61,306 nucleotides of DNA. It comes from Planctomycetota bacterium (lineage in GTDB: Bacteria > Planctomycetota > Planctomycetia > Pirellulales > Thermoguttaceae). A model generated the notes under the pieces. It did no database searches and had not been told where the DNA came from. It worked only from the letters and a program-made list of their open reading frames with translations. Each line of letters opens with the position of its first letter. The first letter of the stretch is position 1. The position numbers were made by a program, and so were the translations under genes. Shown here in pieces: positions 1-61,306 of this stretch. The stretch lies in contig JAKPGL010000020.1 of NCBI GenBank assembly GCA_029550925.1, forward strand, positions 1-61,306, written 5' to 3'.

Positions 1-351
1 GACGCCTGGGGCAACCCGATCAGGTTTCTCCGATGGGCGCCTGGTTTTCTGCCCGCCAACGGCGCCGATACACAGCTTCAAACGGGTGATCCGGTCAATG
101 ATCATGACCCATTGGACCTGTATCGCGTGGATTCCAACGCGTGGCGTATGGTTCCGCTTATCTACTCGCCCGGGCCAGACGGCATCTACGACATCGAAGC
201 AAGTCTCGGCTACCAGAGAGATACTCCCTATGCGGGCGAGCTGGGAAGGCCGAAGGATTTGGACAACGAATCCCGCACGGCCCCAGGTCCTGCTAACGGA
301 ACATTAGATCATTATGACAACATCCACAACCACCGGCTGGAGGTCCGCTAA
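1..351 (+). CDS. Type II secretion/pseudopilin GspG-like protein, C-terminal fragment
   Basis: The reading frame is open from the first base of the window to a TAA at 349-351, so the N-terminus, including any prepilin signal, lies upstream. The visible 116 residues begin DAWGNPIRF and contain IYSPGPDGIYD. A 'DxWGxP' start followed by a 'SxGPDG' turn is typical of the C-terminal globular half of major pseudopilins of the GspG type. Such proteins are processed by prepilin peptidase and assembled into a periplasmic pseudopilus. The stop is one base before the ATG of the next pilin-like gene, so the two are almost certainly co-transcribed. The family is inferred from these C-terminal motifs only. 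Confidence 0.7.
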   Translation, partial: DAWGNPIRFLRWAPGFLPANGADTQLQTGDPVNDHDPLDLYRVDSNAWRMVPLIYSPGPDGIYDIEASLGYQRDTPYAGELGRPKDLDNESRTAPGPANGTLDHYDNIHNHRLEVR

Positions 352-352
352 C

Positions 353-1456
353 ATGAGCCGGATACCGAATACCCCAAAAAACTGTAAGGTTTCGCTGATC
401 CTGGCGCCGGCTGGCCGCCCTCGCCCTAGAGGGCGGGAATCTGTCCTCTGCCATCGGCCCTCCACACCCTACGGTTCCGGGCGAGCGGGCATGACCCTGG
501 TGGAGCTTCTGGTAGTGGTAACCATTTTAGTCATCTTGACCGGGGTGGTGATTCCGGTGTTGACGCCGTCGTTGGAATCGCGGCGGATGCGGGAGTCGGC
601 CCGGCAGGTCAACTTATACCTGAACCGCGCCCGCAGCATGGCGATGGAGAAAAAGCGCCCTGTAGGCGTCTGGCTGGAGCGTCGGCAGGGTCTGAATCAG
701 GCCGTAACCAATCTCTTCATCGTGGAAGAACTGCCCCCTACCGGGCTGGATAGCTCCAATATCCCTCGGCTGCTGGTAAGTAATTCCAATCCGCAGACTC
801 CTAGCAGCGGCAGCGCCCTATTGACTTTCCCAGGCGGTGCTCCGTCCGATCTGCAGGTAGGCGATTATTTACAATTGAACTTTCAGGGGCCGATTTGGGA
901 GATGATCACGATCAGTCCGGTGTCTGCGAACCAACGGCACTGCACCTTGCGGCAAACGGGTATGGGGCCGCCTGTGCCGCCAAATATTCCTCAGCCAGGC
1001 GTGCCGTATCAGATATTCCGGACGCCTCGGCTTCGGAGTTTGGCTAGTCCGTTGGAATTGCCGTCGGCCACGGCGATCGATACCCAATGGTCCGGGATCG
1101 GGGTTGGAACGCTGGCCCAGGCGTTTGCTCCTCCTACGACTACGGATACCAATCCGATCCTTATTCTGTTTTCTCCCAAGGGGGAAGTCGATTCGGTTTG
1201 GTGTTGGACGAGCCAGAGCGGATCGCCGGTCTGGCAAAAGACCAAAGCGACCGAACCGATCTATCTTTTGGTTGGTAAACTCAATCGCATCCCGCAGGGA
1301 GAAGATAATCTAACGAATTGGCAGGATTTGGGTAACCTGTGGGTGGTGGTTACGCCGCAGACGGGCATGGTGAGAACCGTGGAAATGGCCTCTGGAACCA
1401 ATTCTGTGGAGGCCCGCCGGATCGCCCGAGAAAGTCACAGTATGGGAGGCAAATAA
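353..1456 (+). CDS. Prepilin-type N-terminal cleavage/methylation domain protein (pseudopilin)
   Basis: This is a minor pseudopilin-like protein of 367 residues. After a basic leader of about 46 residues comes the cleavage motif G/MTLVELL with Glu at +5. A hydrophobic helix (VVVTILVILTGVVIPVL) follows, as in type IV pilins and GspH-type pseudopilins. The rest is a globular domain of unknown fold. I chose the ATG at 353, which follows the preceding stop (349-351) by one base. A start at 491 would remove the leader and the Gly needed for prepilin peptidase. The gene ends in TAATG, overlapping the start of the next gene, which suggests translational coupling. The leader is unusually long for a prepilin. 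Confidence 0.8.
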   Translation: MSRIPNTPKNCKVSLILAPAGRPRPRGRESVLCHRPSTPYGSGRAGMTLVELLVVVTILVILTGVVIPVLTPSLESRRMRESARQVNLYLNRARSMAMEKKRPVGVWLERRQGLNQAVTNLFIVEELPPTGLDSSNIPRLLVSNSNPQTPSSGSALLTFPGGAPSDLQVGDYLQLNFQGPIWEMITISPVSANQRHCTLRQTGMGPPVPPNIPQPGVPYQIFRTPRLRSLASPLELPSATAIDTQWSGIGVGTLAQAFAPPTTTDTNPILILFSPKGEVDSVWCWTSQSGSPVWQKTKATEPIYLLVGKLNRIPQGEDNLTNWQDLGNLWVVVTPQTGMVRTVEMASGTNSVEARRIARESHSMGGK

Positions 1457-2679
1457 TGGCCGCTCAAATACTTCGTCCGAATTCCCACCGAGGGCCAAAT
1501 CGAGGGCAAGAGGGGGTTCTATGGTCTGTCCGAAAGACCACCCCTGGGATTTCCGTTTGCCGCCCAGCAGACGCTCGAAGGGCGGAAGGCCTGGGCAGTG
1601 GGTCAGCCAACTCCCTTCCTGCCGGCGTTACGTTGATGGAGGTCTTGATTTCGATCTTTATTTTGGCCATTGGGCTTTTGGGGGTGGCGGCCCTATTGCC
1701 GGTGGGCGGTTCGGAGATAGCCGCCGGGGTGCAGGCGGATCGGGCCGCCGCCGTCGCCGCCGCTGCCATGAGGGAAATCCGACTCCGAAATATCCTTCAG
1801 CCCGTGCAGTTGGATGTGAGCACCAATCCGCCGAGGTCGGTGTTGATGTGGTTTGGCAGCCTGTCGTCCATTTGGGATCCGACTGCGATTCCTTATATCA
1901 TGATCGATCCCGTGGGCGTTACCGCGGCGGGGGCCAGTACCTTTCCCGTCTCCGGCACACCGACGATGCCCCGATTCAATTTGGGCGCCGCCCCGAAAGC
2001 CATCGCCGGACCGCTCACCTTGCCCGACGGCACGAAGGTCTGGTTGAGTTCGCCGCTGACCTCCGCAGGCGCTCGGGAGCTCTTTGTCAGCAAAGACGAT
2101 GTGCTTTTCGACATCCCTTCGGACCGTCAGCAGCGAGCCAAGTTGATCTATCGACAGACCAGCACTGGCGCAATCTCCAGCGACCCCGGCGCCTATAATC
2201 CCGCCAACTGCCGACCGGAATTCGACGGTAATTATTCCTGGATGGTCATGGTCGGCCCGCCGCTTCGGATCAACACCGCCTCCAGTGTAGGGCAAGGATG
2301 GTGTTCGGTCATTGTCTTTTATAAACGGAATCTCAATCTTGCGGAGTCGGAAATCGTGGTTCCAGTTACCAGTCCGGCCATGACCGAAGTGGGCGGCGAA
2401 ATCGTGGTAACGTTGTCCGATCCCAACCAGGCGGCTTTATTAGAACGCGACCGGTGGATACTCCTTTGTGAGCCGGCGGGCAACACGTGGATATTCCAGT
2501 GGCATCGGATCGTAGCGTCGGCCAGGCCCAATCCCGCTTCCAACCAATGGTATGTTACCGTGGTCGGCGACGCCCAGATGGGACCGCCGATTCGGAACCC
2601 TCAAAAGGCCATCTTGGTACAAGGGGTCATAGGCGTTTTTTCTCGCCTTGTAGAAATAGAACTCGAACAGAAATACTAA
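1456..2679 (+). CDS. Prepilin-type protein, PilV/GspI-like
   Basis: This 407-residue protein has a basic leader of roughly 55 residues. It is followed by the prepilin-like segment VTLMEVLISIFILAIGLLGVAALLP, in which Glu at +5 and the 'AIGLLG' turn match PilV/GspI-type minor pilins. The large remainder is probably periplasmic and resembles no enzyme I recognise. The ATG at 1456 overlaps the stop of the preceding pilin gene (TAATG), which decides the start. Three consecutive pilin-like genes followed by a GspK-like protein point to one pseudopilus tip complex. What it secretes or binds is not shown by the sequence. Confidence 0.78.
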   Translation: MAAQILRPNSHRGPNRGQEGVLWSVRKTTPGISVCRPADARRAEGLGSGSANSLPAGVTLMEVLISIFILAIGLLGVAALLPVGGSEIAAGVQADRAAAVAAAAMREIRLRNILQPVQLDVSTNPPRSVLMWFGSLSSIWDPTAIPYIMIDPVGVTAAGASTFPVSGTPTMPRFNLGAAPKAIAGPLTLPDGTKVWLSSPLTSAGARELFVSKDDVLFDIPSDRQQRAKLIYRQTSTGAISSDPGAYNPANCRPEFDGNYSWMVMVGPPLRINTASSVGQGWCSVIVFYKRNLNLAESEIVVPVTSPAMTEVGGEIVVTLSDPNQAALLERDRWILLCEPAGNTWIFQWHRIVASARPNPASNQWYVTVVGDAQMGPPIRNPQKAILVQGVIGVFSRLVEIELEQKY

Positions 2680-2879
2680 GCACTATTTTCGCTGGGGAGC
2701 AGTCTGGTAAGCAGCCGAATGGAGTCGTCGGTGCTGCACAAGTAGGAATCCAGAACATTGCCTCCCTGGACGGGGAGAGATGATATTTTTCTAGTCGGTA
2801 GAATGGCAGCAAAAAGGAACAACACCCCCTATCGGCCAGGCAAGGGCATGGTCCTCTTTCGGCGAAGGACGCACAAACG

Positions 2880-5800
2880 ATGAAAAGCTCTTCTCGAATG
2901 GCTCACCGCACTAAGCAACGCCGTCGAGGCGTGTTGCTGTTGGTGATCTTGGGTCTGTTGGCCATGTTTAGCCTCATTGCGCTAACGTTTGTCATTGTGG
3001 CCAGTCAGGCGAAGCGGTCGGCCATTGCGGCCGGACGAGCCGAAGTCTTCGTTTCCCCAGAGGATCGCGTGGCCGCCCGGATCGGCTGGCGCGTGACGCC
3101 CCCGGTAAGCGGCGATGTGGTGGACCCCTATGTGCAGTTCGTCCACGAAGCTTTCCTCCGTGTGCTTCGCGGCGTGGATACCACCGCAGAGCCGAACAAT
3201 CCTATTGCCTTTCATAGCCTGCTGGAAGATATCTACGGCCCAGACAGCGTTCGAGCTACGATCTCTGGGGCGAGTTTGGCCTGCGGCAACGCCCTGATCG
3301 AAGTCTCGCTGAGCGGCGTCTCGGAGCCATGGTGGCTGGTTGGCCGGGTCTTGACGGTCCTGGACGGCCCGGCCCGGGGGCTGAGCACCCATATAGTCGG
3401 CTATAATCCCAACGGCGGCCAATTGCAATTGCGCACCTTCGGCGACCTGCCTCCCAGCGTCTCTTTAACTGATCTTCCCACAGCCCTTCAGAATAAGTCC
3501 ATCTTGATCAACGGGGCGGCCTTTAGTGGCCGAGGATTTTTGGGTGATCCCACTGGCCGACCTACCACTGGCGAAGCGAACGAAGACTACGACGCCCCGG
3601 ATCATCAAAACATGCACTTGGCCTTGGCCGTGCCGATCCCAGGGGCTTGGCCGACGGTCGCCAATGGTCCCATGCCGGTGCCGATTCCCTCGTTCCATCG
3701 GGCCGACTTGGTTCGGTACTGGAGGAACAAAGGAGACTCCACGCGAGAACACCACAGTATCCTCCGGCCCATGCCTTATGACCATCCGAACTTTACCGGC
3801 AGCAATCCAAACTTTGATCCTACCTGGGACGGAATCTATGACGGTCAACACGCCTGGGATGTGGATAACGACGCCGACGGCATTCCGGATAGCATCTGGC
3901 TAGATATTGGGTTGCCGATTCGTTCGACGCCGGACGGCCGACGGTATAAGCCGCTGGTCGCCATCCTCTGCCTGGACCTGGACGGCCGATTGAATCTGAA
4001 CGCCCACGGTAGCCTGGAGCAGACCACCAGCGCCTACAGCACCCAGGCGACCCTGGCGGATGGGCAGTTGTTTGCGACCGGGACAACCACCGCGGAACTG
4101 GCCCGGGGCGCTGGTTTCGGCCCGGCTGATGTGAATCTTCTGAATCTGTTCGGAACCAATTACACTCTGTACCAGCGGCTTTTTAGGGGATATACATTTC
4201 CTACCGGCATTTCCTACGACGGCCGGTATGGCGCCAGCAGCCCAGGTATTCCTGGTTTTTACCCATTGTGTTTCAATAAGCATTTTGCCTATCCGGCCAC
4301 ATGGATTGTCAATAACTTGTCCAATTGCAAAGCGTATGGGACGCCGCCGGATATTCGAGGAACAATGGCTGTCGGCTTGGACGTGCGCGGACAACCGATC
4401 TATACCAACCTGCTGGCTTGGGGCGGAGATCAATTTACCAGTAATCCTTATCAGGTGAACCTGGGGCCCACTACGCCGCGCGGTTTGCCCTCCGGCACGC
4501 CGAACAATAATCCATTCAGCCCGGCGGAATTGGAGCGCATCTTGCGGGCTCCGGACGCCGACGCCGAGTTGTTGCCTCCTCGCTTGGCGGCCCTAACCAG
4601 CCCGGACGGCAACCCGGCCAATTCGGTTTTATTGACCCGCCGCGCAGAAATCACCACCGAAAGCTGGGATGTGCCCGTTGCGCCGTTTGCCTTTAATGTG
4701 GGTAATCCGGAGGCTACCAATCGGCCTCGGCATGTGGTCGAATCGCTCCTCATGCGATACGGCATCGGGACCGGATCAGCCGCCCATCAGCAACTTCTGA
4801 CGGGCCGATTGCTCCCGCCAGAACTCTTACAGGGCCTGAAAATGGACCTGAACCGCCCCTGGGGCGACGGTCTAGACAACAACAGCAACGGCCTGATCGA
4901 CGAAATGGAAGAGGCCGCTTCGGAAACATTCCCTCAGCAGACGGTCCCCTCTCAGCCAGCCGCTCAAACCGATTTGACCCAAGGTACCGGAATCCCCGAA
5001 CCGCAGGCCCGGCAATTGTACGCCCGGTATCTGTATTGTTTGGCTCTGAGCCTCTGGGATCTGGAGTATCTAGATAGCAAACTAGGAGGCCGAGCAGGCA
5101 CCTGCCGATTCATCGCCCAATGGGCCGTCAACGTGGTCGATTTCCGGGATCGGGATTCCATCATGACCTGCTTTGAGTACGACCCGGACCCGTTTACTGC
5201 CCAGGGTTGGCGCTGCGACGGCGATCCGACCACCGACGACGGTATCAGTCAGCCTCATGTGGTGTGGGGCTGCGAACGACCGGAGGTTCTGCTCACGGAA
5301 ACGCTCGCCCTGCACGACCGCCGCGTCGAAGACCTCAATACCGACTCTTCTGGAAAATATACCACCGATACCAACAATCCGGACGACGATTTCGACCAGC
5401 GGCTCCGTCCGCGAGGTTCCCTCTTTGTGGAGCTGTACAATCCCTGGACGACCAATGAGCCGATCCACCCCGAACTGTATGGAACAGGAGGCGAAGGGCC
5501 GGGCGTCAATCTGACCAAACAGGCCCCAGGCGGCGCTCCCGTATGGCGGTTGGTGATTGTTCCTTACACGACAGGTTCCACTCCGCAACCGGACCCGGCC
5601 GATCCGAACCAGCCTTCCGCCCCGGCGATCGAACGCAGCGTGTATTTCATCAATCCGGGCGGCACATTGTACACCGGCGAAACCGCCGACACCCAGCGGT
5701 ATTATCCTTCCACACCAGGAACGACGATTCTGCCGCCAGGTCGATACGCTCTGCTGGGGCCGGCGGAGAAAACCAACAAAACCGCCGAAAATCCCCGGGT

Positions 5801-7601
5801 TACTTATCTGGGAATTCCCAATAGTACGACCTTAACCGCCTCGCAGACGGAAGCAGACGTCCCCAACAACGCCGCCCGACGGATTGAACTGAATCCGTCC
5901 GATACGCCGCCGATTCAGGTTCAAAATAACGGGGCCTTTAATTTTCCCGCAGCCAACGTCAAACGGCCTATCGTGGTGCTCATTGACGAACCGCACCGAC
6001 TGAGCGTTACCGAGCCAACCGACAAAGGAAGCGATTCCTATTATCCGGACACCGATGCGGGCGCCGGCGGCTCCGGAGCGGAATATGATGAAAGCGGCAC
6101 TTCCTACGCCGGGTACCAAAAGCCGTTCGACGCCCCTCTGGACAAAACCCGACCTGGCGATATTTGGGATACGGTGCGTAAAGACGGGTATTATCCGCAT
6201 TATCGGGTGATCCACCTCCAGCGGCTGGCCAATCCCTTGGCCGCCTACCACCCGAAGGCCAATCCTTACGTTACCGTCGATACGGCGCCGATTGATTTGA
6301 TCACCTTCAACGGTATTGCCGATGACAGCGCCCACGCCGACCATAGCGGCGGCAATCTTTCCTATGCGGTTACCCGCGAACGGGGCGAATGGAACGACCC
6401 CAACAATCCCACGGTCAACACCCTCTGGGGCCATGAACCGGAAAATCAAACGCCGCAGGATCGCGGCGCCGGGACTCAGGATTATCGTCTCCGGCCGAAC
6501 TTGGGCCATTCGTTGGGCTTCTTGAACTATCACCTGAATAAAGGCGGCTCGCCGCCTCGACGGCTCCCCACCCGGACCGGCCAGTATCTAGGCGATCCGC
6601 AGCAGCCGTTCCCCTGGCTTACCTGGCTGAACCGGCCGTTTGTCAATCAGTATGAGCTTTTGCTGGTCCCGGCTGCCAGCCCGTATGAACTGCTGCACAA
6701 CTACCGAACGGTAATCGGCGTGCCCAACCCCTACCAGCCGTCCGGGCTGAACGATCTGCCTTTCCCCCACCTGGCGAACTTCTTCCAATCAGGTCGAACC
6801 CCTCGGGGAACCAATCCAATACGCAATGCGCCTTTGTTATATCGGCTGTTTGACTATGTGGGGGTACCGTCGCCGTATATTTATACAGAAATCCAAGTCC
6901 CGCCCGATCGGGCCGCCGCATCAACCGGCCACTTCTTCCGCCCGCCCTTTAACCGCATCCCGCTCTACCGGGAACCAGGCCGGGTCAATATCAACACCTT
7001 GGCCAGTCCCGGGGTGGGGGAAGGTTTAGTGAGCGCTTTCCCCGGCTTATGGGACATGAGCTTGTGGGATAAGTTTGTAGCCAGTCGAAAAGGTTCCTCT
7101 CCTATAGGAAGCAGCGATCCGGTAACCATCCAACAGGCGATGCTCACCTGTGATTCCTCTCTGCCGAGTCGGTTTACCAGGCCGTTCCGCGCCTGGTTTG
7201 GCGGCTACTTGACTCCCCTGTCTTCCTTGGAAACAGAAGAAGTCGAAGCCACTCTCCTCCGATCCGAACCAGGCGCTGGTCAACGTCGGCCGCTCTTAGA
7301 GAATCGACGTACCGTCGATTATGCCCATCCCGATCGGAACCCCTACTTCCGTTACCAGGCCTACCAAAAACTGGGCAATCTGGTAACGACCCGGTCGAAT
7401 GTGTATGCCGTGTGGATTACCGTCGGCTACTTCGAGGCAGATAACAGCGGAAAACTGGGCCAAGAATTAGGCCTGGATCGGGGCGAAGTGCGTCGGCATC
7501 GGGCCTTCTACATGATCGACCGCACGATCCCGGTGGGCTTCGAGCGGGGCCAGGACCACAACGTCGAAAAGTGCATCCTGCTGCGACGGTTCATCGAGTA
7601 G
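2880..7601 (+). CDS. Giant GspK-like pseudopilus-associated protein (1573 aa)
   Basis: A basic N-terminus (KQRRRG, residues 12-17) leads directly into one hydrophobic segment (about 17-42, VLLLVILGLLAMFSLIALTF). The rest is a very long exported domain. Visible motifs are a calcium-loop-like stretch DVDNDADGIPD near residue 327, a similar GLDNNSNGLIDE near 664, and VNINTL near 1369. The last resembles the 'xxINLNTA' motif of GspK minor pseudopilins. GspK is normally about 300-350 residues, so this protein is some five times larger. It follows three pilin-like genes on the same strand after a 200-bp gap with no clear terminator, so it is probably part of the same assembly. The start ATG has only a weak ribosome-binding site. 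The GspK assignment is an inference. Confidence 0.65.
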   Translation: MKSSSRMAHRTKQRRRGVLLLVILGLLAMFSLIALTFVIVASQAKRSAIAAGRAEVFVSPEDRVAARIGWRVTPPVSGDVVDPYVQFVHEAFLRVLRGVDTTAEPNNPIAFHSLLEDIYGPDSVRATISGASLACGNALIEVSLSGVSEPWWLVGRVLTVLDGPARGLSTHIVGYNPNGGQLQLRTFGDLPPSVSLTDLPTALQNKSILINGAAFSGRGFLGDPTGRPTTGEANEDYDAPDHQNMHLALAVPIPGAWPTVANGPMPVPIPSFHRADLVRYWRNKGDSTREHHSILRPMPYDHPNFTGSNPNFDPTWDGIYDGQHAWDVDNDADGIPDSIWLDIGLPIRSTPDGRRYKPLVAILCLDLDGRLNLNAHGSLEQTTSAYSTQATLADGQLFATGTTTAELARGAGFGPADVNLLNLFGTNYTLYQRLFRGYTFPTGISYDGRYGASSPGIPGFYPLCFNKHFAYPATWIVNNLSNCKAYGTPPDIRGTMAVGLDVRGQPIYTNLLAWGGDQFTSNPYQVNLGPTTPRGLPSGTPNNNPFSPAELERILRAPDADAELLPPRLAALTSPDGNPANSVLLTRRAEITTESWDVPVAPFAFNVGNPEATNRPRHVVESLLMRYGIGTGSAAHQQLLTGRLLPPELLQGLKMDLNRPWGDGLDNNSNGLIDEMEEAASETFPQQTVPSQPAAQTDLTQGTGIPEPQARQLYARYLYCLALSLWDLEYLDSKLGGRAGTCRFIAQWAVNVVDFRDRDSIMTCFEYDPDPFTAQGWRCDGDPTTDDGISQPHVVWGCERPEVLLTETLALHDRRVEDLNTDSSGKYTTDTNNPDDDFDQRLRPRGSLFVELYNPWTTNEPIHPELYGTGGEGPGVNLTKQAPGGAPVWRLVIVPYTTGSTPQPDPADPNQPSAPAIERSVYFINPGGTLYTGETADTQRYYPSTPGTTILPPGRYALLGPAEKTNKTAENPRVTYLGIPNSTTLTASQTEADVPNNAARRIELNPSDTPPIQVQNNGAFNFPAANVKRPIVVLIDEPHRLSVTEPTDKGSDSYYPDTDAGAGGSGAEYDESGTSYAGYQKPFDAPLDKTRPGDIWDTVRKDGYYPHYRVIHLQRLANPLAAYHPKANPYVTVDTAPIDLITFNGIADDSAHADHSGGNLSYAVTRERGEWNDPNNPTVNTLWGHEPENQTPQDRGAGTQDYRLRPNLGHSLGFLNYHLNKGGSPPRRLPTRTGQYLGDPQQPFPWLTWLNRPFVNQYELLLVPAASPYELLHNYRTVIGVPNPYQPSGLNDLPFPHLANFFQSGRTPRGTNPIRNAPLLYRLFDYVGVPSPYIYTEIQVPPDRAAASTGHFFRPPFNRIPLYREPGRVNINTLASPGVGEGLVSAFPGLWDMSLWDKFVASRKGSSPIGSSDPVTIQQAMLTCDSSLPSRFTRPFRAWFGGYLTPLSSLETEEVEATLLRSEPGAGQRRPLLENRRTVDYAHPDRNPYFRYQAYQKLGNLVTTRSNVYAVWITVGYFEADNSGKLGQELGLDRGEVRRHRAFYMIDRTIPVGFERGQDHNVEKCILLRRFIE

Positions 7602-7630
7602 GCCGCCCGGCCGCGAAGGCGTCTTCTTTC

Positions 7631-7878
7631 GTAACATTTCAGCGGAATGGAGTAATCTTTCTTGTCATCCCCGCAAAGGCGGGGATCCAGAACACAAAAA
7701 GTCTTGCAATACCTGGATTCCCGCTTGCGCGGGAATGACAATAGGGGATGCACGGCAGGGGCGATAAGGGCCCCCTCACCCGGCCTGCTGCGCAGGCCAC
7801 CCTCTCCCGCCGGGGAAGAGGATGGAACAAGTGAGCAGCACCAAGAAGCCTGGATTCCCCCTTGCGCGGGAATGACAA
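7631..7878. repeat. dRS3-like inverted repeats and a CCCTCACCC-type intergenic repeat
   Basis: The gap between the GspK-like gene and fabH is filled with repeats. A single MITE-like end (GTAACATTTCAGCGGAATGG) starts at 7631. Three arms of the form GGATTCCC-N-GGGAATGAC follow. One is inverted at 7662-7690. Two are direct, at 7712-7740 and 7850-7877, and both match the Neisseria dRS3 consensus ATTCCC-N8-GGGAAT. The first two can pair into a long hairpin. Between them lies CCCTCACCCGGCCTGC...GCAGGCCACCCTCTCCC (about 7770-7810), which resembles an intergenic repeat seen in many bacteria. No gene is visible here. Similarity to named families is from memory of their consensus. Confidence 0.7.
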
Positions 7879-7893
7879 GAGCGGCTAGCGATT

Positions 7894-8958
7894 CTACCAG
7901 CGGATGAGCACGGTCCCCCAGGCCAAGCCGGCGCCGAAACCGCTAAAGAGAATGACATCGCCGGGATGAATCCGCCCTTGCCGATAGGCTTCGTCCAAGG
8001 CAAGGGGAATGCTGGCCGAGGCCGTATTGCCGTACCGCTCCAGATTGTTAAAGACCTTGGCCGGGTCGATGCCCAATTCTTTCACCGCCGAATTGATGAT
8101 CCGCATATTGGCCTGGTGGAAGATGACAAGATCAATGTCTTCCAAGTTCATGTGGGCTTTTTGCAACACGTCGGCGGTAGTTTGGGCCAATTGGCGGATG
8201 GCCCACTTGTAGATGAGCCGACCTTCCATGTAGATATATTGTCTGGGATCGTTGGGTCCGTCGGCCTGGCTGAACGGCAACTTCGAGCCGCCCATCGGCC
8301 GACAAAGCAGGTCCGCGCCGGCGCCGTCCGATCCGACCGCATAGGCCAAAAGCCCCTGTTCTTGACTGCCGGGGGCCAAAAGCACCGCCCCGCCTGCATC
8401 GCCGAAAAGCGGATAGGTGCGTTGGTCCGCGGGGTTCACGATTCGGCTATTGCAGTCGGCGCCAATCACCAGGGCCAATCGACTGCAACCGGTGGCCACA
8501 TATTGCATCCCCGTGATGAGGGCAAAGACGAAACTCGCACAGGCCGCCTGCATATCAAAGGCCATCGCCTGTAGTCCCAGCCGATCCTGCACCACCGAGG
8601 CGGTGGCGGGCATGGGCATATCGGGGGTACACGTGCCCAGCAGGACCAAGTCGATTTGTTTTGGATCGACGCCGGCCTGCTGGATGCATTGGCGGGCTGC
8701 TTCGACGGCCAGGTCGCCGGTGCTCATGCCCGCCGGCGCGTGCCGGCGAGCCAAAATACCCGTCCGCTGGACAATCCAATCCGCATCATATCCCAAACTG
8801 GCTAAATCTTCATTACGAATCTCTTGTTCTGGGGTAAAACTACCCGTAGCTAGGGTTTGTACCCCAAGAAGAGAACCCGTCCTGGATTGGCTTGTTGCCA
8901 ACACACGTTCTGCTGTCTGCGGACTCGAAGAAGCCATAGGCGCCTCAGATACTAACAA
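7894..8958 (-). CDS. fabH: 3-oxoacyl-ACP synthase III (KAS III)
   Basis: KAS III starts fatty-acid synthesis by condensing acetyl-CoA with malonyl-ACP in the cytoplasm. The protein has the thiolase-fold landmarks of FabH. Nucleophile Cys140 lies in MQAACASFVFAL, FGDAGGAVLL is the GDGA-like turn, the His is in VIFHQANMRI, and the Asn is in YGNTASASIP. Length is 354 residues against a usual 320-330, because of an N-terminal extension. I used the TTG at 8958 because AGAGGGGGG lies just upstream. An ATG at 8937 would give 347 residues and is equally possible. The gene stands alone, convergent with the pseudopilin operon, and no other fab gene is nearby. Confidence 0.92.
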   Translation of the reverse strand: MLVSEAPMASSSPQTAERVLATSQSRTGSLLGVQTLATGSFTPEQEIRNEDLASLGYDADWIVQRTGILARRHAPAGMSTGDLAVEAARQCIQQAGVDPKQIDLVLLGTCTPDMPMPATASVVQDRLGLQAMAFDMQAACASFVFALITGMQYVATGCSRLALVIGADCNSRIVNPADQRTYPLFGDAGGAVLLAPGSQEQGLLAYAVGSDGAGADLLCRPMGGSKLPFSQADGPNDPRQYIYMEGRLIYKWAIRQLAQTTADVLQKAHMNLEDIDLVIFHQANMRIINSAVKELGIDPAKVFNNLERYGNTASASIPLALDEAYRQGRIHPGDVILFSGFGAGLAWGTVLIRW

Positions 8959-9194
8959 TGAACCCCCCTCTTGCCAGCGGGAAGACTACCGTCTGTGCTG
9001 CTGACCTATGGAAGGTGGGGATAAAAACTTCGGTTGACGGAGAATCAAAACTTTTAGCATACGCCTTTTCGCCGGATTTCTCAAGAGGGTTAAGAACTCG
9101 GAAGGATGTATTCTTCGGGATATTTTGTGTATTTTGCCTATTTCTCCAGGCTAATCTTCTGTTCCGAAGCCCTGTTTTTATCCCTATTTCTTTG

Positions 9195-9389
9195 GTAACA
9201 CTTCGGCCGAATGCGAAGGGGGCTTATTTTAGACCGAAATTTGCCTGGATTTCATTCCCGCGGAAGCTCTCAATCCAGGGTCCTCTGAGGCACGGCTACG
9301 TTGTTATTCCTCCCAAGCAGCGGCTGCAAGAAGCCTAGATTGGGCCTTGGGCGGCAGCGACAAGGTACGGCATTCGGCTAACGTGTTAC
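9195..9389. mobile_element. MITE-like element with terminal inverted repeats (complete copy)
   Basis: This 195-bp non-coding unit is bounded by GTAACACTTCGGCCGAATGC (9195-9214) and its imperfect inverse GCATTCGGCTAACGTGTTAC (9370-9389), matching at 17 of 20 positions. Internally it carries an ATTCCCGCGGAAG arm and a core that reads CTAGGCTTCTTGCAGCC on the minus strand. The same core recurs near 11980, 28170 and 37500. No open frame in it is convincing and no transposase is nearby, so it would be non-autonomous. I see no clear target-site duplication. Confidence 0.65.
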
Positions 9390-9407
9390 ATTTTTTGTAA
9401 AATCTCC

Positions 9408-9435
9408 TTGGATAGGAAAATGATCTGCTTAGAAT
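9408..9435 (+). promoter_or_regulatory. Possible sigma70-type promoter
   Basis: TTGGAT at 9408-9413 and TAGAAT at 9430-9435 are separated by 16 bases, just outside the MITE-like element. The nearest plus-strand gene (NRDE protein) starts about 280 bases downstream. The 755-base gap 8959-9713 otherwise holds only the repeat element and no gene I can support. Confidence 0.3.
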
Positions 9436-9713
9436 ATAAGGATATAGAGTCGTTCGACAAGGACTAGGCTTTCCGAATCCCTTTCGGGCGGGCTACGTGC
9501 CGAGGGGTGGCAAGCGGACTGGAGAAGCGAGCGGACAAGGAGGTTGCTGATAAGGAAATTACAAACCCCCATTTGGAGGTATCCTCTTTCCGTTTATTTT
9601 CGATAAAATAATAGTTTATTCTCGCCTTTTTCGGGGTGAGATCCAAGTGGACCTGTTGGCAACCGTTCTCCGTGGAACCGGAGGACATGGCGCCTGCTGG
9701 GGTGCGGACGACA

Positions 9714-10475
9714 ATGTGCATCATGGCGATTTATTATCAGGTGGTTTCCAACGCTCCGATTTTGGCGGCGTACAATCGGGAGGAGTTTTTTGATCGGCCG
9801 ACCCAGCCTCCGCGGATTCAATCCGGAAAACCCCGCGTGGTCTGCGGAATCGACAAAAAGGCCGGGGGCACGTGGTTGGGAATCAATCAGTACGGTCTGT
9901 TGGCGGCGGTAGCCAATCGGCCCAAAACGAACGTCCCTCAGGAACCTCGGTCTCGCGGGTTGCTATGTCGGGAGCTTCTGAACTGCCGAACGGCCCGCGA
10001 GGCAGCCTTGCTGGCCGCCCAAGAACTCTCAAGCGGCCAATACGCCGGGGCCAACTACGTCTGTGTGGACGCTAAGTACGGCGCCGTCGTCTATGGCGGC
10101 AACCACGTAGAGATCGTAGAATTAACTCCCGGCCTACATATCTTAACCAACGGCGATCTGAACGATCCTACCGATCCCCGTCAACAACTGGTCCGGCGAC
10201 AATTCACCCTTCAGCGACTCGATTCCTCGGTTACCTTTTTAGCAGTGGCAAGTCGAATTTTTTCCCGCCGGCCCGATCCTGCTGGTCGAGGCGGCGTCGT
10301 GCTTTTGGGGCCGGAGTTCGGCACGGTTTCTTCCACGCTGATTTCGCTTCCCAACAAAACCCAACATTCGATCCTGCAATATAGTAACGGCCCTCCGTGC
10401 GATTATCCTTACGAGGACCTCTCTGCCCTCCTCCGCCAAGTGCTTTCGACAGAAAGAGCATCTCGGAAGACGTAA
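9714..10475 (+). CDS. NRDE/TANGO2 family protein
   Basis: This 253-residue protein belongs to the TANGO2 (NRDE) family. The family name comes from the Asn-Arg-Asp/Glu-Glu motif, visible here as AYNREEFFDRPT near residues 20-31. Members start with Met-Cys, and Cys2 is exposed as a candidate Ntn-type nucleophile. I therefore chose the ATG at 9714 (MCIMAIYYQ) rather than upstream in-frame ATGs at 9636 or 9687. Further conserved stretches are GGTWLGINQYGLLAAVANRP and the later LTNGDLNDP. Bacterial members have no settled biochemical role; the human homologue is linked to lipid and heme handling. Only 136 bases separate it from the inositol phosphate synthase gene, so co-transcription is possible. 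Confidence 0.88.
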   Translation: MCIMAIYYQVVSNAPILAAYNREEFFDRPTQPPRIQSGKPRVVCGIDKKAGGTWLGINQYGLLAAVANRPKTNVPQEPRSRGLLCRELLNCRTAREAALLAAQELSSGQYAGANYVCVDAKYGAVVYGGNHVEIVELTPGLHILTNGDLNDPTDPRQQLVRRQFTLQRLDSSVTFLAVASRIFSRRPDPAGRGGVVLLGPEFGTVSSTLISLPNKTQHSILQYSNGPPCDYPYEDLSALLRQVLSTERASRKT

Positions 10476-10611
10476 CCCTGGGAAGCTACTTGGCCGCCCA
10501 AGGGCCTTATGCGGGAAGCGGGTTCCATGATGGGCTTGTTCGCTCCTCCTGGCAAAAAAAGATATTCTTGTCCAGGGAGGTAATTAGGAACCTAGTTAAG
10601 GATCGTAGCAG

Positions 10612-11838
10612 ATGATGAAATCTCGAATAGGGGTTTGGCTTATTGGGGCGCAAGGCGGGGTGGCGACCACGACGATCGTCGGCTGGGCGGCCCTGCAGCG
10701 GGGGTTGGCTCATGAAACCGGCCTGGTGAGCGCCCTACCCCTTTTCGCCCACCTAAAACCGCTCCCTTGGGACAGACTCGTCTTTGCCGGCCATGAAATC
10801 CGCCAAACCCGCCTCTATGACGAAGCGATGCAACTGGTTCGGCAGAGCCGGGCTTTAGACCCCTCCTTGGTCGAAGCGGTTCGACCGGATTTGGAGGCGG
10901 TGGACGCTCGGATTCGGCCCGGTACGGTCTGGCAGGTAGGGCCGGCGATTGAAAAGCTCGCTTCGCCGGACGTGCCGCGGGAAACATCCGTTCGGCAAAT
11001 CATCCGTCGGCTTCAGGCCGATCTGGCCGCCTTTGTGCGGGCGGAAAACCTGGAGCACTTGGTGGTGGTCCATGTGGCTTCGACGGAGCCTCCTTTTGAA
11101 GAGGGTCTTTTGCCGTCGCAGTGGGAAGAATTGGAAAAACTGCTGGATCAGGCCGACTGTCCGTTGCCCGCCAGTTCGTTGTACGCCATTGCCGCCCTGG
11201 ATTCGGGACATTCGTACATCAATTTTACGCCTTCGTTGGGGTCTCGCCCGAAGGCCATTTCCGAGTTGGCTCGCCTGCGCAACACCCGCCACATGGGTTG
11301 CGACGGCAAGACCGGCGAAACGCTGCTGAAAAGCGTGCTCGCACCCATGTTCGCCCAACGGCACTTGAAAGTGATGAGTTGGGTCGGGCACAACATCTTC
11401 GGCAACATGGACGGCCAAATCTTGGACGATCCCCGCCATAAACAAACCAAACTGGCAAGCAAAGATCGGCTGCTGGGAGAAATCCTTGGCTATCGGCCGC
11501 AGACCCACATCTCGATCGAATACATCCAAAGCCTGGGCGATTGGAAGACGGCCTGGGACCATGTGCATTTCCAGGGGTTTCTCGGGACGCCGATGGTGCT
11601 GCAATTCATCTGGCAAGGATGCGATTCCCTGTTGGCCGCCCCGTTGGTCTTGGATTTGGTCCGATTCACCGAATTGGCCCGGCGACGGGGTCAAACGGGA
11701 ACCTTGACATTCCTGGCCAGCTTTTTTAAGAGTCCTTACGAAACGGCCGAGCACCGCTTCGACCGCCAATATCAGATGCTCGAAACCTGGGCGCAGCAGG
11801 TCCAGGCCGCTTCGCCCTCTACGCAACAATCGTTGTAA
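10612..11838 (+). CDS. Inositol-3-phosphate synthase (myo-inositol-1-phosphate synthase)
   Basis: The enzyme isomerises glucose 6-phosphate to inositol 3-phosphate using NAD. The N-terminus VWLIGAQGGVATTTIVGW is the NAD-binding glycine loop. The region CDGKTGETLLKSVLAP followed by VMSWVGHNIFGNMDGQIL and DDPRHKQTKLASKD contains the catalytic lysines and the family signature. At 408 residues it is in the shorter prokaryotic range. The first of two consecutive ATGs is used (10612); 10615 is an alternative. Inositol phosphate could feed phosphatidylinositol-type lipids or, in thermophiles, di-myo-inositol phosphate, but no gene for either use is in the window. Confidence 0.9.
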   Translation: MMKSRIGVWLIGAQGGVATTTIVGWAALQRGLAHETGLVSALPLFAHLKPLPWDRLVFAGHEIRQTRLYDEAMQLVRQSRALDPSLVEAVRPDLEAVDARIRPGTVWQVGPAIEKLASPDVPRETSVRQIIRRLQADLAAFVRAENLEHLVVVHVASTEPPFEEGLLPSQWEELEKLLDQADCPLPASSLYAIAALDSGHSYINFTPSLGSRPKAISELARLRNTRHMGCDGKTGETLLKSVLAPMFAQRHLKVMSWVGHNIFGNMDGQILDDPRHKQTKLASKDRLLGEILGYRPQTHISIEYIQSLGDWKTAWDHVHFQGFLGTPMVLQFIWQGCDSLLAAPLVLDLVRFTELARRRGQTGTLTFLASFFKSPYETAEHRFDRQYQMLETWAQQVQAASPSTQQSL

Positions 11839-11845
11839 AAAATCG

Positions 11846-12160
11846 GTAACACTTCAGCCGAGTGAAGTAGGTTTCTGGTTTTGTACCATTTCAGCCGAAT
11901 GCAAAGGAGGCTTATTCTATGGCGGAAATTGCCCTGAATTGTTATTCCCGCGAAAGCGCCCAATCTAGGCTTCTTGCAGCCGCTACTTGAGAGGAATAAC
12001 AACGTAGCCGCCTCATAGGCCCCTGGATTGAGAGCGTGCGCGGGAATGACATTTTGCTACAGGCTTTCCTTTTACTACAGGCATTCCTCTTGCGACAGGC
12101 TTTCCTCTTGCTATAGACTCTCTTCGCAAGAGATGTTCTTCACTCGGTTGAGATGTTGCG
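11846..12160. mobile_element. Composite MITE-like element
   Basis: The outer ends are GTAACACTTCAGCCGAGTGA (from 11846) and TCACTCGGTTGAGATGTTGC (to 12160), inverse to each other at about 18 of 22 positions. A second family end, GTACCATTTCAGCCGAATGC, starts at 11883 inside it. The inside holds the CTAGGCTTCTTGCAGCC core, a dRS3-like arm ending GCGCGGGAATGAC, and a tandem repeat. This suggests one element inserted into, or recombined with, another. It fills the gap between the inositol phosphate synthase and DUF6485 genes. Confidence 0.6.
12053..12126. repeat. Imperfect tandem repeat, about four 18-19 bp units
   Basis: Units resembling TTGCTACAGGCTTTCCT follow each other: TTTTGCTACAGGCTTTCCT, TTTACTACAGGCATTCCTC, TTGCGACAGGCTTTCCTC, then a decayed TTGCTATAGACTCTCTTC. 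They lie inside the composite repeat element and code for nothing recognisable. Confidence 0.6.
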
Positions 12161-12188
12161 AATTTTTCACGGAAATAGGAGTCTGCGA

Positions 12189-12395
12189 ATGGCTGAGTGC
12201 AAAAAAGAAAAGAACATGAAAAATTGTACCTGTAGCTACGATCCGTGCAGTCGCAAGGGCGTTTGCTGCGATTGTCTGGCCTATCATCTTCGGTCGCGGC
12301 AACTGCCCGGCTGCTGTTTTCCGCCGGACGCCGAGCGGACCTATGACCGCTCCTTCGAGCATTTCGCCCGATTGGTGATGGCCAAAAAGATATAG
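12189..12395 (+). CDS. DUF6485 family small cysteine-rich protein
   Basis: This 68-residue protein starts MAECKKEKN and continues NCTCSYDPCSRKGVCCDCLAYHLRSRQLPGCCFPP, then TYDRS. The CxC...C...CCxCxxYH...LPxCxFPP pattern matches the small uncharacterised DUF6485 family and suggests metal binding by eight or so cysteines. The ATG at 12189 is preceded by AATAGGAGTCTGCG, a good ribosome-binding site; an in-frame ATG at 12153 has none. It stands alone after a repeat element and is convergent with serS. No function is known to me. Confidence 0.85.
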   Translation: MAECKKEKNMKNCTCSYDPCSRKGVCCDCLAYHLRSRQLPGCCFPPDAERTYDRSFEHFARLVMAKKI

Positions 12396-12480
12396 CGATC
12401 GGAAACGAAGATTCGCCAGAAAGACCTCGGTACGCCCCTAAACCACAGAACGTAGGCGGCGGAAATGGAGGCGATTTTTT

Positions 12481-13755
12481 CTACGTTTTCAGTTCGATGC
12501 GTTCTTTGCCGACCCAGGGACGAAGCACTTCCGGGATCAGCACCGAGCCGTCGGCTTGTTGATAGTTTTCCAGGATGGCGATCATCGCCCGACTGACGGC
12601 AATGGCGGTGCCGTTGAGGGTGTGGGCGAACTGAGTCCCTTTTTCGCCTTTGACGCGGTAGCGGATGCCGAGCCGACGGGCCTGGTAGTCCGTACAATTG
12701 GAGGTGCTGGTTACTTCGCCCCATTCGCCTCGTCCGGGCATCCAGGCTTCCAGGTCGTATTTTCGGTAAGCAGGGCCGCCCAGATCGCCGGTGGCGGTGT
12801 CGATCACCCGATACGGAACGCCCAGGCCATCGAACAATCGGCATTCCAACTGGCAGAACTGCTCCAGCATCGGGTCGCTCTGGTCGGGCAGGGTGAAGGC
12901 GAACATCTCCACTTTGGTAAATTGATGCACGCGATATATACCCCGGGTGGCCCGACCGTGGGCGCCCGCCTCGGTGCGGAAACAATGGCTGATACCGGCC
13001 AGGCGGATCGGCAATTGCTCGGCCTCCAGAATCTGGTCGGCAAACATTCCGCCCAGCGTAATTTCCGCAGTCGCTACTAAACTCAGGTCCGTGTTTTCGA
13101 TGCTATAGATTTGCGTTTCCGGACCGCGCGGCAAAAAGCCGATCCCTTCCAAAATCTCGTTCCGGGCCAGGTCCGGCGTGATGACCAAAGTGAACCCTTC
13201 CTTCTGAAGCGCTTCCACGGCGTACCGCTGCAAGGCCAACTCCAAAAGCACCGCTTCGTTCTTCAGATAATAAAAGCCGTGGCCTGCCACCCGGGCGCCG
13301 GCGTCCAAGTCCAGAAGGTCCAATCGTTCGGCCAATTGGACGTGATCCAACGGCTGAAAATCGAATTGACGGACCGGCGTCTTCCCATGTCGGCAAACCC
13401 GATTGGCCGACGCATCCCCCACCGGCGCATCCGGATGGGTCATGTTGGGAATCTGCTTCTGAATCTGAAGCATTTCTTCCTGGATGGCGTCGAGGGTCTT
13501 TTTAGCGTCCGCGGCGGCTTCCCGAAGCCGTCGGCCTTGCTCTTTGAGGGTTTCCCGCTGGGCTGCCTCTTTGGCCTGGCCGATCTGCTTGGCTACCTGA
13601 TTGGCCTGCCGATTCAGTTCGTCCCACTCGGCCTGTTTGGTGCGGCGTTGGGCTTCCAACTGGACGAACCGATCCACATCGGCCTGGACGCCCCGGTTGC
13701 GACAATTTTGTTTGACCGCTTCGGCGTGTTCGACAATGAACTTGGCGTCTAACAT
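12481..13755 (-). CDS. serS: Seryl-tRNA synthetase
   Basis: SerRS charges tRNA-Ser (and tRNA-Sec where present). From the ATG at 13755 the protein has 424 residues, the normal bacterial length. It begins MLDAKFIVEHAEAVKQNCRNRG, the tRNA-binding coiled-coil arm follows (about 30-105), and then the class II catalytic core. Motif 2 is CFRTEAGAHGRATRGIYRVHQF. The conserved GEWGEVTSTSNCTDYQARR stretch and the terminal motif 3 region are intact. GGGAGG lies about 13 bases before this ATG. A frame extension to 13911 adds residues unlike any SerRS and is rejected. It is divergent from cfa. Confidence 0.97.
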   Translation of the reverse strand: MLDAKFIVEHAEAVKQNCRNRGVQADVDRFVQLEAQRRTKQAEWDELNRQANQVAKQIGQAKEAAQRETLKEQGRRLREAAADAKKTLDAIQEEMLQIQKQIPNMTHPDAPVGDASANRVCRHGKTPVRQFDFQPLDHVQLAERLDLLDLDAGARVAGHGFYYLKNEAVLLELALQRYAVEALQKEGFTLVITPDLARNEILEGIGFLPRGPETQIYSIENTDLSLVATAEITLGGMFADQILEAEQLPIRLAGISHCFRTEAGAHGRATRGIYRVHQFTKVEMFAFTLPDQSDPMLEQFCQLECRLFDGLGVPYRVIDTATGDLGGPAYRKYDLEAWMPGRGEWGEVTSTSNCTDYQARRLGIRYRVKGEKGTQFAHTLNGTAIAVSRAMIAILENYQQADGSVLIPEVLRPWVGKERIELKT

Positions 13756-13904
13756 GGCTACGGGCCGCCTCCCTTCGGAATACGTTTTCAGAAAAATGGG
13801 ACAACAGCAATATGCTCCTGCGCGACTTCGCAGTGACTCTTTCCCCCCCTTGCGAACTTTTCCTTCCAGGACATTTCCACGGCGTCCTCGGATGGGGGAG
13901 GGTG

Positions 13905-13933
13905 TTGGCATCCTGAACCTAACGCGTTATGAT
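13905..13933 (+). promoter_or_regulatory. Predicted sigma70-type promoter for cfa
   Basis: TTGGCA (13905-13910) and TATGAT (13928-13933) are spaced by exactly 17 bases in the serS/cfa divergent gap. Transcription would start near 13940, leaving a leader of about 180 bases before cfa. Nothing else is seen in the 367-base gap. Confidence 0.5.
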
Positions 13934-14122
13934 AAAAGATCATGGAGGCTCTGCGTAGGGGTACTTCGGCCGGGAATTGGCGATGGGCGGATCGGGCCGC
14001 TGATCCCCGGGGAGGATTGAAACTCCTTTTCTGCTCAAAAAGATGCGGCCCTTCCGATTTCTCGGCCTTAGAACTCCTGGCCTGGATTTTTTCGGGTCCT
14101 TTTACCGAAGGAGGCAATCACT

Positions 14123-15541
14123 ATGGGTACCTCCATCGGAACGGATGTCTCTCGCCAGGCGGGGGGGCGAGAAACTCATCGGGCATTCGTAGATTCCTCC
14201 CATCTCTCCCAGGGCTTTCTACCGGAAGGCTCTTCTCCCACGAGTCGGTCGCCCCGAGCAGATGAAAAACTGCCCGAGAGTCGGCCTGGAAAAGGTCGTT
14301 ATCGGCTCGAGCGATGGTTGATTCGCGAGTTGCTCCAGCGGGTGGGTCGGCCCCCGGTGGCCGTGGTGCTACCTAACGGCGAAGAAGTGTTGCTTTCCAA
14401 TGAGCCGCCTCAGCTACGACTTCGGTTCCATGATCGGCAGGCGATTTGGCTTTTGGCCTTGGACCCAGAACTCTATTTCGGCGATTGCTACATGGACGGC
14501 CGATTGGAGGTGGAAGGCAACCTCGGCCGATTGCTGGAGACGGTCTTCCGGCGTCTTGCCGTGGAAGGGAAACGACCTGCCGGGTGGGCCACCGGGTTGC
14601 TCAGCCGATTGCGCCGCACCGCCTCGAACACCCTGGACCGCTCCCGTCGGAATGTAACCCATCATTACGACATTGGCGACGCATTCTACGAGCTTTGGTT
14701 AGACAAGGAGCTTTTATATACCTGTGCGTATTTTCCTAATCCGGACCTTACGCTCGAAGAGGCCCAACAGGCCAAAATGGAACATGTATGCCGAAAGGTT
14801 TGGCTTCGGCCCGGCGAGCGGGTGGTCGAAGCCGGCTGCGGCTGGGGTGGACTGGCCCTCTACATGGCCCGCCATTACGGCGTAAACGTCCACGCCTACA
14901 ACATCTCCCGAAATCAGATCGCCTACGCCCGCCGCCGCGCCAAGGCCGAGGGACTGGACGATCGCGTCCAATTCATCGAAGACGACTACCGAAATATCCA
15001 AGGCGAGTTTGATGTGTTCGTCTCGATCGGGATGCTTGAACACGTTGGCCCCGCCCATTACCACACCCTCGGCCAGGTGATCGACCGCTGCCTGAAACCC
15101 CAGGGCCGAGGCATCCTCCATTCCATCGGGCGAGACCGTCCGATCGAAAACGACCGATGGATCAACCGACGGATTTTTCCCGGCGCCTACGCACCCAGCC
15201 TGCAACAGATGCTCGATGTCCTTCAGCCGCACGGCTTTTCCGTGCTGGATGTGGAAAACCTTCGGCTCCATTACGCCCTGACGCTTCAGCATTGGCTGGA
15301 TCGGTTTGAGAAAGCCCGAGAGGAAGTTGCCCGAATGTTCGACGAGCAGTTTGTGCGAATGTGGCGGCTCTATTTGACCGGGGCACGCACCGCCTTCATC
15401 ACCGGCACCTTGCAACTATTCCAGATCGTCTTTACCCGCACCGGGCAAAACGCCATCCCCTGGACTCGGGCCGGCCAGTACGGCCAAAAACCGCCAGCCA
15501 ATCCCTATGCCCCACCGCCAAACCCGGAAAGTCCGCCTTAA
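14123..15541 (+). CDS. cfa: Cyclopropane-fatty-acyl-phospholipid synthase family methyltransferase
   Basis: This family transfers a methylene group from S-adenosylmethionine to unsaturated acyl chains of membrane phospholipids. The 472-residue protein has a family-specific N-terminal domain. The SAM site VVEAGCGWGGLALYMARHYG is at about residues 234-253, after the typical HYDIGDAFYELWLD, and is followed by QFIEDDYR and SIGMLEHVG. The ATG at 14123 has AAGGAGG upstream with good spacing. About 50 N-terminal residues are low in complexity and may be an extension. The next gene downstream encodes a flavoprotein of the geranylgeranyl reductase group, so the pair may modify membrane lipid chains together. 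Product identity within the family is not certain. Confidence 0.9.
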   Translation: MGTSIGTDVSRQAGGRETHRAFVDSSHLSQGFLPEGSSPTSRSPRADEKLPESRPGKGRYRLERWLIRELLQRVGRPPVAVVLPNGEEVLLSNEPPQLRLRFHDRQAIWLLALDPELYFGDCYMDGRLEVEGNLGRLLETVFRRLAVEGKRPAGWATGLLSRLRRTASNTLDRSRRNVTHHYDIGDAFYELWLDKELLYTCAYFPNPDLTLEEAQQAKMEHVCRKVWLRPGERVVEAGCGWGGLALYMARHYGVNVHAYNISRNQIAYARRRAKAEGLDDRVQFIEDDYRNIQGEFDVFVSIGMLEHVGPAHYHTLGQVIDRCLKPQGRGILHSIGRDRPIENDRWINRRIFPGAYAPSLQQMLDVLQPHGFSVLDVENLRLHYALTLQHWLDRFEKAREEVARMFDEQFVRMWRLYLTGARTAFITGTLQLFQIVFTRTGQNAIPWTRAGQYGQKPPANPYAPPPNPESPP

Positions 15542-15638
15542 AAGCAGTTGCGGATGGAACGTCCGCTGCAATCAAGAAAGAAGGAACTCTGGGAACAAAT
15601 AGCGGAATAGGGAAGGGATAAAGGAAGTTTTTTTCTTT

Positions 15639-16601
15639 ATGCGCCAGGTAGAAACCATCATCGTAGGCGGCGGTCCGGCGGGCAGTAGTTGCGCTCGGGA
15701 ACTCGTTCGGTGCGGACGCCCTTGTCTAGTGCTGGAAAAACAACCACCTCCCCGGCCAAAACTCTGCGCCGGCTGGATCACTCCGAAGGTCCTTGCCGAT
15801 CTGGAAATCCAACCAGAAGAGTATCCCTATGGTCTGGTTCAGCTAGATCGGCTGCGGTTGGTGGTGGGGCGGAGTCGGCGATGGCGGTTTCGGATTTCGG
15901 CCCATCAATACTCGATCCGGCGTGCGGAGTTCGACGGCTGGCTTTTGGAGCGGAGCGGAGCGGAAGTAGTACAACACACGGTCCGAGAGATTCGGTATGC
16001 AGGAGGGCGATATATCGTCGATGGCCAGTTTTCCTGTACCTATCTGGTAGGAGCGGGAGGGACTTCATGCCCTGTACGGAGAAACTTATTCCCTCCCCAC
16101 CCAGGTAAATTGATCCTAACCCGAGAGGCGGAATTGCCTGGGGAACCTCTCGGGAACGAGTGCATCTTGTGGTTTCCGTTTGCTGGGCAAAGTGGCTATG
16201 CTTGGTATGTGCCCAAACGGGGGGGTGTCCATATAGGATTTGGCGGGCTGGCGGATCAAATCCCCACGGAGGGCCTTGCTTCCTTATGGGAAGAGTTTAC
16301 TAGGCTCTTAGACGGAGAGGACAGCGTGGGGGACATGTCCCCCCCGACCCCAAAGGGGCATCCCTATTTTCTCAACCCCCTGAATACCCCGATCAAACAG
16401 AACGGGGCCTACCTAGTAGGAGATGCGGCTGGCCTGGCCACCTGGGACTTGGCCGAGGGAATCGGACCGGCTATCCAAAGCGGCATTCTGGCCGCCCGAG
16501 ACATTCTGGGCCTGGACATTTACCAACGGGAGCGAGTTGGCCGGTATAGTTTGGGCCTGTTAGGCCGGTTTTTCCGTTGGGTCTGGGCCCGATTGCCTTA
16601 A
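15639..16601 (+). CDS. Geranylgeranyl reductase family FAD-dependent oxidoreductase
   Basis: The protein begins with a Rossmann FAD site, VETIIVGGGPAGSSCARELV (residues 4-23). KLCAGWITPKVL, close to the KxCGGxL/W motif of geranylgeranyl reductases, follows. The second FAD motif is GAYLVGDAAGLATWDLAEGIGPAIQSG near the end. It is 320 residues, shorter than the 370-450 usual for digeranylgeranylglycerophospholipid or chlorophyll reductases, so the C-terminal domain is reduced. Such enzymes saturate isoprenoid double bonds in lipids, quinones or carotenoids; the substrate here is unknown. It lies 97 bases after cfa on the same strand, with AAAGGAAG ahead of its ATG. Confidence 0.85.
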   Translation: MRQVETIIVGGGPAGSSCARELVRCGRPCLVLEKQPPPRPKLCAGWITPKVLADLEIQPEEYPYGLVQLDRLRLVVGRSRRWRFRISAHQYSIRRAEFDGWLLERSGAEVVQHTVREIRYAGGRYIVDGQFSCTYLVGAGGTSCPVRRNLFPPHPGKLILTREAELPGEPLGNECILWFPFAGQSGYAWYVPKRGGVHIGFGGLADQIPTEGLASLWEEFTRLLDGEDSVGDMSPPTPKGHPYFLNPLNTPIKQNGAYLVGDAAGLATWDLAEGIGPAIQSGILAARDILGLDIYQRERVGRYSLGLLGRFFRWVWARLP

Positions 16602-17143
16602 GGGGTATCTTTCCTTATTCACTTATCTTGGATGCCTTGGTAGGGGGCTAATTGGGTTGGGTTAGGCTGACTTTGCGCTTTGGAGCGGCTTTAAGAATAA
16701 AAATTCGTTCGGGACGCGGGGCGATTTCGACGGCGGAATAATTCTTTGGTGGGGTCCACAGGGATAACGGGGAACACCTCGATTTTTTCCGGTGGAAGTC
16801 TTTGCTTATTCAGAAGGTATGGTACATAAGAAAAATAGAAAAATACATTTTTTACACAATATACATAATTTAGCAAATTTACATGGGCTTTCCGGGCGGT
16901 TGTCCTCTGAGCACTGTTCCAGATGCTAGACTTTACTTCCTACAAAAACCGTAGGAAAGGGTTCAAAGATACCTTTTTGAGGAGGTATGATTAAATAGAA
17001 AGTGTGGCTCCCCCAGGAGCATGGTTGGTTCCTTGGAGCAGATAAGTTCCCGGCTTGGAAAGATTTCCCAAAAGAGGCCGGGTAACCGTGAACAAGATCG
17101 CTCTTGGACGCACATCCCTGACCTACCCACGGAGGCAACTGGC
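16602..17143. other. Gap before glgA, with a small hairpin
   Basis: This 540-base gap is AT-rich at about 16790-16890 and holds no gene I can support. TTCCTAC (16937-16943) and GTAGGAA (16951-16957) form a 7-bp stem with a 7-base loop. It could be an operator or leader hairpin. At 16979-16995, AGGAGGT is followed at once by ATGATTAAATAG, a possible two-codon leader, but the spacing is poor. No promoter matches well. Confidence 0.35.
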
Positions 17144-18625
17144 GTGAAGATTCTGTTGGCTACCAGTGAAGCGGTCCCCTTTGCCAATACTGGAGGCTTG
17201 GGCGACGTTTGCGGGGCGTTGCCGGTGGAGATAGCCCGCGCCGGGCACGAAGTGAGCTTGATTCTGCCCGCGTACCGGACAGCCCGATATTGCGGTTTGC
17301 CGATCGAGCCGATGGGAATCGAGTTCATTGCACCGGTGGGCACCAAAACAGTAACAGGCCGATTGCTCCGCAGCCATTTGGATAACGGAAAAGTTCCCGT
17401 TTATTTGGTTCAACAGGACGAGTATTTTGATCGGGATCATCTATACAGCATCAACGGGAAGGATTATATCGACAATTGCGAACGATTCATCTTCTTTAGC
17501 CGGGCGGTCATGGAGTCGATTCGTCTGCTGGACCTTTCTATCGACGTACTTCATGCGAACGATTGGCAGACGGGGTTAGCGCCCGCGTACCTGAAGATTC
17601 TATATCGAAATCTGCCCCGGTATGAAAAGATCGCCTGTCTTTTTACGGTCCACAACATGGCCTATCAGGGGCAGTTTTGGCATTGGGACATGCTCTTGAC
17701 AGGGTTGGATTGGAAATACTTTAATTGGCATCAGATGGAGTTTTTTGGGAAACTGAACCTGCTGAAAACAGGGTTGGTTTTTGCCGACGCCATCAGTACG
17801 GTGAGTCCCCGGTACGCCCAGGAGATTCAGCATCCGCCCAACGGCTGCGGACTGGAGGGGGTATTGCAACATCGGGCCAATGTGTTGTACGGGATTCTGA
17901 ACGGCATCGACGTAGAGCAATGGAACCCGGCCACAGACCCGTACATTGCCGCCCATTATACGGCCGAAACGATCGAGCAAGGGAAACCTCTTTGCAAAGC
18001 GGCCCTCCAACGGGAATTGGGGTTTCCGGAGCGGAGCGATATACCGCTTGTCGGCTTCATTGGTCGGCTTACGGAGCAGAAGGGAGTAGATCTGCTGGTG
18101 GAGGTGATGAAGCAGTGGGCTGAAGAAACAGAGGTTCAGTGGGTCGTTTTGGGAGTCGGCGATCTCAAATTCCAGCGGACGTTGGAAGAGTTGGCGCAGC
18201 GGTATCCGGCGCGAGTAGCGGTTCGGCTAGAGTTTTCTGCGCCGCTTGCCCATCGGATCGAGGCCGGCGCCGATATGTTCGTCATGCCCAGTCGGTTTGA
18301 GCCGTGCGGGTTGAATCAGATGTATAGCCTCCGGTACGGCACGACGCCGGTGGTTCGGGCGACGGGGGGCTTGGCCGACACGGTGGTCAACGCCTCCCCC
18401 GAAACCTTGGCCGCCGGAACCGCCAACGGATTTTCCTTCGAAGAATACAGCGCCCAGGCGTTGGACGAGACGCTCCGCCGGGCTTGCGAGGCCTGGCGCC
18501 AGCCGGACCTGTGGCGTCAACTCCAAACGACCGGTATGCGTCAGGATTGGTCCTGGGCACGCAGCGCTCGAGAGTATATCCGCGTATATGAAGAAATCAC
18601 GGCCCGCAAACGCGCCGAAGGCTAA
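17144..18625 (+). CDS. glgA: Glycogen synthase (ADP-glucose type, GT5)
   Basis: GlgA extends alpha-1,4-glucan chains from ADP-glucose. From the GTG at 17144 the protein is 493 residues and begins VKILLATSEAVPFANTGGLGDV, which contains the KTGGL-like ADP-glucose loop (here NTGGL). The C-terminal GT-B half has MPSRFEPCGLNQMYSLRYGTTPVVRATGGLADTV, carrying the catalytic Glu. GGAGG at 17131-17135 supports this GTG. The in-frame ATG at 17021 would add 41 residues that are not part of GlgA. A GH57 glucan-active enzyme follows 141 bases downstream. The Lys of the usual KTGGLG is Asn here, a substitution known to me in some family members but worth noting. Confidence 0.95.
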   Translation: MKILLATSEAVPFANTGGLGDVCGALPVEIARAGHEVSLILPAYRTARYCGLPIEPMGIEFIAPVGTKTVTGRLLRSHLDNGKVPVYLVQQDEYFDRDHLYSINGKDYIDNCERFIFFSRAVMESIRLLDLSIDVLHANDWQTGLAPAYLKILYRNLPRYEKIACLFTVHNMAYQGQFWHWDMLLTGLDWKYFNWHQMEFFGKLNLLKTGLVFADAISTVSPRYAQEIQHPPNGCGLEGVLQHRANVLYGILNGIDVEQWNPATDPYIAAHYTAETIEQGKPLCKAALQRELGFPERSDIPLVGFIGRLTEQKGVDLLVEVMKQWAEETEVQWVVLGVGDLKFQRTLEELAQRYPARVAVRLEFSAPLAHRIEAGADMFVMPSRFEPCGLNQMYSLRYGTTPVVRATGGLADTVVNASPETLAAGTANGFSFEEYSAQALDETLRRACEAWRQPDLWRQLQTTGMRQDWSWARSAREYIRVYEEITARKRAEG

Positions 18626-18766
18626 ACCGCCCACCATGGCGAACCGGGAGAACTGTTTAGCCATTGGCGAAAAATAGGGCCCGCCGTATTCGGCGGAAAT
18701 GGTACGGAATCTGAGTTTTCAGGGAAGCACCGTTGGAATATCTTTTGTAAGGACGGAGCCGACGCC

Positions 18767-20962
18767 ATGCACGACGTTTCTGTCGCCTTTTTCTGGCATC
18801 ATCACCAGCCGTATTATACGGATGATCTGACCGGCGAAACTCCCCTGCCTTGGGTTCGGCTTCATGGGGTGAAGGACTACTGGGGGATGGGCAAACTTCT
18901 GGAAGAAATTCCAGAGTTTCACGCCGCCATCAATCTCGTGCCCAGTCTGTTGGTGCAACTGGAGGCCTATACCGAAGGGGGAAGAGTGGACAATCATCTA
19001 CGCATTTCCCGACTTCCGCCCGACAGCCTTTCGGAAGAAGACCTCCACTACCTGCTGGACAATTTCTTTATGGTGCACCCGGATCAGATGATCCGGCCGT
19101 ATCCTCGATATGAAGATTTGTATCGGAAGCGGGGCGTGGGCATTGATCCGCCGGAGCGGGCGCGGAAACGCTTCTCCAAACGGGACCTTTTGGACCTGCA
19201 ATGCTGGGCCAATTTGGTTTGGTTCCATCCGATCGCTTTTGAGTTGGACAAGGAACTGGCTGAGTTTCGGGCCAAAGGGCGCGGCTGGACCGAGCGGGAA
19301 AAGCAGTGGCTTCTGGACAAGCAGTTGGAAATACTGCGGGAGGTGATTCCGCTGCACCGTCGGCTTCTGGAGCGGGGTCAAGTGGAGCTAACCACCTCGC
19401 CGTTTTACCATCCGATTCTGCCGCTTTTGTGGGACAAACGTCTGGCCCGCCGGGCTATGCCCGACGCCCCTCTGCCAGAACTATTGGAAAGCTACGCCGA
19501 AGACGCCGTCGAGCACATCCAGCGGGCGGTTGTCTATCACGAGAAGCTCTTTGGCCAAAAGCCGCACGGCATGTGGCCCTCGGAAGGATCGGTCTGCCAG
19601 GCGATGATTCCAGCGGTCGCCGACGCGGGGCTGCAATGGATCGCTACGGACGAGGAGATTCTTTCTTGTTCGACGGACGGTTGGGTTTGTCGGGACATGA
19701 ACGGCTATCTTCGGAATCCGGAGATGCTCTATCGGCCGTGGCGGGTGGAAGAGGCGGGCCGATCGGTCCAGATCATTTTCCGGGACCACGCCATGAGCGA
19801 TTTGATCGGCTTTCAGTACCAGCACTATGGTGCGGAGCAAGCGGTTCAGGATTTTGTGGGGAAATTGGAGGCGATTGGTCGGGCCACGCATCGGCTGGGA
19901 GACAAGCGGCCTACTTTGGTGAGCATCATTTTGGACGGGGAAAACTGTTGGGAATATTATCCTCGGAGCGGAGTGGATTTTTTACGCGGTCTGTATCGTC
20001 GGATCGTCGCCCATCCAAAAATTACGCCGGTGCGTGTGGGGGACTATTTGTCCAAATATCCGGCTACCGATCGGTTGGGACAATTGTTCCCGGGCAGTTG
20101 GATTCAGCATAATTTTGGCATTTGGATCGGTCATGCGGAGTGCAATCGGGCGTGGGACTTGGTCAGCCGGACCCGTCGGCAATTGGTCAAAGCAACGGCC
20201 GCGAAAAAGGCGTCGGAAGCGGAGATCCAACGGGCTTGGGAGGAACTGTATATCGCCGAAGGAAGCGATTGGTTCTGGTGGTTTGATCCCCGGCACCATA
20301 CGGCGCACGACATGGTGTTTGATCGGCTGTTTCGGAAACACTTGCAGAATGTTTACTCTCTTTTGGGCCAGACGGCGCCGGTGGAGTTGGCCCGTCCGAT
20401 TCGGCAAGGGTTCCGGATCGCAGCGCCCACAGAGCCGACCGGACTTTTGAATGTGCGGATCGACGGACGACGGAGCTATTTCGAATGGATCAATGCGGGC
20501 CATTACCAGAACCAATCTGGCCGAGGTTCCATGCAACGGGCCAGGGAAAGTCGGGCGAGCGACGTCTATTTCGGTTTCGATGCGGATCGACTTCTACTTC
20601 GAGTCGATGCACAGGATGGGCCAGTGCGGGAACGCTGGACGGACCTAAGCAGCCTGCGAGTGATATTTTTGGAGCCGGGGCAGTTTGTACTGACGGTGAC
20701 GGGGCCGTCCCGTCGGCACCCGTTGGTCCAACTGTTTCACGCCGGGGTGTTGGTCGTCGAATCGGGGACCGAAGCGGCGGCGGATTTTATTCTGGAACTG
20801 GCCATCCCGCTGCGAAGTTTAGGCGTCGGCACCGGCGCACCGCTCCATTTTTGCCTGGAACTTTACCAGGCAGAGAAACTCTTAGAACGCATTCCCTCGG
20901 AAGGGGCTATCGAAACCACCGTCCCGCCCCCGGAATATGAATTGATCATGTGGCAAGCCTAG
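18767..20962 (+). CDS. Glycoside hydrolase family 57 protein
   Basis: GH57 enzymes are alpha-amylases, 4-alpha-glucanotransferases, branching enzymes or amylopullulanases. The family start region is VAFFWHHHQPYY (residues 6-17). MWPSEGSVCQAMIP and WIATDEEIL follow, the latter containing the nucleophile Glu. ILDGENCWEYYP contains the acid/base Asp. The protein has 731 residues: a catalytic domain to about 480, then a C-terminal region without recognised motif. No signal peptide is present, so it acts in the cytoplasm, presumably on the glycogen made by GlgA next door. GTAAGGACGGAG precedes the ATG. Which activity it has cannot be told from sequence alone. Confidence 0.9.
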   Translation: MHDVSVAFFWHHHQPYYTDDLTGETPLPWVRLHGVKDYWGMGKLLEEIPEFHAAINLVPSLLVQLEAYTEGGRVDNHLRISRLPPDSLSEEDLHYLLDNFFMVHPDQMIRPYPRYEDLYRKRGVGIDPPERARKRFSKRDLLDLQCWANLVWFHPIAFELDKELAEFRAKGRGWTEREKQWLLDKQLEILREVIPLHRRLLERGQVELTTSPFYHPILPLLWDKRLARRAMPDAPLPELLESYAEDAVEHIQRAVVYHEKLFGQKPHGMWPSEGSVCQAMIPAVADAGLQWIATDEEILSCSTDGWVCRDMNGYLRNPEMLYRPWRVEEAGRSVQIIFRDHAMSDLIGFQYQHYGAEQAVQDFVGKLEAIGRATHRLGDKRPTLVSIILDGENCWEYYPRSGVDFLRGLYRRIVAHPKITPVRVGDYLSKYPATDRLGQLFPGSWIQHNFGIWIGHAECNRAWDLVSRTRRQLVKATAAKKASEAEIQRAWEELYIAEGSDWFWWFDPRHHTAHDMVFDRLFRKHLQNVYSLLGQTAPVELARPIRQGFRIAAPTEPTGLLNVRIDGRRSYFEWINAGHYQNQSGRGSMQRARESRASDVYFGFDADRLLLRVDAQDGPVRERWTDLSSLRVIFLEPGQFVLTVTGPSRRHPLVQLFHAGVLVVESGTEAAADFILELAIPLRSLGVGTGAPLHFCLELYQAEKLLERIPSEGAIETTVPPPEYELIMWQA

Positions 20963-21104
20963 TGATCGGACCATCCACGCTCCAGCGAATCGGTTTCCAA
21001 AGGACGGGGGAAGGACTGGATTCCTGCTTGCGCGGAAATGACAAAATGCGCGGCTTGCCGAGGAAAGAGGGGTTCTTTTCTTCGGAGGAAATGGTGCTGA
21101 AGTA

Positions 21105-22517
21105 TTACCCAACTGGAGAGGCGTCAGACGCCCCTTTCTGGAGGGCGACTCCGATCAGATCATACCCCTGGGCGGCGACCACTTCGCAAACAGCTATCTG
21201 CCCGGGCTGAAGCGAGCGGCCGGTTACATAAACCACCCCGTCGATTTCTGGAGCATCGGCATAGGTTCGGCCCACCCATGCGTGGGATTCCCCAGGAACC
21301 TGTCGATCAATCAGCACCTCGACCTGTTTGCCGATCTGGGCTTCCGCATAGGCAAAAGCGATTTTCTGCTGGACCTGAAGCAATCGGCGATGGCGGCGTT
21401 GCTTGAGCGGTTCAGGAACTTGATCGGGCATCTCCGCAGCCGGGGTACCGGGTTCGGGTGAAAAAGGAAAAACGCCCAGGCGTTCAAACCGTTGGCGTTG
21501 AACAAACCGGACCAGTTCTTGAAAATGGGCGTCTGTTTCGCCCGGAAAGCCCACCATCAGGGTTGTCCGAATGGCCAGTCGAGGAATACCCGCCCGAAGC
21601 CGATCCAGAAGCTCCAACGTCCGTGCCTGGTCCACCAGCCGATCCATCCGCTTCAAGATGGGGTCGCTAATGTGTTGAAGCGGCAAGTCCAAATAAGGCA
21701 ATACCTTGCGTGCTGAAGCGATCGTCTCGATCAGCTCCTGGCCAATCAGGAGGGGATACAAATACATCAGCCGAATCCAACGGACTCCCTCCAACCGGTC
21801 CAATTGGCGGAGCAACTCTGGCAGGAGGGATCGGCCTTGGGCGAGGTCTCGGCCATAGGCGGAGCTGTCCTGGGCGATCAGGATAAGTTCCCGGGCGCCG
21901 TCGGCGACGAGTTCTTCGGCCTCGGCCAGCAGATGGTCGATCGGTTTACTTCGGTACCGGCCCCTTATTTGGGGGATAGTACAGAAGGAACATTGCCGGT
22001 CGCACCCGTCGGCGATTTTCAGGTATCCCACATGGGGCAGGGTGATGCGGACCCGGCCCAACTCCTCCATGGCATGGTCTGGTTGAGGCAGGAAGGTGGT
22101 TCGGGGTTCTGGTTGGCCCGACAAAATCCGATCCGCCGCCTGAACGATCTCGTCGCGGGCAAAAAGCCCCAGCACATGATCTACTTCTGGATACTGGGCC
22201 AGCAGCGCCTGTTGGTCCCACTGGGCCAGGCAGCCGGCCACGATAAGCCCCCGGATTCGGCCTTGACGCTTCAGCCGGAGCATTTCTTCGATCACCTGAT
22301 AGGCCTCTTGCCGGGCCGAGGCCAAAAAAGCGCAGGTATTGACGACCACCAGGTCGGCGTGCTCCGGCTGCGACACGACGCGATACCCCGCCGAGTGCAA
22401 CAAACCAAGCATCCGTTCGCTATCGACCAGGTTCTTTGGACAGCCGAGCATCACCACCGCGCAGGCGGCTTTGACAGGCTGGGTTGATCGAACATAGGGG
22501 GTAGGTTGTAAGTCCAT
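21105..22517 (-). CDS. rimO: Ribosomal protein S12 methylthiotransferase RimO
   Basis: RimO is a radical-SAM enzyme with two iron-sulfur clusters that methylthiolates an aspartate of ribosomal protein S12. The N-terminal MTTase domain has its three cysteines in LGCPKNLVDSE, VVNTCAF and VAGCLAQW. The radical-SAM motif CDRQCSFCTIP and the RimO-typical IPQIRGRYRSKP follow. A C-terminal TRAM domain ends the 470 residues. The SDSE sequence pattern and QDSSAYGRDL favour RimO over MiaB. The ATG at 22517 starts a reasonable 15-residue lead-in. It is transcribed alone, convergent with the GH57 gene. Its last bases touch a remnant of the repeat family (GTAATACTTCAGC on the minus strand). Confidence 0.95.
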   Translation of the reverse strand: MDLQPTPYVRSTQPVKAACAVVMLGCPKNLVDSERMLGLLHSAGYRVVSQPEHADLVVVNTCAFLASARQEAYQVIEEMLRLKRQGRIRGLIVAGCLAQWDQQALLAQYPEVDHVLGLFARDEIVQAADRILSGQPEPRTTFLPQPDHAMEELGRVRITLPHVGYLKIADGCDRQCSFCTIPQIRGRYRSKPIDHLLAEAEELVADGARELILIAQDSSAYGRDLAQGRSLLPELLRQLDRLEGVRWIRLMYLYPLLIGQELIETIASARKVLPYLDLPLQHISDPILKRMDRLVDQARTLELLDRLRAGIPRLAIRTTLMVGFPGETDAHFQELVRFVQRQRFERLGVFPFSPEPGTPAAEMPDQVPEPLKQRRHRRLLQVQQKIAFAYAEAQIGKQVEVLIDRQVPGESHAWVGRTYADAPEIDGVVYVTGRSLQPGQIAVCEVVAAQGYDLIGVALQKGASDASPVG

Positions 22518-22652
22518 AGAGGTATTTTACGGCCATTTCGGCGCAAAAAACAGGGGGGGACGCCTTGCCAAATAACTGTTCGTTACGTACACTAAATATG
22601 TACATTTACTTCGTATAACACTTTATTCACTTTTCGAACAAAGGTTCCTTCC

Positions 22653-23378
22653 ATGTTGGGTGCGGTCGGTTGGGAAGAGTACGTCGAAATCCTGGACAGG
22701 GTGGTCGAAAAGGCGCTTCGGATCGCCCACGTGAAGGCCCCCCCGGTGGATCCGTTTCGGATTGCCGAGGCGTTGGGGGTGCAGGTGGTCTGGGACAACC
22801 GTCTGCAAGAACGGGGCCGCTATGTCCGGCTTCGCCGGCGTCACTCGCACCCTCAAACCGCCGCCATGATCCTCCAACGGCATCCTCGGCCGGAACGCCG
22901 TTACTGGTCGGCCGCCCATGAATTGGGCGAACATTTAGTCTATCAGGTAGCGGCCGGTTTGGGCGCGGCCACGGAGGAAGACTTGGGCGAGTACCGGGAG
23001 CGGATCGCCAATCATCTGGCCGCTCGAATCCTACTGCCGACCCGCTGGTTTGCCGAGGATGGCGCACGGGTGGACTGGGACCTCCGACTGCTCAAAAGTC
23101 GCTATCCGACCGCCAGCCATGAAGCAATCGCCCGACGTATGTTGGAGATGTCCACGCCGGTAGTGATCACTGTTTTTGATCAAGGGATGCTCATCTGGCG
23201 GCGGGCCAACCGCTGGGGACGGGTTCCCCTCTTAAGCTCGGCCGAATCGCTTTGCTGGCAATCGGCCCACCGCCAAGGCCAAGACCAAGAGCAATGGACC
23301 GAAGGACTCCGGATTCGCGTCTGGGCGGTCCACGAACCCGGCTGGCGCCGAGAAATCCTTCGCACAGAAACCTGGTAG
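22653..23378 (+). CDS. ImmA/IrrE-type metallopeptidase
   Basis: The 241-residue protein has the zinc-peptidase motif HELGEH (HExxH) near residue 89. It is followed by YRERIANHLAARILLP, matching the E..AN..A..LL(M/L)P helix of the ImmA/IrrE (COG2856) family. Family members often cleave a cognate XRE-type repressor to switch on mobile elements or stress genes. No XRE regulator is adjacent here; the nearest regulator is the WYL protein on the other strand. The C-terminal half (from about residue 150) is not conserved enough for me to name. AAAGG precedes the ATG. No mobile element genes are seen around it. Confidence 0.85.
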   Translation: MLGAVGWEEYVEILDRVVEKALRIAHVKAPPVDPFRIAEALGVQVVWDNRLQERGRYVRLRRRHSHPQTAAMILQRHPRPERRYWSAAHELGEHLVYQVAAGLGAATEEDLGEYRERIANHLAARILLPTRWFAEDGARVDWDLRLLKSRYPTASHEAIARRMLEMSTPVVITVFDQGMLIWRRANRWGRVPLLSSAESLCWQSAHRQGQDQEQWTEGLRIRVWAVHEPGWRREILRTETW

Positions 23379-23429
23379 GCCGTCCTGCCCCCCTCCGCCC
23401 GCGCCAACGGGATTGATCTTCGGAATCCG

Positions 23430-24503
23430 TCAGCCGTTGGTCTTGGACTTCGGAGGCGTAGGGGTGGGCGGGGTGGATTCGTCTGGACGGCGGAGCTCCC
23501 AGCGGAGTTTGCGTACGGCTTCCTGGACGGCCAGGGGCAATTTGGAGCGGAGAAAGTTTTTGCCGCCGAACCATTCGTTTGGTTCGGCGAACAGATGATG
23601 ATGTTCAATAAATAGCGCCCCGGTCGGCTGTCGCAGCCGGGTTACTTTTGTATAGGAAGCGGAAGCGAAATAGGGTTGGGCCGGGCCGAGCGTAAACCGC
23701 CCCTGATCATCCACCTGGATCGGCTGCCACTGGTTGGGATATTCCTTATCCTCCTGGAAGGCGGGGGCCACGGCGGAGGCCAGCACCAGCGTCTCCTCGG
23801 AGCGGGTAACCACCACATGCTGGGTGGTGCGAAGCAGCACCCGATCAAATAACGCCGCCGCCGTGAAGAGGTATCGCTCCTTGTGCGTGCTGCCGTCCGG
23901 CGGCAGAAGCAGATTCCGCTTCGCCAATTCTTCCGCGGAAAGGATGCGTCGGCCTATGGGGTATCGGCTTTTGCGCTGGCTGGCGGCCTGGTGCAAGAGG
24001 TGCTCCAGAAAGTCTTCGGAGAACAACTGTTCCAATCGGCCGTAGGCCACATAACTTACGTCCACTCGGCGAAGCGGGGTCGGCGCTTCGGGCAAAGAAA
24101 CGTCCACGATCTCCATCGCAAACGGGGCAACGACCGCATTTCGGACGAATTCTTCCAACGGTCGAGCACCGGCAACCTGGGCCAGGATTTTCTGTTGCTC
24201 GGCTTGGGAGAGGCCGTCTGACATGAGAGGCTTGGGCAACCTGGCGCGCAACTTGGCCGTCCGGTCCACGGCAACTCCCTCTTCCACGAGACGCACCCAA
24301 AGAGGATTGGCCGATCCAGCCGCACCAGGCTTGTCCCGCTTTTCTGGGCTCTTCCGATGCTGGCCTTCCCCGCCGTCGTCTTCTGTGGCGGGAGTGGAAT
24401 ACGCCGAAGTCTCTACCAACCGGGTCCCTGAGACCGGCTCATTCTTGGCGTGCTGGCCCCACGTTGCCGCCGTGAGAATAGTTAGCATCCAAACGATTGT
24501 CAT
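23430..24503 (-). CDS. Unknown exported protein
   Basis: From the ATG at 24503 the product has 357 residues starting MTIVWMLTILTAATWGQ, a plausible signal peptide. An in-frame ATG at 24521 adds six residues and has no better ribosome-binding site. A charged, low-complexity stretch follows, then a domain with LFSEDFLEHLLHQ and a well-ordered C-terminal half that includes TQHVVVTRSEETLVLASAVAPAF. I recognise no enzyme motif. It lies 107 bases after the WYL regulator on the same strand and is convergent with the peptidase gene, so it may belong to the TolC-WYL transcription unit. Confidence 0.65.
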   Translation of the reverse strand: MTIVWMLTILTAATWGQHAKNEPVSGTRLVETSAYSTPATEDDGGEGQHRKSPEKRDKPGAAGSANPLWVRLVEEGVAVDRTAKLRARLPKPLMSDGLSQAEQQKILAQVAGARPLEEFVRNAVVAPFAMEIVDVSLPEAPTPLRRVDVSYVAYGRLEQLFSEDFLEHLLHQAASQRKSRYPIGRRILSAEELAKRNLLLPPDGSTHKERYLFTAAALFDRVLLRTTQHVVVTRSEETLVLASAVAPAFQEDKEYPNQWQPIQVDDQGRFTLGPAQPYFASASYTKVTRLRQPTGALFIEHHHLFAEPNEWFGGKNFLRSKLPLAVQEAVRKLRWELRRPDESTPPTPTPPKSKTNG

Positions 24504-24609
24504 TTCACCGCCTTCAATCATTGCGGCGTCCCTGATCCTGGCCGAACCAGCAGACGCCTGGGCAGAATCCTGTATCCAATCGACGGAAGTTCTCTAGGCA
24601 AACCGGCCG

Positions 24610-25626
24610 TTAGTTTTTACGGGAAGGCTCTACGGATTGAGCAAGGGCCTCGATTTCTGGCTGATAGACCTGGGTCAAATGGGCGATATGTCGGGCGATC
24701 AGTTTTCGCAATTCTGGGGGATCAAGGACCTCGGCTTGGTCGCCGTAGCCTAAAATCCACCAGGAGATTTCATTCAGCCCGGAGACTTTCGCATAAAAGT
24801 CCAAGGAACCGTCCGACCGAAATTCCACCCGTTGGGTTTTGTGCCAGATGACCTCAGCCACATTGGTAGCCACTTTCGGGCCAAAACGGACGTGTACTTC
24901 TCGATCTCGTCCGGGTTCGGGGATCAAGTGCCAGGCGTTTCGTAAATACCGGTCGATGGAAAACCTGCGGGGAATCCGAACGCGATCTTCCAGAAGGGTC
25001 GCCTCTTGGATTCGACCGACATTGAAGGTTCGCACCGCCCGATGGACAGTGGAGCGACCGATCAGGTACCAACTGCGTCGGCTGAACAACAGCCGGTAGG
25101 GAGAGACTTTCGTGAGAGCAAATTGGCCGTCTTGGATACGGTAATACCGGATGCGTACCGCCCGTCGTTCGGCCAGGGCTTCCAGGAGGCGTCCGAAGAC
25201 CTCCTGACGTCCGAAAAGGGGATTGGTCTGGGGCAGGTGGATTTCAATACTTTCGGCGGCCCGTCGGAGGCGTTCTTGTTGGCGGGCCGGCAGGCAGGCC
25301 TGTAATTTTAAGGCCGCCGATCGGGCGGCGGCAAAAAACGGCAAATTCCGCTCATCGCCCATTTCGTAGCAAAGCACCAGCAAGGCCAGCACTTCTTCAA
25401 AACAGAATTCTTCCGGCGGGACCAGAGGAGTTTCCTGCGTCTCATATCGCTCTCGCTCCGGATCATACCGGATGGGGATGCCCGCCTCGCGAAGCAGTTC
25501 CAAGTCTCGGAAGATGGTGCGTCGGCTGACCTCGCACTCTTGGGCCAAACCGTTAACGTTGTATCGCTTTCCAGCCTGTAGCAGTTGGAGGAGTTTGAGC
25601 AGTCGGCGCAGTCTGGCGAGGTTCAT
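24610..25626 (-). CDS. HTH/WYL-domain transcriptional regulator
   Basis: A winged helix-turn-helix occupies residues about 3-55 (LLQLLQAGKRYNVNGLAQECEVSRRTIFRDLELL). A WYL domain follows, with SPYRLLFSRRSWYLIGRS near the middle of the 338 residues. The C-terminal WCX-like segment closes the protein. WYL domains sense ligands, possibly nucleic acids or nucleotides, and regulate DNA repair or defence genes in some bacteria. The ATG at 25626 is required for an intact HTH and lies 74 bases inside the end of the TolC-type gene. GGAGAGGG is upstream. Translation is therefore probably coupled to that gene. Confidence 0.9.
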   Translation of the reverse strand: MNLARLRRLLKLLQLLQAGKRYNVNGLAQECEVSRRTIFRDLELLREAGIPIRYDPERERYETQETPLVPPEEFCFEEVLALLVLCYEMGDERNLPFFAAARSAALKLQACLPARQQERLRRAAESIEIHLPQTNPLFGRQEVFGRLLEALAERRAVRIRYYRIQDGQFALTKVSPYRLLFSRRSWYLIGRSTVHRAVRTFNVGRIQEATLLEDRVRIPRRFSIDRYLRNAWHLIPEPGRDREVHVRFGPKVATNVAEVIWHKTQRVEFRSDGSLDFYAKVSGLNEISWWILGYGDQAEVLDPPELRKLIARHIAHLTQVYQPEIEALAQSVEPSRKN

Positions 25627-27916
25627 TGACGGCGGCCCTCTCCGAGACGGGAAAACCGGTTCTCACTCCTTGTCCGCTCGAACTTCCTTGGGACCGTTCT
25701 TCCACCGACTGGGCATAGACGACCGGCTGCACCTGAGCCGACGGCCGATTCCCCCGTCCCGGCCCATCCGGAAACATCGGGTCGCTCTCGGCCAATGCCA
25801 TTCCGGGAGCGGCGCCGCCGGCCGGAATCCGCCGCGCCTGAGGCGGCGTGGGGGCTTCCAGGATCGGCTCTTCACCAGACATGTTCCCCGGGGAGGACGC
25901 CGGTTGGCCTTGGACCGACGGCGTCTGGTCCCCTGCCGCTTCGCCTTGGGTCGTGCCCTGATGTTGCTGGTACTGGCCCCGGCTCAGCACCCTAGGCAAG
26001 GTATAGCCGTAGTCCAAATACAACCCGGCATCCCGTTCCCTAGCCCGACGCATTGCGTCGAAATAGGCCTTGGCCGGCCAGGGGCCTTCGGCTAAATATA
26101 CTCCATTATACTCTAACAAAGACCCCTTCCGATAGTGAACAAGTGCTATCGCCTGGTTGTAGGTGGCCAGCGCCCGATAGAAATTGCTTTTCGACTCGGC
26201 CAATCGCCGGAGCGATTCGAGCCGGAGGAAAATGGCCCCGGCCCCTCGGGTTTCCTCAGTTTCGGCGCCCAGTTCGACGATCGTCTGGAAGGTGTCGGCG
26301 TTATGTTTGGCCGCCTGGAGCCGACTGTAACTGGTCCGCATCAGTTCATAAGACCCTTCCAAATCCCGGATGGCCTGAGAAATCTGATGCGAGACTTCCA
26401 ACTCGGCTTCTTGCACCAAGGCGCGTTCTTTGGCCAAGTTCAACTGGGCGTTTCGGACGCCGGCCAATTCTCGACGAAAACCGATCGGAATGTCCAGTTC
26501 CAGCCCAACAGCCCATTCCTGAAATCGGCCGCCTGTCAGACTTTGATAGGCGGTGATGTCCGCTTCGTCGCTGTAACGTTTGCTGGCGATCAAGTCGTCG
26601 CCCAATCCCAACCAACGATACCGCCCCACCGCATCCAATCGGGGCAACAGGAAATTCTTGGCCGCGATCAACTCCATCTCACGCTGTTTGACCCGCCAAC
26701 GCAGCCGCCGCAATTCGACGCTGCGAACCAACGCCTCCTGATGCACTTCATTCCAGGGAAAAGTGATCTTGGCCATGGTCGGCTCGTCCGACGGACGAAA
26801 CAGCCGGCCGTCCGTAGCCGACAGCCCCATCAAGTACCGCAGATTGTTCTCCACCGCATAGACTTTATTGAGCGATTCTTGCACCAAGCTGTGGTAGAGG
26901 AAATACTGTTCCCGGACCTGGCTTTCGGCGGCCCGCGTCCCGCCCCGAGCGCCCAATTCCAACTTCGTTTTGGTCGCCATCCAGGTCTCCAACATGGCGT
27001 CCCGAGCCTGCTTGGCCGTCTCCAACTCATGATAGGCCAGCCAAAGCTCCCAATACGCCCGCTCCACGTCCATGACCAGGTTCCGGACCGCCGCCTCGAA
27101 TTCCGTCAGACGAATATCCGTGTTGATCCGGGCCAGGACGATCCCGTTGTACACCCCCGGACGCGCGCCGGGACCGGCAATCCGGTTAAACTGCACCCCG
27201 GCCCCCTGCAACAACGGCTGACGAATCTCCGCCTCCCAATCCACATACCAATCGCTCGGCCAACGGCGGAGCGTCGAATTGTTCCATTCATAATTGACGT
27301 GTTGCCGCAGAGCGGTGGTCCCGCCGGTGGCGTTGGTCTTCGACAATTCAACCGTAAAAGTTCCCGCATCGCTTTGGCGGATCGGAAGGAAGGCCCCTCC
27401 CAGCGGTCCTTCCACCGCACGATAATTCTGCGGTCGGTCGCCTTTGGACCAGAAGACCGAGCCGGCCAACTGGGCGTCGAAGGCGGCCAGAGCGGCTTCG
27501 GTGCCATACTGCGGATGGCTTTCCGCCAGCGCCGGATCATAGACGGTGGCCAAGGCGTCCGGAGAACGAGTGATCGCTTCGGGCGTCGTAAGCACCTGCC
27601 CGCCAAGTTGCTTAAGCACTTTGCTATTCAAGAGGGCGTTGCGGATGGCTTCCTCAAGCCCTAGCGGCGTCGGATCCAATTGATCCGGGTTTTGCAACGT
27701 AAAGGGGCGGTTTTGCTGGCCGTCCACGGCCACCTCGTCCAGGCTTTCCACCTGGGCATCGGGATATTCAATACGAGTGGCCTCCCCAATATAATGCGAC
27801 AGGTCCCCATCTTCAAACAGGTAATAGGGCTGCTGGGGCCGACACCCGGAACCTACCAGGCATCCAACAGCAATCAGTATGAGAAAGAAGCAATAGGTAG
27901 AAAAACTGCGGCGCAT
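25553..27916 (-). CDS. TolC-family outer-membrane efflux lipoprotein
   Basis: The ATG at 27916 gives 787 residues beginning MRRSFSTYCFFLILIAVGCLVGSGC. This is a lipoprotein signal whose lipobox (VGSGC) places the acylated Cys at 25. AGGAAGG precedes this ATG; the ATG at 27988 has no signal and is rejected. The body has long alpha-helical stretches with repeated coiled-coil character (ELWLAYHELETAKQARD, ELEVSHQISQAIRDLEGSYELM), typical of the duplicated OEP domains of TolC-type channels. A proline/glutamine-rich tail of about 130 residues ends the protein, and its final codons overlap the WYL gene. Partner inner-membrane pump genes are not in the window. Confidence 0.9.
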   Translation of the reverse strand: MRRSFSTYCFFLILIAVGCLVGSGCRPQQPYYLFEDGDLSHYIGEATRIEYPDAQVESLDEVAVDGQQNRPFTLQNPDQLDPTPLGLEEAIRNALLNSKVLKQLGGQVLTTPEAITRSPDALATVYDPALAESHPQYGTEAALAAFDAQLAGSVFWSKGDRPQNYRAVEGPLGGAFLPIRQSDAGTFTVELSKTNATGGTTALRQHVNYEWNNSTLRRWPSDWYVDWEAEIRQPLLQGAGVQFNRIAGPGARPGVYNGIVLARINTDIRLTEFEAAVRNLVMDVERAYWELWLAYHELETAKQARDAMLETWMATKTKLELGARGGTRAAESQVREQYFLYHSLVQESLNKVYAVENNLRYLMGLSATDGRLFRPSDEPTMAKITFPWNEVHQEALVRSVELRRLRWRVKQREMELIAAKNFLLPRLDAVGRYRWLGLGDDLIASKRYSDEADITAYQSLTGGRFQEWAVGLELDIPIGFRRELAGVRNAQLNLAKERALVQEAELEVSHQISQAIRDLEGSYELMRTSYSRLQAAKHNADTFQTIVELGAETEETRGAGAIFLRLESLRRLAESKSNFYRALATYNQAIALVHYRKGSLLEYNGVYLAEGPWPAKAYFDAMRRARERDAGLYLDYGYTLPRVLSRGQYQQHQGTTQGEAAGDQTPSVQGQPASSPGNMSGEEPILEAPTPPQARRIPAGGAAPGMALAESDPMFPDGPGRGNRPSAQVQPVVYAQSVEERSQGSSSGQGVRTGFPVSERAAVNEPRQTAPTAQTPPTATGWKAIQR

Positions 27917-28108
27917 AGCAGTACCTTCCTGAATGGCAGAAAAGTTGGCGTAACTGATATCGGCGCCGCAATCGTTAAATCTTGACAATTTCTTGCAATC
28001 TAAGAAATCGGCAAACCTTATCCAATTTAGCCAAAACCTCCAGCCTGCCTATTCTTAAGATAACCCTCTCCAATTCCCTTACCAAGGTTCCCCATTATTC
28101 CCTTTTTG

Positions 28109-28317
28109 GTAACATTTTAGCCGAATGCAGTACCTTGTCACTGCCGCACAGGCACCCAATCTAGGCTTCTTGCAGCCTCTACTTGGGAGGAATAACAACG
28201 TAGCCGCCTCATAGGACCCTGGATTCCCGCTAGAGCGGGAATGATATTTCTGCCGGAAAAATCTTGGGTTTTGCTAAAAGAAAATCCCGGCACTTCTGCA
28301 CTCGGTTGAATAATGAC
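28109..28317. mobile_element. MITE-like element in the TolC upstream gap
   Basis: The left end GTAACATTTTAGCCGAATGC (28109-28128) has an inverse CTGCACTCGGTTGAATAATG ending at 28317, matching at about 16 of 22 positions. Internally it carries CTAGGCTTCTTGCAGCC and the dRS3-like GGATTCCCGCTAGAGCGGGAATGA. It occupies the 27917-28552 gap between divergent genes. The rest of that gap shows no gene. Confidence 0.6.
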
Positions 28318-28552
28318 CTTTTTGTTATTTCCCCATGGGCGAAAGTCTCTGGTTGTTCTTATTCCATTGCTACCCAGCTAAATTCCCCTTCGAGACTTAC
28401 TCCCTCAAGGAATGCCACCCAAAGGGGGGCCCTCCGATTCCTACCCGCACAATCCGCATTTCCGATAAATTTTCTCTAATCCCACCAAGCTGCTTAGGCC
28501 GAATAGATAAGCAACTTCTCCCAATAGCACTTTTCACAGGAGGATATTTCCA

Positions 28553-29053
28553 ATGGCCAGATGGGCGATGGTCGCAATGATGGTAACAATAGGATGTACA
28601 TGGTGCTTCACGGGGACGGCGTGGTCCCAACAAAGGTCTCCATTCCCGCCGCCGATTGCTATGGCGCCGTCGCCTACGCCCCCTCCGATGGCGCCCGCAG
28701 GCATTCCCCAAGGGCCACCAGCCGGAGCAGCCAGGAAACCGAACTTACCGGGAGAAGTGATTTCTTCCCCTGAGATGTCCAGCTACCCCTATTCACCGAG
28801 TCCCCAGCCTGTTTTGGATTCCAAACTCCTTCTCCAACAGAAGGCAGCCGAACAGGCGGCGCAACGTGCCCGACGGCTGGCCGCCCTTAAATGGTTCGGC
28901 TACTCCAACTCCCGACCCGTTGCGGGCGTCGATTGCGTCCATGGGGATTACGCTCCCAGTTGGACCTCCAACAATCCCCATTATCCATTCCGTTGGGTCG
29001 GAGTTGGGCCTGCCTGGGTGTCCGCCCTGCCTGCGATTCCCTCTGCCCGATAA
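28553..29053 (+). CDS. Small secreted proline-rich protein, unknown function
   Basis: The product has 166 residues. A signal peptide (MARWAMVAMMVTIGCTWCFTG, predicted cut after AWS) is followed by a proline-rich linker (PPPIAMAPSPTPPPMAPAG), a short Ala/Arg/Lys helix (LLLQQKAAEQAAQRARRL), and a C-terminal segment with aromatic residues. CACAGGAGGATATTTCCA gives a strong ribosome-binding site before the ATG at 28553. A probable terminator follows at 29149. I do not recognise the family. Short proline-rich exported proteins of this sort are common in planctomycetes and may be cell-surface components. Confidence 0.7.
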   Translation: MARWAMVAMMVTIGCTWCFTGTAWSQQRSPFPPPIAMAPSPTPPPMAPAGIPQGPPAGAARKPNLPGEVISSPEMSSYPYSPSPQPVLDSKLLLQQKAAEQAAQRARRLAALKWFGYSNSRPVAGVDCVHGDYAPSWTSNNPHYPFRWVGVGPAWVSALPAIPSAR

Positions 29054-29148
29054 AGGAACCTCCTCTCACAAAACAGCTAGCAGGCGGCCGAGGGAATTGG
29101 GGCAAAAGTCCCTCGGTCTGCTTCCATAGGGCTGGAACAGGAGAAGAG

Positions 29149-29186
29149 AAAAGGCCGCCGCCCCAACCGGGCGGTCGGCCTTTTTC
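29149..29186 (+). terminator. Rho-independent terminator
   Basis: AAAAGGCCGCCGCCC, a short loop CAAC, then CGGGCGGTCGGCCTTTTT forms a GC-rich stem followed by T residues. It lies 95 bases after the small secreted protein gene and in front of the convergent aldo/keto reductase, and may serve both strands. Confidence 0.75.
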
Positions 29187-29292
29187 GTTGGACGCCGTCG
29201 CCATGCGAGTCCAGGGAAAATCCTGTCCCCTGAACCGTCTTCCTTGCCAAACGCCGGCAAAAAATCGCTCGTAACACCTCTCTAGGCCATGT

Positions 29293-30177
29293 CTAAGAGC
29301 GTAGCGCCTCCTGGATGAGTTCCAAAGTCTCGTCGATCTGTTCGGGTTTGGTGAATCCAATGGTAAACGCATCCACCGCTCCCGACTGAAGCACATAACG
29401 AATCGCCTGGAGGCGTTTTTCTCGGCTATCGTAGCCGGTCTCGCCGTAGATTTTCATTCCCAGGACGCCTCGACCGGTTGCATGGATTTTCTGGCAGATC
29501 GGCAACACCTCATCCGGCTTGCCGTCCATGTTTTGTCCGAAAGGATTGAGCCGTAGCAACTGCACGTCGATCCAATCGCACTCCAGCGAGGCCCTCAGCG
29601 GGTCTAGCCCATGAGATGAAATGCCGATGGCCCGGACTCGCCCCTTTTGTTTGGCCTCGCTCAGCACATCCATGACCGGGCGCATATCGGTCGGGAAACT
29701 GTTTTTGGTCATGCAGTGCATCAGCACACAATCCAGGTAATCGGTGCGCAATTCTCGACGGAAGCGTTCGATGTCGGCCTTAGCCACCTCTGGATGCTTC
29801 GCGGTCGTTTTGCTGAGAATAAACAACTGGTCCCTGGGCAATCCTTGGATGGCAAATCGCACAAAAAGATGCATGGAGTACATGTCGGCGGTGTCGATGT
29901 ACCGGATGCCGCGTTCGTAGGCGTGGCGAAACAGTCGTACAAATCCTTCCTGACCCAAGGCCAATTGTTCGCTGCCGCCGCGGGTTCCGGTGCCGACGCC
30001 CAAAAGGGTTGGCTTTAGTCCCGTGCGGCCCAAGGGGATTCGGTCCACGCCGCTAGTGATTTTCGGACGGGCCGGGGGTACAGCTCCTGGCTGGGCCGCC
30101 CCAGCCCTCCCCAGAACCCCCGACGCCCCTGCCGCCAATGCGCCGGCCAAAAAATCTCGACGCGTCCAACTTGACAT
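29293..30177 (-). CDS. TAT-exported aldo/keto reductase family protein
   Basis: This 294-residue protein begins with a twin-arginine signal, WTRRDFLAGALAAGASG (Arg6-Arg7), predicting export in folded form. The body is an aldo/keto reductase barrel: RYIDTADMYSMH carries the catalytic Asp and Tyr, LFILSKTT the Lys strand, and YLDCVLMHCMTK the His position. The region GVLGMKIYGETGYDS is typical of the COG0667/COG1453 group often exported by planctomycetes. The substrate is unknown. It lies 177 bases downstream of the carA start codon's gene end (71-base gap to carA), so co-transcription with carA is possible but functionally unexplained. Confidence 0.88.
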   Translation of the reverse strand: MSSWTRRDFLAGALAAGASGVLGRAGAAQPGAVPPARPKITSGVDRIPLGRTGLKPTLLGVGTGTRGGSEQLALGQEGFVRLFRHAYERGIRYIDTADMYSMHLFVRFAIQGLPRDQLFILSKTTAKHPEVAKADIERFRRELRTDYLDCVLMHCMTKNSFPTDMRPVMDVLSEAKQKGRVRAIGISSHGLDPLRASLECDWIDVQLLRLNPFGQNMDGKPDEVLPICQKIHATGRGVLGMKIYGETGYDSREKRLQAIRYVLQSGAVDAFTIGFTKPEQIDETLELIQEALRS

Positions 30178-30248
30178 ACCAGGCTCCTTTCCTCAGAAGG
30201 GGTAAGGACTATTGCTCCGAGGCGTGGGGCCTCCACTTTTCACACCCT

Positions 30249-31355
30249 TTATGCCGCAGTTCCCTTGGCCATTACGGCGGCGAACCGGTCGAAAAGATGG
30301 ACGGCGTCATACGGGCCGGGGCCGCCTTCCGGATGGAATTGCACGGCAAAGATCGGCCATCGCCGATGCCGGAACCCTTCCAACGTCCCGTCAATCAGGT
30401 TCACATGGGTTACTTCTACCTCGTCCTTGGGCAACGAGTCGATATCCACGCAGAAGCCGTGGTTCTGGCTGGTAATCTCGATCCGTCCGGTGGTCAAGTC
30501 CTGAACGGGGTGGTTGCCGCCGCGATGGCCGAATTTGAGTTTGAACGTCTTCCCGCTCAAGGCCAACGCCAACACCTGCACCCCCAGACAAATACCAAAG
30601 AGCGGCGTCTGGCCGATCAACTTCCGCACCTCCGGGATGATGCGGGTCAGCCCTGCCGGGTCGCCCGGGCCATTGGAGAGCAGTACGCCATCCGGCTTTT
30701 GGGCCAGGACTTCTTCGGCCGGCGTATAAGCAGGCACAATCGTGATCTGACATCCCCCTCTGGCCAAAAACTGCAAGATGCTATTTTTGACCCCAAAATC
30801 ATACACCACCACTCGAAAACGAGGATTTTCCGGCGTTGGCCAGTGTTCCGGTTCGCTGCGGGTAACATACTGGACCATATCCCGGCCGACCAGCCCCGGC
30901 CAACCACGGGCCATTTCCACAACCTCCTCCGGAGACCGGCCGAGGGTGGAAATGGCCGCCTTCATCGCTCCGGCTTCCCGAATATGCCGCGTGATTGCCC
31001 GCGTATCCACACCTTCCAGACCTACTATCCCATTCTGGCAGAGGTATTCCGGCAGTTTCATCTCCGACTGCCAATTGCTAGGAACCTCGCACCCATCCCG
31101 AACCACCAGGGCCACGGCCTGAATCCGGCGGGATTCCACATCATGGGCGTTGACTCCGTAGTTGCCGATGTGTGGATAGGTCATCGTAACAATCTGGCCG
31201 GCATAGGACGGATCCGTCAATATCTCCTGATAGCCGCACATCGAGGTGTTAAACACCAGTTCGCCGCAGCACTCGCCCGGCGCTCCGAACGACCGGCCGC
31301 GAAAAAAGCGACCATCTTCCAACGCCAAAATCGCTTCCCTGGTGGATTCGCTCAC
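30249..31355 (-). CDS. carA: Carbamoyl-phosphate synthase small (glutaminase) subunit
   Basis: CarA hydrolyses glutamine to supply ammonia to CarB for arginine and pyrimidine synthesis. The class I amidotransferase nucleophile is in LFGICLGVQVLALAL. The His-Glu pair is in FAVQFHPEGGPGPYD. The N-terminal CPSase domain begins EAILALEDGRFFRG. I place the start at the GTG at 31355 (368 residues) because AAAGGAG lies 7 bases upstream; that sequence would itself be coding if the GTG at 31370 were used. carB is not in the window, so the two subunits are unlinked here. About 325 bases of divergent gap separate it from sixA. Confidence 0.95.
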   Translation of the reverse strand: MSESTREAILALEDGRFFRGRSFGAPGECCGELVFNTSMCGYQEILTDPSYAGQIVTMTYPHIGNYGVNAHDVESRRIQAVALVVRDGCEVPSNWQSEMKLPEYLCQNGIVGLEGVDTRAITRHIREAGAMKAAISTLGRSPEEVVEMARGWPGLVGRDMVQYVTRSEPEHWPTPENPRFRVVVYDFGVKNSILQFLARGGCQITIVPAYTPAEEVLAQKPDGVLLSNGPGDPAGLTRIIPEVRKLIGQTPLFGICLGVQVLALALSGKTFKLKFGHRGGNHPVQDLTTGRIEITSQNHGFCVDIDSLPKDEVEVTHVNLIDGTLEGFRHRRWPIFAVQFHPEGGPGPYDAVHLFDRFAAVMAKGTAA

Positions 31356-31483
31356 TTCTGCTCCTTTCACTTAGGCCGATTGTAACTACTGACATTCTAA
31401 GCATTTTATTCTGAAACGGGGGGAAGAAAAAGGGGACGAATGCCCCCCCTTGTGGAGGAATCCGAAACCGCCTTATACATAAC

Positions 31484-31590
31484 GCCCGCTGTCTAGCGGG
31501 CGGATTCGCTCAGGCTAGACAGCCTAAGCTACGTAATGCCGTCTGTCAGCCGGTATCCAAGCCGGTCTAACAGACTGGGTTACACTCCGG
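31484..31590. other. Two-hairpin structured region between carA and sixA
   Basis: GCTGTCTAGC (31488-31497) is perfectly complementary to GCTAGACAGC (31514-31523), giving a 10-bp stem with a 16-base loop. Each arm is also locally palindromic: GCCCGCT-GTCT-AGCGGGC at 31484-31501, and AGGCT-AGAC-AGCCT at 31512-31525, with complementary loops. A second unit follows: GTCTGT...CCGG...CCGG...ACAGAC at about 31541-31574. It may be a structured RNA leader or a repeat element. The rest of the gap 31356-31678 holds no gene. Confidence 0.45.
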
Positions 31591-31678
31591 CAGTGGCTTG
31601 GTTTTCGGAAGTTTTTTGCCAAAATAGGAGAAGACGTTCTGAAAACAGCCTTCTTCGTAAGGAACCAAGGAACCCCAC

Positions 31679-32176
31679 ATGGACCTTTATCTTATCCGCC
31701 ATGCCTGGGCGGAACAGCAGGACTCAGCCCGTTGGTCGGATGATTCTCTTCGGCCCCTGACACCCGAAGGGGGGAAACGGTTTGCGAAACTGATCCGCAA
31801 ACTGGCCAAAACCCAATTCCAGCCGAGCTTGATTGTCAGTAGTCCCTTGCTCCGGTGTCGGCAGACCGCCCAGGTGATTGTCAATGTCTTGAAACCCCAG
31901 GGGGTGATTTTGGTGCAGCGGGAGGAATTAGCCCCCGGCGGTTCGTTGGACCCATTGCTTCGATGGACCGCCTCGGAAGCCCGTTCGCACACGGCGGTAG
32001 CATGGGTCGGCCATGCGCCGGACGTGGAAGTGTTCTGCGCCGCCCTGATCGGCCAAGGGCAATCCTTGATTCATTTTTCCAAAGGGGCTCTGGCTCTGAT
32101 TCGATTCGATGGGCCTCCGAAACTCGGTCAAGGGGAACTTCAATGGCTGGTAACGGCCAAACTGCTGGGGATATAG
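31679..32176 (+). CDS. sixA: SixA-type phosphohistidine phosphatase
   Basis: SixA removes phosphate from phosphohistidine residues, for example in phosphorelay or phosphotransferase proteins. The 165-residue product is the normal size for this histidine-phosphatase branch. It begins MDLYLIRHAWAEQ, with the catalytic Arg7-His8 pair. LIVSSPLLRCRQTAQVI carries the second Arg, and AVAWVGHAPDVEVF the second catalytic His. It stands alone on the plus strand between carA and the PP-loop gene. A histidine kinase lies within 3 kb, but no direct link is shown. Confidence 0.88.
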   Translation: MDLYLIRHAWAEQQDSARWSDDSLRPLTPEGGKRFAKLIRKLAKTQFQPSLIVSSPLLRCRQTAQVIVNVLKPQGVILVQREELAPGGSLDPLLRWTASEARSHTAVAWVGHAPDVEVFCAALIGQGQSLIHFSKGALALIRFDGPPKLGQGELQWLVTAKLLGI

Positions 32177-32259
32177 GGTTGATTGTTTGGCAAGACTAGG
32201 CGGGGGTTTCGAAGTTCCTTCCCGCCAGAACAACGGATGAGGGCGGGGACCGGAAAGGA

Positions 32260-33249
32260 TCAACACGGCCGGGGCAGCGGCTCATCCGCCGCCGGTTTGG
32301 AGACCGAGACGATTTGCCGATCTTGCCCACCCGGATCGAACACCCGCACTCTCCCCTCCGCCGTACAATCGCCGTACCGGGCTACTAAATGGGCCGATTT
32401 TTGGAGAATTTCTTCCGTAACAGGACCGATCAGCACGGCCAGAGGTCCCATAAAATCCACCGGGTCCAGCAACAGCCATTGGGCAGGTCGATACTGCTGG
32501 GCCAACGCCTGCATGGCCTGATTTTCCGACGCATTTCGGCCCAAGACCACTTTGTGGGCCGGGTCCAGCCGAATATGGCGGCCAAACTTCAGCAGTTCAA
32601 AATCCGCCCGGTTCGCCTGCGGTTCGTGTTCCAGCAGGTCGCGAACCCGAGGGGCAAAACTCAGGTCTGTGAGCCGACATCCAGGCGAAGGCGTCGGAAT
32701 ATGGCGAACCCCAAGTTGCTGCGCCAGTTTTACAAGCGGCCGACGGCTCCGGCCTTGAAAATCGTAGAGTCGGCTTCGGTCCAGGAGTCCTTCCTGTTCC
32801 GGAATGGTTGGTTTGAGCAGTTTGGCCGACAGAGGCCGCAACAGCCGACCCTCCAAACCCGAATAAATCTCAATAAGTTCTAACGCCCGACGTTTTTGGC
32901 TGCTGGGGCGCTGCCCCAGCAGTTCGCCGGTAACCACCAGGGCCGCCCCCGTCTGCTCCATCCTGCGTCGGGCCAACCGACACATGTAAATCCGGCAATC
33001 TGTACATGGATTCATCGCTCGACCGTAGCCAAACCGGGGACGACGAATCACCTCGATATAGTCGTCCTCCACAGGGACGGCGGTAAACGAAACCCCTAAC
33101 TCAACGGCGCACTGGGCCGGAGAAGTTCGCCTCTGGTCAAAGGGAACTTCGACGTGCAACGCCTCTACTTCCCACCCTTGCTGCTGGATGATCCGGACGG
33201 CCAAACTGCTATCCAAACCGCCGGAAAAAAGCACTACCGCACGCGGCAT
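32260..33249 (-). CDS. PP-loop tRNA thiouridylase-like protein with NFACT-R-like C-terminus
   Basis: The ATP-pyrophosphatase loop VVLFSGGLDSSLAV is at residues 5-18. NPCTDCRIYMC (Cys82, Cys85, Cys90) and TPSPGCRLTD (Cys near 195) look like the catalytic cysteines of 2-thio- or 4-thiouridine synthases. Many databases name similar proteins MnmA-like. From about residue 215, FELLKFGRHIRLDPAHKVVLGRNASENQAM resembles the NFACT-R (DUF814) RNA-binding domain. No methyltransferase motif is seen. Length is 329 residues. It lies 189 bases downstream of rnc on the same strand. The target base and tRNA cannot be told from sequence. Confidence 0.75.
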   Translation of the reverse strand: MPRAVVLFSGGLDSSLAVRIIQQQGWEVEALHVEVPFDQRRTSPAQCAVELGVSFTAVPVEDDYIEVIRRPRFGYGRAMNPCTDCRIYMCRLARRRMEQTGAALVVTGELLGQRPSSQKRRALELIEIYSGLEGRLLRPLSAKLLKPTIPEQEGLLDRSRLYDFQGRSRRPLVKLAQQLGVRHIPTPSPGCRLTDLSFAPRVRDLLEHEPQANRADFELLKFGRHIRLDPAHKVVLGRNASENQAMQALAQQYRPAQWLLLDPVDFMGPLAVLIGPVTEEILQKSAHLVARYGDCTAEGRVRVFDPGGQDRQIVSVSKPAADEPLPRPC

Positions 33250-33438
33250 CCACTTTCTCCTTGTAAACTCTCACTACCTGTTCGGAGGACGTTCTCTCAA
33301 GGATAAGCCCCGACGGTTTCTGTCGCCCGTTCGGGGCAAAAAACAAACAGGAAACGTCGGCCAACTTGTTCCGGAAAGGAACCTTGGACAAGAGCCTAGC
33401 CGCGCCTGGCAACCGAAACAGCCGTCCGAAACGCCGGT

Positions 33439-34179
33439 TTAGGAATTGTTTTGGGGAGGCGATTGGCCGGTAAGTTTCTGGAGGGCGTTTCGGGCGGCCA
33501 GTTGTTCAGCCTCCTTTTTCGTGCGTCCCCAGGCGGGCGGATAGCGGGCGCCGCCGATCTGGGCAGCCATCTGAAAATACTTGCAATGATCCGGCCCCTT
33601 CTCGTCCAGCAGTTCGTAGGTGGGAGTAACGCCGTGTTCCCGTTGAGCCAACTGCTGGAGGAGCGATTTGTAGTTGGCGTCCGATTCGCCTTCAGCGGCG
33701 GCCTCGATTTCCGGTTCCAGATGGGGCTGAATAAAACGCCGGGCCGCCTCCAGCCCCCCATCCAAATAAATGGCCGCCACTAACGACTCCCATACATCGG
33801 CCAACACCGATTCGGGCGTCGGCCCCTGGGTGGTCAGACCCTTGCCAAGGATAAGGAATTCCTCTAGTCCGAGGGCGTGGCTGAGCCGGGCGCAGGTTTG
33901 TCGGCTCACGACGATGGACTTGATGTGCGTCAGTTCGCCTTCGAGGGCGTGGGGATACTTTAAGAACAAAAGTTCACTTACCACCGCCCCCAAAATGGCG
34001 TCCCCTAAAAATTCCAACCGCTCATTGGACCCCAACCGATGCTGGGCGCCAGAGGCGTGGGTCAGCGCCGCCCGCAACAAACTCTTGTCCGAAAAAACAT
34101 ACCCAATCCGCTGCTCACACCCCTCCCATCGGCCTTGCTGCTCCCAGTCCGACTCTCGAGAAACCTGTTCTTCTCCCAT
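33439..34179 (-). CDS. rnc: Ribonuclease III
   Basis: RNase III cuts double-stranded RNA during rRNA and mRNA maturation. From the ATG at 34179 the protein has 246 residues. The signature NERLEFLGDAILG is near residues 52-64, with the second acidic pair at DVWESLVAAIYLDGG. A C-terminal double-stranded RNA-binding domain begins at about 170 (NYKSLLQQLAQREHG) and ends with GRTKKEAEQLAARNALQKL. AAGGAGG lies 10 bases before this ATG. The frame is open to 34332, but that extension has no family similarity. It is followed by the thiouridylase-like gene, so the pair may form an RNA-processing unit. Confidence 0.96.
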   Translation of the reverse strand: MGEEQVSRESDWEQQGRWEGCEQRIGYVFSDKSLLRAALTHASGAQHRLGSNERLEFLGDAILGAVVSELLFLKYPHALEGELTHIKSIVVSRQTCARLSHALGLEEFLILGKGLTTQGPTPESVLADVWESLVAAIYLDGGLEAARRFIQPHLEPEIEAAAEGESDANYKSLLQQLAQREHGVTPTYELLDEKGPDHCKYFQMAAQIGGARYPPAWGRTKKEAEQLAARNALQKLTGQSPPQNNS

Positions 34180-34550
34180 GGAAACGATCCTCCTTGTCTC
34201 CCAACCCTTGCCAGCCCCGACGGGCCTTCTGCTCTTCAAGAGACAATAGAGGTTCCGGAAAGACGGGGGCGGATGCGGTCTCGGCCTTGCCCTCTGGCCA
34301 ACCCGCATCGGGCCCCGTATTTCCCGAACCAAAACGTTTTCCTTCTATGGTCCCCCAAAACCACTCATTAAAAACCGCCGCACCCTCCCTTCTTGGCGAT
34401 GCTCCCCCCCAAAAAGGACCATCTTATCATTAACCGGCGGAAGCACTCCTTGGGATTATATCCGCTGATTCCTCTGCTCGGATAGAGATACCTCAAGAAA
34501 CAAGTATTTTTCTCTGTTGCCGACGATTCTGGTCAGTTCTTCCTTATGGC
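34180..34550. other. Gap with no recognised feature
   Basis: I see no gene, repeat-family end or good promoter in these 371 bases between rnc and the histidine kinase gene. Both neighbours are on the minus strand, and frames crossing the gap are short or out of step with either. Confidence 0.5.
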
Positions 34551-36239
34551 CTAGGGGGATGTTGGTTCGTGGCTGGGGCGGGGGGATTGCAGAATGTTGG
34601 TGGGATTTTTAGGCAAGATCAGCTCAACGCCCGTTCCCTGACCGGGAGTACTGTCCACGAGGATCCGGCCATGATGGTTCGAGACGACGATCCGCCATGC
34701 CTTGGACAAACCCAATCCAAGGCCGCGACCGGCAGACCGAGCGGAATAAAACGGATCAAAAAGATGTTCTCGCACATCGGGGGGAATCCCCGGCCCATCG
34801 TCCTCCACCCGAATATGGACCCACCCTGGTTCCTCGTGCAAGGCAATATGGATATGACCTTGGCGTCCAAGGGCTTCCAATGCATTTTGCACCACGGCTC
34901 GGACGGCTATCTGAAGCTGAACGGGGTCGGCTTGGATATGGACCGGCCCTGGATGGCCGCTCCAGCTCATCGCCGCCCCTTGCTCGGCGGCAACCGCCCC
35001 GAGTTCCTGGACCAATCCGTTCAAAAGACCTGCCAATTCCACCGGTTCCATCTGAGGCCGAGGCGGACGCGCAAAAAGCCGAAGGTCCGCTATCATCTCG
35101 TAGGCCCGCCGCACCTGGGCCACGATCAACGCCAAACTCCGCCGACGCTCCGGGTCGGTCTCCTGCTGGAGAAGCAGTTGTGCTCGCCCGGCAATGACGG
35201 CCAGAGGGTTATTGATTTCATGGCCTGCGCCGGCGGCCAATTCGGCCAGGGCTTCCAGTTTCGCCCGTTCTAAGGCGTCGGCCCATTGACGCTCCAACAC
35301 CTGCCAACTGCCTAAAGCACACAGCAATTGAGGAAACGTCCGGGGCAATCCAGGCAGGGGTTGCGCCCAACGGCGCACCGCTTGGGCAACCCGGTCTTGA
35401 AGGCTTGCCCAGTCGATCGGGATCCTCCCGGAAACCTCCTGCCCACCTAACCCCGCCTGGGCGCCGCCGGCTTCCGACGCCAAAACGGCCAGAGGCTTGC
35501 TCTCCTGGTTGACGCTGCTAGAAAAAACCGGGGGAACCATGCCGTCCAAAAGGGCCTGTTGGGCCAAGCTCCGGGCTTTTTCCACAAACGACCAGGCCGG
35601 TCGGGTGTTCGATTGTTTTAGCCAGGTCGGAAGTAGCTTTTCGCCGCACACCTCTGGGCCGTCCGCGGTAAGGGAAATCCATCGGTCGGCTTCTGCCGCC
35701 ACCCCTAGCAAGTAAGCCTCTGGGGCCAAGGACGGATCAGAAATAACCGCCAGTTGGGCGGCCAGTTCGGCCCGAAGGAGGTCTTGGGCCACTTGGTTCT
35801 GAAAAGAGGTCTCCTTATCCGAGGATTCTGGCGGAATACCTGGCGGCTGAGGAGGGGCCTTGCCCCGTAAAGTTGGGGCAGTCTCCGGAGCCGAAGGAGG
35901 AATTTCCTCGGCGGCTTCTCCACTGCAAGAGGCCCGCGAAAAGGATATCTCACGTCCCGCCCAACCAGGAGAAGAAAAAATTCCTGGGGTTTCTTCGGCA
36001 ACCCATCGAGCCAGCTCGGCCAACGAACGAGGAACCCACCCGGGGGCCTGCTGAGCCGCCCGACACACCAGCCAAACCACCAACGGCGGATCCTGGCCAA
36101 GTAAACTGGAGAGGGACTCTCCTCCTGCGGCGGAGTCCAGGGGCGTCGAAAGCAGCTCCACCAAGGCGGCGGCAGACCGATCAGCCATCGGCGCCCAACA
36201 GAAGCCGGGGGATCCATCCAGGGGCGGAAGATAACGCAT
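34551..36239 (-). CDS. Sensor histidine kinase with HDOD-like N-terminal region
   Basis: The 562-residue protein ends with a standard kinase core. The H-box is AGAGHEINNPLAVIAGRAQLL with His340. The N-box is AVVQNALEALG, G1 is VEDDGPGIPPDV, and G2 is GRGLGLGLSKAWRIV. The H-box type (GHEINNPL) is that of the NtrB-like HisKA class. Residues about 22-75 (VELLSTPLDSAAGGESLSSLLGQDPPLVVWLVCRAA) recall an HDOD domain. I see no transmembrane segment, so it is probably cytoplasmic. It lies 141 bases after an HTH-receiver response regulator on the same strand, its likely partner. No Shine-Dalgarno is seen before the ATG. Confidence 0.85.
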   Translation of the reverse strand: MRYLPPLDGSPGFCWAPMADRSAAALVELLSTPLDSAAGGESLSSLLGQDPPLVVWLVCRAAQQAPGWVPRSLAELARWVAEETPGIFSSPGWAGREISFSRASCSGEAAEEIPPSAPETAPTLRGKAPPQPPGIPPESSDKETSFQNQVAQDLLRAELAAQLAVISDPSLAPEAYLLGVAAEADRWISLTADGPEVCGEKLLPTWLKQSNTRPAWSFVEKARSLAQQALLDGMVPPVFSSSVNQESKPLAVLASEAGGAQAGLGGQEVSGRIPIDWASLQDRVAQAVRRWAQPLPGLPRTFPQLLCALGSWQVLERQWADALERAKLEALAELAAGAGHEINNPLAVIAGRAQLLLQQETDPERRRSLALIVAQVRRAYEMIADLRLFARPPRPQMEPVELAGLLNGLVQELGAVAAEQGAAMSWSGHPGPVHIQADPVQLQIAVRAVVQNALEALGRQGHIHIALHEEPGWVHIRVEDDGPGIPPDVREHLFDPFYSARSAGRGLGLGLSKAWRIVVSNHHGRILVDSTPGQGTGVELILPKNPTNILQSPRPSHEPTSP

Positions 36240-36380
36240 GAGAAAAGGTAGGCTCGCGGGCCTCCCCGGAACTCGGGACTATAGACCGACAACAGGCTCC
36301 CTCGGAACCGACAGGCGCAAAGCCCGGCCCCGGGGCTTCCCCAGACATCCCCCAATCCACCAATGGGAAAAGGAGGCCAT

Positions 36381-36974
36381 CTAATGGGCGATCGAGGTAG
36401 GAACCTCAATCTCCAGGAGCCGACACATCCGCTCCACCAGCTTTTCTATTTCGAAAGGCTTGTGGAGGAAATCGTCAGCGCCCGCCGTTTTCAGATCCGC
36501 CACCTTGTCCTCTTCGACCATGCCAGAGATGCAGATGATTTTGACCGCATCCATCGTCTTGTCCGAACGGACACGCTGACAGACCTCTTTGCCGTTGATG
36601 TCCGGCAACATGATGTCCAAGACGATGATGTCCGGTCGATATTCTTTGACCAGCATTCCGGCGTCGAAGCCGTTGTTGGCCGAGCGGATCTCAAACCGAC
36701 CGTCCTTTTCCAGCACCTCCCGGATCAGTTCGACCAATTCCTCATCATCATCGACGATGAGCACTTTGCGCTTGCCGCTTTCCAGGGCGTCGGTGGGGAT
36801 GCCGTTTTCCCGCATGAATGCGTACAGATGCTCTCGGGGAATGCGTCGGAACCGGCTGCCAGGCACCCGGAATCCTTTCAACTGCCCGGAGTCGAAGCAG
36901 CGGATGATCGTCTGCTGGCTGACTTTGCAGACTTTGGCCGCTTCGCCGGTGGTGAAGACAGTCTTCATCGACAT
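36381..36974 (-). CDS. Excisionase-type HTH fused to a response-regulator receiver domain
   Basis: From the ATG at 36974 the protein has 197 residues. Residues about 5-55 (TTGEAAKVCKVSQQTIIRCF...RFRRIPREHL) are a MerR/excisionase-like helix-turn-helix. A receiver domain from about 70 follows (KVLIVDDDEELVELI). The phospho-acceptor is Asp120 in IIVLDIMLPD, and the conserved Lys is in HKPF near 172. Having the DNA-binding domain at the N-terminus is the reverse of most response regulators. I used the MSMKTVFTTGEAAK start; 36998 and 36968 are alternatives. The histidine kinase follows downstream. A sigma70-like promoter lies 250 bases upstream, with a tandem repeat in the leader. Confidence 0.9.
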   Translation of the reverse strand: MSMKTVFTTGEAAKVCKVSQQTIIRCFDSGQLKGFRVPGSRFRRIPREHLYAFMRENGIPTDALESGKRKVLIVDDDEELVELIREVLEKDGRFEIRSANNGFDAGMLVKEYRPDIIVLDIMLPDINGKEVCQRVRSDKTMDAVKIICISGMVEEDKVADLKTAGADDFLHKPFEIEKLVERMCRLLEIEVPTSIAH

Positions 36975-37077
36975 AGGTACTTGTCCATCCCTTGCCATAG
37001 CCGTTTCGTCGGCTTGCTTCTCAGCGAGTCCCCGACAACAACCGTCGGCAAAGGCGGTCGGGGCCTCTAGGCCTCCA

Positions 37078-37117
37078 TGTCAACCTAAAACCCACACTGT
37101 CAACCTAAACCCTACAC
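37078..37117. repeat. Two tandem 20-bp repeats in the response-regulator leader
   Basis: TGTCAACCTAAAACCCACAC (37078-37097) is followed directly by TGTCAACCTAAACCCTACAC (37098-37117). They lie between the predicted promoter and the start codon of the HTH-receiver gene. A regulator binding direct repeats, perhaps the HTH-receiver protein itself, could act here. A C/G-rich hairpin region sits just downstream at about 37031-37062. Confidence 0.5.
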
Positions 37118-37224
37118 TCCCTGAAGCCTGCGAAAACTTCGCAAACTCCGTACATCCCAATATCCCTACAGTTCACTGGCTCGTCCGGTCCTGCCGACAT
37201 TACCGAACTTACCAAGTACGCATT

Positions 37225-37252
37225 ATTATAACTAGCTTCTCCTATGTGTCAA
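37225..37252 (-). promoter_or_regulatory. Predicted sigma70 promoter for the HTH-receiver/kinase operon
   Basis: On the minus strand TTGACA (37252-37247) and TATAAT (37230-37225), both perfect consensus hexamers, are separated by 16 bases. Transcription would start near 37217, leaving a leader of about 240 bases before the ATG at 36974. Confidence 0.65.
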
Positions 37253-37441
37253 TACAATTTTTTCTTTTTTAACTCCTTACAAAATAAGAACTTAGGACTT
37301 TTCTTCCCAATTGCTTTTTCCTAGACGCCGCAAAAAACGCTTTTTTACCAACCTTTCCAAAGTTGTCCAATTTTCTTCTACTCTCACTCCATGTTCCCAC
37401 CCCAACACAGCTTCCTAAGCTTGGCAAAATACCTAAAACGA

Positions 37442-37600
37442 GTAACATTTTAGCCGAATGCAGTACCTTGTCTCTGCCTCGCAAGCGCCCCATCTAGGCT
37501 TTTTGCAGCCTCTACTTGGGAGGAATAACCACGGAGCCGCCTCATTTCCGCTTCCGCGGAAATGACAACCCAGGGCAAATTTCGCCCTAAAATAAGCTTC
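37442..37600. mobile_element. MITE-like element, one end clear
   Basis: GTAACATTTTAGCCGAATGC starts at 37442. The order CAGTACCTTGTC, CTAGGCTTTTTGCAGCC, TTGGGAGGAATAAC and GCAAATTTCGCCCTAAAATAAGC matches the complete copy at 9195 in reverse orientation. The right inverted repeat is not recognisable beyond about 37600, so this copy looks decayed. It sits in a 948-base gap (36975-37922). The rest of that gap holds the promoter and repeats described separately, and no gene. Confidence 0.6.
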
Positions 37601-37922
37601 CGATCCGAACCGGTTGCGCTGTCGCCTCCCACCTACAACCGCTTGCGATAGCATCCGGATGCTAGTCCAAGCTATAGTGGTTGACGTCCCACAACGTAAC
37701 CGGCTCTCTTGAAGGCCCCTAAAATCACCAAAAAGAGTTACGAAAATCCCCTCTTAAGGGTGGATGTTTGTAACGTATCTTTAGTAATAGGGGCAGATTC
37801 GCTATTTCTCCACAGTCTCTTCCGGTTGACTTTTGAGAAGTGCTTTTCTAGGCAACCCGAGACTGAGCGAGGGTGTTATAGGGGCTTAAGGTTCGCTCTT
37901 TGGCGAAGGGGACCTTACGTTC

Positions 37923-38651
37923 ATGCATTCCGAGCGATCCAGCAGCGATACATCCTCTGCAGAGCGAAATCGTCCACCGCCTGCAAGCCAACCGACCGCT
38001 CCGGAAGCCTCGGCAACTTCAGGAGCCGGCGTGGTCCGCCCCCGTTCGCGCTCCAAGGGAGCCTCCGGGTGGCAGAATTGGAAAGGACTCTTAACGCTGT
38101 TGCTAGTGCTGCAACCCTTGGTCGCATCGGCCTTAGCCGGGGCGTATATCAATCGAGATATGTGGGGAGACTGGATTCGCCGACTGGCCCAAGGAAACCC
38201 CGGTGGCGGTATGGGCCGAGGAGGTCTTGGGGCGATTGCTCCCCGCGAACCCACGGTGGTTTATTACGGCCCCGGCCAACTTTCTTTAGGGGATTTTAGT
38301 ATTTATATCTATGATCCGGTAACCAAAATTACCCTTCGGACCGACTTCCGTTTGGACTCCAGGGCCGAGTGCGAAAATCGTCAATCGTTCGACGCCTTTG
38401 TGGCGATGTACCATCGTCTGGTCCGGGAGCAAGTGATGACGGCCGTCCGCAACGCCCCGCTGGAAGAACTCACTCAATCGGACCATCGCTTGCTCAAGCG
38501 GCGGATACTCACTCAAGTCAATCTCATGCTCGGCCAACCGTTCCTGAAATCCGTCGATCTGAAAAACTTCTCCCTGTGGGAATCGGCGGATCACATGAGC
38601 TTTCTGCCTTATCAGCCGCCCCAGACTCAGCAACCGACCACTTGGCAGTAA
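37923..38651 (+). CDS. FliL-like single-pass membrane protein
   Basis: The 242-residue protein has a disordered N-terminus rich in Ser, Pro and Arg (to about 48) and one membrane helix (LLTLLLVLQPLVASALAGAYI, about 55-75). A Gly-rich linker follows, then a C-terminal domain, IYDPVTKITLRTDFRLDS...AVRNAPLEELTQSDHRLLKRRILTQVNLML. This pattern (a strand pair, then xxxLxxLT-like helix and RxxIxxxINxxL) resembles FliL, which surrounds the flagellar stator. No flagellar genes are near, and non-flagellar FliL-like proteins exist in planctomycetes, so the role is open. A LysM protein gene follows 313 bases on. Confidence 0.65.
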   Translation: MHSERSSSDTSSAERNRPPPASQPTAPEASATSGAGVVRPRSRSKGASGWQNWKGLLTLLLVLQPLVASALAGAYINRDMWGDWIRRLAQGNPGGGMGRGGLGAIAPREPTVVYYGPGQLSLGDFSIYIYDPVTKITLRTDFRLDSRAECENRQSFDAFVAMYHRLVREQVMTAVRNAPLEELTQSDHRLLKRRILTQVNLMLGQPFLKSVDLKNFSLWESADHMSFLPYQPPQTQQPTTWQ

Positions 38652-38964
38652 TTGCCGGATGGTTTTTGCTGGATGCTTGAGGAAGTCAAAAAAGGCGTCC
38701 GACGCAGGGCCAGCCCCCACAAAAGCCGCCCACCACCCAAAGGCCCCGCTGCTGCCCCTATTTTTGGCAGGAATTTCTTCCCAGTTGCGTCAATTTACGT
38801 ACTCGTTATTTTCGTCCTAATTTGCCTAATCCTATCTACCCGGTATATCCGCTACTTCGCAGAGCATTTCGAGCAATTTTTCTTCCTAGATTTCCACCCC
38901 CATCCGCCGCCCAACTCCGTCCGAATCGGGTACAATTAAATGGGACTTCAGGAGAGATGGTTCG

Positions 38965-39624
38965 ATGGAGAGCGGACGGCGCAAGCTGTTGGCGTTCAGT
39001 ATTTTATTCGGAGGCCTTGGGCTGGCCTGGCTGGTGCGCCCCTCGGCCGACGGCGCCTGGTTTGCGTCCGGCTGGGGCGGCGGCAAGTTGATCCTCCGGA
39101 AAGAAGGTTCTCCAACCGGCCTGGCTTCTGCCGCTTCGTCTCCGTTGCCTCTGCTCCCCTCGCCCCCAGGGAGTTCACCCTCTCCGGCCGGACCTATCGC
39201 CGGCGCTCTTTCGAACCGGCGTTCTGCTCTAGGAGTGGGCGGCGTTTCCAACGGGACACTGCCGTCGCTGGCGCCTCGATTTCCTTTCCTACAGACCGAG
39301 GCCCTTTCTTCCGATCCGCCGCGCTCCGGGCAGTCCGAGTCCCAACCCCGCCGCCATCGAATCGCGGACGGCGACACCCTAGAAAACTTGGCCGACCGCT
39401 ATCTCGGCGACGCCGCGTTGGCCATTGAAATTTACCAGGCCAACCGCTCTGTGATCCCCGATCCCCACCTTTTGCCGATCGGCGTGGAAATTACGATCCC
39501 TCCGCGTGGATCGGTCGAAGTGATTCCTTTCCATCATATTCGCGGAGGAAAATTGGCGCCTTTAGCGGACGCCGTTTCCGGCGGTTTGGCTTCTGGCCCG
39601 ATTGTCCGCTCCCAGACGCCGTAG
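38965..39624 (+). CDS. LysM domain protein, membrane-anchored or secreted
   Basis: This 219-residue product begins with a short hydrophobic segment (KLLAFSILFGGLGLAWLV, about 7-24), either an anchor or signal. A low-complexity Ser/Pro-rich linker follows. One LysM domain is at about 131-182 (HRIADGDTLENLADRYLGDAALAIEIYQANRSVIPDP). LysM binds peptidoglycan or chitin-like glycans, so a cell-wall role is likely. AGGAGAG at 38948 precedes the ATG at 38965. The 313-base gap upstream (38652-38964) shows no gene or terminator. Confidence 0.82.
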   Translation: MESGRRKLLAFSILFGGLGLAWLVRPSADGAWFASGWGGGKLILRKEGSPTGLASAASSPLPLLPSPPGSSPSPAGPIAGALSNRRSALGVGGVSNGTLPSLAPRFPFLQTEALSSDPPRSGQSESQPRRHRIADGDTLENLADRYLGDAALAIEIYQANRSVIPDPHLLPIGVEITIPPRGSVEVIPFHHIRGGKLAPLADAVSGGLASGPIVRSQTP

Positions 39625-39690
39625 AGAAGTCTTCCCATCCGCTTGCCCGCTGGACTACGATTCTGCCCGCCTTTTGGCTTCTTGGGCTTT

Positions 39691-40242
39691 TTAATCGTAT
39701 TGGATGAGACTGACCAGGGGGTAACTCTGGAGTCGATTTCGGCCGCCCAGGGCCCGTAGTTCCGCCAAAAAGGCGCAGCCGGCCACCAGGCCGCCTGCCT
39801 GCTCGATCATTCGGCAGCAGGCTTCCACGGTGCCGCCGGTGGCCAGTACATCGTCGATCACCAGCACCCGATCTCCCGGAGCAATCGCATCGGCGTGCAT
39901 CTGGAGCGTATCGGTCCCGTATTCCAGTTGGTACGTCCAGGAGATGGTCTTCCAGGGAAGTTTGCCGGGTTTGCGGATCGGCGTTACTCCCACGCCCAAC
40001 TGGAGGGCCACCGGGGCGGCAAACAAAAACCCTCGGGCCTCCGCAGCCGCCACGATGTTGATTCCCGCACTGCGGAACGGCTCGGCCAACCGACGTACCG
40101 CCTCCCGAAACGCTTCGGGCGATTTCAAAAGCGGCGTAATATCCCGGAACAAAATCCCCGGTTTAGGAAAATCCGGGATGGCCCGGATATATTCACTCAG
40201 GTCCAACGGCTTTCCGCCGCCGCATCGACATCCCTTGCTCAC
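39691..40242 (-). CDS. apt: Adenine phosphoribosyltransferase
   Basis: Apt makes AMP from adenine and PRPP in purine salvage. The 183-residue protein has the start IRAIPDFPKPGILFRDITPLL typical of the family. The PRPP-binding loop is RVLVIDDVLATGGTVEACCRMI near 120-141. The GTG at 40242 is preceded by AAAAGGAGAAGACTGCT, a good ribosome-binding site. The first 12 residues carry Cys-Gly-rich MSKGCRCGGGK, absent from most Apt proteins, and may be a small local extension. It lies 48 bases downstream of the isomerase-like TAT protein gene on the same strand, so they are probably co-transcribed. Confidence 0.95.
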   Translation of the reverse strand: MSKGCRCGGGKPLDLSEYIRAIPDFPKPGILFRDITPLLKSPEAFREAVRRLAEPFRSAGINIVAAAEARGFLFAAPVALQLGVGVTPIRKPGKLPWKTISWTYQLEYGTDTLQMHADAIAPGDRVLVIDDVLATGGTVEACCRMIEQAGGLVAGCAFLAELRALGGRNRLQSYPLVSLIQYD

Positions 40243-40290
40243 AGCAGTCTTCTCCTTTTATGGGTCCATCTCAATGTTGGTCCGAATGCA

Positions 40291-41895
40291 TCAACCGATT
40301 TCCAACCAATCCAGCCCGGCTTTGCGCACCGCATAGCCTGCCTCTTGGAGATATTCTCCATAAATCAGGATCCAATGGAAGCCCCGAATCTCTTCGATCA
40401 GGTGTTGCCAATTGCCGTGGATGGCCAGGTCCAGTTGGCTGCGGCAGATGGGGTAGAAGGGGCTATCCAGGATCCGGGCCTGGAAGCCCAACCAGCGACG
40501 CCCCTGAAAATCCGCATCTATTACAGTAACCGGCTGCCCCTTGCGCATTTCCACCTTGGTAGCCGCTCCGAAGTCGGATTCGTAGTGGGTAAGCAGCCGA
40601 ACCGGCTCCAGATGTTTGCCGTCCATCCGGCGCGGCGCCGTGCAATGCGAGACGGTGAGCATCCCCTGGTGCGGCCAAGAAGGGTTGCACAAAAACGCTG
40701 GCCGGTCGCCGATATACCGCATCAGTACGCCAGCCGGGATGGCCACGAAGTCCGATTCGCAAAAGGCCAAAAGCCCTGCATCATTCAAAAGCGTCAGAGG
40801 CAGACAGGCCGTCGTGCCCGAAATGGGCATGATCGTCGTCATGCAGAGGTTGATGGCGATGGCGTCGGTTTTGGCCTCTTCCAATAGGTCCAGGAACACT
40901 TCGTTGAGCACAAAGGCCCGATGGACCGCCTCCTCCGGGATTTCCAGCCGAACGTCCGGTTGCCGGATGTACTGCTGGGCCAGGTGCTGACAGGTTTGCA
41001 CCCGCCGGGGATCTTTCATGGCGGCTTCGATGCGTCGGCCCAGGTCGTCGTAGGAGACGGTAACATATTCAAATTTCCAGTTTTTGGCGGCGATTTCCGG
41101 CGCCTGTTTTCCGTCGGCGCCCCAGCCGGCCGGGCCGCCTACACAGACGAACTTCTTGCCCAACGTGTTTTTCAGTCCATATAGCGCCCGAAGCCGCCGC
41201 AACACCTCCTCGTAATCGTCCACCACCACGTCGTGGATGTTCATGGCCGGTTCGGCGAAGAAATCCCGCCGTTTGCGCAGGTAATGGACATGGGCGCCGA
41301 TATACATGTAATACAACGGCCCGCTCCGGTGGCGGACAAACATCAGGTTCCATTTTTCGGGCCGAGCCAACGCCTCCAGCACCGGCGCATTCCGTCGGGC
41401 CGCATAAATGAGCATTACATCAAAGTCGCCCTGGGCGACCGGGCCGGCCTGTTCGACCGTTTCCACCCGGACCAGCGGCAGGATTTCCAGCGGAAACTCC
41501 GCCTTCTTGCCCAACTCCGCCAAATCGTTTCGGATATGGGCCTCTTCTTGGCGGATTTCCTCTTCGTCCTGGATGGCCCCGGTAACCCGCCAACTGGTCT
41601 GGGGTTTGCGAGGATAGACATGGCAATTAAAGACGGGCTTGATCCGAAGCGGCCTTTTGATCGGTTGGACTCTAGGCGGCTTTTCCGCCGGCGCTGTTTC
41701 CAGCGGAGCTGCTGCGGCCAAACCAGCCGTCCCAATTATCCCGGCTACGCCCAAGAACTCGCGCCGGGAAACCAGGCCGCCGTCCGGTCTAGTCTCCGTC
41801 GGCGCCGTGCAACCGCAGCAACCCAGTTCCGAAACAGGCCCTAAGCCGTTGGGGTCTTGGAAACCACGTTCCTCTTGCGAAAACCTGTCGGCCAT
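40291..41895 (-). CDS. TAT-signal protein with L-fucose isomerase-like fold
   Basis: The 534-residue protein carries a twin-arginine motif SRREFLGVAGIIGTAGLAAAA (about 43-63) after a Cys-rich leader (LGCCGCTAP), so the signal starts unusually far from the N-terminus. The body recalls the L-fucose/L-arabinose isomerase superfamily: FCESDFVAIPAGVLMRYIGDRPAFLCNP followed by TVSHCTAPRRMDG fits the metal-binding C-terminal domain (Glu, Asp, His). GGGAGGG lies upstream of the ATG at 41895. Substrate and whether it is an active isomerase are not evident. It is followed by apt and is divergent from an unknown membrane protein gene. Confidence 0.6.
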   Translation of the reverse strand: MADRFSQEERGFQDPNGLGPVSELGCCGCTAPTETRPDGGLVSRREFLGVAGIIGTAGLAAAAPLETAPAEKPPRVQPIKRPLRIKPVFNCHVYPRKPQTSWRVTGAIQDEEEIRQEEAHIRNDLAELGKKAEFPLEILPLVRVETVEQAGPVAQGDFDVMLIYAARRNAPVLEALARPEKWNLMFVRHRSGPLYYMYIGAHVHYLRKRRDFFAEPAMNIHDVVVDDYEEVLRRLRALYGLKNTLGKKFVCVGGPAGWGADGKQAPEIAAKNWKFEYVTVSYDDLGRRIEAAMKDPRRVQTCQHLAQQYIRQPDVRLEIPEEAVHRAFVLNEVFLDLLEEAKTDAIAINLCMTTIMPISGTTACLPLTLLNDAGLLAFCESDFVAIPAGVLMRYIGDRPAFLCNPSWPHQGMLTVSHCTAPRRMDGKHLEPVRLLTHYESDFGAATKVEMRKGQPVTVIDADFQGRRWLGFQARILDSPFYPICRSQLDLAIHGNWQHLIEEIRGFHWILIYGEYLQEAGYAVRKAGLDWLEIG

Positions 41896-42061
41896 GCTTT
41901 TTCCCTCCCCCAAAATCAGAAGCACTGCTCTTGGGCAAACGTTTCAGCGCCGGGTATTATAATCTGTTGTGCAAAGCCCGTTGTCAATCAGCGGAGGCAA
42001 GACCGGAAAATTTCGTGATCCAGATATTCTCTTTCTGCATTCTCCTAGGAGAGACTGGCCC

Positions 42062-42640
42062 ATGACGGTTCGGGAACGTTGGACGGTGTATCCGCTTCTT
42101 ATTTTGGCGTTAGGGATTGCGGTGCGGGACAAATTCTGGCCGGCCAACCTCTTGCGGGTCCGCACGTTGGCGGTGGATACCCTGCAAGCCAAAGAGGCCG
42201 CCGTTACGGTTCGCTTGGTCTGTACTGAGATGAAGGCCCAGGGGATTCAGACCGGTCAACTGGAAACCTTGGGCCTGACCCTCGTCGCCCCCGACGGCGT
42301 GGTTCGGGGCAGTTTGCTCGGCCAGCTTGCCCACGGCGGCCAACTGGTGCTCTACAACCGAGAAGGAAAACCCGTGCTGCTGGCCGGTGTGGAACCGGCT
42401 TCCAACACAGGGATCGTAGAAATCACCTCCCCCGATGGCCCTCCCCTCGTTCAGCTTCGCTCCGCGGCCGGACACGGCGTGGTCAATACGATCGACCACG
42501 ACGGCACGATCGTTTGCAGCCTAGGCAGCGACGGCCAAAACGCCGGCCTTTTCCTAGAATTGCCCCGGCTCCAAAAGGTACTCCCCTTGCGTACCGTCCC
42601 CCTGCCGCCGGAGGCCGCCCAGAGAAAAGCAAAACCATAA
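42062..42640 (+). CDS. Unknown membrane-anchored protein
   Basis: From the ATG at 42062 the product has 192 residues. It begins with MTVRERWTVYPLLILALGIAVRDK, one likely membrane helix (about 9-22). The remainder is beta-rich with repeated short phrases (LGLTLVAPDGVVRGSLLGQ, GQLVLYNREGKPVLLAGVE, GIVEITSPDGPPLVQLRSA). These suggest a repeated beta-solenoid of roughly 20-25 residues per turn. AGGAGAG precedes this ATG; the in-frame ATG at 41969 lacks one. I do not recognise the family. It lies alone between divergent and convergent neighbours. Confidence 0.7.
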   Translation: MTVRERWTVYPLLILALGIAVRDKFWPANLLRVRTLAVDTLQAKEAAVTVRLVCTEMKAQGIQTGQLETLGLTLVAPDGVVRGSLLGQLAHGGQLVLYNREGKPVLLAGVEPASNTGIVEITSPDGPPLVQLRSAAGHGVVNTIDHDGTIVCSLGSDGQNAGLFLELPRLQKVLPLRTVPLPPEAAQRKAKP

Positions 42641-42779
42641 CGTTGGCCATCGCCCCCTTCCCCATCGCCTTGTCGCTTTCCCACCTAAGCAAAAATCCAA
42701 GGCAATTGGGGAGCTCTAAACCGCCGCACAGGGGGCTGGTTTGGAACGCCATCCGTTCGGCAGATCGCCTAAAGCCTAT

Positions 42780-43652
42780 CTATGCTTCCGGATCGACCGG
42801 CCAGGGCGGCCGATCAGGCAGACACCGGTCGAACTCTTCCAGAAGCTCTTTCTGGTACGCCGGGTCGAACCGGCCGGATAAAAACCGATCCAACCCCTCT
42901 TCGTAGAAGCGTCGCCAGCTTTGTTCTTCCCGGCCAGGATTGATCGGGAAAAATAGCGTGCCGTTCGCCTTGGCCGCCTCGTAGTCGCCCGGCGCATCGC
43001 CGATCATCAAGGCATGACCGGGCGGATATTTCCGGGCCACGGCCAGACATTCCTTTTTCGTCCCGATCTCCTGACCGCAAATGGCCGCCACGTATTGCGT
43101 CAGGTTATGCTCTTCCCATTCCCGCTGGAGGGCTTCATGCGGCGTGGCCGACACGACAATGATGTCCGCCTTGTGCCGGAGTTTCTCCAGGCTTTCCCGC
43201 ACACAGGGAAATGGCGGCACGCCGCGAACCATCCCCGCAATGGCCGCATTCACCGCCTTGGACCATTCTAAGGTGCGGCGTAGCCAGGGGTCGCCCGTCT
43301 CCTGCACCTTCTTTTCCAGGGCGGGATTGCCCAGTTTGGTTTCCTCTTTGATCCAGGCCCGGAGCGATTCCGGAATCTCGATCCGCACTCCGCGGGCCTT
43401 CACCTCCGGACGCCGCCGAAGCCACTCCAACGCCTCGATCAGCGCCGGAAACCGATTGATCCCTCGACTTTTAGAATACAGATTGACAAACTCGGCGGCC
43501 TCCCGAGCGTATTTGCTCACGCCCTGGAGTTCCCAATAATTGATAATGTTCGGAATGAAACACTCTTTGTGTTTCAATTCCATCGTGTCGAATGCGCATC
43601 CGTCGGAGTCGATGCCGACAAAAAACTCATGCTGTGGTGTCAGGTCAAACAT
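42780..43652 (-). CDS. HAD superfamily hydrolase
   Basis: The 290-residue protein has the HAD motif I as FFVGIDSDGCAFD (residues 11-23), with nucleophile Asp16 and Asp18. Motif II is VVSATPHEAL, a Lys is in the GTKKECL stretch, and motif III/IV is ALMIGDAPGDYEAA. The cap between residues 25 and 165 is large and helical, giving a C1-type enzyme. The substrate is unknown. It lies 65 bases downstream of pfp on the same strand, so it may act on a phosphosugar, though this is a guess from position. Confidence 0.82.
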   Translation of the reverse strand: MFDLTPQHEFFVGIDSDGCAFDTMELKHKECFIPNIINYWELQGVSKYAREAAEFVNLYSKSRGINRFPALIEALEWLRRRPEVKARGVRIEIPESLRAWIKEETKLGNPALEKKVQETGDPWLRRTLEWSKAVNAAIAGMVRGVPPFPCVRESLEKLRHKADIIVVSATPHEALQREWEEHNLTQYVAAICGQEIGTKKECLAVARKYPPGHALMIGDAPGDYEAAKANGTLFFPINPGREEQSWRRFYEEGLDRFLSGRFDPAYQKELLEEFDRCLPDRPPWPVDPEA

Positions 43653-43717
43653 GGTTCATCCACGTGAAGATAAACAAAGGAGATATCCAGAAAGAACCTC
43701 TCGAAATACCCACAGAC

Positions 43718-45061
43718 TTATTTCTTTCGATCGGCCTGTGGTATATAGGACGGCAGTTTCTGCTCTGCGTAGATCGGCTCGAAGCGGGTCATCCGGTGTC
43801 GGCCGCCCACTAACGGCAAACTGACCATATCGTCGCCCACCAGGGGCCGGGCGTATCGCACAAAATCATCGGTAACATCGGTTCCGTTTGGGGCGATCCA
43901 CGGCTTCGGGAAACACCGCTCGCTATTGGCTACCTCACCCAGCGGTACTTTATCGTACCGGACCTGATAGGCTGCTCCGGGTTCTCGCAAGATGGTGGCC
44001 ATGAAGCCGCTTTCCCCGCGGGCGGCCAGTTCGGCCGCCTTTCGGCCCACCTGGTAGGCTTCTTCCAGATCAACCACCGAGGCATAGGCCATCGAGTGGC
44101 GTTGATCGGTGCCGGGCACATTACCCCGGGCCGCCCCTTTGACCGGCAGTCCCACCCGGTTCAAATAATTCACCAGCACCTGGGCCACTGACTGGGCCGC
44201 CGAGCCGTAGGACTTGTGCCCAAACGCATCCCGCACATCGGCCGCCTGGACAAAGGCTTTCACCTCCGGCAGATCGAGCACCTTGGACTCCGGCAGCGAA
44301 CTGACGTCGAACCCCTCGCTCACGACCACCATACACCGCCTGTGCCGACGGAGCTGGTCGCTCACCTGATCGGCGATCTGCTCGGCCGGGATTTTACTTT
44401 CGGCCAGATAGATGAGAAGGGGCATTTCCCGGTTTGGGTCAGCCAGCCGGGCCGCCGCCGGAATAAACCCGATCTTTCGCCCCATCGCCTGCATGACCAG
44501 AACCGGGTCCGCCGGACAGGAGCCGGCGTTTTCCTCATTGGCCGATTGCACCATGTGCATCCAGTATTTGGCCGCCGACCCATAGCCCGGCGTATGGTCG
44601 ATCAGGCGAAACTCCGAATCACCCACGTCGTTGTCGATCGTCTTCGGTACGCCGACGGCCACGAGGTCCAGCCCCCGCTTCTGGGCCAATTGGGCGATCT
44701 TATTGGCCGTGTCCATCGAGTCGTTGCCGCCGATGTAGAGGAAGTAGCCCACCTGGTGGGCCTTGAAGACCTCGATGACCCGCTCGAAATCCTCCTGCTG
44801 GTTGTCTTTGAGTTTATACCGACACGTGCCGATGGACCCGGCCACCGGAGTGGTGCGCAAAAGAGCAATCTCCTCCGGGGGTTGGGCCGACAGATTCAAT
44901 AGCTCCTCTTTCAGCACGCCTTCGATGCCGTGCCGGGCGCCATAGACCGTGCCGATCGCACTGAAATCCCCGGCGGCTTCGATAATGCCGCGCAACGTGT
45001 TATTGATCACACAGGTAGGCCCGCCGCTTTGGGCCACCACCAGATTCTTGCCCGTGGACAT
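43718..45061 (-). CDS. pfp: Diphosphate-dependent 6-phosphofructokinase
   Basis: The enzyme phosphorylates fructose 6-phosphate with pyrophosphate. The 447-residue protein starts NLVVAQSGGPTCVINNTLRG. It has FLYIGGNDSMDTA (111-115 is GGNDS) and GVPKTIDNDVGDSE. Two positions are diagnostic: Asp114 replaces the Gly of the ATP type (GGDGS), and Lys140 replaces the Gly before TIDND. Both mark PPi dependence. AGGAG precedes the ATG at 45061. A TTGTTC-N17-TACAAT promoter lies about 90 bases upstream. The HAD hydrolase gene follows. Confidence 0.92.
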   Translation of the reverse strand: MSTGKNLVVAQSGGPTCVINNTLRGIIEAAGDFSAIGTVYGARHGIEGVLKEELLNLSAQPPEEIALLRTTPVAGSIGTCRYKLKDNQQEDFERVIEVFKAHQVGYFLYIGGNDSMDTANKIAQLAQKRGLDLVAVGVPKTIDNDVGDSEFRLIDHTPGYGSAAKYWMHMVQSANEENAGSCPADPVLVMQAMGRKIGFIPAAARLADPNREMPLLIYLAESKIPAEQIADQVSDQLRRHRRCMVVVSEGFDVSSLPESKVLDLPEVKAFVQAADVRDAFGHKSYGSAAQSVAQVLVNYLNRVGLPVKGAARGNVPGTDQRHSMAYASVVDLEEAYQVGRKAAELAARGESGFMATILREPGAAYQVRYDKVPLGEVANSERCFPKPWIAPNGTDVTDDFVRYARPLVGDDMVSLPLVGGRHRMTRFEPIYAEQKLPSYIPQADRKK

Positions 45062-45147
45062 TACCGCTTAGCTCCTGTTCATCTCTTGGTGAAGATTACC
45101 CTGAGGATTACCCAGAGAGATATAACCAACATGCTTAAAGAATCGAC

Positions 45148-45176
45148 ATTGTACCAACCGGCCATGCTGCGAACAA
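45148..45176 (-). promoter_or_regulatory. Predicted promoter for pfp
   Basis: On the minus strand TTGTTC (45176-45171) and TACAAT (45153-45148) are spaced by exactly 17 bases. Transcription would begin near 45141, about 80 bases before the pfp ATG. The remaining gap to 45492 also holds the hairpin described next. Confidence 0.45.
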
Positions 45177-45421
45177 TAAGGGGGCAGTAAAAGAGGGGGC
45201 TTTTCCCCCACTGGTATCTTGTTTTGCAGTGCGGTGGGAGGGCCGTCCGAAGCACGGCGACAGACCGCCTTGGTTTAGCCCATTCCTCCATCCGGGAACT
45301 TTTCCAAGGAGAAGGTTCCCGTTGGGAAGGCAGCGTCGCCGGGCCTAGACCGCCTTTGCCAGGGCAAACCGGGGCTGATAGAGCGGAGATATTCCTGGTA
45401 AGATAGCCCAAGGCATTTCCT

Positions 45422-45441
45422 CCAAGGGGGATTCCCCTTGG
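45422..45441. other. Perfect 8-bp stem hairpin before the sulfatase-like gene
   Basis: CCAAGGGG-GATT-CCCCTTGG (45422-45441) is a perfect stem loop about 50 bases before the GTG start. No T-tract follows on either side, so it is more likely an operator or leader element than a terminator. Confidence 0.4.
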
Positions 45442-45492
45442 GATTACTCCAAGGTGGGGATAAGATCGAAATGTCTGGAAAGGAAAGACACC

Positions 45493-46734
45493 GTGCCGAG
45501 AAGTGCGATCTGTTTGGTAGTGGATCGGTGGCATAGTGGGTATGTGGGGGCGTATGGGAATACGTGGTTGCCCACGCCGGAAGTGGATCGGTTGGCAGCC
45601 CGGGGATTTGTGTTTGATCAGGCGATCATCGATAGTCCCGAGTTGGAGAGGCTTTATCGGGCCTGGTGGCAGGGTTGGCCGGCCATTCGGCGTCGGGAGG
45701 CGCCGGAGGATTGGCCCAGTTTGGCCCGTCGGCTTGGAGAATCGGGCGTCCATACCGCCCTGCTGACCGATGAACCCCTGCTGGCCCGAAGCTCGTTGGC
45801 GGAAGATTTCGCCGAAGTGGTGCTTTGGGAGTCGGCCCTGGAGGCTCAGGTGGCGGCAACGATCGACCAGACCCATGCGGCTCGCTGTTTTGCCCAGATG
45901 GTGGATTGGTTGGAAAAGGCCCCCCGGCCGTTTTGGCTTTGGTGCCATTGGACCGGGTTTGGCGGGCCGTGGGATGCCCCGCTCGAGTTGCGCGAAAGTT
46001 TTCGGGAAGAAGACGATCCCCCTGCCTATCCCGGCTGCCAGCCGCCCGAAAAACACTGGGTCAGCCCTCCCGACCCCGATGAACTATTGGCCTACAGCTT
46101 TGCCTATGCGGGCCAGGCGATGGTCTTGGACGCCTGTCTGGGCGGATTGGCCATCTTTTTGGCCGACAGCGGCTTGGAAAAAGAGCTTCTCTGGGTACTG
46201 CTTGGCGCCCGAGGCTATCCGCTGGGGGAACATGGCCGACTGGGACCGTGCGACGAGGCCCTCTACAGCGAACTGGTACAGACGCCGTGGATCATGGTCT
46301 ATCCGGATGGTCTGGGGGCCACGGCCCGAAGCCAAGCCCTGGTCGAACCGGCCGACCTTTGGGCCACTCTGCTGGGCTGGTGGCAGTTGCCGATCGATCC
46401 GCCGCCGCCAACCGCCTATGATCTGACGCCGGTTGTGCGAGAGGAAGTGCTTGCGGTGCGGGACCGAATTTGTCTGGTGCATCCAGCCGGCCAGCAGGCG
46501 ATCCGTACTCCGGCCTGGTATCTGCGGACCACCGAATCGCTAGAAGAAGGGGAGGGCTGGGAACTCTACGTCAAACCGGACGACCGTTGGGAGGTCAACA
46601 ACGTGGCGGACCGATGCCCCGAGGTCGCCGACGCCCTCAAACAGGCCTTCGAGCAGACCGGCCAACACCTGCAAACAGGCCGACTGGCCGACCTGCCGCC
46701 TTTGGAAGAAATTCTGCGGGTGGGGATCGAGTAA
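45493..46734 (+). CDS. Degenerate sulfatase-fold protein
   Basis: From the GTG at 45493 (AAAGGAAAG upstream) the protein has 413 residues. SAICLVVDRWHSGYVGAYGN followed by TPEVDRLAARGFVFDQAI matches the start of sulfatases, although the usual Asp-Asp pair is reduced to VVDRW. The C/S-x-P-S-R motif that becomes formylglycine is absent; ERLYRAWWQGWP lies where it would be expected. A C-terminal DDRWEVNNVADRCPE is sulfatase-like. So the fold is probably kept without sulfatase chemistry. Planctomycetes carry many sulfatases, which makes a pseudo-enzyme plausible. An element with inverted repeats follows before folD. Confidence 0.72.
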   Translation: MPRSAICLVVDRWHSGYVGAYGNTWLPTPEVDRLAARGFVFDQAIIDSPELERLYRAWWQGWPAIRRREAPEDWPSLARRLGESGVHTALLTDEPLLARSSLAEDFAEVVLWESALEAQVAATIDQTHAARCFAQMVDWLEKAPRPFWLWCHWTGFGGPWDAPLELRESFREEDDPPAYPGCQPPEKHWVSPPDPDELLAYSFAYAGQAMVLDACLGGLAIFLADSGLEKELLWVLLGARGYPLGEHGRLGPCDEALYSELVQTPWIMVYPDGLGATARSQALVEPADLWATLLGWWQLPIDPPPPTAYDLTPVVREEVLAVRDRICLVHPAGQQAIRTPAWYLRTTESLEEGEGWELYVKPDDRWEVNNVADRCPEVADALKQAFEQTGQHLQTGRLADLPPLEEILRVGIE

Positions 46735-46806
46735 CGGAGGAAAACCCAAGACCTCTCGCTTTCCAAACAGAAGGCTTTGGGAGAAAATAACAGACGTTTT
46801 GGATTG

Positions 46807-47049
46807 GTAATGATTCAGCCGAGTGCAGAATTGCCGCGATTTTCTCGGCAAAACCGGGACTTTCTCGGCAAAACGGCAAAAAATGTCATTCCCTCGCAAG
46901 CAGAAATCCAGGCTACTGGGAAGCGGCTACTTCGTTATTCAGCCCCCACGGATGCTGCACACCCAGAAACCTGGACTGCCGCTTGCGCAGCAGTGACAAC
47001 TGATGGACCTCCTTCCCAATGGATCTCCTTCACTCGGCGGAAATGGTAC
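46807..47049. mobile_element. MITE-like element ending just before folD
   Basis: GTAATGATTCAGCCGAGTGC (46807-46826) has its inverse at the other end, TTCACTCGGCGGAAATGGTAC (ends 47049). The interior carries two CTCGGCAAAACGG/CTTTCTCGGCAAAAC phrases, CATTCCCTCGCAAGC and GCTTGCGCAGCAGTGAC, which are degenerate dRS3-like arms. The right end is 34 bases from the folD ATG and so may supply part of its promoter or leader. Confidence 0.55.
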
Positions 47050-47083
47050 TTGTATTGAAGGTCAGTTTGAAAAAGGAGCAGCG

Positions 47084-47974
47084 ATGACGGCAGAAATCCT
47101 CGACGGCAAACAAATTGCAGCGGCCATCCGGGCGGAGCTGGCCCAGGAGATCGCCGACTTCGTGCAAAAGACCGGCGTTACACCCGGTCTGGCCACGGTG
47201 CTCGTGGGCGATAACCCCGCCTCGGTCTCTTATGTAACCGCCAAAGGGCGAACCTGCCAGGAACTCGGGATGCAATCGTTCCAGCACACCCTGCCGGCTA
47301 GTCTCAGCGAACAAGAGCTGTTGGAGTTGGTGGATCGGCTCAACCGGGATCGGCAGGTCCACGGCATCCTGGTCCAATTGCCGCTGCCCAAGCATATCCA
47401 GGAAAGCCGGGTGCTTTATGCTATGGATCCCAATAAGGATGTGGATGGGTTTCATCCGGTGAATGTAGGTCGGCTGTTGATCGGGGAAGAGATTTTCCCG
47501 CCTTGCACCCCAGCCGGCATTCAGGAGTTGATCCTCCGCAGCGGCACGCCGACCGACGGCGCCGAAGTGGTCGTCGTAGGCCGGAGTAACATCGTGGGAA
47601 AACCGATCGCCGTGATGCTCATGCAGAAAAAACGCGGCGCCAACGCCACGGTAACTGTCTGCCATACACGCACTAGAAACCTGGCCGAGCATACCCGCCG
47701 AGCCGACATCCTCATTGTCGCCGCCGGAGCGCCGAAGGCGGTTACCGCCGAGATGGTCAAGCCGGGCGCGGTGGTGATCGACGTAGGCGTCAACCGGATC
47801 GGTACTACCGAAAGCGGCAAACCAAAACTGGCAGGCGATGTAGATTTTGACGGGGTGCGCGCTGTGGCCGGTAAAATCACCCCGGTGCCCGGCGGCGTCG
47901 GACCGATGACGATCACCATGCTCATGCGCAATACTCTGCGGGCGGCTCGGTTGCAAGTGGAAGGCCGATCCTAG
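47084..47974 (+). CDS. folD: Bifunctional methylenetetrahydrofolate dehydrogenase/cyclohydrolase
   Basis: FolD interconverts one-carbon units on tetrahydrofolate using NADP. From the ATG at 47084 (AAAGGAGCAGCG upstream) it has 296 residues and begins MTAEILDGKQIAAAIRAEL. VSYVTAKGRTCQELG carries the catalytic Lys. GILVQLPLPKHI is a family signature, and VVVGRSNIVGKPIAVML is the NADP loop. PVPGGVGPMTITMLMRNTL is the C-terminal signature. The in-frame ATG at 47003 lies inside the upstream repeat element and is rejected. hemG follows 41 bases downstream, so the two are probably in one operon. Confidence 0.97.
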   Translation: MTAEILDGKQIAAAIRAELAQEIADFVQKTGVTPGLATVLVGDNPASVSYVTAKGRTCQELGMQSFQHTLPASLSEQELLELVDRLNRDRQVHGILVQLPLPKHIQESRVLYAMDPNKDVDGFHPVNVGRLLIGEEIFPPCTPAGIQELILRSGTPTDGAEVVVVGRSNIVGKPIAVMLMQKKRGANATVTVCHTRTRNLAEHTRRADILIVAAGAPKAVTAEMVKPGAVVIDVGVNRIGTTESGKPKLAGDVDFDGVRAVAGKITPVPGGVGPMTITMLMRNTLRAARLQVEGRS

Positions 47975-48015
47975 CCCGGCGGGACGGTCGGCTCGGTCGG
48001 AAGAGAAAGGACGCC

Positions 48016-49557
48016 ATGACTTCGGCATCGTCTAGTTCTCTGAGCTTTCGTGCGGCGGTGGTGGGAGCGGGCATCTCGGGCCTGGCCGCCGCCCATCGGC
48101 TCGTGGAGCTTGCCCCCCAATGTCGGCTCACCCTGCTAGAAGCCCTGCCGCGCCTGGGCGGGGTGATTCAGACGGTCCGTCAGGAAGGCTACCAGATCGA
48201 ACTGAGCGCCGATAACTTCATCACCACCCTGCCTTGGGGCCTAGATTTGTGTCGGCGTTTGGGCCTGGCCGACCAATTGGTGCAAACCAACCCCGACTAT
48301 CGCCGAACCTTTGTGGTCCGTCGAGGCCGACTCTACCCGCTGCCGGAAGGTTTCCTGATGATGGCCCCCAGCCGATGGTGGCCCCTGGTGGTAACGCCGC
48401 TGTTGAGTCCTTGGGGAAAACTGCGGGCGGCGTTGGAGTATTTTTTGCCGGCCCGACGCCAACCGGGCGATGAAAGCCTGGCCCAGTTCGCCCGACGCCG
48501 ATTTGGTCGGCAAACCTACGAGCGGCTTATCGAACCGCTGGTCAGCGCCGTCTATGGCGCAGACCTGGAAAAGCTGAGTTTGGAAGCTACGCTGGGCCGA
48601 TTCCGTCAAATGGAGCTCCAATACGGCAGCCTGATCCGGGCGATGCGTCAGATGCGTCGCCAGGCCCGCACCGGTCGCCCGGGCAACCCTCCGCCTACGT
48701 CCCAGAATTCACCTTCCCGTGCAACCGGCCATTCAGAAGATGCTTCCCCTGGCCAATCCTCCCCTGGCGCCAGCGCAGAAAGCGGCGCCCGATATAGCAT
48801 GTTTGTTACGCTGCGGGATGGGCTTGGCAGTTTGGTCGAGGCGTTGGGCCGACGACTGCCGCCGGAAACAATCCGCCTGCAAACGCCGGTGGAGGCGATC
48901 CGTCGGTTGCCGGACGGCGGGTGGGAACTTCGGTTGGGCGGGCAAGGCCGGGGAACTGCCCAGCGATTCGATGCGGTCATCCTGGCCCTGCCGGCGTATG
49001 CGTCCGCCCAACTGTTGAGGCCGGTCGATCCAGAATTGGCCCGCCTTTTGGCCGAAATCCCTTACACCGGCACGGCCATTGCGGCCATGGCCTTCGACCA
49101 GTCGCAGGTGGGGCACCCGCTGGATGGCATGGGGGCGGTCATCCCGGCCGTGGAACAAAGTCCGCTGCTGGCTATCAGTTTCTCTAACCGGAAATATCCC
49201 CACCGGGCGCCGGCTGGGAAGGTGCTTTTACGGAGCTTCTTGGGCGGAGCCAAACATCCGGAATTGCTCACGTTGGACGATCAGCAACTGCGGGAAGTGG
49301 TGCTGGCCGAATTGCGCCGACTCCTGCGTATCCAAGGCGAACCCTGCCTAGAATTAGTAGCCCGATGGCCGGCCAGTATGCCCCAGTATCCGGTCGGGCA
49401 TAAGGAGCGGGTGGCCGAGATTCGACGCCTCTTAGGACGCTGGCCCGGCCTTGCCCTGGCGGGAAACGCCTACCAGGGCATCGGCCTGCCCGACTGCATC
49501 CACGGCGGCCAACAAGCCGCTGAAACTATATTCACCGAACAAGAGGCGATATCCTGA
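48016..49557 (+). CDS. hemG: Oxygen-dependent protoporphyrinogen oxidase (HemY/HemG type)
   Basis: This FAD enzyme oxidises protoporphyrinogen IX, or coproporphyrinogen III in coproporphyrin-type pathways. The 513-residue protein has the FAD loop VVGAGISGLAAAHRLVE near residues 14-30, LLEALPRLGGVIQT, and the family-typical GYQIELSADNFITTLPWGLDL. A low-complexity insert of about 50 residues (RTGRPGNPPPTSQNSPSR and following, about 217-260) is not typical. The C-terminal RWPASMPQYPVGH and GNAYQGIGLPDC close the FAD site. AAAGGACGCC precedes the ATG. It follows folD by 41 bases and precedes a glycosyltransferase. Confidence 0.9.
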   Translation: MTSASSSSLSFRAAVVGAGISGLAAAHRLVELAPQCRLTLLEALPRLGGVIQTVRQEGYQIELSADNFITTLPWGLDLCRRLGLADQLVQTNPDYRRTFVVRRGRLYPLPEGFLMMAPSRWWPLVVTPLLSPWGKLRAALEYFLPARRQPGDESLAQFARRRFGRQTYERLIEPLVSAVYGADLEKLSLEATLGRFRQMELQYGSLIRAMRQMRRQARTGRPGNPPPTSQNSPSRATGHSEDASPGQSSPGASAESGARYSMFVTLRDGLGSLVEALGRRLPPETIRLQTPVEAIRRLPDGGWELRLGGQGRGTAQRFDAVILALPAYASAQLLRPVDPELARLLAEIPYTGTAIAAMAFDQSQVGHPLDGMGAVIPAVEQSPLLAISFSNRKYPHRAPAGKVLLRSFLGGAKHPELLTLDDQQLREVVLAELRRLLRIQGEPCLELVARWPASMPQYPVGHKERVAEIRRLLGRWPGLALAGNAYQGIGLPDCIHGGQQAAETIFTEQEAIS

Positions 49558-49631
49558 TGGGGACATAGGTCGCTATTTCCCAAAGCCTTTCTCCTGCCCT
49601 ATTGAATAAATATATTTTCACTTTGGCGGTC

Positions 49632-51239
49632 ATGAATCTAGTCATCGTCCATTATCACCTGAACCGAGGCGGGGTGAGCCGGGTGATCCAATTGCACCTG
49701 GAAGCCCTGCAAAGCCAACTGGACCGCCAAGGCCCGCCGACCGGTAAAAATCGGAAATCATCCGACCCCATGCCGGTGATCCTGCTCTACGGCGGTCGGC
49801 AGGAAGGCTGGCCGGAGGATTTGCCCGCCCGATTTTCGTCGCTCCGGGTGCTGCTGGAACCGGCGCCGCTTTTGGATTACGACCATGTGCATCGGCGCAG
49901 CGGCCCTCAACTGTCAGAAGCCCTTTTTCAGCAAATCCACCAGGTGCTCCATCGGCGCGACTGCCGACCAGAAGACACGATCTTTCATGTCCATAATCAC
50001 TCGTTGGGCAAAAATATGGCATTGCCCGACGTGTTGACCCGGTTGGCAGAGGCCGGTTACCCGATGCTTCTGCAAATCCACGATTTTGCCGAGGACTTTC
50101 GGCCCGCCAATTACCGAGCGTTGTTGGAACGGGGAGTCGGCCGGCCCGATCGCAGCGGACTGGCCTGGGTCTATCCGCAGGCAGAGCATCTGCATTATGC
50201 GGTGCTCAATAGCCGGGACCAGGCGGTGTTGCTCCAAGCGAGCGTACCGGCCGACCGATTGCACCTACTGCCCAACCCGGTGGTAGGCCCCGGGCCGTTG
50301 CCTCGGCTCCAGGAGGCCAAAAACCGCTTGGAAAACCTGTTCGGAATCCCCGCCGGCGAAAGGTATCTATTGTATCCTATTCGGGCGATCCGGCGCAAAA
50401 ACATCGGCGAAGCGGTGCTTTGCAGCCTGTTGGCCGAGCCGGACAGTTGGATCGGCGTTACCCTGGCGCCATTGAACCCGGCGGAAAGGGGACAGTACGA
50501 GCGATGGAAACAGTGGTCGGCCCAGCACCAGGTGCGGTGTGTGTGGGAGACCGGCGAACAAGGAGGGTTGCCATTGGCCGACAATCTGGCCGCCGCCGAC
50601 GCCCTGCTAACTACCAGCATTACCGAGGGGTTCGGCATGGTGTTTTTAGAAAGCTGGCTGGTGGGTCGGGCGCTGGTGGGACGAAATCTGCCGGAAATTA
50701 CGGGCGACTTTGAGCGGCTTGGCCTTCGACTGCCGGGAATGTGGCGTCGGCTGGCTGTGCCGGTGGATTGGCTGGGCGAGGAAAGAGTTCGGCAACGGAT
50801 GCTGACGGTCTATCAGCAGGTGCTGGCCGACTACCAACGCCCCCTGCAACCCGATTGGGCCGACGCCCTGGACGAAAAATTGGTTGAGGGCGCGGTGGAT
50901 TTCGGCGATCTGGACGAACCGCTGCAACAGGAGGTCTTGGAAAAAATCCTCTCTCAGCCCGGAGCGGTTCCCAGCCCCAGGAGTCAGATATTGGAGAAAA
51001 ATCCTGCGGCGGCCTCAGGGCTATTGGCCCGGCTGGCGGATCAGGACGCATTGGTTCGGGAAAACGCCAGCGTGGTGAGCGAACATTTTTCTCCTCTTCA
51101 ACTGGGCCGGCGACTTTGGGAAATCTACCAGACGCTGGCTCAGACCCGACGAACCGGACCGGTCGAAGGACTATCCCACCCGGAACAGATATTGGAAAGT
51201 TTTCTGGACCTGCGACGGTTCCGACTGCTGCGGGCATAA
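49632..51239 (+). CDS. Glycosyltransferase, GT4-like
   Basis: The ATG at 49632 gives 535 residues starting MNLVIVHYHLNRGGVSRVIQL, the usual N-terminal GGV/GGI donor loop of GT-B enzymes. A TTG at 49602 is a weaker alternative. Later motifs are LLYPIRAIRRKNIGEAVLC and ITEGFGMVFLESWLVGRALVGRNLPEI, the acidic E-x7-E loop of GT4 enzymes. About 100 C-terminal residues follow the core. No signal peptide or membrane segment is seen. The substrate is unknown. The gap to hemG is 74 bases, so the gene may belong to the folD-hemG unit. Confidence 0.8.
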   Translation: MNLVIVHYHLNRGGVSRVIQLHLEALQSQLDRQGPPTGKNRKSSDPMPVILLYGGRQEGWPEDLPARFSSLRVLLEPAPLLDYDHVHRRSGPQLSEALFQQIHQVLHRRDCRPEDTIFHVHNHSLGKNMALPDVLTRLAEAGYPMLLQIHDFAEDFRPANYRALLERGVGRPDRSGLAWVYPQAEHLHYAVLNSRDQAVLLQASVPADRLHLLPNPVVGPGPLPRLQEAKNRLENLFGIPAGERYLLYPIRAIRRKNIGEAVLCSLLAEPDSWIGVTLAPLNPAERGQYERWKQWSAQHQVRCVWETGEQGGLPLADNLAAADALLTTSITEGFGMVFLESWLVGRALVGRNLPEITGDFERLGLRLPGMWRRLAVPVDWLGEERVRQRMLTVYQQVLADYQRPLQPDWADALDEKLVEGAVDFGDLDEPLQQEVLEKILSQPGAVPSPRSQILEKNPAAASGLLARLADQDALVRENASVVSEHFSPLQLGRRLWEIYQTLAQTRRTGPVEGLSHPEQILESFLDLRRFRLLRA

Positions 51240-51429
51240 ACGAATAGGAGCTAGAGGCGTAACCGAAGGCGTCTGGCCTTTCTGTCTTCGCTGCGCAAGC
51301 AGAAGTCCAGGCGTTGCCCTCCAGGCACGGGGGAGAACAAGACCGGAGGCAGCTAAGCCAGCGATCCCTCCTCGCAGCTCGGCAAAGTTGCAGGGTTTCC
51401 GAATCCGTTTTGGAAGGATAAAATTAAGG

Positions 51430-51504
51430 GTAATCTTTCAGCCAAATGAAGCATTCACCTGGTTTAGCCGAGAAAGGCTCCTTTGCATTCGGCTAAAATG
51501 GTAC
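51430..51504. mobile_element. Miniature copy of the inverted-repeat element (75 bp)
   Basis: GTAATCTTTCAGCCAAATGA (from 51430) and TGCATTCGGCTAAAATGGTAC (to 51504) are inverse ends with only about 30 bases between them. It lies 69 bases before the DUF2442 ATG. The wider gap 51240-51573 also carries a TCTTCGCTGCGCAAGCAGAA hairpin-like phrase and no gene. Confidence 0.55.
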
Positions 51505-51573
51505 TGTATTGGAATGGGGCGTTTTCTGCTGTGGAATGGGACCAGGACCTATCCCCACGGGAAAGGGATTGCC

Positions 51574-51858
51574 ATGCCAAGACCGCTCGAAGTCAAACCG
51601 TTGAAAAACTATCGGATTTGGATCAAGTACGCCGACGGCGTCGAAGGGGAAGTGGATTTATCAGAACTGGTCGGCAAGGGGGTTTTTGCCGCCTGGAAAG
51701 ACGACCGAGAATTTCAAAAAGTCCATATTGGATCAGGCGGCGAGATCGCTTGGAGCGACCAGATTGATTTATGTGCGGATGCGATTTACCTAAAACTCAC
51801 CGGCAAAAAGCCGGAAGATATTTTTCCCTCCCTCCACCAATCGGCTCGATATGCCTGA
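51574..51858 (+). CDS. DUF2442 domain protein
   Basis: The 94-residue protein begins MPRPLEVKPLKNYRIWIKYADGVEGEVDLSELVGKGVF, the typical DUF2442 pattern ('V...L..Y.L.V.F.DG..G.VDL..L...GVF'). A second half has DQIDLCADAIYLKLTGK. The ATG at 51574 has AAAGGGATTGCC before it; the frame is open upstream to 51388 through the repeat, and that extension is rejected. It overlaps the DUF4160 gene by 8 bases. DUF2442/DUF4160 pairs are common, look like toxin-antitoxin or regulatory couples, and lack an established role. Confidence 0.88.
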   Translation: MPRPLEVKPLKNYRIWIKYADGVEGEVDLSELVGKGVFAAWKDDREFQKVHIGSGGEIAWSDQIDLCADAIYLKLTGKKPEDIFPSLHQSARYA

Positions 51859-52111
51859 AATTTGCCGTTTCTTTGGGATCGTGATTAAGATGCACTTTGG
51901 CGATCATCCGCCGCCGCATTTTCATGCGGAGTACGAGGATCGGCAGGCGATCATCGAGATAAACACATTAACAGTCCTTGGCGGAAACCTTCCTCCCCGA
52001 GTGCTCGGTTTAGTGATGGAATGGGCTTGGCAACATCAAACAGAACTGTTGACGCTTTGGGACCGGGCGGTAAACTGTCTGTCCTTGTACAAGCTTCCTC
52101 CTCTTGTGTAA
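51851..52111 (+). CDS. DUF4160 domain protein
   Basis: The 86-residue protein has the DUF4160 signature FFGIVIKMHFGDHPPPHFHAEY, rich in His, then AIIEINTLTVLGG and WAWQHQTELLTLWDRA. The start overlaps the end of the DUF2442 gene by eight bases in another frame (ATGCCTGA), so translation is coupled. The His-rich HPPPHFHAEY motif may bind metal, but this is not shown. A pair of two small coupled genes at the end of a housekeeping run fits a mobile or selfish cassette. Confidence 0.88.
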   Translation: MPEICRFFGIVIKMHFGDHPPPHFHAEYEDRQAIIEINTLTVLGGNLPPRVLGLVMEWAWQHQTELLTLWDRAVNCLSLYKLPPLV

Positions 52112-52276
52112 CGTCCGCCCAATCTGGATTGGGGGTTGCCCCGCTGCCGGCTTTACAGTAAGAGGCATTTGGGGAAAAAGAATCTTTTCTGTCCCGAGGC
52201 GAGAAACGACTTCTTCCGATCTGGTCCGCTGGGATCAGAAGGAGCAATGGACCTCCGACCAGATTTCATCCATATC

Positions 52277-53476
52277 TCACCGGGGAGTTCTTTGTTCTCC
52301 CTCGGGATTGGGCGATCCGGTGCTCTTGGAGCGAAACAGCGGGGCGAGGTCCAGTTTTTCCAGCGGGCGGGCGCTGGTCGGCGGGTTGCCGATCGAAAGA
52401 TGCAGACGCAACTCAGCCGGCTCAAAAATCATCGTCTGAATAGTCAGCGGACCTTGGTTGGCTTCGTGCATCTTGGCCGCCACCTCCTCCAGACCCAGCC
52501 GATCCATCTGCTTGGCCCGGATCAACCGTTCATAGCGCGGGCAATGCGTTACAAACCGGAGTTCATCCGTGCGGAAGTGATTGGTGCAGACGCAAATGCC
52601 GTCCGGCTCTTTTCGGACCGCTGCGGTCCGGGGCGTGATCTCCACAACCGCATGGCTGCGCCGGTCGCACAGAGCAAGATTTACCAAGGTGGTCCGTTTG
52701 GCCGATTGCACCAGCTTGATCGCTTCTTCCACTGTAGTGCATTCTTCTAAAATCCGACGGAATAACAGACCATAGGGAACACCCTCGGGATTAAACATTG
52801 GCGAGCCGTCCGCCGAGGCAGGCGATTCGTGCACCGCTAGCGCCAGGCCCGCATCGTTCATCCCGGAAAGACATCCCAGCAGGCCCGGAAATCCTACCGA
52901 GGCAAACGCATGTTTGCCCGTGGGCCGATAGACGATGACCAAACTATATTTGTGCAGTTTGCCCAAGGCGTAGAAGTCCAGGTTTCGACCGAAAAGCGGG
53001 CCGCCGGTTTTGCTGCGGGAAGCATCGACGATCAGGGAAGAACATCCGATCCGGGCACGATAGGCGTCGGGCAAGGTGTTGGCGGCCAGGAGGATGTCTT
53101 CAGGCAACCGAGCGGTTTTAGCCAGGGCCCGTAATTCGGCCAGGTGGTGGGGAGGAAATTGGGCCTGCATTTTTTTGGCAGTTTCGAGGTGGGCAATCCA
53201 GCCCTGCTCCCGGCCGACCATTTGGAAAAGATCCTTGGGATAGGAGAGGATTCCCTCGGCCACGGCGGCGCCTAATTTACCCTGTTGTTGGCCTATCTCT
53301 TCAGGGCTGCCCGAAAGAGTAAGCACGGGAATATTTCCGAAATAGCGGAGCTGGGCGCCGTCATACTGGGCCTCGTTGTAGCGGAAGGGTTTTTCTTCCG
53401 CCGATACCGAGGAAACGCCCAGAAAAAAGACGCCCAAAACCGCCAACGCCGCCAAAAGCCTACCGAACCTTAACAT
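52277..53476 (-). CDS. Peptidase C45-like (acyl-CoA:6-APA acyltransferase-like) exported protein
   Basis: From the ATG at 53476 the protein has 399 residues with a signal peptide (MLRFGRLLAALAVLGVFFLGVSSVSA). Upstream in-frame codons to 53620 add about 48 residues without one and are rejected. The region GCSSLIVDASRSKTGGPLFGRNLDF has the C-S-S pattern expected at the C45 N-terminal nucleophile after self-cleavage. GCLSGMNDAGLALAVHES is the second family signature. Such enzymes hydrolyse or transfer acyl groups from small amides. The gene stands alone, divergent from ispE over a 758-base gap. Confidence 0.78.
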   Translation of the reverse strand: MLRFGRLLAALAVLGVFFLGVSSVSAEEKPFRYNEAQYDGAQLRYFGNIPVLTLSGSPEEIGQQQGKLGAAVAEGILSYPKDLFQMVGREQGWIAHLETAKKMQAQFPPHHLAELRALAKTARLPEDILLAANTLPDAYRARIGCSSLIVDASRSKTGGPLFGRNLDFYALGKLHKYSLVIVYRPTGKHAFASVGFPGLLGCLSGMNDAGLALAVHESPASADGSPMFNPEGVPYGLLFRRILEECTTVEEAIKLVQSAKRTTLVNLALCDRRSHAVVEITPRTAAVRKEPDGICVCTNHFRTDELRFVTHCPRYERLIRAKQMDRLGLEEVAAKMHEANQGPLTIQTMIFEPAELRLHLSIGNPPTSARPLEKLDLAPLFRSKSTGSPNPEGEQRTPR

Positions 53477-53709
53477 GGGATAGCTCGCCGGTTGGAAGCC
53501 GGGACAAATTATCCTAAGAACCGCCAAAGGCCGATGCATTCCCCGGAGTTGAAAAGACGCTTTCTTTGTCTTTTGCACGGTTTTTTCCTTTTGAAGAGAG
53601 GTTTGGTCTGAGACTTGCAATATGCGAGAAACGACGAAAACGGAGAAATACGGCGTCCCTATTGGCCATTGCCCCGATTCAGAACGCCCCAGCGAAGTAT
53701 GGGTAACCG

Positions 53710-53787
53710 GGAGATTTCCTCACTGTTCTTGGGGAATCTCCAAGGGGCGGTTTTGCTTCCACTAGTCCTTTCCCACTAGTCTTTTCC
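53710..53787. repeat. Hairpin and tandem 14-bp repeat in the C45/ispE gap
   Basis: GGAGATTTCC (53710-53719) and GGGGAATCTCC (53731-53741) pair with one or two G-U pairs. Next, CACTAGTCCTTTCC (53760-53773) is repeated directly as CACTAGTCTTTTCC (53774-53787). They do not end in a T-run and no gene is seen in the 53477-54234 gap, so a leader RNA or small RNA is possible. Confidence 0.45.
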
Positions 53788-53930
53788 CGTAAGCGGGGGA
53801 GACCGGTTTTCTTCCATCGGTTAAGGGTGCCCGTTTTTTCTCCTACCAGCCATCTCCTGCCAGTTCATAGGACGGAAGACGTCCTATTTTACTCTAAAAA
53901 ATAGGGAAAACCAGTGGCCAAGGCCCAAAG

Positions 53931-53949
53931 GTTAGCAGAGAATGCTAAC
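53931..53949. promoter_or_regulatory. Perfect palindrome, possible operator
   Basis: GTTAGCA-GAGAA-TGCTAAC (53931-53949) has 7-bp perfect arms and a 5-base centre, in the middle of the C45/ispE divergent gap. The spacing fits a dimeric regulator. No matching copy was noticed elsewhere. Confidence 0.4.
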
Positions 53950-54104
53950 AACGCCCACATTCCAAAGTTATCTATTTTACCTAGATTCTTATTTAACACA
54001 TTTCTTCGTCTGGGTCTAGGCGTTCTTTTGGGAAACGGGGTTTTTCCTACGGGGAGAAAATCCCTAATTTTTTCCTAAAGGCACTATTTCTCCAATAGGT
54101 CGGA

Positions 54105-54133
54105 TTGACGCTAGGGGTAGGCTGAATTACAAT
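54105..54133 (+). promoter_or_regulatory. Predicted sigma70 promoter for ispE
   Basis: TTGACG (54105-54110) and TACAAT (54128-54133) are separated by 17 bases. Transcription would begin near 54140, about 95 bases before the ispE ATG, and read through ispE, spoVG and probably comB. Confidence 0.55.
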
Positions 54134-54234
54134 CATTTCCTAATCAGGAGTTTTCCGAAGAACTTTTCTGGATGGTTCCTCCTTTCAGGGGGAATAGAAC
54201 GGGTTAGGGTGATGGGGGTAGAGACAAAAACTGG

Positions 54235-55143
54235 ATGTACATCTACCAGAATGCTGAGGGGGTGGTAGTCCAGGCGCCGGCCAAATTAAACCTGTTTTTT
54301 GAGATCCTGGGCAAACGGCCTGATGGGTATCATGAGATTGAAACGCTCATGACGCCGATCAGTTGGTATGATACGCTTATATTTCGGGAGGTGCCGAGCG
54401 GCCCAATCCATTTGAGTTGCCGAGTGGTTTTCCCTGCCCCGAAAAGGGAGTGCGATAAAAGGGAACTTGTGCCGGAAGGGCGCGAGAATTTGGCGTACCG
54501 AGCGGTGGAGTTGCTTCGTCAGGAGGCGGGCGTTCGTCGCGGGGCCTGGATGGGCTTAGTAAAGCGGATTCCACCAGGGGCTGGCCTGGGCGGCGGCTCC
54601 GCAGATGCGGCAGCCGCTCTGGCGGCTGCCAACCTGGCGTGGAAGCTCCATTGGCCTCGGTCGGCCCTGGCATCCTTAGCGGCCCGCTTAGGAAGCGATG
54701 TGCCCTTTTTCCTGGCCGACAGCTCCGCGATTTGTCGAGGTCGGGGAGAAAAGATCGAGCCGATTCCTTCTGGGGGGAGATGGCATTTTGTGGTCGTGCA
54801 TCCACCGGCTGGTTTATCCACTGCGGAAGTATATCGGCATTGTGAAGTCCCAGCGAGTGCTCGGTCGGTGGAACCGGTCTGTAAGGCATGGGAGGAAGGA
54901 GACCGGGCGGCTTTGGGAAAGCTGTTATGGAATCGGTTGCAGCCAACGGCCAAGAAGCTTTGTTCGTGGGTTGGTCGGGTCCAGGAACATTTGGAGCGTG
55001 AAGACGTCCTGGGCTGCCAACTGACCGGAAGTGGGAGTGCTTATTTTGCGTTGTGTCGTCACGCCCGCCACGCCCGGCGGATTGCCTGTCGCTTACACGC
55101 CACCGGTCTTGGGACCGTAGTGGCCGTTCATAGCTGCCGATGA
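54235..55143 (+). CDS. ispE: 4-diphosphocytidyl-2-C-methyl-D-erythritol kinase
   Basis: IspE phosphorylates CDP-methylerythritol in the MEP route to isoprenoids. The 302-residue GHMP-kinase fold protein has APAKLNLFFEILGKRPDGYHEIETLM near the start. The ATP loop PPGAGLGGGSADAAAALAAANL is at about 112-133. GSGSAYFALC near the end is motif 3. The ATG at 54235 has a weak ribosome-binding site. The gene order ispE-spoVG resembles that of Bacillus (where purR lies between), which supports both assignments. The gap to spoVG is 31 bases. Confidence 0.95.
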   Translation: MYIYQNAEGVVVQAPAKLNLFFEILGKRPDGYHEIETLMTPISWYDTLIFREVPSGPIHLSCRVVFPAPKRECDKRELVPEGRENLAYRAVELLRQEAGVRRGAWMGLVKRIPPGAGLGGGSADAAAALAAANLAWKLHWPRSALASLAARLGSDVPFFLADSSAICRGRGEKIEPIPSGGRWHFVVVHPPAGLSTAEVYRHCEVPASARSVEPVCKAWEEGDRAALGKLLWNRLQPTAKKLCSWVGRVQEHLEREDVLGCQLTGSGSAYFALCRHARHARRIACRLHATGLGTVVAVHSCR

Positions 55144-55174
55144 ACCATCCTGAAAAAGGAAGGAGAGAACGGCC

Positions 55175-55777
55175 ATGGAGATCACCGAAGTCCGCATCAA
55201 GCTCATGGAGGAACCGGGCGAACGGCTCAAAGCCTTCTGCTCGATCACCTTCGACAATTCTTTTGTGGTCCGGGACCTGAAGATCATCGAAGGGGCCAAC
55301 GGACCGTTTGTGGCCATGCCCAGCCGAAAGCTGACCACCCATTGCCCCAAATGCCGAGCGAAAAACCATTTACGGGCCCAGTACTGCAATCAATGCGGCA
55401 AACGCCTCGATCCGTCTCCGTCGCCCAAAGACGCGGACGGCCGGATGAAGCTCTACGCCGATATCGCCCATCCGATCAACTCGGCTTGCCGGGAAATGAT
55501 CCAAAAGAAAGTCCTTGCTGCTTTTGAGGAAGAAAAGGCCCGCTCCAAGTTGCCCGGCTATGTGCCCAGCTACAGCGACTTTGACGAAGCGGAATACGAG
55601 GACTACATCCCGCCGGCCAAGTCGCCGGCTTCGGAAGCCAAACCAGTTTCCGAACAGGCCCCCCAAGTGCAACCCCCGGAAAAACCGCACGGACCGCATA
55701 CCGTGCCGGTTCAGCAACCGCACAGCCCCGGCGCCGCCTCCCAACAAGAGGGCTTCGGCGCCGGCATTTTTGAGTAG
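55175..55777 (+). CDS. spoVG: SpoVG-family protein with inserted zinc ribbon
   Basis: SpoVG proteins bind RNA or DNA and affect septation and gene expression. Residues 1-50 ([39 protein letters not shown]) and about 95-125 ([21 protein letters not shown]) match Bacillus SpoVG, which is about 97 residues. Between them about 45 residues are inserted, with Cys57, Cys60, Cys71 and Cys74 in CPKC...CNQCG, a zinc ribbon. A disordered Pro/Gln tail from about 135 ends the 200 residues. AAGGAAGGAGAG before the ATG is strong. It follows ispE by 31 bases, probably in one transcript. Confidence 0.9.
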
Positions 55778-55958
55778 CCGTTCCCGTTGGGGAAATCTTA
55801 GGGCCTTCCACGGAGCGAAACGGGAAAGGTAGTTTAGGAAAACCGTTTTATTATTGTTTTGCAATTAGCCATTTTGTCTATATTGCGTATATTGCCAAAA
55901 TTTATGGCATTCTTTTTTATTACCCCGTCCGACCGCCGGGAGTCATGGGAGTCTGTAC

Positions 55959-56735
55959 ATGTCCTTGCAACTGAATGTGTATGCTCTGCCCACGATTGTA
56001 AAACCCGAAGAGTTGGCCGGCGGCACGGCAGTGGTTATTGATGTACTTCGGGCCACGACAACCATCACCTATGCCCTAGCCGCCGGCGCTCGGGAAGTGA
56101 TTGCTTGTACAGAGATCGACCAAGCCCGCCAGATCGCTTCCCAATATGCTGCCGGGGAGGTTCTTTTAGGGGGAGAACGGGGAGGTCGGCCCATCGACGG
56201 CTTCGACCTGGGCAATTCTCCCAGGGAATACACCCCGGAGAACGTGGCCGGTCGGACCATCGTCTTTACCACCAGTCATGGAACTGCCGCCCTGGCCCAC
56301 GTACGCACCGCTCGGCAGGTTTTTCTGGCCGCCTTTGTCAACGCGCAGGCGGTCTGCGACCGTTTGGCCGGCGAAGACGCAATCCATATCGTCTGCGCCG
56401 GCACCCAGGGCCAAATCAGCCGGGACGATGTGCTGGCAGCGGGGCTGTTGGTGGAACGGATTCAGCGATCCAGCGGCGACGCCTACCGGCTAAACGCCCA
56501 AGCCATCACCGCTCGGGAAAACTGGCGTTATAGTTTCGCCGTGCCCTTTGCCGTCGATGCCGAGCCGATCCCGACGGATCGTCTCGTCGCCGAGCTTCGG
56601 CAAAGCCTGGCTGGGCAACACCTCTGTGAGCTTGGTTACGAAGAAGATATTACGGCGGCCGCCCAGATGGATCGGTTCGATTGTACGCCCGCGATGGACC
56701 CGGCTACGATGCGAATCACGGCCGAGGTCGTCTGA
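55959..56735 (+). CDS. comB: 2-phosphosulfolactate phosphatase
   Basis: ComB hydrolyses 2-phosphosulfolactate to sulfolactate in coenzyme M and sulfonate metabolism; many bacteria without coenzyme M carry it too. The 258-residue protein has VVIDVLRATTTITYALAAGA (the family's DxLRATT motif, residues 26-45), VLLGGERGGRPIDGFDLGNSP and TIVFTTSHGTAAL, and CAGTQGQISRDDVLAAG, all family stretches. GGGAG precedes the ATG at 55959. It follows spoVG by 181 bases and is convergent with proS. No other sulfolactate genes are seen here. Confidence 0.9.
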   Translation: MSLQLNVYALPTIVKPEELAGGTAVVIDVLRATTTITYALAAGAREVIACTEIDQARQIASQYAAGEVLLGGERGGRPIDGFDLGNSPREYTPENVAGRTIVFTTSHGTAALAHVRTARQVFLAAFVNAQAVCDRLAGEDAIHIVCAGTQGQISRDDVLAAGLLVERIQRSSGDAYRLNAQAITARENWRYSFAVPFAVDAEPIPTDRLVAELRQSLAGQHLCELGYEEDITAAAQMDRFDCTPAMDPATMRITAEVV

Positions 56736-56803
56736 ATCTTGTTTCGGAGGTTTTGCTCCCTCCGCCTTTTTGATGAAAGTATCGACCTTCTGAAACCGAC
56801 CTT

Positions 56804-58324
56804 TTAATACGCCTTGGCGAAGACGGCTCGGCGTCGGCTTGGCCGACCGGTTACCAGGCATCGGCCCGGTTCCTCTTCGCCTTCTAGGGGCACACACCGG
56901 ACGGTAACTTTCAGCGGGGCCAGTTTTTCTTGCACTTCGGGCGTATCGGCAAAATGGCACATGGCCACGCCGCCGTGGATTTCCGGTTTCTCTTCGTTTT
57001 TCGGCGTAAAGAAGGCCCGGAAGTCCTCCCATCGGTCGATCCGGACCGTTACCGACTCCCGAAACTCCAAGGCCCGCTGGAAGAGATTTTTCTGGATTTC
57101 GGCAAGCAGCTCGGGCGCTCGGGCGACGAACTCCGCTTGAGGGAGGAAATGTTTTTGCCTGGGCGACTGATCTCGACGCCCCATACAAACCACGTTCTTC
57201 TCCAAATCTTTGGGTCCCAGTTCGATTCGGATCGGTACGCCTTTTTTGATATATTCCCACAGTTTTTCGCCGCCTCGAATGTCCCGCTGGTCGATCCGCA
57301 CTCGCACCGGTTGGCCGTCGTACTGCTGGGCCTCGAGTTGCTGGCGGAGACTCTGGCAGGCATCTAGCACCCGGCTTCGATCCGCATCGGACCGATAGAT
57401 CGGCAAAATCACTACATGCACCGGCGCTAGTCTGGGCGGCAACACCAGGCCGTTATCGTCGCTATGGGTCATGATCAGGGCGCCGATCAGCCGGGTCGAG
57501 ACACCCCAGGAAGTCGTCCATGCATAGACCTCTTGGCCGTTGGCGTCTTGGAACTTGATATTCTGCGCCTTGGCGAAGTTTTGGCCCAAAAAGTGGGAGG
57601 TGCCCGCTTGCAACGCTTTGCGATCCTGCATGATCGCCTCGATGGAAAAGGTGGCCACCGCCCCGGGGAACCGCTCCGCCGCAGGTTTTTCGCCTTTGAT
57701 GACCGGCATGGCCATGTATTGCTCGGCGAAATCGGCGTACACGTCGAGCATCCGGCGGGTCTCGGCCATGGCCTCCTCGGCCGTTGCGTGGACCGTATGT
57801 CCTTCCTGCCACAGAAACTCGGTCGTGCGCAGAAACATTCGGGTCCGCATTTCCCAGCGAACCACGTTGGCCCATTGGTTGATCAGGATCGGCAAATCCC
57901 GATACGACTGCACCCAGCGGGAAAACGTTGCGCCGATGATCGTTTCGCTGGTGGGGCGGACGACCAACGGCTCTTCCAGTTCGCCCACAGGCCGCAGTTT
58001 GCCGTCCGGCCCGGTTTCTAGCCGATGGTGCGTTACCACGGCGCATTCCTTGGCAAAGCCTTCCACATGCTCGGCTTCTTTTTGGAGGAAACTCAAGGGG
58101 ATAAACAGCGGGAAATAGGCGTTTTCATGGCCGGTCTCTTTGAACTTCCGATCCAAGACCCGCTGGATGTTTTCCCAAAGGGCGTATCCCCACGGCTTGA
58201 TGACCATACAGCCGCGCACGTCGGACGGTTCGGCCATGTCGGCCGCCCGAATCACCTGCTGATACCACTCCGGATAATCCTCCTGGCGCGTTGGACGAAT
58301 GGCGGTTTGCAGTTCCTCAGCCAT
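56804..58324 (-). CDS. proS: Prolyl-tRNA synthetase, archaeal/eukaryotic (ProS type 3) form
   Basis: ProRS charges tRNA-Pro. The ATG at 58324 gives 506 residues, the length of the archaeal/eukaryal type, against about 570 with an editing insert in the bacterial type. EDYPEWYQQVIRAADMAEPSDVRGCMVIKPWGYALWENIQ is typical of that type, RPTSETIIGATFSRWVQSY is motif 2, and TSWGVSTRLIGALIMTHSDDNGLVLPPRLAP leads to motif 3 and the anticodon-binding domain. A GTG at 58336 would place AAAGAGG directly against the start, so I use 58324, where the spacing is about 11. It lies downstream of the large exported protein gene. Confidence 0.96.
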   Translation of the reverse strand: MAEELQTAIRPTRQEDYPEWYQQVIRAADMAEPSDVRGCMVIKPWGYALWENIQRVLDRKFKETGHENAYFPLFIPLSFLQKEAEHVEGFAKECAVVTHHRLETGPDGKLRPVGELEEPLVVRPTSETIIGATFSRWVQSYRDLPILINQWANVVRWEMRTRMFLRTTEFLWQEGHTVHATAEEAMAETRRMLDVYADFAEQYMAMPVIKGEKPAAERFPGAVATFSIEAIMQDRKALQAGTSHFLGQNFAKAQNIKFQDANGQEVYAWTTSWGVSTRLIGALIMTHSDDNGLVLPPRLAPVHVVILPIYRSDADRSRVLDACQSLRQQLEAQQYDGQPVRVRIDQRDIRGGEKLWEYIKKGVPIRIELGPKDLEKNVVCMGRRDQSPRQKHFLPQAEFVARAPELLAEIQKNLFQRALEFRESVTVRIDRWEDFRAFFTPKNEEKPEIHGGVAMCHFADTPEVQEKLAPLKVTVRCVPLEGEEEPGRCLVTGRPSRRRAVFAKAY

Positions 58325-58490
58325 GATACGATTCACCCTCTTTCGGAAGGGAATAGGTAGAACGACGTGTTGTAGGTTTTCTTACACCAAAGGGGACCAT
58401 TGGCCTCCCTTGCCTAGGAAACGACCCGGGCAGTGTGAGCCATTCTAGGTGGAAACATCCCTAGGTGGGAAGGAGAGAGGCGGCTTGGGG

Positions 58491-60386
58491 TTACTTCTTT
58501 TTTAGCGTAAACCCGACCAGGACCCAACCTTCCTGTTCCGAATAGGCAAAAAGTCCGGCCGGCCCCAAGGCCCGGGCCACCACCTGGTAATCGGGCAACT
58601 TGGCGCCGTCGATCCGCTGTTTGCGTACTTCGCCTTTTTTGCCGGTCCCCAAAAATTGGTTCAACAACCGACCAAACAGCGTCTCGCTCTGCGGCATCTT
58701 GCCCTGCTGGATCAGTTCATAGGTGGCCCGATATTCTTCGTCGGTGCGGGAGAAAAAGCGGGCGCAGTTTTCCGGCGCTCCGAAGGCGTCGATCGTTCGC
58801 TGGACCAATTGGTAGTCGAGCCGATCGGCCAACGGATCCGGTTTTTGGGCGTGGTCGAGCACCTTTTTGAGGAAGTCAAAATGCGAGGCGACCAATAGAT
58901 GGCCATACGCCACCGTAACCGCCGCCGTGGGCAACACGCGCGGCGCAGGCTCCTGCTGTTTGGGCTTGGGCTTTCCGATCGGCGGAAGCCCTCCGACCAC
59001 CACCTCCGTCTTTTGCGGAGCCGCCGACGGCGGGATCGCCTCCCAAATCACATGCCCGCCGTACTCCCGCCGACGCATGGTGCGGTCTTTTTCCATGATC
59101 CGACGAATCGCCTCCGAGACGGCCTTCTCGTTTTTGGTCTCCAAGGCATACAGAAGCCGCTCGCTCGTAGGAGTAATCGGAAGCTCATAATCGCTCATCA
59201 TGGTCGCCCGCCCCGTCAAATGCGCGATCAGATCGTTCCTCAGGTCGATTTGCGGCCCGTTCGGATCGTTCTTCAGCCCATCCAGCACCTCTTCCCAAAC
59301 CCCCTTCTCGCCCTCGCCAAACATATCGTCGAAAAACGGCCCAAAATGGTCAAAGGCATGGAGGATGTCGGCGTAGATGGTCGTATAGGTAGCCACGTCT
59401 TTGGGGACCCAAGGTTGCGGCCTAAACTCCTGTTGATTCGGCAGCCGAAGCATCCGCATCGACTTCTCATACGGCGGCGGCGCATAAATGACCGTCCGGT
59501 GCAACAACTCAAAGTCCCCTACCGCTACATCCACATAGCCGCCAATCCCCTGAATCGCGGTAAACCCCTGCGTTTTCAATACGTCCAAAATCGATCGTCC
59601 TTTGCGCCGATGCGCAACCCGCTCCGGCGCCAAGGTCTGCAACACCTCCACGTACCCAAACGGTTCGATAAACCACCGGATTTGCGGCGCTTGGGAAGTA
59701 GCCTCCTTCTGACAACGGGCCATCACCTTGGCAAACGCCTTCTGCCCGGCCAGCGTCTGCTGCGGATCGCCTCGCCCCTGAAGCCGAGCCAAAATAAATC
59801 GCAGCACCGCCTCATCATCCGAAGTCGCCAGGTACTCGTCGGTCAGTACATAGTAAAAAACCTTGGCCTCTTCATCGCCTTCGGGTTTAGGCAGGTCCAC
59901 TCGAGTAACCTGGAACCCTTCGATCGTTTCCTGCCGGAGCTTGGCCCCCTGTTTTTGCAGGTTCGTGGTGATTTTTTCCAGCAGGGCCTCAGCCTGTTGG
60001 CGACGCCCGACAATCTGGACCACCGCCGCCGAGGCCGCCTTCCCGGGCGCAGGCTGAATCCGCGCAAAGGCGATCTCGCCGCTCGGCACGTCTTTGACAT
60101 CCTCCCAATGAAGCCCCAATCGTACATGGGCCTCCGAAAGCCGATCCTCCAACTGGGCCCGCAAGTCCTCGACAAACTCCTTCATCGTCGGGTCTTGCAT
60201 GAGCTGACCCAATTGGGTCTTGCCCCAGTGGGCGGCCAATTGCTCTAAATTGCTAATGGAGATAAATCCCTTCACGGCAGCAGGCAGCAGCGTTTCACTG
60301 GGAGGCAGGTTCTCCGCCGCCCTGCCGGTTCCACTCCACCACCATCCCACCATCCCCAGTACTAACCAACAGCATATCCTCTGCAC
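58491..60386 (-). CDS. Large exported protein, DUF3352-like
   Basis: The 631-residue protein starts at a GTG (60386) with AAGGAGA six bases before it. A signal peptide follows (MQRICCWLVLGMVGWWWSGTGRAA). The body has a repetitive alpha/beta make-up with pieces such as LLPAAVKGFISISNLEQLAAHW, VVQIVGRRQQAEALLEKITTN and TDEYLATSDDEAVLRFIL. These resemble the DUF3352 and related bacterial outer-surface proteins, whose function is unknown. Charged stretches prevail and I see no enzyme motif. It lies 166 bases before proS on the same strand. Confidence 0.65.
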   Translation of the reverse strand: MQRICCWLVLGMVGWWWSGTGRAAENLPPSETLLPAAVKGFISISNLEQLAAHWGKTQLGQLMQDPTMKEFVEDLRAQLEDRLSEAHVRLGLHWEDVKDVPSGEIAFARIQPAPGKAASAAVVQIVGRRQQAEALLEKITTNLQKQGAKLRQETIEGFQVTRVDLPKPEGDEEAKVFYYVLTDEYLATSDDEAVLRFILARLQGRGDPQQTLAGQKAFAKVMARCQKEATSQAPQIRWFIEPFGYVEVLQTLAPERVAHRRKGRSILDVLKTQGFTAIQGIGGYVDVAVGDFELLHRTVIYAPPPYEKSMRMLRLPNQQEFRPQPWVPKDVATYTTIYADILHAFDHFGPFFDDMFGEGEKGVWEEVLDGLKNDPNGPQIDLRNDLIAHLTGRATMMSDYELPITPTSERLLYALETKNEKAVSEAIRRIMEKDRTMRRREYGGHVIWEAIPPSAAPQKTEVVVGGLPPIGKPKPKQQEPAPRVLPTAAVTVAYGHLLVASHFDFLKKVLDHAQKPDPLADRLDYQLVQRTIDAFGAPENCARFFSRTDEEYRATYELIQQGKMPQSETLFGRLLNQFLGTGKKGEVRKQRIDGAKLPDYQVVARALGPAGLFAYSEQEGWVLVGFTLKKK

Positions 60387-60975
60387 TAGAAATCTCCTTC
60401 TGGGTTAGAAAAAAAACCGTACCATGTCAACCAAATGAAACCGCATCACAGGAAAGGGCCCTCTGGTGTCCTACTACCCGAGGCAACAGCCCAGAGATCA
60501 AATTGTTCGGCGATTCGCAAACCTCTGGAGAGCCATTTCCGGGGGAATGGCCGTTATTGCCCAGTTCGCTGAACCGTTCCAATTTGCCTATCCTGTAAGA
60601 CTTTCTGAGTTTAGTCAATTTTCCTACCAAAGACCAGAGCACTCCCGAATTTATTCCCGCCAAATCCACCGGCATTTTATTGGACTTTGAATATCCAATT
60701 AGCAATTCAAAGAGCAATAAAACCCCTTCCGCCAACTGAAGTAGGCGGCTGCTCCCTACCGGTGGGCGCCATAGTTTTTTATTCCTCCGAAAGTGGGAAT
60801 CCACCCCCCCGGAAACTGCGGAAAAATTGGGTTCTTGGGCGGGCAGGAACACCATTTCATTCCATCTGCTCCCAGCTTTCGCAGCAGGGCAAGGTCCTCC
60901 CTACGGCAGAAAGGAACGGCCTATTTTCAGGCCTTTCTTTCCGGGGAACTGACAACAGGACCGAAGCGACGGCGG
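60387..60975. other. Gap with one repeat end, no gene
   Basis: A GTACCATGTCAACCAAATGA end, similar to the element family's left end, starts at 60419, but no inverse partner is clear. GGCCT-ATTTTC-AGGCC (60918-60933) with TTTCTTT after it could be a weak terminator. No gene is supported in these 589 bases. Confidence 0.4.
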
Positions 60976-61306
60976 CTAGATCCCCTGAGAAAGGGGAAAA
61001 CGCCCAGACGTTTTTGGGGTCTCTCGTGGAGAGGCAGCAGGCGGTTGAGGCAGCGGCGTCCAGGAGGCTTGGGTGGCTTCGGCGCCGGGCTGGCGTCCGG
61101 CTTGTTCCGTTATGCCACCCTGGATGGGGTTCGACGCCCCCTGTTGGTTCTTTTGGAGGGCGTAGCGATCCGCTTCCTCCCGAAGTTGACGAATCGCCTG
61201 CTCACGGGAAAGACCCTGTTTGCGAGCGTACTCGTCCACGGATTTCAAAAGCAACCGATATTCTTCATCCTGGCGGGATTTCCACCAAGTGAACACCGAC
61301 TGGCCT
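60976..61306 (-). CDS. Unknown protein, probably continuing past the window edge
   Basis: The frame is open from the window edge to a stop at 60976. Within it, a GTG at 61296 could start a 106-residue protein, but no ribosome-binding site is visible and the frame continues upstream as GQSV. The segment RQDEEYRLLLKSVDEYARKQGLS...QAIRQLREEADRYALQ is strongly helical and charged. The C-terminal third is Gln/Pro-rich and probably disordered. I do not recognise the family. This is either a small cytoplasmic protein or the C-terminal end of a larger one. Confidence 0.45.
   Translation of the reverse strand, partial: GQSVFTWWKSRQDEEYRLLLKSVDEYARKQGLSREQAIRQLREEADRYALQKNQQGASNPIQGGITEQAGRQPGAEATQASWTPLPQPPAASPRETPKTSGRFPLSQGI

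Follow-up and report, generated by a model that had tools for sequence, protein, structure and literature searches.

SpoVG of Planctomycetota carries an inserted, predicted zinc ribbon and a candidate docking motif at the tip of its tail

The window analysed here, a stretch of 61,306 nucleotides from contig JAKPGL010000020.1 of a member of the Planctomycetota, encodes a SpoVG protein whose core is interrupted by a four-cysteine segment predicted to fold as a zinc ribbon, and whose predicted disordered tail ends in a conserved tip. The insert as such is already known as a published marker of planctomycetes and is not a novelty of one genome. It is near-invariant as a ribbon in this phylum, also occurs in Omnitrophota, and is carried by some viral copies of the gene. 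For the proposal that SpoVG has gained a second nucleic-acid-contacting module, joined in many planctomycetes by a partner-docking tail tip, which is drawn from sequences and models, we see about even chances. SpoVG is widespread and pleiotropic, and its mode of action (DNA versus RNA) is unsettled; a module added beside known contact residues, along with ribbonless relatives, provides natural pairs with and without the module for probing the core. The results revise a published clade marker, add a candidate docking motif and show phages with the ribboned form.

The spoVG reading frame starts with ATG 31 nt past the ispE stop codon, and in its product of 200 aa the cysteines stand at residues 57, 60, 71 and 74, exactly where a previous sequence-only reading of this DNA had placed them. 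The Pfam profile for SpoVG (PF04026; gathering score 29.6) matched residues 1–119 with 101 bits over profile positions 1–82, and this protein was the only PF04026 match in the window's genome. The NCBIfam equivalog NF009749 (septation regulator SpoVG) scored 93.4 bits in two stretches against a cut-off of 108, and the protein is therefore not filed as that equivalog. SpoVG sequences from the PDB align to residues 1–52 and 94–119 only, which places the ribbon inside the core. K52 and D96 are 43 residues apart in the window protein, a distance that ranges from 38 to 51 in planctomycetes (163 of 168 sequences) and is 7 in all nine Bacillota sequences; the net insertion comprises about 36 aa, so that the insert proposed earlier is present, its proposed length of about 45 residues being too high.

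In an AlphaFold2 model built on 108 aligned sequences, pLDDT reached 94–96 in every ten-residue block up to residue 80, 77–83 over residues 81–100 and 89–97 over residues 101–130. Beyond the C-terminal helix, which ends at residue 124, values fell to 70 over residues 131–140 and to 51–62 thereafter, and the disordered tail of about 65 residues claimed beforehand is thus about right in length. SpoVG crystal structures were the top fold matches of the model (Z 11.3–12.4; next match 4.5). The structures 2ia9 (B. subtilis) and 2i9x/2i9z (S. epidermidis) share the same core with the window protein (84–86 residues, 44–45 % identity in the structural alignment), and the RK pair is common to it and the SpoVG family (PF04026), whereas the ribbon insertion of 36 aa and the long tail with its tip are additions to these structures. 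Overall, the anatomy of core, ribbon and tail is well supported by alignment and model (Table 1).

Table 1. Coordinates of spoVG, its parts and the adjoining gene in the window
Feature	Position	Strand	Basis
spoVG with inserted predicted zinc ribbon and long tail, 200 aa	55175..55777	+	ORF, Pfam, PDB alignment, AF2
SpoVG core, first part, residues 1–52, ending with R51-K52	55175..55330	+	sequence alignment
Insert-holding loop, residues 53–95, 43 aa (7 aa in Bacillota)	55331..55459	+	alignment
Predicted ribbon, C57-x2-C60-x3-N64-x6-C71-x2-C74	55343..55396	+	Pfam, alignment, AF2, fold comparison
SpoVG core, second part, from D96 through residue 124 (end of the helix)	55460..55546	+	alignment, AF2
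Pro/Gln-rich tail, residues 125–200, predicted disordered from about 131	55547..55774	+	AF2
Conserved C-terminal tip FGAGIFE	55754..55774	+	motif counts
ispE, directly upstream, 31 nt gap	54235..55143	+	ORF, Pfam/NCBIfam, gene-order survey

The ribbon just reached the gathering score of the DZR profile (PF12773; 27.9 bits against 27.3) at residues 57–79, the best stretch covering 23 of 45 profile positions and hence one ribbon of two; 86 of the 108 aligned relatives matched DZR at E 0.001. The match to the RanBP2-type profile PF00641 stayed below its cut-off (E 0.0037; 16.9 bits against 27). The spacing C-x2-C-x3-N-x6-C-x2-C is common to the SpoVG ribbon and RanBP2/NZF fingers, but the Trp two residues ahead of the first Cys is absent, and the RanBP2 consensus W-x-C-x2-4-C-x3-N-x6-C is matched by spacing and Asn only. 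Modelled alone, the ribbon was predicted less well than within the whole protein (mean pLDDT 72.5). It superposed on the ribbons of RadD, several RanBP2/NZF proteins and eL40 at 0.5–1.1 Å over about 25 residues, with weak statistics (Foldseek E at least 0.19, Z at most 3.5). Archaeal eL40 was also its top short sequence match in the PDB, again a weak one (E 0.026); eL40 is a free-standing ribosomal protein, whereas the SpoVG ribbon is an insertion. A fold like that of RanBP2/NZF/eL40 ribbons is predicted on these weak statistics, and the ribbon may bind zinc. Within the reach of sequence and model, the earlier proposal of a four-cysteine ribbon set into the SpoVG core is correct.

The distribution of the insert was surveyed with PF04026 in 392 genomes of the window's phylum, 233 of which matched; 57 of these were searched again for weaker places, and among 14 control genomes Bacillus subtilis alone matched. 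The planctomycete sequences studied represent part of the places among the matches listed, 30 of the 233 genomes (best E 2.2e-24 to 2e-19) lying outside. All four cysteines were present in 126 of 131 distinct profile-found sequences, by which chance or artefact as the origin of the insert and its absence from most relatives, named beforehand as one outcome that would refute the proposal, are both rejected. Five exceptions are kept in this count: the sequence at L168 is cut by a contig end, L177 contributes two frames from a single broken gene, L164 the second piece of a gene that seems to be frameshifted, and L172 a divergent ribbonless homologue. A further 37 sequences (L002–L038), counted apart and found via patterns that include the ribbon itself, all possess the four cysteines. 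Among ribboned proteins, the C-x2-C-x3-N-x6-C-x2-C spacing is exact in 161 of 163 from planctomycetes, in 32 of 34 from Omnitrophota and in all nine viral ones, and in planctomycetes the ribbon cysteines, N64 and G75 are conserved to the same degree as the core.

According to Gupta, Bhandari and Naushad (2012), SpoVG contains an insert of 32–36 aa in every planctomycete sequenced at the time and in no organism outside this group, which makes it a marker of the phylum (PMC3444138); the words zinc, cysteine and metal were not found in the text of that article, figures aside. The window protein shows the features of this indel, i.e., the same protein, the same phylum and a large insert at a conserved site. 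The restriction to planctomycetes does not hold, as 34 distinct Omnitrophota sequences carry the insert. No description of the near-invariant ribbon nature, the presence in Omnitrophota, the tail tip or ribboned phage copies was found in searches of the open-licence PMC literature.

Some planctomycete genomes additionally contain very divergent, insert-free SpoVG-like stretches (L171–L176, L178–L180) with 23–37 bits to PF04026, among which only that of L172 also matched the window protein. At two planctomycete loci (L044, L101) the SpoVG frame continues into a Glu-rich tail and meets no stop codon within the sequence read. A SpoVG 63 % identical to that of the window was detected on a contig labelled Candidatus Nealsonbacteria from a 9.1-Mb assembly (L005); this label is probably wrong and the genome most likely that of a planctomycete.

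Two loci with ribboned SpoVG (L039, L040) bear the NCBI label Candidatus Omnitrophota, a phylum of the PVC group. Mis-binning was considered for them because L005, likewise labelled as another phylum, most likely belongs to a planctomycete, and was rejected on three grounds: the 193 genomes of their phylum (that of G392, which includes L039 and L040 and forms the Omnitrophota set) do not overlap with the 392 genomes of the window's phylum; most full-length Omnitrophota matches among those listed measure about 340–390 nt and hence bear the insert; and a tree calculated from insert-free columns places both loci in a separate, weakly supported group. The profile search detected SpoVG in 160 of the 193 Omnitrophota genomes, and the 52 distinct sequences read comprise 34 ribboned proteins, eight ribbonless orthologues and ten short divergent paralogues. 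In the phylum of L041, labelled Bacillota, SpoVG was found in 75 of 101 genomes, and among the matches listed none carried the insert or spanned more than 249 nt. Short ribbonless paralogues with open frames of about 94–119 aa (L185, L186, L223–L230) occur in several Omnitrophota, in some genomes beside a ribboned SpoVG.

The tree was based on 77 columns without the insert and 107 rows, obtained by removing long, broken and paralogous rows by name and by identity thinning (117 rows with viral sequences), and has few resolved forks. Planctomycetes and Omnitrophota were separated from Bacillota with support of 100/99, planctomycetes with 93/82 and Omnitrophota with 90/52. Seven ribbonless Omnitrophota sequences form one clade and the eighth (L198) another branch; this requires two changes on the best tree, the ribbonless sequences being united in 3 % of bootstrap trees, and well-supported branches force one change only. 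One old gain of the ribbon followed by two losses fits the best tree without being proven by it, and separate gains are possible. The eight ribbonless orthologues indicate that the ribbon is not essential to SpoVG in Omnitrophota. Their otherwise intact cores, and the ispE gene still adjoining one of them (L298), would also suit a ribbon that is a merely structural or neutral clade marker, i.e., an old insertion tolerated in a loop and folded by zinc without conferring a new function. Of a neutral loop, however, more frequent decay would be expected, and the cysteines, N64 and G75, conserved like the core in planctomycetes, are also kept in the viral copies; we regard this explanation as improbable.

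Gene order supports orthology and vertical descent. Among loci with sufficient flank, ispE was found directly upstream of spoVG at 148 of 159 in planctomycetes and at 44 of 45 in Omnitrophota, some loci in these counts duplicating one gene; the lone Omnitrophota locus without adjoining ispE (L229) is a paralogue. In stretches of 8–10 kb, ispE was located upstream in 11 of 12 planctomycetes, and neither glmU nor prs was detected near spoVG in any of these 12. All five Omnitrophota stretches of this size display the order ispE-spoVG-glmU-prs, two of them (L039, L040) with clpX between spoVG and glmU. All six Bacillota stretches of 8–10 kb contain spoVG-glmU-prs, with ispE 1.5–2.4 kb upstream of spoVG in three and not found in the other three (stretches of ten kb). 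The claim that spoVG stays next to ispE as in Firmicutes therefore stands for the adjacency itself and only in part for the comparison. In the window, both genes probably share one operon, and the window gene is supported as the vertically inherited SpoVG of planctomycetes. The gene 3' of spoVG (55959–56735) matches 2-phosphosulpholactate phosphatase.

Tails, defined as more than 20 residues past position 120, are present in 149 planctomycete proteins, and 82 of these carry the tip F[GS]xG[IVLM][FLVIM] 0–3 residues from the C-terminus; six further planctomycete proteins have near-matches. The sequence-only reading had noted the tail but not this tip. Within the profile-found subset the tip is present in 46 and missing in 66 of 112 tailed proteins, a few broken pieces included. 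The motif did not occur elsewhere in planctomycete tails, and shuffled tails contained it 0.02 times on average and at most once; it had been written after the ends were seen, which makes the shuffle a post hoc control. Omnitrophota tails are short (median 18), and reading by eye of 34 ribboned Omnitrophota ends and nine viral ends revealed no tip. Two DNA patterns, which cover part of the tip variants only, were applied to the window's genome. The first, for FGxG[IV]F[DE]-stop, matched spoVG alone. Sharing of the tip with other proteins of this genome was rejected: the second pattern yielded three places, of which none was supported, two ending in TGG without a stop and the third (L246) coinciding with the end of no ORF of at least 80 aa. 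The tip looks like a candidate docking motif, judged from its sequence.

By alignment, R51-K52 of the window protein occupies the place of K50-R51 in S. aureus SpoVG. The ribbon starts directly after this conserved basic pair and upstream of residues 103–108, the counterpart of the six-residue DNA-specificity stretch of the C-terminal helix. Replacing either K50 or R51 of the S. aureus protein by alanine abolished detectable DNA binding, whereas sequence specificity is set by six residues in the C-terminal helix (PMC3688583). Listeria SpoVG bound two sRNAs in vitro with Kd values of 129 and 273 nM and another sRNA very weakly; 6S and SRP RNA were not bound (PMC4959528). Among ribboned planctomycete sequences, the first and second position of the RK pair are basic in 160 and 161 of 163, respectively, and the 25 residues after PSRK have a median net charge of +3 (163 distinct segments). 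That the ribbon alters RNA/DNA specificity, as the sequence-only reading had suggested, is plausible by analogy, because it is tethered beside residues important in S. aureus and Borrelia SpoVG.

The position that, by spacing, would correspond to the RNA-stacking residue of ZRANB2 is His in 103 of 163 planctomycete sequences, whereas 25 of 34 sequences from Omnitrophota have Glu or Val there; 128 of the 163 and 20 of the 34 retain the next-but-one Arg. The missing RanBP2 Trp and the Glu or Val in Omnitrophota argue against a simple ZRANB2-like reading of RNA.

In the explanation we favour, a C4 ribbon of RanBP2/NZF/eL40 shape, judged from sequence and model, replaces the loop after R51-K52 and would hold one Zn2+. 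It may form a second nucleic-acid contact beside the RK pair and the specificity helix, a role for which the chances appear roughly balanced, and this added contact could widen or bias the grip of SpoVG on RNA (or ssDNA). Behind the C-terminal helix, the disordered tail would present its tip (FGAGIFE in the window protein) for docking to a partner protein. Like SpoVG of Firmicutes, the ribboned protein might thereby regulate globally at the post-transcriptional or nucleoid level, extended by a contact module and a tether. Several observations count against this explanation: eight Omnitrophota orthologues lack the ribbon, the RanBP2 Trp is absent and the presumed stacking position varies, the tip is missing from the majority of the profile-found tailed proteins and from the Omnitrophota and viral ends, and the same ribbon fold serves in binding to proteins (Ran, ubiquitin) and not only to RNA. 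The last of these leads to a less probable alternative, in which the core binds nucleic acid and the ribbon mainly docks to protein (ribosome, RNA polymerase, RNase or a host factor), as do Nup153/RanBP2 or NZF fingers. The closest folds do include RanBP2/NZF fingers in complex with Ran or ubiquitin, and the tail tip likewise resembles a docking motif; however, the ribbon is basic and inserted directly after the DNA-contact pair, and the ribosomal protein eL40 and the helicase RadD are about equally close. Two CxxC pairs beside the binding site would further be compatible with a redox or zinc-level switch, binding being altered by Cys oxidation or zinc scarcity. Small C4 ribbons are usually structural, though, and no sequence feature points to a switch, which we consider very improbable.

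Phage-borne spoVG has already been reported from the human gut (PMC10294663). Common to that report and the present data is the gene on phages; the ribboned form, found at nine IMG/VR loci, differs. In total, 35 viral contig loci in IMG/VR carry SpoVG, 26 of them ribbonless; among the nine ribboned loci, the proteins of L249 and L250 are identical, as are those of L253 and L254. Of 12 SpoVG records in INPHARED, 11 cross the site without an insert and the remaining one matches only in part; the corresponding numbers for ten plasmid records are nine and one. Addition of viral rows to the tree resulted in Bacillota no longer forming one side of a branch, and viral placements are nearest-neighbour hints only. 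No IspE match was detected in the flanks read of the 35 viral loci. Neighbouring genes were scanned, in part, for seven of the nine ribboned loci (L249 and L254 lying outside the scan), and at four of the seven a head or packaging gene lies no more than about 3 kb away. L250 has genes for terminase, portal and head morphogenesis, L251 and L252 have a major head protein, and L255 has a terminase. A polynucleotide-kinase-like gene is present at L248, a weak protease-like match was obtained at L247, and two neighbours of L253 had no match in PHROGs.

A more far-reaching reading, which we offer tentatively and hold to be rather doubtful, would make SpoVG of planctomycetes and Omnitrophota a two-module RNA regulator and hub akin to Hfq or CsrA, whose ribboned gene was captured by phages with the tip left out. 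A RanBP2/eL40-like ribbon, acquired long ago beside the contact pair, would then have enabled the reading of single-stranded or structured RNA; the FGxGIF tip in many planctomycetes could recruit a partner, e.g., a nuclease or the ribosome, and phages might hold the ribboned gene near head genes to steer host or phage RNA. The terminase encoded near the ribboned SpoVG at L250 (L250:18-1352) matches the Pfam Hint_2 domain as well and, judged from its sequence, may carry an intein.
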